A DNA stretch of 34,028 bases from Draconibacterium orientale. GTDB lineage: Bacteria > Bacteroidota > Bacteroidia > Bacteroidales > UBA1556. Under the pieces are notes generated by a model. The model was not told the DNA's origin and ran no database searches. It worked only from the letters and a program-made list of their open reading frames with translations. Both the position numbers and the translations under genes were made by a program. This document shows positions 1 through 34,028 of this stretch, piece after piece. The stretch is taken from positions 1 through 34,028 of the forward strand of contig DZDC01000007.1 in the NCBI GenBank assembly GCA_022736595.1. Reading direction: 5' to 3'. Each line of letters starts with the position of its first letter. The first letter of the stretch is position 1.

Positions 1-117
1 TTGAAACTCAACCTAATGGAAAACGTTTTATTTTATTCCCCAAAAAGGACCACATTAATAGAAGGGTTGACTTTTCAGTTATTGAAGACTAATATCTATT
101 TTCAAAAGAATTTTTAT

Positions 118-148
118 AAACCACATCTTTTTAAGATGTGGTTTTTTT
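118..148 (+). terminator. Intrinsic terminator of an upstream gene
   Basis: A perfect stem (CCACATCTT paired with AAGATGTGG, extended by AAA/TTT) closes a three-base loop and is followed by seven T on the plus strand. It probably ends a plus-strand gene lying left of the window, and it separates that gene from the acyl-CoA synthetase at 201. Confidence 0.8.
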
Positions 149-158
149 ATTGTATCAG

Positions 159-166
159 TAATTTTG
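159..166 (+). promoter_or_regulatory. Candidate -7 element for the acyl-CoA synthetase gene
   Basis: TAATTTTG fits the Bacteroidota -7 consensus TAnnTTTG and lies 34 bases before the ATG at 201, just after the terminator. A second, poorer candidate (TATTTTCG, from 168) is nearer to the start. I see no clear -33 TTTG at the right spacing. Confidence 0.35.
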
Positions 167-200
167 ATATTTTCGCCTTACAACTTAAAAGCAATTTCGC

Positions 201-2111
201 ATGACTATTCCACAACTTTTTGAACGCAGTGTCAACAGATTTCCCAACAATTCTTTAGTTTGGGAAAAGGATGCAACAAAAACCTATCAGCCTCTATCCT
301 ACTCTTTAATAAAGAATCGGGTATTAGACTTTGCAAATGGACTCCTTTCTTTAGGAATAACAAAAGATGACCGACTTGCCCTATTGGCTGAAGGAAGAAG
401 TGAATGGCTAATATCAGAATTAGGCATGCTTTATATTGGCGCAATCAACGTGCCTTTAAGTATCAAAATCAATGAACCCTCAGACTTATCATTTAGAATA
501 AAACACAGTGGGTGCAAATTCGTGGTTGTTTCAGAACGACAAATACCTAAAATTCGAGGAATAAAACCTGGACTATCTGAAGTTGAGAAGTACATTATTT
601 TAACGGATACACTTATAAGTCTGGATGACAATGAAATCAGCTACTCACAAGTTTGCGAACTTGGTAGAGCCTTTGCAATTCAAAATCCTAAACTTCTAGA
701 GCAAATTACATCGAGTTTAGAAAATAATCAATTGGCCAACATTAGTTATACCAGCGGAACCACAGCTGACCCCAAAGGAATCATGCTAAGTCATCGTAAT
801 TATACTGCCAATGTTGAACAGGCCAAATCTTTACTTAAAGTACATGAATATTATAGTTCTTTGCTGATTCTACCTTGGGATCATAGTTTTGGACATACCG
901 TCGGACTCTACACTTTGATTGACAATGGGGCTAGTTTATCGGTGGTTGAAATGGGAGCAACTCCTATGGAAACTTTAAGGAATATTCCTAAAAACATTAA
1001 AGAGATAAAACCTACTTTCTTATTAAGTGTGCCTGCCTTGGCTAAAAATTTCAGGAAAAATATCGAAAAAGGAATAAGCGATAAGGGACCAAAGGTAGAG
1101 AAGCTCTTTAATTACGCTCTTAAAATAGCCTATGAATACAATGATTTAGGATACAATAAAGGCACAGGATTTAAGGTATTTAAAAAACCTTTGCTTATGC
1201 TTTTTGATAAAATATTATTTAGTAAAGTCCGTGAAGGATTTGGAGGGCGACTCGAATTCTTTATTGGTGGTGGAGCCTTGTTAGATATTGAATTGCAAAA
1301 GTTTTTTTATGCCATAGGTATTCCCATGTATCAAGGTTATGGACTAAGCGAAAGCGCCCCCATTATTTCATCCAATGCACCATTAAGGCATAAACTTGGT
1401 TCCTCTGGATTTCTAGTAAAAGATCTAGACCTTAAAATTGTAGATTCTGACGACAATGAATTACCTGTTGGCTCAAAAGGTGAAATAGTGGTGAAAGGCG
1501 AAAACGTAATGCTTGGATATTGGAAAAATGAAAAATCCTCTCAAGAAGCATTAAGAAACGGCTGGCTTTACACTGGTGATATGGGCTATATGGATGCTGA
1601 CGGCTTCCTCTATGTGCTTGGTCGCTTCAAAAGCCTATTGATTTCTAATGATGGAGAAAAATATAGCCCCGAAAGCATCGAAGAAGCACTTACCGAACAA
1701 TCAATATATATTGATCAAGTAATGCTCTATAATAACCAGAACAACTATACTACAGCTCTTTTGTTTCCAAACTATCCTCGCCTTAAAAAGACCGTAGAAG
1801 AAAATGGACTTAGCATAAAATCCAATGATGGAGCTCTTTATGCACTTCAAATACTTGAACAAGAAATCAACGAATACCTTGAAGGCGGCAAATATGGAAA
1901 TCAATTTCCAAGTCGTTGGATTCCTGCTGCTATTGGCGTTCTTCCGGATGGCTTTACTGAAGAAAATAAAATGTTGAACTCAACCATGAAAATGGTAAGA
2001 GCTAAGGTATTGGAAAAGTACCAACCAATGATAGATCATCTATATACTCCTGAAGGTAAGAATATGCTTCATCCAAAAAATTTACAGAATGTGATGGAAG
2101 CTAGCAAGTAG
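201..2111 (+). CDS. Long-chain acyl-CoA synthetase (AMP-forming)
   Basis: This 636-residue protein belongs to the ANL superfamily of adenylate-forming enzymes. The family activates a fatty acid with ATP to an acyl-adenylate and then transfers it to CoA. The phosphate-binding motif YTSGTTADPKG lies at about residues 183-193, the A5 motif GYGLSES at 379-385, YTGD with the ATP-ribose aspartate at 457-460, and the hinge GRFK at 474-477 followed by GEKYSPESIE. The last is typical of fatty-acyl-CoA ligases rather than acetyl-CoA synthetases. A lysine-rich C-terminal stretch (NSTMKMVRAK) sits where the second catalytic lysine is expected. No signal peptide or clear membrane segment is present. The gene stands alone after a terminator and converges on the SRAP gene with two bases between the stop codons. 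Chain-length preference cannot be read from the sequence. Confidence 0.9.
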   Translation: MTIPQLFERSVNRFPNNSLVWEKDATKTYQPLSYSLIKNRVLDFANGLLSLGITKDDRLALLAEGRSEWLISELGMLYIGAINVPLSIKINEPSDLSFRIKHSGCKFVVVSERQIPKIRGIKPGLSEVEKYIILTDTLISLDDNEISYSQVCELGRAFAIQNPKLLEQITSSLENNQLANISYTSGTTADPKGIMLSHRNYTANVEQAKSLLKVHEYYSSLLILPWDHSFGHTVGLYTLIDNGASLSVVEMGATPMETLRNIPKNIKEIKPTFLLSVPALAKNFRKNIEKGISDKGPKVEKLFNYALKIAYEYNDLGYNKGTGFKVFKKPLLMLFDKILFSKVREGFGGRLEFFIGGGALLDIELQKFFYAIGIPMYQGYGLSESAPIISSNAPLRHKLGSSGFLVKDLDLKIVDSDDNELPVGSKGEIVVKGENVMLGYWKNEKSSQEALRNGWLYTGDMGYMDADGFLYVLGRFKSLLISNDGEKYSPESIEEALTEQSIYIDQVMLYNNQNNYTTALLFPNYPRLKKTVEENGLSIKSNDGALYALQILEQEINEYLEGGKYGNQFPSRWIPAAIGVLPDGFTEENKMLNSTMKMVRAKVLEKYQPMIDHLYTPEGKNMLHPKNLQNVMEASK

Positions 2112-2113
2112 CG

Positions 2114-2908
2114 TTAAGGAATCGATTTTTTACGGCTGCCCATTCCTTGCAATTTTAGTTCTCGATCTACACTAAGTTCGGAAATTGAATTTAATTCGCT
2201 TCCAATGGGCTCTAAAAGAGAAGCTTCATTGGCTTTAGGGTTTTTGATCTTTGAACTAATGGGATAAGCATTCATTTTCTCCGAAGGATAGGAATTTAGC
2301 ATTCGAGTTATATCGGTTAATGGCGTTTTGAGATTGAGCCAAGCAGCCTCTTGGTGTGGATAGAGAATAACAGGCGATCGATGATGTGGAATCCTTTGAA
2401 TGAGATCGTTGGCCGTTGTGGTAATTATACTAAATGAGAACACCTCTGTGCCTGTTTCAGGATTTAACCAAACATCATATATACCAGCAAAAGCAAACGG
2501 ACGTATTTTATCTTTTAGAAAAACGACAAATGGCCTGTCGAGACCTTCCTTTGTTGTACCTTCAATAAATGCATCTGCAATTACCAAACATCGCTGCGAG
2601 CGTATGGATTTACGAAAAGCAGGTTTGGAAATAATGTCTTTAGAACCAGAATAAGTTGGGTCATTTTCCTTATTACGATCTCCTTCAACACGAGCGTTAA
2701 AAAGGATCATATTCTTTTTTGACCAATGCGGCGTCATCCCAAATCTAAAAAGCTGAAGCACGCGGGGATCTTCGGCAGTAATGATAGGCGCTAACTGGCC
2801 TGGCGTGATATTGTAATTGGGTTCAAATTCAAAATGACTTGGGGCAGTCACGTTAAACCGCTTTTCAATCACCTCTATTTTTTGTACCAAAACATACCTG
2901 CCGCACAT
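2114..2908 (-). CDS. SRAP (SOS response-associated peptidase) family protein, YedK/HMCES-like
   Basis: The 264-residue protein starts MCGRY, the hallmark of SRAP proteins, in which Cys2 becomes the N terminus after Met removal and crosslinks to abasic sites in single-stranded DNA. Other family signatures follow: NYNITPGQ, FGMTPHWSK, FNARVE (the conserved Asn near residue 90), ADAFIEG with the conserved Glu, and IPHHRSPVIL with the active-site His. The usual GFYEW is FIEG here, a form I associate with Bacteroidota members. It follows the TonB receptor by 12 bases and may be co-transcribed with it, although no functional link is evident. The start is fixed because the Cys must follow the initiator Met. 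The last 25 or so residues are a variable tail. Confidence 0.9.
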   Translation of the reverse strand: MCGRYVLVQKIEVIEKRFNVTAPSHFEFEPNYNITPGQLAPIITAEDPRVLQLFRFGMTPHWSKKNMILFNARVEGDRNKENDPTYSGSKDIISKPAFRKSIRSQRCLVIADAFIEGTTKEGLDRPFVVFLKDKIRPFAFAGIYDVWLNPETGTEVFSFSIITTTANDLIQRIPHHRSPVILYPHQEAAWLNLKTPLTDITRMLNSYPSEKMNAYPISSKIKNPKANEASLLEPIGSELNSISELSVDRELKLQGMGSRKKSIP

Positions 2909-2920
2909 AATTTTTATTAC

Positions 2921-5272
2921 CTAAAAGGTTAAACTTAAACCCAGAGAAGGCATAAATGGGAGCTGGTCGATGCGCTTGTTTTGAATGCGATCGATATAAA
3001 AGATATTACTTCTATTGTATAAATTGGTGATACTGAGGGTTGCCTCCAAAGTGGATTTATCGGAAAGCAAAAACTTACGCTTCACACTAACATCAAGTCG
3101 ATGATACGAAGGCAGTCTTTTACTATTGATATCACCGTACAAAATACCAATTTGTCCGTTGGCGGTGGTGTAATCAGAATTAATCCCATCGCTAAAATCA
3201 AGCATTTCGTAGTTTCCAGCAGTAGGAGTAAATGGGAAACCACTACCAAAATTCCACCTCAAACTGGCATTCCAAAGTTGCAATTTACCCATCGCATAAT
3301 CCACTACAAGATTAACGTTGTGTCGTCGATCGAAATGCGGAATATAAGTTACAATTCCATCAAAACGATGATTATAGCTCAGAGAATATACAGCCCAAAC
3401 GTACAAATTTTTGAAAGTATATTTTCCTGAAAAGTCAAATCCATAGGCATTTCCAGATTCAATAATGAAATCCTTTTTCAAATAGTCGGGTTTGTCGGCA
3501 TACTCAGGAGTATCTTCAAAAACCTTATTCTTATTCATATTGGTGAGCTGGTTATACCATTTGTAATAAGCTTCAAAATTTAAAGTAATGTGCTTGAACA
3601 AATCATATTCAAGACCTCCAATGAGATGGGTAGATTTTTGAAGTTTATGTTTAAGCTCTTCTCCATTAAATTCTGATTGCAAATTTTCAGGGCCACTAAT
3701 AAACCCATAAAATAAATCCACTACATCCCGATCGGAAGAGCTACTAATCAGGTTTTGAGAATACAATCCTGTGGCAACCTTAATTCTAAGTTCGGAAGTT
3801 AAGTTGTATTTAACCGATAACCGTGGCTCCAATGAAAAATTGGCCAAAGAAGCATAATAATGTAAATGAATGCCAGGTACAATAATTAAGCGAGCCATGC
3901 CAAACTCATTGGATTCATTTTTCTTTTCACCAAACATTAGCTTAGTACTCACATAACCAGCTAATTCTGTGGTATTTTCAATCTGAGAAATGGTTCTATT
4001 TAGTGAATTAGTGTAAGAGAAATCAGTTTTAAATCCTTTAATATCCACACCATAATCAAGTTGATTTCTGCCCATAAAATAGGTGAAATCGAGACCCATA
4101 TCAAAACCTCCCACTTCGCTAAAGCGTGGCAAAGAAGTACCATCGTCAAATTTGATTTTATAATTTGTATAAGAAATATTACTTGAAAGCATCATGGGTG
4201 ATTGACTTGGAATGAGCGTAAATTTCATTCCTCCTCCATAAGATTTCCAATTGTAATTACTAATAGTTTGGTATTGAACATCATCATTAAAGTTAAAACC
4301 AAAAAAATCGGCTCTACTTCCATTGTTTCCATTTAAGGATATTTTTCCATATAAATCGGTAAATGTAAAAGGAAGTCCATTTCCCTCATTCACATATTTA
4401 TAAAGAGTAGGAGCAACTTTATCGATGTATGATTTTTTGACTGAAAGCATATAAGTTACACTTCCCGAATTGGGAGTTTTGGCTTTAACGATGGGTCCTT
4501 CGAGCAAAAGTTTAGCTCCAAAGGTGTTAATATCAACCCGACCCGAGCTTCGAAGTGGGTTTCCGTAACGAGTGGAAATATTCATAACCGATGAAATTCT
4601 TCCACCGTACTCAGCTCCAAATCCACCAGTATAAACATCTACGTTGGATATCATATCCACATCGAAAACGCTAAAGAATCCTATGGAATGAAAGGGATTA
4701 TAAATAGTCATACCGTCGAGCAAAACCATATTCTGAACTGGAGTTCCTCCTCGAATGTAAAGTTGTCCACCTTGATCGCCTGTAAAAACGACTCCAGGAA
4801 TTACTTGCATATATTGAGCTAAATCGGCCTGCCCACCAATGGTAGGGATTCGATTCATGGTTTTAGTAGAAACTTTTACAACTGAAATGTTGGGATCAGA
4901 AATGGCATTTTGGCGCTCAGCGTTGATGGTCGCTCCCTCAAGTTGGATGGAAGCTTGACTTAGCATTATTTTCCTAAATACAATTTCATTTTCTTTAATT
5001 TGAACGGATTGGCTCGTCGAATCATAACCCACAAAGGTTACTACTAATTTATAGGTTCCAGCTTTAAGTTTTGTGATGGCAAAAAAGCCATTTTCATCGG
5101 TAATGGCTCCAAGCGAAGTTCCATGAATATGAACGTTAGCAAAAAGAACAGGTTGACCGGTTTTACTATCGACAACAGTACCTCTGATGACAGTATTTTG
5201 AGCCCAAATCACCGAAGGTATTGAGATGAACAAGATTAAAATAAACCTTAAGACTGAAGAATGTAAGAGCAT
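2921..5272 (-). CDS. TonB-dependent outer-membrane receptor with N-terminal carboxypeptidase-regulatory domain
   Basis: The protein has 783 residues. A signal peptide ends near WAQ at residue 25. A CarboxypepD_reg-like beta domain follows (about 28-115, with GTVVDSKTGQPVLFANV and GFFAITKLKAGTYKL). Next comes a plug domain (about 130-235, with GGQLYIRGGTPVQNMVLLDGM and GAEYGGRISSVMNI), then a beta barrel ending in the aromatic-terminated strand LGLSLTF. No SusD partner is next to it, so polysaccharide uptake is not supported. Siderophore, metal, vitamin or peptide uptake remains open. It lies downstream of the terminator of the signalling cassette, and the SRAP gene follows after 12 bases. No convincing -7 element was found between 5272 and that terminator. 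Confidence 0.88.
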   Translation of the reverse strand: MLLHSSVLRFILILFISIPSVIWAQNTVIRGTVVDSKTGQPVLFANVHIHGTSLGAITDENGFFAITKLKAGTYKLVVTFVGYDSTSQSVQIKENEIVFRKIMLSQASIQLEGATINAERQNAISDPNISVVKVSTKTMNRIPTIGGQADLAQYMQVIPGVVFTGDQGGQLYIRGGTPVQNMVLLDGMTIYNPFHSIGFFSVFDVDMISNVDVYTGGFGAEYGGRISSVMNISTRYGNPLRSSGRVDINTFGAKLLLEGPIVKAKTPNSGSVTYMLSVKKSYIDKVAPTLYKYVNEGNGLPFTFTDLYGKISLNGNNGSRADFFGFNFNDDVQYQTISNYNWKSYGGGMKFTLIPSQSPMMLSSNISYTNYKIKFDDGTSLPRFSEVGGFDMGLDFTYFMGRNQLDYGVDIKGFKTDFSYTNSLNRTISQIENTTELAGYVSTKLMFGEKKNESNEFGMARLIIVPGIHLHYYASLANFSLEPRLSVKYNLTSELRIKVATGLYSQNLISSSSDRDVVDLFYGFISGPENLQSEFNGEELKHKLQKSTHLIGGLEYDLFKHITLNFEAYYKWYNQLTNMNKNKVFEDTPEYADKPDYLKKDFIIESGNAYGFDFSGKYTFKNLYVWAVYSLSYNHRFDGIVTYIPHFDRRHNVNLVVDYAMGKLQLWNASLRWNFGSGFPFTPTAGNYEMLDFSDGINSDYTTANGQIGILYGDINSKRLPSYHRLDVSVKRKFLLSDKSTLEATLSITNLYNRSNIFYIDRIQNKRIDQLPFMPSLGLSLTF

Positions 5273-5296
5273 TGAGTAAAAATTAGAAGATATCGT

Positions 5297-5336
5297 AAAA
5301 AAACCAGAGGCTGCGTTTCAAGCAATCACAACCTCT
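5297..5336 (-). terminator. Terminator of the Sia-like cassette
   Basis: On the minus strand an eight-pair stem (AGAGGTTG with CAGCCTCT, one G-U pair) closes a 15-base loop and is followed by GG and seven T. It lies 37 bases after the stop of the coiled-coil gene and ends the cassette before the TonB receptor gene. Confidence 0.7.
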
Positions 5337-5372
5337 CCTTGTTTATGGAATAAAATAAAGATAAATAAGCAT

Positions 5373-5897
5373 TTAGGATCCCATTCTCAATTTTGCTTGA
5401 GCGAGTTGTTTCTTTCGAGCCTTGCGAAGCATATACTTATTGGTGAATTCTTCGCCTGGCTTAATTAAAATGGCAACTATTAATTTGAGACTTAATCCAA
5501 CGAAATAGTTATCGCCAAAGTAATCATCGATCATGGGTTCAATAGCCACTTCAGAAATAATAAAAAGTCCAATGGCCATAATCATAACCAGAGTTGCGGC
5601 ACGTCTCCCAATGCGAGCTTCGGTCAACTCATCGATCGTTTGATTCAGTTGATTGTTAAGTTCGGCGAGTTGTACGTTAGAAAGCTCCAGAGCTTCATTG
5701 GTTTTATTAAGCTTTCCTTGAAGTCGATCACTGATTTTGGTAATGATTTTAACCTGATCAATCAGCTCTTCATAATGCTCAACAAGTTTTTTAAACTCGA
5801 GCTGCAATTCCATTTTAGAATACTCGTTCCGTTTTAGAAACTGCTTGCTCTGTTCAAGATTTTCAAGTTCCCGATGATATATGCTCTGGTTTGACAT
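5373..5897 (-). CDS. Coiled-coil protein with two membrane segments; last gene of the Sia-like cassette
   Basis: I do not recognise a named family. The 174-residue protein has a long predicted coiled coil at about residues 25-95, rich in Leu, Glu, Lys and Gln. A hydrophobic segment at about 100-117 (TLVMIMAIGLFIISEVAI) and a second at about 131-146 (YFVGLSLKLIVAILI) follow, then a basic tail (LRKARKKQLAQAKLR). The hairpin topology places both the coiled coil and the tail in the cytoplasm. It starts eight bases after the SiaC-like gene and shares its terminator, so co-transcription is nearly certain. In Pseudomonas the comparable place belongs to the diguanylate cyclase SiaD. This protein has no GGDEF motif. 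The inference is that it is the output or membrane anchor recognised by the SiaC-like protein. Confidence 0.75.
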   Translation of the reverse strand: MSNQSIYHRELENLEQSKQFLKRNEYSKMELQLEFKKLVEHYEELIDQVKIITKISDRLQGKLNKTNEALELSNVQLAELNNQLNQTIDELTEARIGRRAATLVMIMAIGLFIISEVAIEPMIDDYFGDNYFVGLSLKLIVAILIKPGEEFTNKYMLRKARKKQLAQAKLRMGS

Positions 5898-5905
5898 TCT
5901 TAGAA

Positions 5906-6286
5906 TTAATCTTCTATAGGTTTAATTTCGAATGGAAGACCACTCACATCTTGATAATCCTCCCCCGTTTCCATCATTTCTTCGTCATCTTCTTCGTAGT
6001 ACCATTCAACATTAACATCACAACCGTCGTTCAAGAACGATTTGAGTCGCTTTAAAACTTCCAAAATGTATTTAGAGGAACTCGTATTAAAGTACTCGAG
6101 TTTCACTTTAGCCACAACTTTGGCTGGTTTTTCAGCAGAATAAGTATCCAACCACAATAAAATAGGGTTAAAAAATTCGAAGGTGTTTTCAGGAATTGAA
6201 CGTCCGGAAATTTTTAGGATACCAGTCTGTCCATTGAAATCAATTTCAGGGGTTTGCTTTGACCCGTCAATTCTTAAGTTATTCAT
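5906..6286 (-). CDS. SiaC-like regulatory phosphoprotein (DUF1987)
   Basis: This 126-residue cytoplasmic protein matches the DUF1987/SiaC family, with GILKISGRSIPENTFEFF at the N terminus and the segment YFNTSSSK. In P. aeruginosa SiaC, as I recall the literature, the switch residue phosphorylated by SiaB and dephosphorylated by SiaA is Thr68. Here NTSSSK places a Thr at residue 68 when counted from this start. The dephosphorylated form of the family binds its output partner. The C terminus is very acidic (EEDDEEMMETGED). It sits 39 bases after the SiaB-like gene and eight before the coiled-coil membrane protein. The target is unknown here because no SiaD is present in the window. Confidence 0.85.
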   Translation of the reverse strand: MNNLRIDGSKQTPEIDFNGQTGILKISGRSIPENTFEFFNPILLWLDTYSAEKPAKVVAKVKLEYFNTSSSKYILEVLKRLKSFLNDGCDVNVEWYYEEDDEEMMETGEDYQDVSGLPFEIKPIED

Positions 6287-6325
6287 AGTATTAAAGTATT
6301 ATTTAATTCAAACCATTTATTAAAA

Positions 6326-6874
6326 CTAGTCCTCTTTACGTTTTGAAACCTTAACTGTGAGGTCAAAAAACGACAGTTTATCATTTACTTGGGTAAAACT
6401 AAAGTCAAGTTTCTGGCCCGATTTGCGAGCCATATCAATCATTCCCAAGTCGGCACCTCCTTTTTGAGAGATCCGGTTATTGTCTAATATTTCTCGATAA
6501 TATTGACGTAATTCATCTTTAGTCAATGAATTTACCCGTTCTATACGATCGCGCAAGGGCGGGATTTCCTTGTTTTTGATATAATTACCAGTTAGGATGT
6601 AGTAATAGTCGTCGTCGTAAAAGAGTTCAAGCATGGCTTTTCTAGAGTTCAGTTCACTTTCATCTTCTGCTTCTGCATGATGATAAAGGTTTTGCATACA
6701 CTCCACTAAAACATTAAAAATCTTTTTTCGAACATTACCTTTTTCAGAAACGGCATCAAGACGAGTTTCCATTATCTGCAAAACCATGGTAATAATATCG
6801 GAGGTGATTTCGCCTTTAAAGGACAACATGATATGATTGTCCATCATCATGCGAAATTTTTCATAGTTATTCAT
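6326..6874 (-). CDS. SiaB-like protein kinase (GHKL ATPase fold)
   Basis: This 182-residue cytoplasmic protein has features of the SiaB family (DUF6272), distant relatives of anti-sigma-factor and histidine-kinase ATPase domains. The N-box is seen as VLVECMQNLYHHA with Glu58 and Asn62. A glycine-containing nucleotide-binding segment KGGADLGMIDMARKSG is at about 138-153. There is no phospho-accepting His domain, so it is not a histidine kinase. By family knowledge it should phosphorylate the downstream SiaC-like protein. It follows the phosphatase gene by 66 bases and precedes siaC by 39. Assignment rests on the motifs together with the gene order. Confidence 0.82.
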   Translation of the reverse strand: MNNYEKFRMMMDNHIMLSFKGEITSDIITMVLQIMETRLDAVSEKGNVRKKIFNVLVECMQNLYHHAEAEDESELNSRKAMLELFYDDDYYYILTGNYIKNKEIPPLRDRIERVNSLTKDELRQYYREILDNNRISQKGGADLGMIDMARKSGQKLDFSFTQVNDKLSFFDLTVKVSKRKED

Positions 6875-6940
6875 ATCAAATATTTTATGAATTTACAATG
6901 GCACTAATTTACATCATTTTTATATTCAACAAAGAAAAAT

Positions 6941-9900
6941 CTACAATCTTATTCCTATCACCAGAACATCATCAATTTGCTCAATGCTCCCTCTCCATTT
7001 TATTAATTGATTATCAAGAATTTGATTTGATTCTTCACCCATTTTTTGGGGTAATTGAAGCAACAATTCTTTGAAGCGTTTCGACATTAATTTCTTTCCA
7101 TCAGCTCCTCCAAATTGGTCAATATAGCCATCTGTTGAAATATATAAGCAATCGCCTTCTTCCAGTTGCAATTCTTTGGTGGTAAATGGAATGTTCATTC
7201 GCTCTGAAACTCCAATGGGCATCCGATCGGCTTTAACTTCAATAAGGCGATTTTGGAAAACTGAATATCCAAATTCAAAATCGATTTTGGATTCATCTAC
7301 TTCATGAGATTTTACTATATACAAGGAATTATAAGCCCCGGCAAACTTTACGTTTCTGGTTTTAGGGTCGATACTTAGAAGTGCAATATCCAGTCCATCC
7401 TTACTTTGCGTATCGCCACTTTGCTTTAGATCGGTAATGATATCGGTACGCATGTGGTTCAATATTTCAGCAGGATCTGTAATTTGCTTTTCTTTAACTA
7501 CTTTATTAAGAGAACTTATACTTATCATGCTCATGAAAGCCCCTGGTACTCCATGCCCTGTACAATCTGCAGCCGCCACGATGAGACGTTGCTTATAAAA
7601 TGTATTCCAATGAAAATCACCACTTACAATATCTTTAGGGCGATAGAACACATGGAATGCACTTAAAACTTTTGCCATGGTATCGTGGGGTGGCAATACC
7701 GCTCTTTGAATGCGTTGAGCATAGTTGATACTATCGGTAATGTCTTTATTCTTTTGAGCGAGAAGTTCGTTCTTATGACTTATTTCAATGGTACGCTCCT
7801 TAACCTTTTGTTCTAATTCAGCTTTTTCCTGTTTAAGTTGACGCTCGCGAACTTTCACAAAAATGACGATGGATATAATTAAAACCAAAGCTGCCAATGT
7901 ATAAAACCATAGCGTTTGCCAAAAAGGAGGTCTTATAGTAAACTTAAGTTGCTGTGGCACTTTGTTCCATATTCCATTATTGTTTTGAGCCATCACTTCA
8001 AAAACGTAATCGCCAGGGGGAAGGGCTGGAAAATTGGCATAAGTCTGATTGGTCGAAGGTTGCCATTCGTTTTGAGCTCCCAACAATCGTACTTTATAAG
8101 CTACTTTTGAAGCATCAGAAATACAAATGGATTTAAAATCAATCAGAATTGAATTTTGAGTATAGCTAAAAACCAATTGATCTGTCATTTCAACATCTTG
8201 AAGGTTAACTCTCAATCTTGTAATTAGTGTAATTGGCTCTAACTTATTAATTGTCAATAATTTCGTATTAATTTCAGTGACTCCTGCAGAAGTTCCACAC
8301 CAGATCAAACCTTTGGAGTCGATATAAACAGCCGAGGGTTTTACTTCTACTCCAATAAATCCAGTATTTGCATCAAAAAACTGTAAATCATTGGTTTTCA
8401 AATTATATACATTCAATCCATTATTGGTTCCGATGATTAAGTTGCCTATTTTATCCAAGGCCAATCCCGAAATAAGGTTGGACCTTAGGCCATTTTCTAA
8501 GGTAAAGTGAGATTTTATGGTCTTATTTTTTACCAAATATAAACCCATTCCTTCAGTTCCAACCCATAGGGAAGCCTCATTTCCAAAAATAGCGGTAGGT
8601 GTAATATTTACTCCAAATGAATAAGGTTTAACATCCGAACCTTTTATCTTGGTTAATCCTTTTTCACGGTGTCCTACCCACAGAACGCCTTCACTATCAT
8701 AATATAAAGCCGAAATGTCATTATTAACTAAACCTGAACTTTGGGTTAATCGTTCTAATCGACCAGATTCGGGTTCATAATACAGCAAGCCATCATAAGT
8801 ACCTACCCAAACATGGTCTTTACCATCAATTTCCATGGCAGTTACATTGGCACTATTGGTTGACATCATAATCATATTAGTTAGATCCAATGCCAATTTC
8901 ATCCTTTTTGCTTTAACACTATAATATGAAACTCCACCACCCCAAGTACCAATCCACATATTGCCCAATTTATCCTTCTTAATAAATCGTATATCATTGG
9001 ATTGCAAGTCAATGTCGTCCTTAACAATAGTTTTTAAAGAACTTACCTTTTCATTTTCCACTTTAGCAATATAGACACCCACATTGCTACCAAACCAATA
9101 TTCATTATCAACAGATGCAATGGATTGTATTTGTACTGGCTTATTATTGGACATTTGATAATAGTTGCGGAAAGCAAATCCTTTAAAAATCAGTAAGCCT
9201 TTGGAATAAGTTCCAATAAGCACATTACCTTCACGATCCGAAGTAATGCAATTGATCTTATCGTCAATCAATCCATTGGCTTCATTAAAGGTAGTAATCT
9301 TACCCTCGTGAAACAAGGAAATGCCGCCACCGTGGGTACCCACCCATGTACGATGGTATTGGTCGGTGAAAATTTCGCTAACCCAATTGGAAGCTAATCC
9401 ATCACGTTGATCATATATTTTTGGAACTGCGTTAATATTGGAATAATAGTAAAGTCCACCATTATAAGTTCCAACCCAAAAACCACCTTTATTATCTTCA
9501 TGAACTTTTATAATACTAAAATATTGGGGCCAGTTGAAAAACATCTCATTAACAAACTCATACTTATTTGTTTTAGAATTCAAATATTTAACGCCGTACC
9601 TCGTAACAAAAAGCATCCCGAGTGAAGGTGAATTGCTCATGGAGAATACATTATTGGAAAGGCCATTCGATTCATTAAGAATGGTATCCACATGAATGAT
9701 TTTGGCATTAGGATCATCAATGCAATAAACACCACTTTCAAGAGTAGCAATGTAAAGGCGCCCATTTTTGTCTACCTTTATATCTGTAATATCCCCTTTA
9801 ACTTTCTTGAGTACTATTTGTTGAAACTTTTTATTTCTATAAACCGACAAGCCTCCAGAAAAATGGCCCACCCAAATTGCCTCATTGGAGTCGGTATAAA

Positions 9901-10171
9901 CGACACTCACCCCTAAGGGAGCAATCCCATCTTCCACATTGAAATTTGTAAAACGTTCTCCATCAAATTTACTTAGACCGCTTTGGGTTCCTATCCATAT
10001 AAACCCGTCTGAAGTTTGAATTATCGACTTGACTTTGGTATGACCAAGACCTTGTTTTACATTATAGTTTTCAAAAAAATACTGCTGAGCTTGGACTTTC
10101 AATCCACACGCAACCAACAATATTAAAAAATTCAAAACAAAAATCGAATTAAAGACTATATGCTTTTTCAT
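6941..10171 (-). CDS. Propeller sensor with PP2C/SpoIIE phosphatase output (SiaA-like)
   Basis: The protein has 1076 residues. An N-terminal signal sequence runs over about 1-28. A double beta propeller of Reg_prop repeats covers about 30-660 (recurrent IWIGT, LWVGT, GLIWCGT strands). A Y_Y_Y domain lies at about 690-749, a membrane helix at 755-773 and a coiled coil at 775-815. The C-terminal PPM/SpoIIE phosphatase domain runs from about 820 to 1076. Metal-binding acidic positions are visible in VSGDFHW (Asp852), AADCTGHGVPG (Asp869), YISTDGYID (Asp1014) and QIDDVLV (1067-1068). The propeller should sense a periplasmic signal and the phosphatase act in the cytoplasm on the SiaC-like protein. 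The domain set is that of hybrid two-component sensors, but with phosphatase output in place of a histidine kinase. It is the first gene of the cassette, after the caspase gene's terminator. Confidence 0.88.
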   Translation of the reverse strand: MKKHIVFNSIFVLNFLILLVACGLKVQAQQYFFENYNVKQGLGHTKVKSIIQTSDGFIWIGTQSGLSKFDGERFTNFNVEDGIAPLGVSVVYTDSNEAIWVGHFSGGLSVYRNKKFQQIVLKKVKGDITDIKVDKNGRLYIATLESGVYCIDDPNAKIIHVDTILNESNGLSNNVFSMSNSPSLGMLFVTRYGVKYLNSKTNKYEFVNEMFFNWPQYFSIIKVHEDNKGGFWVGTYNGGLYYYSNINAVPKIYDQRDGLASNWVSEIFTDQYHRTWVGTHGGGISLFHEGKITTFNEANGLIDDKINCITSDREGNVLIGTYSKGLLIFKGFAFRNYYQMSNNKPVQIQSIASVDNEYWFGSNVGVYIAKVENEKVSSLKTIVKDDIDLQSNDIRFIKKDKLGNMWIGTWGGGVSYYSVKAKRMKLALDLTNMIMMSTNSANVTAMEIDGKDHVWVGTYDGLLYYEPESGRLERLTQSSGLVNNDISALYYDSEGVLWVGHREKGLTKIKGSDVKPYSFGVNITPTAIFGNEASLWVGTEGMGLYLVKNKTIKSHFTLENGLRSNLISGLALDKIGNLIIGTNNGLNVYNLKTNDLQFFDANTGFIGVEVKPSAVYIDSKGLIWCGTSAGVTEINTKLLTINKLEPITLITRLRVNLQDVEMTDQLVFSYTQNSILIDFKSICISDASKVAYKVRLLGAQNEWQPSTNQTYANFPALPPGDYVFEVMAQNNNGIWNKVPQQLKFTIRPPFWQTLWFYTLAALVLIISIVIFVKVRERQLKQEKAELEQKVKERTIEISHKNELLAQKNKDITDSINYAQRIQRAVLPPHDTMAKVLSAFHVFYRPKDIVSGDFHWNTFYKQRLIVAAADCTGHGVPGAFMSMISISSLNKVVKEKQITDPAEILNHMRTDIITDLKQSGDTQSKDGLDIALLSIDPKTRNVKFAGAYNSLYIVKSHEVDESKIDFEFGYSVFQNRLIEVKADRMPIGVSERMNIPFTTKELQLEEGDCLYISTDGYIDQFGGADGKKLMSKRFKELLLQLPQKMGEESNQILDNQLIKWRGSIEQIDDVLVIGIRL

Positions 10172-10207
10172 GGGAAAGAAATTCGTTTGGTTGAGCTTAG
10201 TAGTGCT

Positions 10208-10243
10208 AAAACAAAAAGGAGAAGGGGTTGTCCTTCTCCTTTT
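10208..10243 (-). terminator. Terminator of the TPR-caspase gene
   Basis: A 12-pair stem (AAAAGGAGAAGG with CCTTCTCCTTTT) closes a six-base loop and is followed on the minus strand by TTGTTTT. It lies just after the caspase stop codon and before the start of the propeller-phosphatase gene, which indicates separate transcription units. Confidence 0.8.
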
Positions 10244-10258
10244 CTATTTAAAAACCGA

Positions 10259-12607
10259 TTATTTGCGTATAAAAAAGAACGTTCCATTTTCATCAGCCAG
10301 CCCATCGATTTTTCCAAACTGGGGAGCTTGCTGGTTGTTCTTGACTACTGCTGATTTTACAGATTTAACAATGGACTCGATAGGGATACAGGAATTGGGA
10401 TTATGAATAAGTGAATTAGCAAAGGTTTTGGTAAATTGAGAGTTATCGGAGGCTAATTCGTAGCCAGCAGAACTAAATACCTGGCTCGACTTAAACTTTG
10501 TAGCTTTCCAATCGGCACAGTCTCTTTCAATAATATCTGATCTCATTGCTTGATAAAAAGAAGGCCCAGATTCACAAGCATCGGTAATTACCAACGTATG
10601 AGTGATGACAGAGCTGTAGCTATTCATAGAGGCTTTAAGGGCAGTGATATTAAAATAAGTAAATTCGTCATCAGTTTTGCCGTCAACAGGAATCCAATAT
10701 CCAGTGCTATTTATAAATTTCCCATGACCCGCGTACCATACAATGATGGAGCTAACCCTATTCTTAATTACTAGATCGCGCAATTCGATGGAAAAGAATT
10801 TCTCCATTTGATTTTTGGTCATATTCCTCTTATGAATCACATTATTGATGTTGTAGTTAGATAGTGCCGATTTCATCATGGTGATATCTTTTGTGGGGCC
10901 ACTAAGCGAAGCAAATGTGCTATACTCTGAATTTTCTATAAATACAACCCATGTTTTTCCCATTGGATTTTCGGTAGCAATAGCCGCTCCCTCTCGATTA
11001 AGAAGAAATTCCTTAATGGATTTATTTCCATAAATATCTATAACCTCAACGGTAATTTTAGTCTTATTTGCAATGCTAACCGTAGCCGCAAAAGCAGGAT
11101 TCAAAGTGGAAGGAATATAGCTTGCATTTACACTATCGATCTGAACACTAGCAATCTTACTTTCATCGGTAATTGCACCTTCGATAAACAAACTGTTGGT
11201 ATTGGCTTCGAGGTAAATTTGTCCATCGTCAGAAGGAACGGGCGATATCAAAGCAATTATTGGGGCATTAATTTCGGTACGTTCGATGGGATAAACATCG
11301 GCACGAACGTTATCATAAACATCCTTGGCGACAATCTTAATTTCAGTAGCTTCAGCCACATTAATATTGGCTACAAATTCGTTAATTCGAGAGGTACTAT
11401 CAAACTTTACATCCACACCATTAATCGAAAACGATTTTATTGGGCTTTGATCATCTACTCTTCCAACAATTTCTTGAACTTCCTTACCTTTGATAATTTG
11501 CATTTTCTTGGAAGCATTAATTACTGGTGCATCAATAACTATAACAGGTTTTGCATTCTCTCTTTTAAGCTCAAATAGTCTAACTTCTGCATCAGCAATC
11601 ATTTTTACTGCAGCAGCATCGGTTAGACCTAAGGTTTTCAATTTTTCATAGTCTGCTATTGCTTTATCAAAATTCTGAATTTCCTCGTACGAAGCAGCTC
11701 TATTAAAATAAGCAGGATAATATTGTGGATCGAGGCTCATGACACTCGTAAAGTCATTAATAGCACTGGTATGTTGTTTGAAGTCGTAATAAATACCCCC
11801 GCGTTTGAAAAATACATCTTTCAAAAAAGGATCGTTGGGATATAATACTATTATCTGGGATAAATCGTTGATGGCATTAATATAATCCATTTTCTTGTGA
11901 TAAGCTAAGGCTCTAATCCAATAAGCTTGCATACTGCGTTGATCGATACCCATGGCTGAATTGGCACTCATTATCGTTTGGTCGAATAGATTTTGATAAA
12001 AATAAGTATTAGCTAATCCTAAATATCCTTCAATGTTTTTTGGATCCATACCAATGGCCAATTGATAATAATTTTGAGCATCAACATACTTTTGGCTTGC
12101 ATAAAGAACCGTGGCTTTGTCAAAATAGGCTTGATAGTTCTTTTTAACTTCAAGTGCTTTGTTTGCAGTTTCGAGTGCTTCATCAAATCTACTCATTGCG
12201 TGCAACGACATCACTTTGTAATGAAATGCTGGCAAACTTTTCTTATCTAAAAGTAAAGTTTTATCAGCATATTTAACTGAACTTTCATATTGATTCAAAG
12301 TGTATGAAATCTCAGTCAATTTTAAAGTGTACTCCTCAGATTTTGGGTCAAGGATGGATGCACGTTCGTAGTCTAAAAGTGCTTTATTTAACTCAGTAAT
12401 ATTTACATAAGCTTTAGCACGCGCTACAAAAGCATCCGCATTATTAGGTTCAAGTTCTAAGGCTTTAGTAAAATTCTCAATTGCATCTTGGTAGCTTTTA
12501 CTTTCAGCAAAGGTTTCACCAGTTTTTAAAAACTTCTTTGCATTTTGACCATACAAAATAGTGGTAGTCAATAGTAAAATAATTAGGAAGGGTATTTGTG
12601 ATTTCAT
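10259..12607 (-). CDS. Exported TPR protein with C-terminal caspase-like (peptidase C14) domain
   Basis: The protein has 782 residues. A signal peptide ends near LYGQ at residue 21. About nine TPR-like repeats follow (roughly 24-345, with the pattern DAIENFTKALELEPNNADAF). Two beta domains come next (about 375-440 and 460-540, the second with DIYGNKSIKEF, typical of bacterial Ig-like folds). The caspase-hemoglobinase domain starts near KTWVVFIENSEYS at 551. The catalytic dyad is visible as YAGHG (His628) and DACESG (Cys678). Such proteins are exported or periplasmic in Bacteroidota, and substrates are mostly unknown. It has its own terminator, and a -7 element lies 41 bases upstream of the start. 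The adjacent signalling cassette may be coincidence. Confidence 0.87.
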   Translation of the reverse strand: MKSQIPFLIILLLTTTILYGQNAKKFLKTGETFAESKSYQDAIENFTKALELEPNNADAFVARAKAYVNITELNKALLDYERASILDPKSEEYTLKLTEISYTLNQYESSVKYADKTLLLDKKSLPAFHYKVMSLHAMSRFDEALETANKALEVKKNYQAYFDKATVLYASQKYVDAQNYYQLAIGMDPKNIEGYLGLANTYFYQNLFDQTIMSANSAMGIDQRSMQAYWIRALAYHKKMDYINAINDLSQIIVLYPNDPFLKDVFFKRGGIYYDFKQHTSAINDFTSVMSLDPQYYPAYFNRAASYEEIQNFDKAIADYEKLKTLGLTDAAAVKMIADAEVRLFELKRENAKPVIVIDAPVINASKKMQIIKGKEVQEIVGRVDDQSPIKSFSINGVDVKFDSTSRINEFVANINVAEATEIKIVAKDVYDNVRADVYPIERTEINAPIIALISPVPSDDGQIYLEANTNSLFIEGAITDESKIASVQIDSVNASYIPSTLNPAFAATVSIANKTKITVEVIDIYGNKSIKEFLLNREGAAIATENPMGKTWVVFIENSEYSTFASLSGPTKDITMMKSALSNYNINNVIHKRNMTKNQMEKFFSIELRDLVIKNRVSSIIVWYAGHGKFINSTGYWIPVDGKTDDEFTYFNITALKASMNSYSSVITHTLVITDACESGPSFYQAMRSDIIERDCADWKATKFKSSQVFSSAGYELASDNSQFTKTFANSLIHNPNSCIPIESIVKSVKSAVVKNNQQAPQFGKIDGLADENGTFFFIRK

Positions 12608-12648
12608 AAGAAAATTATTATTATAATTGATATATACACTTAAGGTTG

Positions 12649-12656
12649 CAAATATA
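12649..12656 (-). promoter_or_regulatory. Candidate -7 element for the TPR-caspase gene
   Basis: On the minus strand TATATTTG fits TAnnTTTG and is followed by a 41-base leader to the ATG at 12607. Upstream TTTG copies exist, but their spacings (14 or 25 bases) are not ideal. Confidence 0.5.
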
Positions 12657-12710
12657 GGTCAAACGAAAAGCAAATAGCATTCAAAAATGTAAATAATTAT
12701 CATTAAAGGC

Positions 12711-12735
12711 AAAAACGGGCAAAATACCTATGCCC
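12711..12735 (-). terminator. Possible weak terminator after pyrH
   Basis: On the minus strand GGGCA pairs with TGCCC around a nine-base loop, followed by GTTTTT. It begins 12 bases after the pyrH stop codon. The stem is only five pairs, so the call is tentative. Confidence 0.45.
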
Positions 12736-12746
12736 CTGATTCTGTA

Positions 12747-13454
12747 CTAATCAGCAATAATAGTCCCCATTGGTTTACCTTGAACCACTTTTAAGAGCTC
12801 ATCTTTACGGTTCATATTAAAAACATAGATTGGCAAATGATTTTCTTGACAAAGAGTGAAGGAAGTTAAATCCATGATTGCCAATCGTTTTTCGTAGGCT
12901 TCAGTAAAACTGAGCTTTTGATATTTTACTGCATCCTGGAATTTTTCAGGATCCTTATCATAAACACCATCCACTCGAGTTCCTTTAAGGATGACGTCTG
13001 CTTTAATTTCTATTGCACGCAGTGCACTTGCGGTGTCCGTTGTAAAATATGGGTTACCTGTTCCTCCACTGATTATTACAATTTTCCCATCTTCCATATA
13101 TGAAATAGCCCTTTTACTGCTCATGCGTTCAGCAATGGGGTCAATTTCCAATCCCCCTAAAAGTTTAGTTGCAATTCCTAATTTCTCAATGGCACCTTGA
13201 ATAGCCATAGAGTTAATTACGGTGGCCAACATTCCCATATAATCGCCTTGAACTCGATCAAGACCTTGGCTTGCTCCTTTTAATCCTCTGAAAATATTAC
13301 CACCACCAATAACAATAGCAATTTGAATTCCAGATTGATACGCTTTTTCAATTTCCAAGGCATAGTCATTCAATCGTTGTGGATCAATACCATATTGTTG
13401 GTCACCCATTAATGCTTCGCCGCTGAGTTTTAGAAGGATTCTATTAAATTTCAT
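12747..13454 (-). CDS. pyrH: UMP kinase
   Basis: This 235-residue amino-acid-kinase-fold enzyme phosphorylates UMP to UDP with ATP in pyrimidine nucleotide synthesis. Motifs are LLKLSGEAL at the N terminus, IVIGGGNIFRG near residue 50 (the glycine-rich phosphate site), GGTGNPYFTTDTASALRAIE, and KGTRVDGVYDKDP in the C-terminal half. Length and motifs are those of bacterial PyrH. It lies downstream of rpsB-tsf as in many bacteria. Here it is separated from tsf by a terminator and a candidate promoter, and frr does not follow. Confidence 0.97.
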   Translation of the reverse strand: MKFNRILLKLSGEALMGDQQYGIDPQRLNDYALEIEKAYQSGIQIAIVIGGGNIFRGLKGASQGLDRVQGDYMGMLATVINSMAIQGAIEKLGIATKLLGGLEIDPIAERMSSKRAISYMEDGKIVIISGGTGNPYFTTDTASALRAIEIKADVILKGTRVDGVYDKDPEKFQDAVKYQKLSFTEAYEKRLAIMDLTSFTLCQENHLPIYVFNMNRKDELLKVVQGKPMGTIIAD

Positions 13455-13540
13455 TATTTTGATTATTTGAATATTATAAAAGAAAATTGTCTATCGAGGT
13501 GATTGATTTACCAATCCTAAGCATCATAAATACTTCTGTA

Positions 13541-13548
13541 CAAAGATA
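13541..13548 (-). promoter_or_regulatory. Candidate pyrH promoter (-7 element)
   Basis: TATCTTTG on the minus strand fits TAnnTTTG. It lies between the tsf terminator and pyrH, leaving a leader of about 80 bases. No good -33 element was seen. Confidence 0.5.
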
Positions 13549-13583
13549 CAAAAGCTCTTTAACTGCGATGAAGTTTTTAAAAC

Positions 13584-13613
13584 AAAAAAAAACCATCCGT
13601 AAACGGATGGTTT
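13584..13613 (-). terminator. Terminator after tsf
   Basis: A ten-pair stem (AAACCATCCG with CGGATGGTTT) has a four-base loop and is followed on the minus strand by a run of T. It lies 22 bases past the tsf stop and ends the ribosomal operon before pyrH. Confidence 0.88.
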
Positions 13614-13635
13614 CGCTTGTATTTTGTGTAAATTC

Positions 13636-14466
13636 TTACAAGGCTACGCGGTAAAACTCGGTAACGGTAAGATTTTTATCGGCAGATTTAAGATACTGAT
13701 CAACAGTCATTTTATTATCGCGAACAAAGTCTTGAGCAAGAAGTGTATTTTCTTTATAGAATTTATTCAATTTACCTAAAGCAATCTTTTCAAGCATAGC
13801 TTCAGGTTTACCTTCTTGACGAGCTTGATCCTTACCAATTTCGATTTCTTTCTGAATGGTAGCATCATCTACACCACTTTTATCAAGGGCGATGGGAGCC
13901 ATTGCTGCAATTTGCATATTTACTTCTTTTCCAATAGTTTGGATATCAGCAACGTTGGGCATATTTAGGCCCATGATGGTAGCTAAGCGATTTCCTGGAT
14001 GGATGTAGGAAAATACGATGGGTGCAGTTATGGTTTTAAAGTCCACAATATCGATTTTCTCACCAATTTTTGCCAATTGGTCCAAAATCATATCTTGAAT
14101 AGAGATACCATTGATAGTAGTAGCTTTAAGTACTTCTACACTTTGAATTTTCAATTCGGCAGCTTTCTCGCAAATATCGGTAACGAATTTTACGAAAGCA
14201 TCGTTTTTGGCAACGAAATCGGTTTCACAGCTAATACGAACAATTGCTCCATACTGTTTGTCATCAGCTAATTTAGCAATGATAACACCTTCAGCAGCAT
14301 CACGATCAGCGCGTTTATCGGCCACTTTTTGACCCTTTTTACGAAGTATTTCAATTGCTTTCTCAGAATCGCCATCGGCTTCAGTAAGAGCAACTTTACA
14401 ATCCATCATTCCGGCTCCGGTAATTTTACGAAGCTCATTAACTTGAGTGGCAGTGATATTAGCCAT
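13636..14466 (-). CDS. tsf: Elongation factor Ts
   Basis: This 276-residue protein is the guanine-nucleotide exchange factor for EF-Tu. The N-terminal UBA-like module VNELRKITGAGMMDCKVALTEADGD is intact. The core shows RISCETDFVAKND (the conserved Phe inserts into EF-Tu in the family) and SYIHPGNRLATIMGLN. Start MANITATQV matches the family. It follows rpsB by 28 bases, the usual order, and ends before a strong terminator. Confidence 0.97.
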   Translation of the reverse strand: MANITATQVNELRKITGAGMMDCKVALTEADGDSEKAIEILRKKGQKVADKRADRDAAEGVIIAKLADDKQYGAIVRISCETDFVAKNDAFVKFVTDICEKAAELKIQSVEVLKATTINGISIQDMILDQLAKIGEKIDIVDFKTITAPIVFSYIHPGNRLATIMGLNMPNVADIQTIGKEVNMQIAAMAPIALDKSGVDDATIQKEIEIGKDQARQEGKPEAMLEKIALGKLNKFYKENTLLAQDFVRDNKMTVDQYLKSADKNLTVTEFYRVAL

Positions 14467-14494
14467 TTTATAATGTTTTATAGATTAATAAATA

Positions 14495-15253
14495 CTAGTT
14501 TTCAGTATCGTTTTTGGCTTGACTTTCGGCTTTGGGTTGATCATCAACCTTTTTATCCTTATCAAATTTGCGTTCAGCAGCACCTTCTTCAATAGCAGCA
14601 CAAATGGTATCAACGATTAAGAAGATTGATTTGGAAGCATCATCATTAGCAGGGATTACGAAATCTACAAGATTTGGATTAGAGTTGGTATCCACCATAG
14701 CAAAAACTGGGATATCTAATTTTTTAGCTTCAGCCACAGCGATATGTTCTTTAACGATATCAACGATAAACAATGCAGAAGGAAGACGTGATAGGTCAGA
14801 AATACTTCCTAAGTTTTTGTCAAGTTTAGCACGTTCGCGGCTAAGTTGTAGGCGCTCGCGTTTTGAAAGGCTGGTAAAAGCAGTGTCTTTCATCAACTTG
14901 TCGATGTTATCCATTTTCTTTACAGCTTTACGAATGGTAGCAAAGTTAGTAAGCATACCACCGGGCCAACGCTCAGTAACGTAAGGCATTCCTGATTGTT
15001 TTACGCGATCGGCTACGATATCTTTAGCTTGCTTTTTAGTAGCAACGAAAAGAATTTTACGACCAGACTTTGCAATTTGCTTAGCAGCGGCAGCAGCTTG
15101 TTCGAGTAGAACTTCAGTTTTATGAAGGTCAATGATGTGAATACCATTTTTCTCCATAAAAATATAGGGAGCCATGTTGGGATTCCATTTGCGTTTTAGG
15201 TGACCGAAATGTACGCCAGCATCAAGCAGCGTATCAAAATTTACTTTAGACAT
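14495..15253 (-). CDS. rpsB: 30S ribosomal protein S2
   Basis: The 252-residue S2 protein starts MSKVNFDTLLDAGVHFGHLK. It contains IIDLHKTEVLLEQA, LFVATKKQA, ERWPGGMLTNFATI and IPVFAMVDTNSNP, all typical of S2. The ORF track begins at a GTG at 15310. I chose the ATG at 15253 because S2 homology begins there and the extra 19 residues would be encoded by the leader hairpin region. The C-terminal tail after AAIEEGAAERKFD is charged and variable. tsf follows after 28 bases. A candidate regulatory hairpin precedes the gene. Confidence 0.97.
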   Translation of the reverse strand: MSKVNFDTLLDAGVHFGHLKRKWNPNMAPYIFMEKNGIHIIDLHKTEVLLEQAAAAAKQIAKSGRKILFVATKKQAKDIVADRVKQSGMPYVTERWPGGMLTNFATIRKAVKKMDNIDKLMKDTAFTSLSKRERLQLSRERAKLDKNLGSISDLSRLPSALFIVDIVKEHIAVAEAKKLDIPVFAMVDTNSNPNLVDFVIPANDDASKSIFLIVDTICAAIEEGAAERKFDKDKKVDDQPKAESQAKNDTEN

Positions 15254-15286
15254 AGTTTTAAATTTAAATTTGTTTACATTCTGTTT

Positions 15287-15354
15287 AAAAAACAACCTCT
15301 GGGTAGCCACTTATAAAACGGGTAGCCCCTTATAAAGAAGGTGAGTCCCAGAAG
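15287..15354 (-). promoter_or_regulatory. rpsB leader hairpin, possible attenuator
   Basis: Between rpsI and rpsB, the minus-strand transcript can pair CTTCTGGG (15354-15347) with CCCAGAGG (15303-15296) around a 43-base internal segment. This is directly followed by TTGTTTTTT. The layout is that of a terminator or attenuator between rpsI and rpsB, or of a structured S2 autoregulatory leader. The internal segment carries the tandem repeat listed separately. Folding and function are inferred. Confidence 0.5.
15301..15336. repeat. Two tandem copies of a 17-base element, period 19
   Basis: GGGTAGCCACTTATAAA at 15301-15317 and GGGTAGCCCCTTATAAA at 15320-15336 differ at one base. Both lie inside the rpsB leader hairpin. 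Each copy places GGCTACCC in the transcript. Confidence 0.85.
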
Positions 15355-15379
15355 TTTAGATACTAAACAATAATATCGA

Positions 15380-15766
15380 TTAACGTTTGGAGAATTGGAA
15401 ACGTTTGCGTGCCTTTGGTTGACCGGGCTTTTTACGTTCTACCATACGAGGATCGCGACGAAGGAGACCTTCTTTTTTGAGGGCAGGACGATAGTTTTCG
15501 TCAATCTCAACTAAAGCGCGAGAGATGGCTAAGCGTAAAGCTTCAGCTTGACCGTTAATACCGCCACCATCAAGGTTAACCTTAACATCGTATTTACCAA
15601 TGTTATCGGTGATCAAGAAGGCTTGAGTAGCAACGTACTGAAGAATTCCAGTGGTAAAATACTCTTTGTAATCGCGGTTGTTAACGGTGATTTTGCCGTT
15701 ACCGGGTGTCATATAAATACGAGCTACAGCTGTCTTTCTACGACCGAGTTCATTGATTACTTCCAT
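15380..15766 (-). CDS. rpsI: 30S ribosomal protein S9
   Basis: This 128-residue protein shows the S9 signatures: GRRKTAVARIYMTPGNGKITVN at the start, GGGINGQAEALRLAISRAL in the middle, and the basic C-terminal tail KARKRFQFSKR, which reaches the ribosomal P site in the family. It begins two bases after the rplM stop, the standard L13-S9 pair. Confidence 0.98.
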   Translation of the reverse strand: MEVINELGRRKTAVARIYMTPGNGKITVNNRDYKEYFTTGILQYVATQAFLITDNIGKYDVKVNLDGGGINGQAEALRLAISRALVEIDENYRPALKKEGLLRRDPRMVERKKPGQPKARKRFQFSKR

Positions 15767-15768
15767 GT

Positions 15769-16224
15769 TTATTTAAGATCTTTTAGGTTCAACAATTGTG
15801 GCTTTTGGGCTTCATGAGGATGGGTGTTACCTGCATAAACATGCAAATTACGATAGAGATCATCTCCTAATTTGTTTTTAGGAAGCATACCTCTTACTGC
15901 CATCTCAATGATGCTGATGGGTTTGGTGGTTAAAAGTTGTGCAGGTGTTGCAAAACGTTGACCACCAGGATAACCGGTGTGACGAACATAGACTTTATCA
16001 GTCATTTTTTTGCCCCTTAATACTACTTTTTCTGCATTGATAACAATCACATTGTCACCACAGTCCACATGAGGAGTGTAGTCAACTTTGTGTTTACCAC
16101 GAAGCAGGAATGCTACTTTTGAGGCCATACGACCAAGAGTAGCACCTTCAGCATCGATAAGAACCCAGTTTTTATGAACGGTTTCCTTATTTGCTGATAT
16201 TGTTTTATAACTCAAAGTGTTCAT
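15769..16224 (-). CDS. rplM: 50S ribosomal protein L13
   Basis: The 151-residue L13 shows WVLIDAEGATLGRMASKVA, LLRGKHKVDYTPHVDCGDNVIVINA, YVRHTGYPGG and MAVRGMLPKNKLG, followed by LHVYAGNTHPHEAQ. It is the first gene of the rplM-rpsI-rpsB-tsf group. A promoter with both -33 and -7 elements lies about 190 bases upstream, leaving an unusually long leader. Confidence 0.98.
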   Translation of the reverse strand: MNTLSYKTISANKETVHKNWVLIDAEGATLGRMASKVAFLLRGKHKVDYTPHVDCGDNVIVINAEKVVLRGKKMTDKVYVRHTGYPGGQRFATPAQLLTTKPISIIEMAVRGMLPKNKLGDDLYRNLHVYAGNTHPHEAQKPQLLNLKDLK

Positions 16225-16406
16225 TTGCTTTGCTTTAGATAAAAATTATTAAAATAAATAAATTTAACTTCCTTGGGCTGTGTCATTTGGGCAAAATTCA
16301 CCGGCTTATGGTGCACCATCACCATTTCTTTTCTAATTCCGGTTAAAACACTGCTTTTTGAAGTAATTCCCTGATTTAAAGCAAGATGTTTCACTTCCTT
16401 AAAATC
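16225..16406 (-). other. Long untranslated leader of rplM (within the 328-base divergent gap)
   Basis: The gap between rplM and typA (16225-16552) holds no recognisable gene. On the minus strand about 180 bases separate the predicted promoter from the rplM ATG. It contains the palindrome ATGGTGCACCAT and flanking GGTG/CACC pairs, so it may fold. A 64-codon open frame (16221-16415) runs through it from a TTG inside the -7 element and ends in an ATGA overlap with rplM. I recognise no protein family in it. It could be an L13-responsive leader or, less likely, a small gene. Confidence 0.4.
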
Positions 16407-16412
16407 GGGCTG

Positions 16413-16444
16413 CAAAATTAGAACTTATTTTTATATCTACCAAA
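16413..16444 (-). promoter_or_regulatory. rplM operon promoter
   Basis: On the minus strand TTTG (16444-16441), a 20-base spacer and TAATTTTG (16420-16413) match the Bacteroidota -33/-7 consensus in sequence and spacing. The start of transcription would be near 16406. Confidence 0.65.
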
Positions 16445-16526
16445 TGTTTACATAAATATTTTAGCTCCAAAATGGCCTTTTCGTTAAGATATATTATAAT
16501 GTCTATTTTTCGGGCCGATTTAATAC

Positions 16527-16534
16527 TACTTTTG
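16527..16534 (+). promoter_or_regulatory. typA promoter -7 element
   Basis: TACTTTTG followed by CC, 19 bases before the typA ATG, matches TAnnTTTG and implies a very short leader. No clear -33 TTTG is seen at the expected distance. Confidence 0.6.
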
Positions 16535-16552
16535 CCGCTCAAAAATTTGTAA

Positions 16553-18364
16553 ATGGAGGAATTAAGAAATATTGCAATTATTGCCCACGTTGACCACGGC
16601 AAGACTACTTTGGTTGACCGATTGTTACACCAAGTAAAGATGTTTCGTGAGAACGAAAATGTAGGTGAACTCATATTAGATAACAACGACCTAGAGCGAG
16701 AAAGGGGGATTACCATTCTTGCTAAAAACGTATCGTTACGATATAAAGATGTAAAAATAAACGTAATTGATACTCCCGGTCACTCGGATTTTGGTGGTGA
16801 GGTAGAGCGCGTGCTCAACATGGCAGATGGGGTTCTGTTGATTGTAGATGCTTTTGAAGGCCCCATGCCTCAAACGCGTTTCGTTTTGCAAAAAGCAATT
16901 CAATTGAATTTAAAACCCATCATAGTTATTAATAAGGTGGACAAGCCCAATTGCACCCCTGAGGAAACCCAAGATGCAGTATTTGACCTTATGTTCAGTC
17001 TTGATGCTTCTGAAGATCAACTTAACTTTCCCACTGTTTATGGTTCTGCGAAAGCAGGATGGATGGGCCCTGACTGGGACAAGCCCACAGAAGATGTGAG
17101 CTATCTATTGGATGTAATTATTGAGCATATTCCAGCTCCAAAGCGTCAAGCGGGAATCCTGCAATTGCAAATTACCAGCCTCGACTTTTCAAGTTATACT
17201 GGCAGAATTGCCATTGGAAAGATTACCCGAGGAAGTTTGAAAGCAGGGCAAAACATCAGTGTTGTGAATAAAGATGGTCAAATCTTAAAAAGCAATATTA
17301 AGGAAGCTTATACTTTTGAAGGTTTAGGAAAGCAAAAAACTAAAGCCGAAATTTTTTCAGGTGAAATCTGTGCTATTCTCGGACTGGAACAGTTTGATAT
17401 TGGAGACACCATTTCAGATTTTGAAAACCCTGAGGCATTACCTCCTATTACGGTTGATGAGCCCACCATGAGTATGCTTTTTACCATTAATAATTCTCCT
17501 TTTTACGGCCAAGATGGAAAATTTGTAACCTCCCGTCAAATAAGAGAACGTCTTTATAGTGAAACTGAAAGAAATTTAGCACTTAGGGTTCAAGATACTA
17601 ACTCTGCCGACTCATTTATTGTCTATGGCAGGGGAATTCTTCACTTATCCATTCTTGTAGAAACCATGCGTAGAGAAGGTTTTGAATTGCAGCTTGGTCA
17701 ACCACAAGTAATTGTGAAAGAAATAGATGGGATAAAACAAGAACCCATTGAAGCCATGACCGTACAAGTTCCTGAGATTTTTGCGGGTAAAGTCATTGAG
17801 TTAGTAACCATGCGTAAGGGAGAAATTGCTAATATTGAAGTTAAAGGAGATCGCTCTCATTTAGAGTTTTTCATTCCCTCCCGAGGCATTATTGGTCTAA
17901 GAAACCAAATGCTGACTGCCACTGAAGGAGAAGCCGTCATGGCGCACCGTTTAGATCGTTACGAACCATGGAAAGGCGAATTGGGAATTAGACGCAATGG
18001 GGCTTTGATTGCCCTTGAAACAGGCACTAGCATTCCTTTCTCCATTGATAAACTGCAAGATAGAGGAAGTTTCTTCATTCACCCTGGAGAAATGGTGTAT
18101 GAAGGTATGGTTATAGGAGAGCACATCCGTCAGGTTGATCTAGTAATTAACGTTGTAAAAACCAAGAAGTTAACCAATATGCGTGCTTCAGGAAGCGACG
18201 ACAAGGTTAGAATTGTTCCTGCCATTAAGTTTTCGTTGGAAGAAGCGATGGAATATATTCGTAACGACGAATTTCTTGAAGTTACTCCAAAGACCTTACG
18301 TTTGCGAAAGATAATGCTCAACGAAACCGATCGAAAAAGATTTAAAAACATCATCATCGAATAA
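16553..18364 (+). CDS. typA: Translational GTPase TypA/BipA
   Basis: This 603-residue protein is an EF-G-like ribosome-associated GTPase. G motifs are AHVDHGKTT (G1, about residues 11-19), RERGITI (G2), DTPGHSDF (G3) and NKVDKP (G4). The EF-G-like domains and the BipA-specific C-terminal region follow, including GRGILHLSILVETMRREGFELQ and FFIHPGEMVYEGMVIGEH. The length matches BipA and is much shorter than EF-G. It is monocistronic and divergent from rplM, with its own -7 element and a strong terminator. Confidence 0.97.
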   Translation: MEELRNIAIIAHVDHGKTTLVDRLLHQVKMFRENENVGELILDNNDLERERGITILAKNVSLRYKDVKINVIDTPGHSDFGGEVERVLNMADGVLLIVDAFEGPMPQTRFVLQKAIQLNLKPIIVINKVDKPNCTPEETQDAVFDLMFSLDASEDQLNFPTVYGSAKAGWMGPDWDKPTEDVSYLLDVIIEHIPAPKRQAGILQLQITSLDFSSYTGRIAIGKITRGSLKAGQNISVVNKDGQILKSNIKEAYTFEGLGKQKTKAEIFSGEICAILGLEQFDIGDTISDFENPEALPPITVDEPTMSMLFTINNSPFYGQDGKFVTSRQIRERLYSETERNLALRVQDTNSADSFIVYGRGILHLSILVETMRREGFELQLGQPQVIVKEIDGIKQEPIEAMTVQVPEIFAGKVIELVTMRKGEIANIEVKGDRSHLEFFIPSRGIIGLRNQMLTATEGEAVMAHRLDRYEPWKGELGIRRNGALIALETGTSIPFSIDKLQDRGSFFIHPGEMVYEGMVIGEHIRQVDLVINVVKTKKLTNMRASGSDDKVRIVPAIKFSLEEAMEYIRNDEFLEVTPKTLRLRKIMLNETDRKRFKNIIIE

Positions 18365-18369
18365 AGATG

Positions 18370-18404
18370 AAAAGGCTGATTTAATAAATCAGCCTTTTCT
18401 TTTT
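18370..18404 (+). terminator. Terminator of typA, shared with the convergent TerB-like gene
   Basis: AAAAGGCTGATT pairs with AATCAGCCTTTT and is followed by CTTTTT on the plus strand. It starts six bases after the typA stop, between two convergent genes. It is weaker in the minus direction. Confidence 0.88.
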
Positions 18405-18419
18405 CCAATTCTACTTATA

Positions 18420-18809
18420 TCAATCGAGCATATTAATTCGCTTCTTTAAAGCATCAATCATCATCCGCTCCGAAGCTACAACACCTTGAAAGGAGGAAGC
18501 AATTTTTTCAACAGCGTGCAAGGTTACACTTTTCATTTCAGGAGTAAAGTGACTGTGATTTAAATCAAAGTAGGCAATAAAGCTATCAAAGGCTTCTTGT
18601 TTGCTTGCCTTTCGATCCATCAAAGCCTCAAATTCAAATTCGGTGTGAAATACATTTACATGTTCTTGATTAAAAAGCTGTTCGTCACTAAGTTCCTTAA
18701 TTACCATTCGATACATGGCTTGGAGTTCTTCATCTTGTACCTCACCATCGGCCATTGCCACAGCATATAACAACCTACCTAGATTTACATAGAATTCACG
18801 ATTTTCCAT
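18420..18809 (-). CDS. TerB-like (tellurite-resistance family) protein
   Basis: This 129-residue cytoplasmic, all-helical protein has the TerB-type segment LGRLLYAVAMADGEVQDEEL at about residues 11-30, with the acidic metal-binding-like motif ADGEV. It then has further amphipathic helices and a related half in the C-terminal part. No signal or membrane segment is present. It is a stand-alone gene with its own promoter and converges on typA. The biochemical role of stand-alone TerB-like proteins is not established, and tellurite resistance should not be assumed. Confidence 0.7.
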   Translation of the reverse strand: MENREFYVNLGRLLYAVAMADGEVQDEELQAMYRMVIKELSDEQLFNQEHVNVFHTEFEFEALMDRKASKQEAFDSFIAYFDLNHSHFTPEMKSVTLHAVEKIASSFQGVVASERMMIDALKKRINMLD

Positions 18810-18874
18810 AATATTAATTTTTAAGATTCATTTATTCTAAATTTTTAACCCTTTTGTCCTACCTTGAACCGATT

Positions 18875-18904
18875 CAAAAGTAGTATAAAAGTAAAGAATT
18901 GCAA
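18875..18904 (-). promoter_or_regulatory. Promoter of the TerB-like gene
   Basis: On the minus strand TTG (18904-18902), a 19-base spacer and TACTTTTG (18882-18875) fit the Bacteroidota consensus. The leader to the ATG at 18809 is about 60 bases. Confidence 0.6.
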
Positions 18905-19016
18905 TAGAAGTTAAAAAATAAATCAATATTTTACAAATAATCATCCTCCAAACTTTTGAATAAGTGATAGATAACTACCTTATTAAAATTTCAATCTAAA
19001 ACCTACTATAAATTTA

Positions 19017-19024
19017 TACTTTTG
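19017..19024 (+). promoter_or_regulatory. -7 element of the DUF4831 gene
   Basis: TACTTTTG followed by CC, 23 bases before the ATG at 19048, is the same sequence as in front of typA. Confidence 0.6.
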
Positions 19025-19047
19025 CCACTCTAAAATATTGAAAGATT

Positions 19048-20217
19048 ATGAATCCGAAATCTATAGTATTATTTTTTTTCTTGACTATCTTGCTGGTGAT
19101 AAGTGGGTGTTCAAGCTATACGGTAACGCCCATCACCTCGAATCAAGAGGTTGAAAACACCCAGGGATTATATTATGCCTTGCCACGAAATGTGGTTACC
19201 ATTGACATACGGGTTACTAAAACCAATTGGATTTCAGGCCCATTCTCAATATATGCTGCTAAATACCTTGGAATTAACGATGCTATTCTTAGCAGTTATA
19301 CCACCTATGAGCTTTCAGACATTATAATCAATACCTATGCAGAGCCTGATCCTCAGCAATATTACTTTGTGGATATAAGCAAACTTGGAACACGGGGCAA
19401 GCAGAACATCATGTTAGGGTTGAGCGAATCAGGTTTAATTCAGGATTTAAACGACAATAGCGATCAAACCGTTTTAAAGGAAAAAATGGAAATGCTCAAT
19501 CGAAATACCATTGACTACTCGCAAACCTTCAAATATTTTGCAGGTGTAAATTTGATTGAAAAAATCGACACCGTGGTTGAAAAAGTAACTACAGATACTT
19601 CTACAGAACTTAGAACTTCGTTCAAAAGAAGTTTAGTGGAAAAGTCGATGGAACAAAGAGCAAAAGAAGCGGCTGAATATTTAGATAAGATTAAAACTCA
19701 AAGATTGGACATTTTAACTGGAGCTCAAGAAGTTGCCTACTCTGGAGATGCGGTAAGATATATGAGCGAGCAGCTTACTTCGATGGAACAAGAATACCTG
19801 CGAATGTTTACAGGAATAGTACAAACCGAGACCTTGCAATATCGCTATTACTACCTTCCCGAATCGGAAGTGTTCTCAGCCAGCGTTCCCTTATTTTATT
19901 TTTCTAAAACCGCAGGTATTGTGCAAGATAAACAGCCTCAAACTGAGATGGTGTACATTTTTATTGAACGTGCAGGTAACACTACGGGTCTAGAAAAGTT
20001 TTCTGAGAAAAAAGGATTTCAAGAAAATAAAAGCAATGGTTTTTACTACCGTATTCCTGAATATGCCAAGTTTACCATAAAGGAAGGTCCAAAACTTAAA
20101 GCTGAGGCTAGTTTCCTTATTTCACAATTTGGCGTGGTGGTAAATCTCCCTGCTAAAAACCATAAAATTCAGTTTTATCCAAATACTGGAGCCATTCGCA
20201 AAATTGAAACTAAGTAA
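19048..20217 (+). CDS. DUF4831 family lipoprotein
   Basis: The 389-residue protein has a lipoprotein signal with lipobox VISGC (Cys21), so it should be a lipid-anchored envelope protein. The segment YYALPRNVVTIDIRVTKT followed by GPFSIYAAKYLGI is what I recognise as the DUF4831 family of Bacteroidota. Function is unknown. A second part (from about residue 240) contains a repeated beta-rich, EQLTSMEQEYLRMFTG-type helix-strand region. It is transcribed alone and converges on the copper ATPase gene with eight bases between stop codons and no visible terminator. Confidence 0.78.
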   Translation: MNPKSIVLFFFLTILLVISGCSSYTVTPITSNQEVENTQGLYYALPRNVVTIDIRVTKTNWISGPFSIYAAKYLGINDAILSSYTTYELSDIIINTYAEPDPQQYYFVDISKLGTRGKQNIMLGLSESGLIQDLNDNSDQTVLKEKMEMLNRNTIDYSQTFKYFAGVNLIEKIDTVVEKVTTDTSTELRTSFKRSLVEKSMEQRAKEAAEYLDKIKTQRLDILTGAQEVAYSGDAVRYMSEQLTSMEQEYLRMFTGIVQTETLQYRYYYLPESEVFSASVPLFYFSKTAGIVQDKQPQTEMVYIFIERAGNTTGLEKFSEKKGFQENKSNGFYYRIPEYAKFTIKEGPKLKAEASFLISQFGVVVNLPAKNHKIQFYPNTGAIRKIETK

Positions 20218-20225
20218 TTGGTATT

Positions 20226-22628
20226 CTAATCTTTTATACCCCGAAGTAACCATTGCGAAGCTATGGTTACAAAAGCCACCACTGTAACCGAGCTAATTGG
20301 CATTAAAACTGCGGCTATTACTGGCGACAAAGTACCACTTACCGCAAAACTCAATCCAACCACATTGTACAAAAACGAGATACCGTAACTTAAGTACAAA
20401 ATTCTAATCGATTTCTTTGATTTGCTAATGAATTTGGACAAATAATGAATCTGAGACGACTCCAAAATTGCATCGGATGCAGGACTAAAATTAAATACAT
20501 CATCGGCAATACTAATGCCCACATAACTTTCTTTTAAAGCTCCAGCATCGTTGAGCCCATCGCCTACCATCATTACATACTTCCCTTGTTCATTCAGTTT
20601 CTTTACATAATTGAATTTATCTAATGGACTTTGATTAAAATAAATTTGAGCTGATTTTCCAAAGATCGACCTAAGGTTCTCTTCTTCAGCATTGTTATCA
20701 CCAGATATAAGATGAATTTCAAATTTTTCAGTAAGTGCTGTGGCAAGCTCCTTAATTCCTTCACGGTATTTATTTTCAATACTATAATACCCCATATACT
20801 GTTGATCGATATTGACATGAACGACCGCTTTAAGGTGAGAAATATGGTCACTCATTGGAGAACCACAAAACTCGGCATTACCCATCTTAAGTAACACGCC
20901 AGAGAGCGATCCTTTAATTCCTGACGAAGCAATTTCCATAAAATCGGAGATGTCATCGATTAAATCTGCATCCAAATCCAAATACTCATTGATGGCTTTA
21001 CTTAGAGGATGTTGACTTTGGCGGGCTAAACTCTTAATCCAAATAAGTTGATGTGTACTTAAATCAGCACCGTGGTAGGTAACACTATTGGCATCAATTT
21101 GGGTAATGGTTCCAGTTTTATCAAAGACTATGGTATCAATTTTAGCTAAATCTTCGATCACTTCAGATTTTCGAAGATAAAATCCCAATTGACCAAAAAG
21201 GCGCATGATATTTCCAAAAGTAAATGGAATACTTAATGCTAATGCACAGGGACAAGCTACTATCAAAACGCTGGAAAAAGCAATAAGAGCCAAAGAAGGA
21301 TCCACCAATAACCAAAAAGTAATCGCAGCAAAAGCAATAAATAGAATAACTGCGGTAAAGCGGTTGCTTATTTTATCAATCATTTTGCTGAGTTGTTCGT
21401 GCGTTCCTCCCGATTTACCATCTTGATTCCACAGTTGGGTCAAACGCGATTGCAGTACTTCCTTTATCACTTCAATGGTAATGGCACTGCCTATTTGTTT
21501 GCCTCCTGCATAAAGTTCGTCGCCAGATCGTTTAGTAACAGGCTTGGATTCTCCGGTAACAAAGCTGTAGTTGATATTAGCTTCTCCAGAGATTAGTATT
21601 CCATCGGCAGGTATAAGTTCCTGATTATGCACCACCAACCGATCTCCTACTTGAATGGTATTCAAAGGTATTATTTCCTCTTTTTCATTCACCTTTTTGG
21701 TTACAGCAATGGGGAAATAGGATTTATAATCTCGTTCAAAGCTAAGGGCTTGATAGGTTTTGTTCTGATACCATTTGCCAATAAGTAAGAAAAATACTAA
21801 GCCAGCAAGACTATCCATATAGCCAGTACCAGTGGAAGTAAATATCTCGTAGCTACTTTGCAAGAAGATGGCCAAAATACCGATGCTGATAGGAAAATCG
21901 ATATTTATGATTTTATGTTTAAGATTTTTGTAGGCGGAAAGAAGATAATCCACACCAGAATAAAAAACGATAGGTAGCGAAAAAAGTAAATTTAAATAAC
22001 CAAAGAAATGCTTAAAATTAGACTCTAAAAGATCTCCACCTGGCACATAATCGGGCAAACTGAGCAGCATGGTATTTCCAAAAACAAATCCCGCCACTCC
22101 AATCTTAATAACCAAAGAACGATTATCGCTTTTGTTTTTTTGCTGGGTAACGCTATCCATGCTGATCATGGGAATGTAGTGAATGCTAGCAAGCAACTCC
22201 ACCACTTTTCTCAAACTAATTTCATTGATTTTAAAAGTAATATCGACTTCCTTTTTAACAAAATTAACGGAACTTTGCGTGATGGAACGGTTGAGCTGAA
22301 AAAGATTTTCGAGCAACCAGATGCAACTGCTGCAATGAATTTCTGGAATATACAATTTTACTTTCGCGTATTCACCTTCTTTAAAATAAATCAGTTGATT
22401 TAGGATGTCCTCATTATCGAGGTATGCATATTTTTTTCCAAATTCTTGAACATCAACCTTAATTCCAGGGCTTTGATAAAGATCATAATAACCTGTTAAC
22501 TTGTTTTCGTTCAGCAATTGATAAACAGTTTTGCAACCCTCACAGCAGAAATTTTTTCCTTGCCAGGTTACAGGATATCTTCCACAATCCTCACCACAAT
22601 GGTCACATTTAATTGAAGATTCAGCCAT
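20226..22628 (-). CDS. ccoI: Copper-translocating P-type ATPase, CcoI/FixI type
   Basis: The protein has 800 residues. The N-terminal cysteine-rich region (CDHCGEDCG and FCCEGCK, residues 8-32) is followed by an HMA-like domain with CSSC at 99-102. The P1B-ATPase core has TGES at 358-361, CPC at 459-461 in the metal-binding membrane helix, the phosphorylation motif DKTGT at 503-507, the HP pair at 540-541 and GDGLND at 689-694. YN in the penultimate helix and MPISS in the last fit Cu+ transporters. The cysteine-rich N terminus plus HMA arrangement is that of CcoI/FixI, which exports copper for cbb3 oxidase assembly. ccoS and the oxidase genes are not in the window. The cytochrome/NrfD/iron-sulfur module is immediately upstream, behind a terminator. 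Confidence 0.88.
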   Translation of the reverse strand: MAESSIKCDHCGEDCGRYPVTWQGKNFCCEGCKTVYQLLNENKLTGYYDLYQSPGIKVDVQEFGKKYAYLDNEDILNQLIYFKEGEYAKVKLYIPEIHCSSCIWLLENLFQLNRSITQSSVNFVKKEVDITFKINEISLRKVVELLASIHYIPMISMDSVTQQKNKSDNRSLVIKIGVAGFVFGNTMLLSLPDYVPGGDLLESNFKHFFGYLNLLFSLPIVFYSGVDYLLSAYKNLKHKIINIDFPISIGILAIFLQSSYEIFTSTGTGYMDSLAGLVFFLLIGKWYQNKTYQALSFERDYKSYFPIAVTKKVNEKEEIIPLNTIQVGDRLVVHNQELIPADGILISGEANINYSFVTGESKPVTKRSGDELYAGGKQIGSAITIEVIKEVLQSRLTQLWNQDGKSGGTHEQLSKMIDKISNRFTAVILFIAFAAITFWLLVDPSLALIAFSSVLIVACPCALALSIPFTFGNIMRLFGQLGFYLRKSEVIEDLAKIDTIVFDKTGTITQIDANSVTYHGADLSTHQLIWIKSLARQSQHPLSKAINEYLDLDADLIDDISDFMEIASSGIKGSLSGVLLKMGNAEFCGSPMSDHISHLKAVVHVNIDQQYMGYYSIENKYREGIKELATALTEKFEIHLISGDNNAEEENLRSIFGKSAQIYFNQSPLDKFNYVKKLNEQGKYVMMVGDGLNDAGALKESYVGISIADDVFNFSPASDAILESSQIHYLSKFISKSKKSIRILYLSYGISFLYNVVGLSFAVSGTLSPVIAAVLMPISSVTVVAFVTIASQWLLRGIKD

Positions 22629-22641
22629 AGTATATTAACTT

Positions 22642-22674
22642 AAAAAAGAAGGGTAGCCCTTGAGTGACTACCCT
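22642..22674 (-). terminator. Terminator between the cytochrome c gene and the copper ATPase gene
   Basis: On the minus strand AGGGTAG pairs with CTACCCT around an 11-base loop, followed by TCTTTTTT. It fills the gap before the ATPase start at 22628, and I see no promoter after it, so partial read-through is likely. Confidence 0.65.
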
Positions 22675-22699
22675 ATTACTAATGAAGTTTTATCAATGA

Positions 22700-23596
22700 T
22701 TATCTTTCGCGAAGCATCCAAATGCGGAACAATTGCAAAATAGTCCATCCAATGGTAGCAAGCACTCCTAAAACCACAGTTACATAAGTAATTAGCAACC
22801 AAAGCGGAGTATTAGCGCTTGTGCCCCAAAGTTCACGTTTATCGAGGGGATTATGATAAATCCATGCTTTTCTGGTTTGGAGTTGAGCTTCGACAGAAAC
22901 AGCTTTATCGGAAGTTTGAGCTACAACAGTAACAAAACCTGATGTATCCGCTTTAAAATTGGCGTCGGTTAAGATCGCTTGACCTTTATCATTGGTTTTA
23001 ACACCTTGGGCAATGGGCAACATTCCAAACGAACGTTTTACCAAAAAGTCAATTTTTACATTTTTAGCGAAGGTAGGATTACCCGCCAAATCCACAGCAG
23101 TAAGTTGTGCAATCATTTGTTTTTGAGCTGTGTCGTAGCTAATTGTAATGGCTTTGATAGTTCCTTCAAATTTTTCAGCAGCAGCTGACACATCTCCCGA
23201 AGCAGTACTAGGAACGTAAGCTGGATCTAGGCTACGAATGTAGCTGATTACTTTCCAACGGTCTTCGTCTGAAAGAACAGCTCCAAAGGGAGGCATGCCC
23301 CCTTTTCCTTTTGAAAGTTTGGCAAACATTTCTCCATCATTGCTTCGAGCTTGAATGTCCTTGGCTCCCAAATTTGGTGCTAAAGGAAGTTTACGATCAT
23401 TAGCCGCTATGGAAGTAGCTTCAGCATGACAAACTTTACAAAATTTATCATAAACACCTTTACCAGCGGTTTGATTGGCCTCATCAAATGAAATAGTCAT
23501 TTTCATTTCTTTCTCTTCAGGCGTAATTGACCAATCTTGAGCATTTAGTTGAAGCCCAGCAGCCAACAAAAACAAAGTTATATATCTTGTATTCAT
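22700..23596 (-). CDS. Membrane-anchored monohaem cytochrome c
   Basis: The protein has 298 residues. A signal peptide ends near LNAQ at residue 20. The class I cytochrome c domain has the haem motif CKVCH at 53-57 and a likely axial Met in GGMPPFG at Met101. Then come ISYIRSLDPAY, a beta-rich segment at about 140-245, and a C-terminal membrane helix at about 262-290 (PLWLLITYVTVVLGVLATIGW). It should face the periplasm and accept electrons. It is the third gene of the iron-sulfur/NrfD/cytochrome group, 20 bases after the NrfD gene. The middle beta-rich domain is not recognised. Confidence 0.85.
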   Translation of the reverse strand: MNTRYITLFLLAAGLQLNAQDWSITPEEKEMKMTISFDEANQTAGKGVYDKFCKVCHAEATSIAANDRKLPLAPNLGAKDIQARSNDGEMFAKLSKGKGGMPPFGAVLSDEDRWKVISYIRSLDPAYVPSTASGDVSAAAEKFEGTIKAITISYDTAQKQMIAQLTAVDLAGNPTFAKNVKIDFLVKRSFGMLPIAQGVKTNDKGQAILTDANFKADTSGFVTVVAQTSDKAVSVEAQLQTRKAWIYHNPLDKRELWGTSANTPLWLLITYVTVVLGVLATIGWTILQLFRIWMLRER

Positions 23597-23616
23597 CCTA
23601 TTTTTACTTTGATGGT

Positions 23617-24966
23617 TTATAAATTCTTTTCAATTTCAACACCTTTTTCATGGGCAGTTTCCCAGATGGGAACCACAGGAAACAACTTCACTAAGATGGT
23701 AAAAATCAAAACCGATATTGCAATAACACCTATGGTAATGGTGATTTCAATGCCTGTGGGATGATACACATGAAACTCATGAGGAACATTCTGAATAGGC
23801 AAATGGGCATGTACCATGGTTGGGATTACGATTATGAAGCGTTTAAACCATGCTCCTAAAACCACAGCAACACCAATAAGCATCATGGGGAGCGGTTTAC
23901 GGAAAGGTTTGAAAATACTCAAGATTAATGGCAAAATCAAGCCACCGATTTGAGTAGCCCAAAACATGAAAGCATATTCACCAGTAAACAAAGTTTTAAT
24001 GTGAATGGCATCATAAGTTTTCATTTTATAAGCCGGAACCAGAAACTCGTTAAGATTGAAATACAGATAGATAAGGCTTACTAGAACTAGTAATTTTCCC
24101 ATCATATTGAAACTTTCGTCGGTGATGTATTCTTGCAACTTATATCCTCTACGAACAAAATACATGGCCACCAATACAGCACCTGTACCTGCAACAAAAG
24201 CACCACTGATATAGTAAGGGCCAAAAATAGTGCTATCCCATCCTGGTCGGAGGGTGAGTGCACTTAACCAAGAAGTTACGGTATGAATGGCAAAGGCGAC
24301 AGGGATTACTAAAACCAATAAAACACGAATGGCGCTGTGCAGAATTTTGTACTGATTTGGAGTCCCAACCCAACCTAATGAAAGGAGGTTGTAGATGGTC
24401 CATTGCCATTTTGGGATATCCTTTTTGAGGTGATTGCGCATAATGCCCAGATCGGGAAGCAGCGGCAAAAACAATAGCAAGGTACTAATCAAAACGTAAA
24501 CTGTCACTACGGTAATGTCCCAAAAAATGGGCGAAGAAAAGCGACCGTGGAGAAACACATTCAGCAGTCGATCAGGACGCCCCATATCCACCACGATGAT
24601 AATACCCGCCATCATTACAAAAGAAAGAGCGACCATCTCGGCAATACGTGAAACAGGAATGATCCATTTTTTTCCAAGTAGCCCAACTATTGCCGAAATC
24701 AACATTCCTACCAAGGAGGTAGCTACGAAGAAAACAAAAGTAGCAATGTACATACCCCAACTCACGTAATCGCGCATGGCAGTAACTGCTAAACCATTAT
24801 TAAGTTGCAAGAAATAGCCATAAGCAGCAGCAATAATAAGAGTTACTAAAAATGCCACCCAAAGCTTATAACTCAATGATATCGACTGTACAGGACGCAA
24901 TAAATCTTCACGTATTTTATTGAAGATTAGCGCTTGTTCCTGTGGACTTTTATGTTCAGTAATCAT
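23617..24966 (-). CDS. NrfD/PsrC-type integral membrane quinol-interacting subunit
   Basis: This 449-residue protein has about ten hydrophobic helices and matches the NrfD family (also ActC of alternative complex III and PsrC). Recognisable segments are WGMYIATFVFFVATSLVGMLIS, MGRPDRLLNVFLHGRFSSP and HSAIRVLLVLVIPVAFAIHTVTSW. Members exchange electrons between the membrane quinone pool and a partner iron-sulfur protein. It is encoded 35 bases after the iron-sulfur subunit and 20 before the cytochrome c. No molybdopterin catalytic subunit is adjacent. Confidence 0.88.
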   Translation of the reverse strand: MITEHKSPQEQALIFNKIREDLLRPVQSISLSYKLWVAFLVTLIIAAAYGYFLQLNNGLAVTAMRDYVSWGMYIATFVFFVATSLVGMLISAIVGLLGKKWIIPVSRIAEMVALSFVMMAGIIIVVDMGRPDRLLNVFLHGRFSSPIFWDITVVTVYVLISTLLLFLPLLPDLGIMRNHLKKDIPKWQWTIYNLLSLGWVGTPNQYKILHSAIRVLLVLVIPVAFAIHTVTSWLSALTLRPGWDSTIFGPYYISGAFVAGTGAVLVAMYFVRRGYKLQEYITDESFNMMGKLLVLVSLIYLYFNLNEFLVPAYKMKTYDAIHIKTLFTGEYAFMFWATQIGGLILPLILSIFKPFRKPLPMMLIGVAVVLGAWFKRFIIVIPTMVHAHLPIQNVPHEFHVYHPTGIEITITIGVIAISVLIFTILVKLFPVVPIWETAHEKGVEIEKNL

Positions 24967-25001
24967 ATTTTATATGTTCTAAAATTTAAAAAATCAATTG
25001 A

Positions 25002-25934
25002 CTATCCGTGGTGTTCTTCCTCTTCGCCCAAGTAATTAAGCTCGGTGTTTTCGTAATCAAACAAGCGATCTTTGGGAGGCAAATAATACACGCTAGGTTT
25101 GGTGCCCAATTCAGGCATCAGGGTATAAGCTCCATTTTGTTCCAAAAGCGTGCTTAAACGTACGGTCTCTTTGCTGGTTCCGTTGGTAACGGCATCTTCG
25201 TTGGCATCGCCAAACCAGTATGTTCCATTAGGACAAGCCGATACGCAGTAGGGCAACTTTCCTATTCTTAGTCGGTCGGCACTGAAAAGGCATTTAGAAA
25301 TGGTTCCTTTTTTCTGTGGAACATTGAGTTCAATGTCGTAAACGCGATTTTCGTCACCTTCTACCTGTTTGGGTTCGCTCCAATTGAATACACGGGCAGA
25401 GTATGGACAGGCCGCAATGCAAAACCTACATCCAATACAACGCTCATTATCGATAAGTACAATTCCATCTTGGCGCTTGAAAGTGGCATCGACAGGACAA
25501 ACTTTAGTACAAGGAGGATTATCGCAATGTTGACAAGGTTTAGGCATATAAAAAGAGCCTGTTCCCTCGGCATTTTCCATTTGCAGAACATTAATATGAT
25601 GTTGCTCAGGCTTTAAATGATGTGCATCTTGACAAGCCGACATGCACTTGCGCGCATTCCTGCATTTAGCAAGATCGATCACCATCACAAACTTTTTACC
25701 AGTAATTCCTTCGCGACCTCTAACCTGCATTTCTTTGAGGTTAACTTTGAGCTGCGATTTCTTTACTTTTACAGTTTGACCATCGGTGGTTAGCAAATCC
25801 ACCATTTCATCATCATTGCTGCATGAGCTCAAAAAGCCCAAACTCGTGACCACACTAGCCGCTCCAACGGTGAGACCAAACTTTTTCAAAAAATTTCTAC
25901 GGGACGTTACTTCCGGCGTAATATTTTGACTCAT
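25002..25934 (-). CDS. Tat-exported iron-sulfur lipoprotein, DmsB/PsrB-like, two cysteines replaced
   Basis: This 310-residue electron-transfer protein has a twin-arginine signal (SRRNFLKKFG, residues 11-20) and then a lipobox LSSC (Cys38), so it is probably a Tat-exported lipoprotein. Four cluster motifs are present. Motif I is C91/A94/C97/C101 (CRNARKCMSAC), in which the second Cys is Ala. Motif II is C134/C137/C142/C146 and complete. Motif III is C166/C169/C172/C176 and complete. Motif IV is C215/S218/C230/C234 (CLFS), in which the second Cys is Ser. In this family motif I and IV cysteines share two clusters, so both would lack one thiolate. The codons GCG and TCA/TCG-type are unambiguous. 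It is the first gene of the module, followed by NrfD. Confidence 0.87.
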   Translation of the reverse strand: MSQNITPEVTSRRNFLKKFGLTVGAASVVTSLGFLSSCSNDDEMVDLLTTDGQTVKVKKSQLKVNLKEMQVRGREGITGKKFVMVIDLAKCRNARKCMSACQDAHHLKPEQHHINVLQMENAEGTGSFYMPKPCQHCDNPPCTKVCPVDATFKRQDGIVLIDNERCIGCRFCIAACPYSARVFNWSEPKQVEGDENRVYDIELNVPQKKGTISKCLFSADRLRIGKLPYCVSACPNGTYWFGDANEDAVTNGTSKETVRLSTLLEQNGAYTLMPELGTKPSVYYLPPKDRLFDYENTELNYLGEEEEHHG

Positions 25935-26038
25935 ACTGATTTATATTTATTATTGGTTTAAAAAATACGTTCTGTGAAAAACAGGCAATTGAATGCGTAA
26001 ATGTAAAAATTTTTTAGTTAATTTTAACAAAATGGAAA

Positions 26039-26054
26039 TTTAGAAGGTTCTAAA
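26039..26054. promoter_or_regulatory. Perfect 16-base palindrome upstream of the iron-sulfur gene
   Basis: TTTAGAAGGTTCTAAA reads as two seven-base arms around GG (CC on the other strand). It lies between the slyD-like stop and the iron-sulfur gene, 105 bases before the latter. It may be an operator or part of a weak terminator, and no T run follows. Confidence 0.3.
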
Positions 26055-26077
26055 TAACATGGACTCAAACTTGTTGC

Positions 26078-26638
26078 CTAAGCATGACAATTCACCTTTT
26101 CATCGGGACCTGCATCTTGCCATTGGGTAACGTGAATGGCATGCCCCTTCATTATTTCATCAGCTGAGGCTGGGCGCAAACTCAAAACCTTTCCCACAAA
26201 GTACAAATCACGATCGGCTAATGGATGATTGAAGTCGAGTGTCACCATGTCCTCTCCTATCTCAAGGATGCGCCCACTTAACTCATTACCATCAGGATCA
26301 AGCATGGGAATATAATTATCGACTTGAAGCTCTTCTTCAAGCATCTCAGGGTCTTCTATTTGCTCAGTTATTAATTGCTTTTCAATCGTTATCACCATTT
26401 CTGGCAAATAATTCCCATAGGCTTCGGCTTTCGTCAAAAAGAACTTAAAATCTTCTCCTTGATGCAAACCTTCGAGCTTATTTTCAAAATTCTGAAGCAA
26501 AACTTGGGATCCAAAAAGAAATTCAAAGGGGTCCGTTTCCTTCACTTTTTCAATAATTTCACCCTCAAAACTATCTGAAGTAAGGGTAAAAACTATTTCT
26601 GCAACTGTATCATTAGTTAATTTCATATCAAATTTCAT
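26078..26638 (-). CDS. FKBP-type peptidyl-prolyl isomerase, SlyD-like
   Basis: This 186-residue cytoplasmic protein has the SlyD layout. A split FKBP domain (EGEIIEKVKETDPFEFLFG and LLQNFENKLEGLHQGEDF at the start, DMVTLDFNHPLADRDLYFVGKVL at the end) surrounds an insert-in-flap segment at about 70-130. The motif FNHPLA is the SlyD signature. The His-rich metal-binding tail of enterobacterial SlyD is absent, and only a short CHA end remains. Start MKFDMKLTND is used, but the second Met at 26626 is equally possible. A promoter with both elements precedes it. It is divergent from the M23 peptidase gene. Confidence 0.88.
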   Translation of the reverse strand: MKFDMKLTNDTVAEIVFTLTSDSFEGEIIEKVKETDPFEFLFGSQVLLQNFENKLEGLHQGEDFKFFLTKAEAYGNYLPEMVITIEKQLITEQIEDPEMLEEELQVDNYIPMLDPDGNELSGRILEIGEDMVTLDFNHPLADRDLYFVGKVLSLRPASADEIMKGHAIHVTQWQDAGPDEKVNCHA

Positions 26639-26653
26639 TTATAGTATAGATTG

Positions 26654-26686
26654 CAAAGTTAAAACATAAGGCTTAAACCCAACAAA
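26654..26686 (-). promoter_or_regulatory. Promoter of the slyD-like gene
   Basis: On the minus strand TTTG (26686-26683), a 21-base spacer and TAACTTTG (26661-26654) fit the -33/-7 consensus, 16 bases before the gene start. Confidence 0.65.
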
Positions 26687-26763
26687 AAATGCACTAACTA
26701 AAGTCATTTAGATAGGTTGTTGGCAAAAAAAAGCATTTTAAAAATATTGGTTATAATAAAAAC

Positions 26764-26771
26764 TAAATTTG
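26764..26771 (+). promoter_or_regulatory. -7 element of the M23 peptidase gene
   Basis: TAAATTTG fits TAnnTTTG, 31 bases before the ATG at 26802. The nearest TTG upstream is only 14 bases away. Confidence 0.5.
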
Positions 26772-26801
26772 TCGTTTTTCTGAAAATCTCAATTGGAAGT
26801 T

Positions 26802-28034
26802 ATGTTTAGAAGCCACATTAAAATTTTATTCGCTCTTTTTACCTTCATTATTCTACTCACTTCGTGCAATCTAAATCGCGAAAAATATTCCGAAGTTATC
26901 CTTAAGGACAGCTTGGATGACGCGGGCATTTTGAAAAAATTTAATATTCAAACTCGTCATTATGAAGTAATTGAGGAGCAATTAAAAACAGGAGATTCAT
27001 TCTCAAAAATACTCACCGACAATGGAATTGTAGGACTGCAACTTGAAAAGGCCATTTTGGCATGTGACACCTTTCTTGATTTAAATAAGCTCAAGGTTGG
27101 CGACGAATATTTTGTATTCAAACGCAAAGATTCTACCCACATTTGCGATTACATGGTGTATCGCCGAAGTGCCAGAACTTACATAAAGTTTGATTTTAGA
27201 GATAGCATCCAAATGCAATGGATACAACTTCCTGAGCGCATTGACACTTTAGTAAGAGCAGGTAGAATAGAGAGTAGTTTATGGAATGCCATGTCTGACA
27301 AAAAAATGGATCCACGACTTGCCATCGAATTGGCAGATATTTACTCTTGGACAATCGATTTTTATGAACTCCAAAAAGGCGATAGTTTTATAGTGATGTA
27401 CGAAAAACGCTATATCGAAGATGCTTATGTGGGATTGGGAAAGGTTTTAAGTTGTCATTTTATTCATTCGGGCAAAAACTACACCGCCTACCGCTACACT
27501 CAGGATGAATCGACTCAATATTTTGATGCTGAAGGAAATAGCCTACGAAGAGCATTCCTAAAAGCACCGCTTAAATATGGAAGAATCAGCTCACACTTTA
27601 GCAACAGCCGCCTTCATCCGGTATTAAAAATTCGACGCCCCCATCATGGGGTTGACTACGCAGCGCCCACGGGCACGCCAGTGCATAGCATTGGCGACGG
27701 AAGAATTTCTTCTATAGGTAGAAAAGGAGGCTACGGAAAAAGAGTTGAAATAAAACACAACGGAACTTACACCACGGGATATGCCCATCTATCAAATTTT
27801 GCCAAAGGATTGAAACAAGGTGATCGAGTAAGTCAAGGGCAACTCATTGGTTATGTGGGAAGCACAGGTTTAAGCTCGGGACCACATCTCGATTTTAGGG
27901 TATATAAAAATGGGACTCCCATCGATCCACTCAAAATGGAATCGCCAGCCGCAACTCCAATAAATGCACAAAATAAAGCCACTTTTTCGACTTTAGTTAA
28001 CACTTACAACCAGATTTTGTTGGCCAAATATTAA
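26802..28034 (+). CDS. M23-family (LytM-like) peptidase lipoprotein
   Basis: The protein has 410 residues from the ATG at 26802. The ORF track begins at a TTG nine bases earlier, but the ATG gives a standard lipoprotein signal with lipobox LTSC (Cys22). A mixed N-terminal region (about 50-230, including YEVIEEQLKTGDSFSKIL, similar to LysM/OapA-type modules of cell-wall hydrolases) precedes the M23 domain. The M23 domain shows HHGVD (His281 or 282, Asp285) and YAHL (His329). Its last metal-binding motif reads HLDF (His362, Asp364), where the family norm is HLHF. It should act on peptidoglycan from the envelope, unless the substitution makes it inactive. It stands alone, divergent from the SlyD-like gene. 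Confidence 0.88.
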   Translation: MFRSHIKILFALFTFIILLTSCNLNREKYSEVILKDSLDDAGILKKFNIQTRHYEVIEEQLKTGDSFSKILTDNGIVGLQLEKAILACDTFLDLNKLKVGDEYFVFKRKDSTHICDYMVYRRSARTYIKFDFRDSIQMQWIQLPERIDTLVRAGRIESSLWNAMSDKKMDPRLAIELADIYSWTIDFYELQKGDSFIVMYEKRYIEDAYVGLGKVLSCHFIHSGKNYTAYRYTQDESTQYFDAEGNSLRRAFLKAPLKYGRISSHFSNSRLHPVLKIRRPHHGVDYAAPTGTPVHSIGDGRISSIGRKGGYGKRVEIKHNGTYTTGYAHLSNFAKGLKQGDRVSQGQLIGYVGSTGLSSGPHLDFRVYKNGTPIDPLKMESPAATPINAQNKATFSTLVNTYNQILLAKY

Positions 28035-28068
28035 TTAAATATTGATAATTGGCATATCGATGCGTTAA

Positions 28069-28179
28069 ATTTTAAGACGCTTACCCCCATTGTTGTTATT
28101 ATTCATTTTCTACTTTAGCCCTGTTTTTATTGGAATGAATGCAGCCGAATTTGGTACCATTTACCCATTGAAATTTTAG
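28069..28179 (+). other. Short open stretch encoding a hydrophobic, signal-like peptide without ATG start
   Basis: In the 218-base gap before saccharopine dehydrogenase, a 36-codon frame reads LRRLPPLLLLFIFYFSPV and then GMNAAEFGTIY, ending in TAG. It has no ATG at its start and follows a stop codon. It resembles a signal peptide or the beginning of a decayed exported gene. Unproven. Confidence 0.2.
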
Positions 28180-28195
28180 ACTAAAACCCTAATTT

Positions 28196-28237
28196 ATGAG
28201 CCTATTTGAAGGGAATTTTATGCCCTTCAAATCTTAA
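28196..28237 (+). promoter_or_regulatory. Leader hairpin and 13-codon ORF before saccharopine dehydrogenase
   Basis: ATTTGAAGGG (28204-28213) pairs perfectly with CCCTTCAAAT (28223-28232). The hairpin lies inside a short frame, ATG to TAA, encoding MSLFEGNFMPFKS. The frame ends 15 bases before the saccharopine dehydrogenase ATG. No T run follows, so it is not a terminator. Leader-peptide control is possible but unproven, since the frame has no run of Lys codons. Confidence 0.35.
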
Positions 28238-28252
28238 ACAAAACCATCACAG

Positions 28253-29584
28253 ATGACAAGCATTTATATCCTTGGCGCTGGACTCAGTTCCACCGTACTT
28301 ATCAATTATCTTATCGAACATTCTGAAAAATACGATTGGCAAATTGTACTTGGCGATACTGATTTACGATTAGCCCAGAAAAAAGTCAACAAGCATCCTC
28401 GTGCAAAGGCATTTCAATTTGATGTCCTAAACCCATTACAAGTAGAGGAGGTGGCACACAAAGCCGATATCGTAGTAAGTATGTTACCCGCTCGTTTTCA
28501 TGCAATTATTGCTAAATTCTGTATAAAATATAAAAAGAATTTGCTTACCGCATCCTACATTTCTCCAGAAATAGAGGCCATGCAACAAGACGCATTGGAA
28601 GCTGGCATTGGTATTTTTATGGAGTTGGGAGTGGACCCTGGCATCGACCACATGTCGGCCATGAGGGTGATTGATCGGCTGAAAAGCGAAGGAGCGCAAC
28701 TAACCGCATTTTTCTCTGGTACAGGCGGACTAATAGCACCTCAAAGCGATAATAATCCTTGGAATTACAAGTTCACTTGGAATCCCCGCAACGTTGTGGT
28801 AGCCGGTCAGGGCACTTCGATGTACATTGAGAAAGGACAAAACAAATATGTTCCCTACCAACGATTGTTTAAAAATACTTTAACCACCAGCATCGACGAA
28901 TATGGCGACTTTGAGATTTACCCCAATCGCGATTCACTCAAGTACCGGAACGTTTATGGTATTGAAAATATTCCCACCCTTCTAAGAGGTACCATGCGCC
29001 GCAAAGGATATTCTCAAGCTTGGGATGTATTTGTACAGCTTGGCATGACTGATGATACTTACCGAATGGAAAAGCCTGAAAACTTTAGCTTTCGTGATTT
29101 TGTAAATAGCTTCTTACCATACAGCGAGAGCGAAAGTGTTGAGGAAAAACTCAAAACCCAACTTCCAGAATTGATAGATAATACCGTACTAAAAAAACTT
29201 AAGTGGCTTGATATATTTGAAAGCATCTCTGTACCTAAAGAAGCTCAAACTCCCGCACAAATTCTTCAATTCATCCTTGAGCGCAAATGGATACTGGAAG
29301 CTGAGGATAAGGATATGATTGCCATGCAACATCAGTTTGAATATATCAGAGCTAATGGATCCAAAGGAAAATTAATCTCATCCTTGGTTGTGATTGGTAA
29401 GAATCAATCAGAAACTGCAATGGCTATTACTGTGGGAACGCCTTTGGCAATCGCTGTAAAAAAAGTGGCTTTAGGCGAATTTACCCAAAAAGGAGTTCAA
29501 GTACCTGTAAATCCTGAAATGTATTTACCCATTTTGGAAGAGCTGGAACAAATTGGAATAACATTCAACGAAATAGAATCCTAA
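28253..29584 (+). CDS. Saccharopine dehydrogenase family protein (glutamate-forming type)
   Basis: This 443-residue cytoplasmic oxidoreductase has the N-terminal Rossmann motif YILGAGLSSTV, then DIVVSMLPARFH and LTASYISPEIEAM. The central signature GVDPGIDHMSAMRVID and SGTGGLIAP is typical of the family, and the C-terminal substrate domain is complete. The length and segments match LYS9 and the SDH part of the bifunctional LKR/SDH, which oxidise saccharopine to glutamate and aminoadipate semialdehyde in lysine breakdown. No lysine-ketoglutarate reductase gene is next to it. It is transcribed alone with a structured leader and ends before a bidirectional terminator. Confidence 0.88.
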   Translation: MTSIYILGAGLSSTVLINYLIEHSEKYDWQIVLGDTDLRLAQKKVNKHPRAKAFQFDVLNPLQVEEVAHKADIVVSMLPARFHAIIAKFCIKYKKNLLTASYISPEIEAMQQDALEAGIGIFMELGVDPGIDHMSAMRVIDRLKSEGAQLTAFFSGTGGLIAPQSDNNPWNYKFTWNPRNVVVAGQGTSMYIEKGQNKYVPYQRLFKNTLTTSIDEYGDFEIYPNRDSLKYRNVYGIENIPTLLRGTMRRKGYSQAWDVFVQLGMTDDTYRMEKPENFSFRDFVNSFLPYSESESVEEKLKTQLPELIDNTVLKKLKWLDIFESISVPKEAQTPAQILQFILERKWILEAEDKDMIAMQHQFEYIRANGSKGKLISSLVVIGKNQSETAMAITVGTPLAIAVKKVALGEFTQKGVQVPVNPEMYLPILEELEQIGITFNEIES

Positions 29585-29777
29585 TTCTTCAGTACTTTTA
29601 TTCCATCTTAATTGAGTGATGACACGGGGCTAACCAGGGTCAAAACAATATCAACTATAATTGTAAACTAAACCAGAGTACAAGCAACCTTAACCAAAAC
29701 AATGTTGCTGCGCCCCTGACGAAAGTCTTTTGAATTCTTATTAAAGGTAACGACTTGTCAAAGTCAGAACCCTAATC
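29585..29777. other. Gap of 193 bases with no recognised gene
   Basis: Between the saccharopine dehydrogenase stop and the terminator I see no protein frame of note and no tRNA. GCAAC and GTTGC are placed to form one short hairpin. It has GC-richer islands (ACGGGGC, TGCGCCCC) unusual for this genome, but no RNA family could be recognised. Confidence 0.5.
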
Positions 29778-29819
29778 AATCAAAAAAAAGCGAGGAAATT
29801 TCCTCGCTTTTTTTTGATT
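29778..29819. terminator. Bidirectional terminator between saccharopine dehydrogenase and pyrF
   Basis: A perfect 42-base palindrome has a GCGAGG/CCTCGC core, AAA/TTT centre and eight A and eight T on the two flanks. Each strand therefore has a GC stem followed by T8. It lies between the convergent genes and can serve both. Confidence 0.92.
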
Positions 29820-29858
29820 TTAAATTTATTTCAGGAATCAAATCCTGAACAATTGATA

Positions 29859-30728
29859 TTATATCAGCCCTTTTTGACGTAATAAAACCTCCATCTCAAT
29901 TTGTAATTCGCGAGCGTTGTTGGCCGCTTGTTCAGCAAAATCGGTTCCACTGGAAGCGAAAATAATTCCTCGTGATGAATTTACGATTAAGCCACATTGA
30001 TCGTTCATACCGTATTTAGCCACCTCTTCCAAGCTACCACCTTGGGCTCCAACCCCAGGAACAAGAAAAAAGTGGTTGGGCGCATGGGCTCTCACTTTTT
30101 CAAAATATTCGCCCTTGGTGGCACCTATCACATACATCATTTGTTCTTCGGTGGCCCATTCTTGCGATTTTAAAAGAACTCTCTCGTAAAGGAGTTTGAA
30201 TAAAGTGCTATGGATGCCAAAACGCTGCATAGCCTCACCTAAATCGCGACGGGCAGTTTGAAAATCATTTGCACCTTCGTTACTGGTTAAGGCAAGCAAA
30301 ACGACCCAATTTTTTTTGTATTCCAAAAAAGGACTTACCGAATCCACTCCCATGTATGGGGCAACGGTGATTGCATCAAAATGCATATTATCGAAAAAAG
30401 CTTGGGCATACATTTTTGAGGTATTTCCAATGTCGCCACGCTTGGCATCAGCGATGGTAAATACCTCTGGAGCCACTTCATTTAAATATTCTATGGTACG
30501 TTGCAAACTGATCCAACCTGCAGCACCCCGACATTCGTAAAATGCCACATTGGGTTTGTAGCTGATGGTATAGGGCAAGGTGGCATCAATAATCTGCTTA
30601 TTGAATTCAAAAACCGGATCCTCAAAGTTCAGCAGGTGTTTTGGAATCTTATTGATATCCGAATCAAGACCAACACATAAGAAAGACTTCTTCTTACGAA
30701 TCTGTTCAAAAAGTTCGAGACGTGTCAT
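29859..30728 (-). CDS. pyrF: Orotidine 5'-phosphate decarboxylase
   Basis: This 289-residue protein is the longer OMP decarboxylase type (type 2). It converts OMP to UMP, the last step of UMP synthesis. Visible motifs are [10 protein letters not shown] at the start, [10 protein letters not shown], and the catalytic [11 protein letters not shown] with DAKRGD at 94-99. [10 protein letters not shown] and IVNSSRGI form the phosphate-binding end. It follows prfA by 21 bases as the last gene of the purM-prfA-pyrF operon, before a small hairpin and the shared terminator. Confidence 0.96.
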
Positions 30729-30749
30729 AATATTTTATCTTAAAAAGGT

Positions 30750-31820
30750 TTAACCCATTTGCTCTTTCAGTCGTTCTGCGTTTTCAGCCACAATTAAAGC
30801 ATCAATTATCTCTTGAATAGCTCCATCAATAATAACAGGTAAATTGTAAAGCGTAAGGTTGATGCGGTGGTCGGTGATACGGCCTTGAGGCCAGTTGTAG
30901 GTTCTAATTTTGGCGGAACGGTCACCCGTACTCACCATGGTTTTACGTTTGGATGCAATTACATCCATGTGTTTTTGGTATTCCATTTCGTAGATGCGGG
31001 TACGCAAAACGCCCATGGCTTTGGAAAGGTTTTTCAACTGCGACTTTTCATCTTGGCACGAAACCACAATACCTGTAGGAATATGGGTAAGACGTATGGC
31101 AGAATAGGTTGTATTAACCGATTGTCCACCTGGTCCGGAGCTACAGAAAGTATCCTTACGGATGTCGTTGGGATTGATATCCACATCAAATTCTTCGGCT
31201 TCTGGCAATACAGCCACTGTGGCGGCAGAGGTATGAACCCGACCTTGAGTTTCGGTTTTAGGCACCCTTTGTACACGATGCACACCCGATTCGTACTTTA
31301 AGGTTCCATATACTTCATTACCACTGACATTAAAAACAATTTCTTTATACCCACCCATGGTTCCTTCGGCATAGTCCACGATATCAACTTTCCAACCTTT
31401 ATTTTCGCAATATTTATTGTACATTCTAAAAAGGTCTCCAGCAAAAAGGCTTGCTTCATCTCCTCCTGTTCCTGCTCGTATTTCCATCACGGCATTTTTA
31501 GCATCTTCAGGATCCTTAGGAATCATCAGATATTTGATTTCCTCTTCGAGTTTTTCTTTACGATCAACAAGGATGGCAAGTTCTTCTTTGGCCATATTTC
31601 TAAAATCTTCGTCTTTTTCGTTGGAAATAATATCGCGAGCCGATTCTTCATTGTCGAGCAAGTTTTTATATTCCAAATAAGCTTTGGCCACGGGTTCCAT
31701 CTCGCGATAATCCTTATTGAGTTTAACGAAGCGTTTCATGTCCACAATCACATCTGGATCGGTCATTTGTTCTCCAATTTCGAGCCAGCGGCGGTGTATG
31801 GCGGTGAGTTTATCGAGCAT
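30750..31820 (-). CDS. prfA: Peptide chain release factor 1
   Basis: This 356-residue protein recognises UAA and UAG stop codons. The tripeptide PKT (187-189, PxT form) identifies RF1, since RF2 would have SPF. GGQ, which triggers peptidyl-tRNA hydrolysis, is at 231-233 in [12 protein letters not shown]. The N-terminal coiled-coil domain is complete. It starts nine bases after the purM stop. The methyltransferase gene prmC is not adjacent. Confidence 0.97.
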
Positions 31821-31829
31821 AATTTTGTC

Positions 31830-33005
31830 TTATGAATTGTATTTAAAAGTTCCAAATTCCGAGCTAATGGTCAACATTTTCTCTTCAGAGGTTTCGCAAC
31901 GACCAATAATTTGAGCTGGAATATTGAATGATTTTGATATTTCGATGATAGAATTAGCGGTGCCTAGGTCGGTATAGATTTCCATACGATGACCCATATT
32001 AAAGACGCGATACATTTCGCTCCAAGGGGTTTGTGATTCCTTTTGGATGAGGCGAAATAAGGGAGGAACTTCCATCATTTGATCTTTAATAACATGGAGT
32101 TGATCCACAAAATGAAGCACCTTAGTTTGGGCACCCCCTGAACAATGCACCATTCCATCGATGGCATGACGGTGATGATCCAATATTTTTTTAATAACAG
32201 GAGCATAGGTTCGAGTTGGCGAAAGCACCAATTTACCTGCATCTACGCCTTGAATTTCGGTAGAAGAAGTAAGACCTTGTGAGCCTGAATACACCAATTC
32301 CATGGGGACTGCGGGGTCAAAAGTTTCAGGAAAATCAATGGCAATTTGTTTTTCAAAGACATCGTGTCGAGCAGAGGTAAGCCCATTGCTTCCCATGCCT
32401 CCATTGTATTGGGTTTCGTAGGAAGCCTGTCCGTGGCTTGCCAATCCCACAATAACATTACCTGCTTTAATACGCCCATTATCAATAACTTGGTTTCGTT
32501 CGATACGAGCGGTAACGGTGCTATCGACGATGATGGTGCGCACCAGATCGCCAACATCAGCGGTTTCGCCGCCTGTGCTATGGATGCCTATTCCCCACTG
32601 ACGCATTTGTTCCAAAAATTCTTCAGTACCTTCAATAATGGCAGAAATCACCTCCCCTGAAATGAGGTTTTTGTTACGTCCAATGGTGGAGCTCAGCAAG
32701 ATATTATCGGTAACGCCCACGCAAAGTAGATCGTCGAGGTTCATCACTATGGCATCTTGGGCAATCCCTTTCCAAACCGATAAGTCGCCTGTTTGTTTCC
32801 AATAAGCATAAGCGAGAGATGATTTGGTGCCGGCACCATCAGCATGCATCACGATGCAATGGGCAGGACTCCCACTCAAAGTATCAGGCACAATTTTACA
32901 GAAAGCTTTAGGAAACAAGCCTTTATCCAATTTTTTTATGGCTTGATGCACATCCTCTTTAGAGGCTGAAACACCACGAAGGTTATATCTCAATTGATCT
33001 TTCAT
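31830..33005 (-). CDS. purM: Phosphoribosylformylglycinamidine cyclo-ligase (AIR synthase)
   Basis: The 391-residue PurM-type enzyme makes AIR from FGAM with ATP in purine synthesis. It shows LDKGLFPKAFCK, MHADGAGTKSSLAY, the metal-binding region NLDDLLCVG and STGGETADVGD. The residues match the longer Bacteroidota version of AIR synthase. The ORF track starts at a TTG at 33026. I chose the ATG at 33005 (MKDQLRYNLRG) because the TTG lies inside the TACTTTTG -7 element, and the family usually starts near YxxRGVSASKE. It is the first gene of the purM-prfA-pyrF operon. Confidence 0.95.
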   Translation of the reverse strand: MKDQLRYNLRGVSASKEDVHQAIKKLDKGLFPKAFCKIVPDTLSGSPAHCIVMHADGAGTKSSLAYAYWKQTGDLSVWKGIAQDAIVMNLDDLLCVGVTDNILLSSTIGRNKNLISGEVISAIIEGTEEFLEQMRQWGIGIHSTGGETADVGDLVRTIIVDSTVTARIERNQVIDNGRIKAGNVIVGLASHGQASYETQYNGGMGSNGLTSARHDVFEKQIAIDFPETFDPAVPMELVYSGSQGLTSSTEIQGVDAGKLVLSPTRTYAPVIKKILDHHRHAIDGMVHCSGGAQTKVLHFVDQLHVIKDQMMEVPPLFRLIQKESQTPWSEMYRVFNMGHRMEIYTDLGTANSIIEISKSFNIPAQIIGRCETSEEKMLTISSEFGTFKYNS

Positions 33006-33023
33006 GAAGGGTTTTAAGAATTG

Positions 33024-33031
33024 CAAAAGTA
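33024..33031 (-). promoter_or_regulatory. purM operon -7 element
   Basis: On the minus strand TACTTTTG followed by C, 18 bases before the purM ATG, is the same as the typA and DUF4831 elements. No clear -33 TTTG lies at 17-23 bases. Confidence 0.6.
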
Positions 33032-33060
33032 GGCAAAAAATAGAAGCAATGGAAAGCTAT

Positions 33061-33099
33061 AAAAAACAAGGAGAGCATTGCTTTAAGGCAATGCTCTCC
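33061..33099 (-). terminator. Terminator of the OmpA-family gene
   Basis: GGAGAGCATTGC pairs with GCAATGCTCTCC around a six-base loop and is followed on the minus strand by TTGTTTTTT. It lies 20 bases past the OmpA stop and ahead of the purM promoter. Confidence 0.9.
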
Positions 33100-33119
33100 G
33101 TAAATAAAACTAAAATACG

Positions 33120-34028
33120 TTATTCAAAAATAATTCTTTTTTTAGATTCATCGATGGTATAATTTGAGAATTCATTAAGAACATCGGTACCTAAAACCAC
33201 TGCATCGGTTTGACCGTGGGTACAGATTCCATAAATATCGTAAACGGTTTTGTTTCCAATTCTCATGCGTTGAATCAAGAAACGCTCGCCATCTTTAACG
33301 GTTCCATCTTCGGTGAATGCGGCTTCGGCATTGTCGAAATTAGCCACTGTAAGTTTGTGTTGGCGAATCATGCCCATAATAGCATCCAAGGAAACTTTAG
33401 GTTCAGACACAGCTCCATCAAACCAGAAGTTGTAGGTATTGCCATTGATAATACATTTGGCAATGATTTTAGGTCCATCCATGGTAATGGGAATAAACTT
33501 TTCGTCAGGATTAACGGCAATTTTGATACTGTCGCGTTTTAGGCTATCGTTAGAATTTTTAGGTACATAATCGTCGCGAAGAATACGGAATTCGGTACGA
33601 CGGTTGAGCTGATTTGCTGCTTTTTGCTCTTTGTCGCTACGCAAAGCGGTGATATAAGCTTCTGTAAGCACGGTACCAGAAGGGAAGTTTACCCCTTTAT
33701 ATTCGCCAGAGGTAAAGGCATACCCTTTTTTAAGGGTACGAGGTTGATTTTCGCCATATCCTTTGGGTTCCATACGTTCAATTTCAATACCTTTAGTAGC
33801 AAGGTAATCTACTACTTCTTTAGCTCTTTTATAACTAAGAATATCATTTTTATCGCTTGCATCTTGATAATCGGTATGTGATGCCAACTCGATAACAATG
33901 GTAGGATTGTTTTTCATGGTTAGGATCAAACCATTCAAGCTATCTTGGTACTGTGGCAAAAGGTTCCACTTCGCTAGATCGTAACGAATTTCGGGTAATG
34001 GAATGGGTTCTGGAGGTATTGGGCTTAA
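33120..34028 (-). CDS. OmpA-family protein with C-terminal retropepsin-like domain (partial at right edge)
   Basis: The frame stays open to base 34028, so the ORF-track start at the TTG at 33959 is an artefact and the true N terminus lies outside the window. At least 302 residues are present. The OmpA C-terminal domain, which binds peptidoglycan in the family, spans about residues 12-150 (PEIRYDLAKWNLLPQYQDSL, ELASHTDYQDASDKND, YKRAKEVVDYL, GYGENQP, NRRTEFRI). A linker follows, then a domain resembling clan AA aspartic proteases. Evidence is INGNTYNFWFDGAV with the putative catalytic Asp, AAFTEDGTV, MRIGNKTV, VVLGTDVLNEFSNYTID and a final hydrophobic strand. The usual D-T/S-G-A is DGAV here. 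A terminator follows. Confidence 0.8.
   Translation of the reverse strand, partial: LSPIPPEPIPLPEIRYDLAKWNLLPQYQDSLNGLILTMKNNPTIVIELASHTDYQDASDKNDILSYKRAKEVVDYLATKGIEIERMEPKGYGENQPRTLKKGYAFTSGEYKGVNFPSGTVLTEAYITALRSDKEQKAANQLNRRTEFRILRDDYVPKNSNDSLKRDSIKIAVNPDEKFIPITMDGPKIIAKCIINGNTYNFWFDGAVSEPKVSLDAIMGMIRQHKLTVANFDNAEAAFTEDGTVKDGERFLIQRMRIGNKTVYDIYGICTHGQTDAVVLGTDVLNEFSNYTIDESKKRIIFE

Follow-up and report, generated by a model that had tools for sequence, protein, structure and literature searches.

Proteins of the SiaC (DUF1987) family are widespread, and SiaD is, to our knowledge, the only SiaC target that has been studied. In the open literature searched, the term DUF1987 was found in one paper, in which such proteins are no more than suggested to modulate adjacent proteins. 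SiaABC of Pseudomonas aeruginosa controls the diguanylate cyclase SiaD (PMC8457831, PMC7647112). In the SiaC–SiaD crystal structure (7E6G), S82 and Q86 of the SiaD stalk form hydrogen bonds with T68 of SiaC, and the binding motif occurs twice in the stalk (PMC8457831). The contacts of SiaD to SiaC were given as S82, D83, R84 and Q86 (eLife 67289). The gene set described here shares with P. aeruginosa SiaABCD a PP2C phosphatase, a GHKL-type kinase, a DUF1987 phosphoprotein with T68 and a downstream stalk protein, as well as the gene order A-B-C-output. However, its SiaA carries a periplasmic propeller/Y_Y_Y sensor, its output protein has a two-transmembrane (TM) hairpin instead of a GGDEF domain and one docking motif instead of two, and no diguanylate cyclase was found in the genome. 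The STAS–diguanylate cyclase switches HsbA/HsbD and BgrV/BgrR are alike in that a phosphorylation-controlled STAS-like protein modulates a partner (PMC8457831), but they use STAS instead of DUF1987 and have a c-di-GMP output.

The window is a stretch of 34,028 nucleotides of Draconibacterium orientale (contig DZDC01000007.1). Four ORFs were confirmed on the minus strand from position 10171 to 5373, encoding a SiaA-like phosphatase (6941..10171, 1076 aa), a SiaB-family kinase (6326..6874, 182 aa), a SiaC-family phosphoprotein (5906..6286, 126 aa) and a fourth protein of 174 aa, here called P4 (5373..5897). The intergenic gaps within this set were 8 to 66 bases. An intrinsic terminator follows P4 on the same strand (5296..5342), as the initial annotation had proposed; RNA folding gave a 10-bp stem (−15.2 kcal/mol; z=−2.75) with a U7 tail. 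The terminator was not picked up by a simple scan because the loop exceeds the range of that scan. Past the terminator, a TonB-dependent receptor and an SRAP protein (2114-5272) are encoded, which are located 3' of P4 in most genomes of the genus. On the other side, a TPR protein whose C-terminal domain is caspase-like (10259-12607; NF047832, E=1.6e-9, under the cut-off) precedes siaA in the genus. In genome G304 (L066), the caspase-like TPR gene and siaA are both absent from the site, which hints at a link between them.

Profile searches recovered the SiaB and SiaC families and agreed with the identities that had been proposed for the first three proteins. Pfam searches of the phosphatase found Reg_prop (PF07494), Y_Y_Y (PF07495) and SpoIIE (PF07228) domains, arranged as a signal/TM segment, a Reg_prop propeller, Y_Y_Y, a TM segment at about 754-772, a coiled coil and SpoIIE/PP2C at 861-1075. 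The SiaA model NF038263 matched residues 777-1075 with E=8.7e-59, which together with PF07228 identifies a SiaA-type membrane phosphatase, yet the match was under the full-length cut-off because the sensor part differs. SiaB matched PF19788 (DUF6272) with E=1.2e-41 and the SiaB-family kinase model NF038262 with 159 bits against a cut-off of 85, and the GHKL-type N box VECMQN and G box GGADLG were located at residues 57 and 139, respectively. SiaC matched PF09345 with E=1.1e-41 and aligned without gaps to the solved SiaC of P. aeruginosa (phmmer E=8e-19), so that its NTSSSK segment begins with N67-T68-S69 and the predicted phosphosite T68 lies in the context Y65-F-N67-T68-S69. T/S68, N67 and S69 were present in 52/52 paired SiaC proteins. 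The NCBIfam Pseudomonas equivalog models gave 199.7 of the required 700 bits for SiaA, 86 of 225 for SiaB and 101 of 150 for SiaC; the proteins are therefore family members below the Pseudomonas equivalog level.

P4 had been described as a coiled-coil protein with two TM segments and no GGDEF motif. The TM segments (101-119 and 127-145) and the absence of a GGDEF domain in a Pfam search were borne out, so that P4 lacks the catalytic domain of a SiaD diguanylate cyclase, but the coiled coil is a SiaD-type stalk and not a new partner. The SiaD model NF038266 matched P4 weakly over residues 25-107 (E=8.6e-4). A stalk HMM was trained on nine SiaC-adjacent non-P4 proteins of other lineages to avoid circularity. 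When this HMM was run against 950 ORFs, the P4 of the window was matched with E=1e-15, the weakest P4 with 2.7e-7 and the best unrelated ORF with 0.096, with none in between. The same HMM matched P. aeruginosa SiaD at 6.9e-7, covering both SiaC-binding motifs, and a profile-profile comparison (hhalign) between the stalks of P4 and those of the non-P4 proteins gave E=7.6e-18. These reciprocal HMM and profile-profile matches show that the N-terminal half of P4 is, by its sequence, homologous to the SiaC-binding stalk of SiaD, beyond generic coiled-coil likeness.

The SiaC-binding motif is recognizable in P4. The two motifs of SiaD read ARISDGFQ and ARISDRYQ, and that of P4 reads TKISDRLQ, so the contact core ISDRxQ is kept, with S82 and Q86 of SiaD matching S56 and Q60 of P4 at equal spacing. 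By residue match, the predicted SiaC-docking core is KISDRLQGKLN (residues 54-64, positions 5706..5738 on the minus strand), equivalent to SiaD 80-90, and a Tyr upstream of the motif is also kept. By analogy with the solved complex, SiaC would bind to the stalk of P4. Peripheral contacts on SiaC differ (D79K, R103E, L107T and D114V); charge swaps between SiaC 79 and stalk 73/74 and between SiaC 103 and stalk 91 look compensatory, on few independent events. AlphaFold2 predicted a short N-terminal helix, a helix of 100 residues (28-127), a turn (128-130) and a helix at 131-173 with pLDDT 79.6; the long helix runs from the stalk unbroken through TM1 and the second helix runs through TM2. A rod-shaped protein is expected to have a low pTM, and the value was 0.37.

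Coiled coils yield spurious profile matches, and a profile search of the PDB placed generic coiled coils above SiaD, as would be expected if P4 were an unrelated coiled-coil membrane protein with only low-complexity likeness to the SiaD stalk. This explanation is highly improbable given the clean gap that separated stalks from all other ORFs, coiled coils included, among the 950 ORFs. The stalks also share the non-heptad residues Y, T and SDxxQ at fixed spacing, and P4 adjoins siaC. Furthermore, a P4 that was found through its SiaC and without the motif (L159) also carries VSDKLQ.

P4 loci were collected from 85,462 species genomes. The 48 loci came from Bacteroidales MAGs, from Cytophagales (Flexithrix, Microscilla, Ekhidna and Marinoscillum) and from one Kapaibacterium, with P4 identity down to 31%. 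The initial annotation had called for a survey of whether the fourth gene stays next to its sia neighbours, and siaC was found immediately upstream of P4 in 41/48 loci across these lineages. Of the seven loci without an adjoining siaC, three in Reichenbachiella carry siaB there; the seven correspond to six genomes (L108 and L122 are from the same isolate), and SiaC was encoded elsewhere in 6/6. One of the two search patterns, SDRLQ[NKG]KL[ND], contained part of the motif, and the invariance of the motif over the 48 loci is therefore partly an artefact. For this reason, we relied on the independent stalk HMM, on L159 and on a P4 that entered the set through the SiaC profile and not through the motif pattern (L016). 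Among 297 genomes of the phylum, SiaC was found in 10/11 stalk carriers and in 17/297 genomes overall (P=1.7e-13, with relatedness ignored). Within the genus of the window, one P4 was present in 9/11 genomes, including 6/6 good ones, and its neighbours are conserved. A conserved output gene 3' of P4 was considered and rejected, as the genes after P4 differ between lineages.

Both halves of P4 were also found with other partners. Elsewhere, the stalk leads into GGDEF (L133, L130), HisKA/HATPase (L129, L140), class III nucleotide cyclase (L132, L127) or PP2C (L135) domains, and stalks of 77-85 residues stand free (L017, L021). Most of the proteins in which the stalk occurs with other domains or alone adjoin siaC. 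The two-TM hairpin domain of P4 (residues 96-174, positions 5376..5612 on the minus strand) was found behind a receiver domain in L175 (PF00072, E=1.5e-27; hairpin HMM, E=1.1e-15), at the end of TPR proteins in L125 (2e-16) and L126 (3e-13), more weakly in L145, L136 and L153, and perhaps at the end of a Y_Y_Y sensor in L155 (4e-4); the weaker matches may reflect hydrophobic bias. Since stalk and hairpin each occur with other partners, P4 is made up of two modules, an input part that SiaD has as well and a membrane part that is also used with other inputs. On a wider reading, for which we see the chances as evenly balanced, the stalk would be a portable SiaC-docked input that has been joined to diguanylate cyclases, histidine kinases, class III cyclases, PP2C and the hairpin, the hairpin would be a portable membrane effector under the control of either SiaC or a receiver domain, and P4 would be a c-di-GMP-free, phosphorylation-gated membrane effector of a new kind.

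Two observations concern stalks outside P4. The free stalks in L021 / L073 (4628-4861) and L017 (1227-1484) stand directly after siaC and are followed by a large TPR-like protein; these stalks of 77-85 aa are possibly adaptors that bridge SiaC to the TPR-like protein. A stalk-cyclase protein (L134, 1465-2385) is encoded in genome G277, in which SiaC was not found; either SiaC was missed or this stalk has another ligand.

A search for GGDEF domains found none in the window's genome, whose assembly is 91% complete, none in the 11 genomes of the genus that were searched, and none in 33/34 additional P4 genomes, a set that includes some of the genus members again. The only GGDEF-positive genome among these 34 was the Kapaibacterium, while 8/14 control genomes were positive in the same search. 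The initial annotation had also named a GGDEF partner elsewhere in the genome as something to look for, and the search of the assembly and of the genus (0/11) found none. Because SiaABC of P. aeruginosa controls SiaD (PMC8457831, PMC7647112) and a gene could be missing from a 91% complete assembly, the switch might still control c-di-GMP by way of a diguanylate cyclase whose gene lies at another site. One missed GGDEF gene is possible in such an assembly, but hardly over the whole genome set, and with 0/11 in the genus, 1/34 among the other P4 genomes and 8/14 among the controls, we regard this explanation as extremely unlikely. The proposal that this lineage uses the same switch with a different, membrane-bound output, possibly independent of c-di-GMP, thus gained support from the profiles, the adjacency of siaC and P4, and the absence of GGDEF.

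We consider it probable that the four genes form a SiaABC partner switch with P4, a membrane effector, as its output. The periplasmic propeller of SiaA would sense a signal and control the cytoplasmic PP2C domain of the same protein. By analogy with P. aeruginosa, this domain would dephosphorylate SiaC at T68, and SiaB would oppose this by phosphorylating SiaC. Unphosphorylated SiaC would dock on the ISDRLQ core of P4, as on SiaD, and stabilize a dimer with a parallel coiled coil. Through the stalk helix, predicted to be unbroken into TM1, docking would alter the two-TM hairpin that stands in the place of the GGDEF output. The 2:4 complex would not be copied exactly, since P4 has one docking motif and SiaD has two.

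The main rival explanation is that P4 is a tether without output, which either keeps SiaC close to SiaA at the membrane or sequesters it, the target of SiaC being another protein. The hairpin is small, has no recognizable catalytic domain and also ends large sensor proteins, all of which would suit a tether. The second SiaABC set of the genus, which lacks a stalk and has an ABC transporter gene after it, points the same way, as SiaC may have other targets. However, P4 occupies the exact position of SiaD and carries the SiaD docking core, homologous stalks on other proteins encoded beside siaC precede output domains or stand free, and no further gene is conserved 3' of P4 across lineages. We therefore regard a mere tether as unlikely and prefer P4 as a membrane effector. 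Its hairpin matched nothing in Pfam or among solved structures (PDB profile search and Foldseek), so that it is architecture alone which argues for an effector role, and the hairpin could be only an anchor. If it acts, it may form a small channel, perturb the membrane or recruit a membrane partner. A pore like that of the mitochondrial calcium uniporter was suggested by the coiled coil-TM-EP-TM layout and was rejected: a profile of 42 P4s found no uniporter in the PDB, and Foldseek also gave no match with E<=0.001.

Other SiaB–SiaC modules lie by ABC transporter genes in the genus and the order (L069, L057, L028-L033). They likewise contain SiaB and SiaC, with SpoIIE upstream in the genus, but differ from the set in the window in that they lack a stalk protein and have an ABC-2 type transporter gene either after siaC or facing it. 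The second set of the same genome is located on another contig (L069, 1215-10379) and encodes CheR, CheB, GAF, GAF/PAS/SpoIIE, SiaB and SiaC proteins, followed by a fusion protein of the ABC-2 transporter type; a docking stalk was not found nearby. The SpoIIE gene of this set is broken into two ORFs (178 and 738 aa), whereas relatives carry a single ORF of about 870 aa. In genomes of the same order (L027-L056; G348, G353 and G374), SiaC is present in up to 21 copies, most of them in SiaB–SiaC pairs, many of which face a multi-TM ABC-2-like transporter gene. Three siaC genes are present in tandem in G362 (L071).

With the docking element identified, the targets of many uncharacterized SiaC proteins become predictable. 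One class of predicted SiaC targets sits in genomes almost free of diguanylate cyclases, which would separate the SiaABC switch from c-di-GMP. A short, testable motif is gained in ISDRxQ, with S and Q as the contact residues, together with a new membrane module.

Follow-up and report, generated by a model that had tools for sequence, protein, structure and literature searches.

The window, a stretch of 34,028 nucleotides from Draconibacterium orientale (contig DZDC01000007.1), carries on its minus strand three closely spaced genes for an iron-sulfur protein, an NrfD-family membrane protein and a cytochrome c, referred to below as the triad, next to a gene for a copper ATPase. The features on which the analysis draws are as follows.

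20226-22628, minus strand: CcoI/FixI-like P1B copper ATPase (cbb3 maturation), a neighbour and not a subunit (profile matches)
22650-22674, minus strand: intrinsic-terminator-like hairpin between the cytochrome c and ATPase genes (9-bp stem plus T run; fold -15.2 kcal/mol, z -2.7)
22700-23596, minus strand: cytochrome c of 298 aa with a monohaem domain, a beta domain and a C-terminal TM anchor (Pfam Cytochrome_CBB3)
23617-24966, minus strand: NrfD-family quinol-binding membrane subunit, 449 aa, 10-TM (Pfam NrfD, 7.7e-32)
25002-25934, minus strand: iron-sulfur subunit, 310 aa, 14 cluster Cys, DsrO/NrfC-like (ORF, profile scores and AF2 fold)
25233-25292, minus strand: motif IV, C215-L-F-S218 ... 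C230-VSA-C234, second ligand Ser218 (alignment)
25407-25439, minus strand: motif III, complete, C166/C169/C172/C176 (ORF and alignment; membrane-proximal pair by homology)
25497-25535, minus strand: motif II, complete, C134/C137/C142/C146 (ORF and alignment; membrane-proximal pair by homology)
25590-25598, minus strand: His113 and Asn115, derived residues accompanying Ser218 (W/Y/F and mostly K/R or N in relatives)
25632-25664, minus strand: motif I, C91-R-N-A94-R-K-C97-M-S-A-C101, second ligand Ala94 (alignment)
25821-25904, minus strand: Tat signal SRRNFLK and lipobox-like LSSC (C38) (sequence)

The iron-sulfur protein gene is the first of the triad, with 35 bp between it and the NrfD gene and a further 20 bp before the cytochrome c gene. 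The triad is probably a transcription unit of its own that ends before ccoI, so the CcoI-like neighbour may not be co-transcribed with it. Elsewhere in the window, a large sensor with PorZ-like repeats and a SiaA-like phosphatase match (6941-10171, minus strand) adjoins a gene for a TPR protein whose C-terminal part gives a caspase-like match (10259-12607, minus strand).

The open reading frame bears out the preliminary description of the iron-sulfur protein, in which Ala94 replaces a ligand cysteine of motif I and Ser218 one of motif IV while motifs II and III are intact. It encodes 15 cysteines in total, 14 within the motifs plus C38. The Ala94 codon (GCG, 25653-25655) is two base changes away from a Cys codon, and that of Ser218 (AGT, 25281-25283) a single change from TGT; PsrB from T. 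thermophilus (2vpw_B) and ArrB (6cz7_B) have Cys at both aligned positions. An AF2 model, calculated from 101 family sequences with the signal region removed, reached a pLDDT of 93.7 over residues 72-296, and its fold matches ArrB, PsrB and subunit B of alternative complex III (ACIII) with query-normalised TM scores of about 0.67-0.76. The model thus has the paired ferredoxin-like domains (beta-subunit fold) of CISM/NrfC-type proteins, and the four CxxCxxC-type motifs, which hold 16 Cys in that type, hold 14 here. The protein had also been called a lipoprotein, which is plausible for the window in view of its Tat RR motif and LSSC; across the family, a Tat-like RRxF[LIVM] motif is found in 84 of 97 members but a lipobox-like Cys in just 25 of 97.

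Matches were obtained in 27 of 60 related genomes, including all ten relatives of the same genus (71-90% identity), and a scan of GTDB species genomes gave 582 relatives, the best 80 of which come almost exclusively from Bacteroidales-type genomes, isolates among them. Both substitutions occur in isolate genomes of Draconibacterium, Marinifilum, Maribellus, Ancylomarina and Geofilum. No relatives were found on viral contigs, and plasmids gave distant TtrB/DsrO-like matches only, with at most 37.5% identity among the matches listed. The alignment of 136 homologues shows invariant Cys at 13 of the other 14 ligand positions; the remaining one, the second position of motif III, is Cys in 131 sequences, the exceptions being Thr in five ActB rows. 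The two altered positions behave differently: the second position of motif I is Ala in 97 sequences, Cys in 28, Leu in three and Asp, Val, Glu or Tyr in two each, and that of motif IV is either Ser (97) or Cys (39). Within the clade of 97 sequences with 14 cluster Cys, Ser218 is found throughout, Ala94 in 91, and Cys at each of the other 14 ligand positions in all 97. Neither the open reading frame nor the 136-sequence alignment contains a replacement Cys near the lost ligands, which would have told against the preliminary description. Sequencing or assembly error, conceivable for a window taken from a fragmented MAG of 302 contigs, is ruled out by the same residues in genus relatives and about 80 further loci from independent genomes, isolates included, and chance variation in one protein by the 97 sequences and the single origin of Ser, which leaves these readings a negligible probability.

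A tree inferred with the two variable ligand columns masked supports a single origin of the motif IV Ser (SH-aLRT 99 for the clade), nested in a group that already lacks the motif I Cys. Relatives with 16 and then 15 cluster Cys branch outside this clade, and the relative just outside (L021) keeps all 16. The branching order thus indicates that motif I lost its ligand first, and that motif IV followed later and once. Loss of the motif I Cys takes two events on the tree; a separate lineage (L134 and L136, with their wider stretches L165 and L166) carries Tyr at this position, adjoins NapA-like and tetrahaem (NapB-like) genes, and is a second origin of the loss. Inside this clade of 14-Cys proteins Ala94 has been replaced four times, by Asp, Glu or Val, while Ser218 and the six Cys left in motifs I and IV never change. 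Ser218 is moreover the only unchanged Ser column in the clade; however, 27% of the clade columns are likewise unchanged, so invariance by itself is weak evidence. The pair His113/Asn115 is confined to the same clade, where a second-shell or ligand role is possible.

In the architecture common to DmsB, PsrB, NarH and ActB, motifs I and IV bind two membrane-distal clusters and motifs II and III two clusters near the quinone site, and the absence of the second-Cys ligand in NarH gives a [3Fe-4S] cluster. ActB and QrcC each hold one [3Fe-4S] cluster at the quinone-proximal site (PMC8076601, PMC6303296, PMC5928083). Mycobacterial CXX?XXC ferredoxins are similar in that the second Cys is replaced, including by Ser, and differ in being small, soluble, single-cluster proteins for P450s; those examined carry [3Fe-4S], as found with Ala or Gly at this position and in one case with Ser (PMC6237146). 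The window protein, by comparison with the known cases, alters the distal pair and leaves the proximal pair intact. What had been described as unusual outer clusters can thus be sharpened to the membrane-distal ones, an arrangement different from the precedents, in which a membrane-proximal ligand (motif III) is lost. By analogy, it is most likely that both distal clusters, those of Ala94 and Ser218, are still assembled as [3Fe-4S]. Of the three fates first considered for them ([3Fe-4S], Ser-ligated or lost), loss is unlikely because all other ligands are strictly kept.

Ligation of the motif IV cluster by Ser218 is possible, and in its full form would leave that cluster as [4Fe-4S] with Ser218 as fourth ligand next to a [3Fe-4S] cluster in motif I. 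Serine is able to ligate Fe-S clusters, and the strict retention of the sole unchanged Ser column contrasts with the four changes at Ala94. We nevertheless regard this combination as unlikely, as more than a quarter of the columns are equally invariant and the Ser-containing ferredoxin Fdx9, which has the same motif, was isolated with [3Fe-4S] (PMC6237146). The Ser-type ferredoxin has a low potential (PMC6237146), and the direction of any potential shift in the window protein should therefore not be presumed.

The two partner proteins have their nearest solved relatives in ACIII. Among solved structures the NrfD protein matches best to the ActC chains of this complex (7e-44 to 1e-35), with no PsrC among its matches at E 0.01, and its best NCBIfam model is DsrP, below the curated cut-off. 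At the quinone site, D127, S145 and D150 are invariant in all 76 rows; the proton-path residue R376 is kept in 75 of them, with one gap. The equivalents of ActC Asp169 and Ser164 are conserved, Asp253 is Leu, and D127, which corresponds to DsrP1 Asp106, stands in for ActC His139 as it does in DsrP. For the cytochrome c the best solved relative is ActE of ACIII (1.5e-5). In 73 of 74 family loci the CxxCH motif is encoded by the gene that follows NrfD, such that haem domain and anchor form one protein, whereas in all nine 16- and 15-Cys triads examined the protein at this place carries no haem and a small monohaem cytochrome is encoded separately nearby. Ser218, His113/Asn115 and the haem-anchor fusion appear on the same branch, which fits, and does not prove, an altered electron exit. 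One set of 15-Cys relatives (L160-L164, L158, L159) combines the haem-less anchor protein and separate monohaem cytochrome with a DUF5777 beta-barrel, an ethylbenzene-dehydrogenase-domain protein or multihaem cytochromes, and is a different system.

Respiratory genes adjoin 59 of the 73 complete triads. Downstream lie a caa3-type oxidase with SCO1 (32 loci), cbb3 (12), ccoI alone (1), SCO1 alone (1), and the nitrate reductases NapA (9) and NarG (4), while 14 triads have no respiratory gene in the available stretch; genes for methylmalonyl-CoA mutase (L039), lysine-tRNA ligase (L044), DNA polymerase III delta' (L034) and FtsK (L104) were set aside as unrelated neighbours. The run FeS-NrfD-cytc-ccoI-ccoNO-ccoP-sco1-ctaD-cox3 at locus L177, with the ATPase homologue between the triad and ccoNO-ccoP, links the arrangement of the window to both oxidases. 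In Draconibacterium and Maribellus loci the triad stands between aa3-type genes and cbb3 genes, and at L179 a second triad is followed by narG and a NarH-like gene. Ancylomarina euxinus (L050, L035) and Draconibacterium sediminis (L087, L040) have two triads per genome, one at an oxidase and one at NapA, and each copy shows the two motif losses.

Other contigs of the genome to which the window belongs carry fragments of cbb3 and aa3-type oxidase genes. This genome has only two NrfD matches, the second of which lies in a PsrABC-like Mo-oxidoreductase operon (contig C33 of genome G000, L174). The genus has cytochrome c oxidases; bc1 cytochrome b, ActB and DsrK were looked for in its 11 genomes and not found, nor was any DsrK found over the cut-off in the 60 relatives. 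Outside the genus the triad co-occurs with a c-type oxidase (7/9 vs 7/40, Fisher p 0.001, uncorrected for phylogeny), and among the oxidase genomes there, those with the triad tend to lack ActB and vice versa (p 0.03, n 14, likewise uncorrected). Counterexamples exist: the order-level relatives G026 and G046 have the triad and no c-type oxidase, G020 has cbb3 and neither triad nor ActB, and G047 has both. Some of the gene absences could be explained by MAG incompleteness.

Modules of an iron-sulfur and an NrfD protein are well known, and by the tests run the triad is related to DsrOP and ActBC and is a member of neither. With DsrOP of DsrMKJOP it shares the best NCBIfam models (DsrO and DsrP), the 10-TM NrfD type, the quinone-site Asp and a Tat-exported iron-sulfur protein. 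It differs in scoring below the curated cut-offs (186.8 bits for the iron-sulfur protein against the DsrO model NF045797, cut-off 200, compared with 308.6 for a true DsrO), in its monohaem cytochrome partner and in the lack of a DsrK match in the genus; all 16 cluster Cys are present in a real Bacteroidota DsrO (Chlorobi-like, L169), in contrast to the 14 of the window protein. Membership of DsrMKJOP is ruled out by the sub-cut-off scores, the lack of DsrK and the neighbouring NrfD, cytochrome c and CcoI genes. The likeness to ACIII (ActABCDEF) includes, besides the structural matches to ActC and ActE, the oxidase genes that follow, caa3 among them, and the position in the respiratory chain that we propose for the triad. 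The triad nevertheless has no ActB1 (Mo-like) domain, its iron-sulfur protein stands alone at 310 aa, and the [3Fe-4S]-type loss is in motifs I and IV (distal) rather than in motif III (proximal) as in ACIII; pentahaem ActA, ActD and ActF are absent from the triad and its neighbours at the locus. A canonical ACIII is ruled out by the stand-alone iron-sulfur protein and the lack of an ActB1 match in the genus.

The DsrOhPh-tetrahaem set of cable bacteria also combines DsrO/P homologues with a periplasmic cytochrome c, and has been termed a "candidate alternative complex III", with a proposed role in delivering electrons of quinol to cytochromes in the periplasm (PMC13047784, PMC11976967), but its cytochrome is tetrahaem and that of the triad a membrane-anchored monohaem protein. 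QrcCD, NrfCD and PsrBC are similar as two-subunit redox modules of an iron-sulfur and an NrfD protein (PMC6303296) with the same beta-subunit fold, and differ in their catalytic subunits and, for QrcC, in the proximal location of its [3Fe-4S] cluster. Neither the triad in Bacteroidales nor the ligand pattern was found described in the literature searched, most subscription papers and all preprints lying outside that search.

We consider it likely that the iron-sulfur protein is the periplasmic subunit of a compact menaquinol:cytochrome c oxidoreductase, in which it joins, with its distal clusters kept, a DsrP/ActC-like NrfD protein and an ActE-like anchored monohaem cytochrome c as the DsrO-like component; the preliminary description had missed this proposed setting and its ties to terminal oxidases and nitrate reductases. 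We infer the quinol:cytochrome c activity of the triad from gene context and the types of cluster from the ligand pattern; the potentials, the path and direction of electron flow and any pumping of protons are likewise inferences. Menaquinol would be oxidised at the NrfD site, and electrons would enter the complete motif II and III clusters, membrane-proximal by homology, and pass to the two distal [3Fe-4S] clusters and/or directly to the haem of the anchored cytochrome c, which would in turn supply caa3 or cbb3 oxidases; in the case of paralogous operons it would feed nitrate reductases of the NapA or NarG type. NrfD proteins have been proposed to translocate protons (PMC8076601), and by analogy the triad may do so too.

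Rather improbable, in our view, is that the triad serves another periplasmic partner or runs in reverse as a quinone-reducing system, with the oxidase neighbours reflecting regulatory co-location only. Modules of this type perform both quinol dehydrogenation and quinone reduction (PMC6303296), and the 14 triads whose available stretch has no respiratory neighbour, as well as the 15-Cys relatives beside DUF5777 barrels, ethylbenzene-dehydrogenase-domain proteins or multihaem cytochromes, would suit such a role; the proximity of most triads to oxidase or nitrate reductase genes, and the origin in ACIII of the nearest solved relatives of both partner subunits, argue against it. A further possibility is that the distal clusters are gone and motifs I and IV vestigial, so that the proximal pair would deliver electrons directly to the haem, much as FeS1 in ACIII hands them straight to the ActA haems while FeS2-4 form a wire without a known role (PMC5928083). 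This is very unlikely, given that the six remaining Cys of these motifs stay invariant in 97 of 97 sequences while the second position of motif I drifts.

If the triad is indeed a quinol:cytochrome c oxidoreductase, it would fill an apparent gap, as many Bacteroidota have cytochrome c oxidases and the genus studied here shows neither bc1 cytochrome b nor ActB; the triad is the best candidate for the missing link from quinol to oxidase in this genus. More tentatively, and with somewhat less than even confidence, we propose that an equivalent of complex III with about three subunits and one haem could be the principal, or even the sole, quinol:cytochrome c oxidoreductase in many bacteria of the Bacteroidales type, with an exit via two consecutive [3Fe-4S] clusters that arose by stepwise loss of the same ligand in two motifs, coinciding with the cytochrome-anchor fusion, and with one design serving both oxygen and nitrate reductases. 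The living stages with 16, 15 and 14 ligands offer a natural series on how the loss of single ligands retunes an electron wire. The family also bears on the role of the distal Fe-S wire in ACIII, as the distal clusters are here altered and yet conserved.
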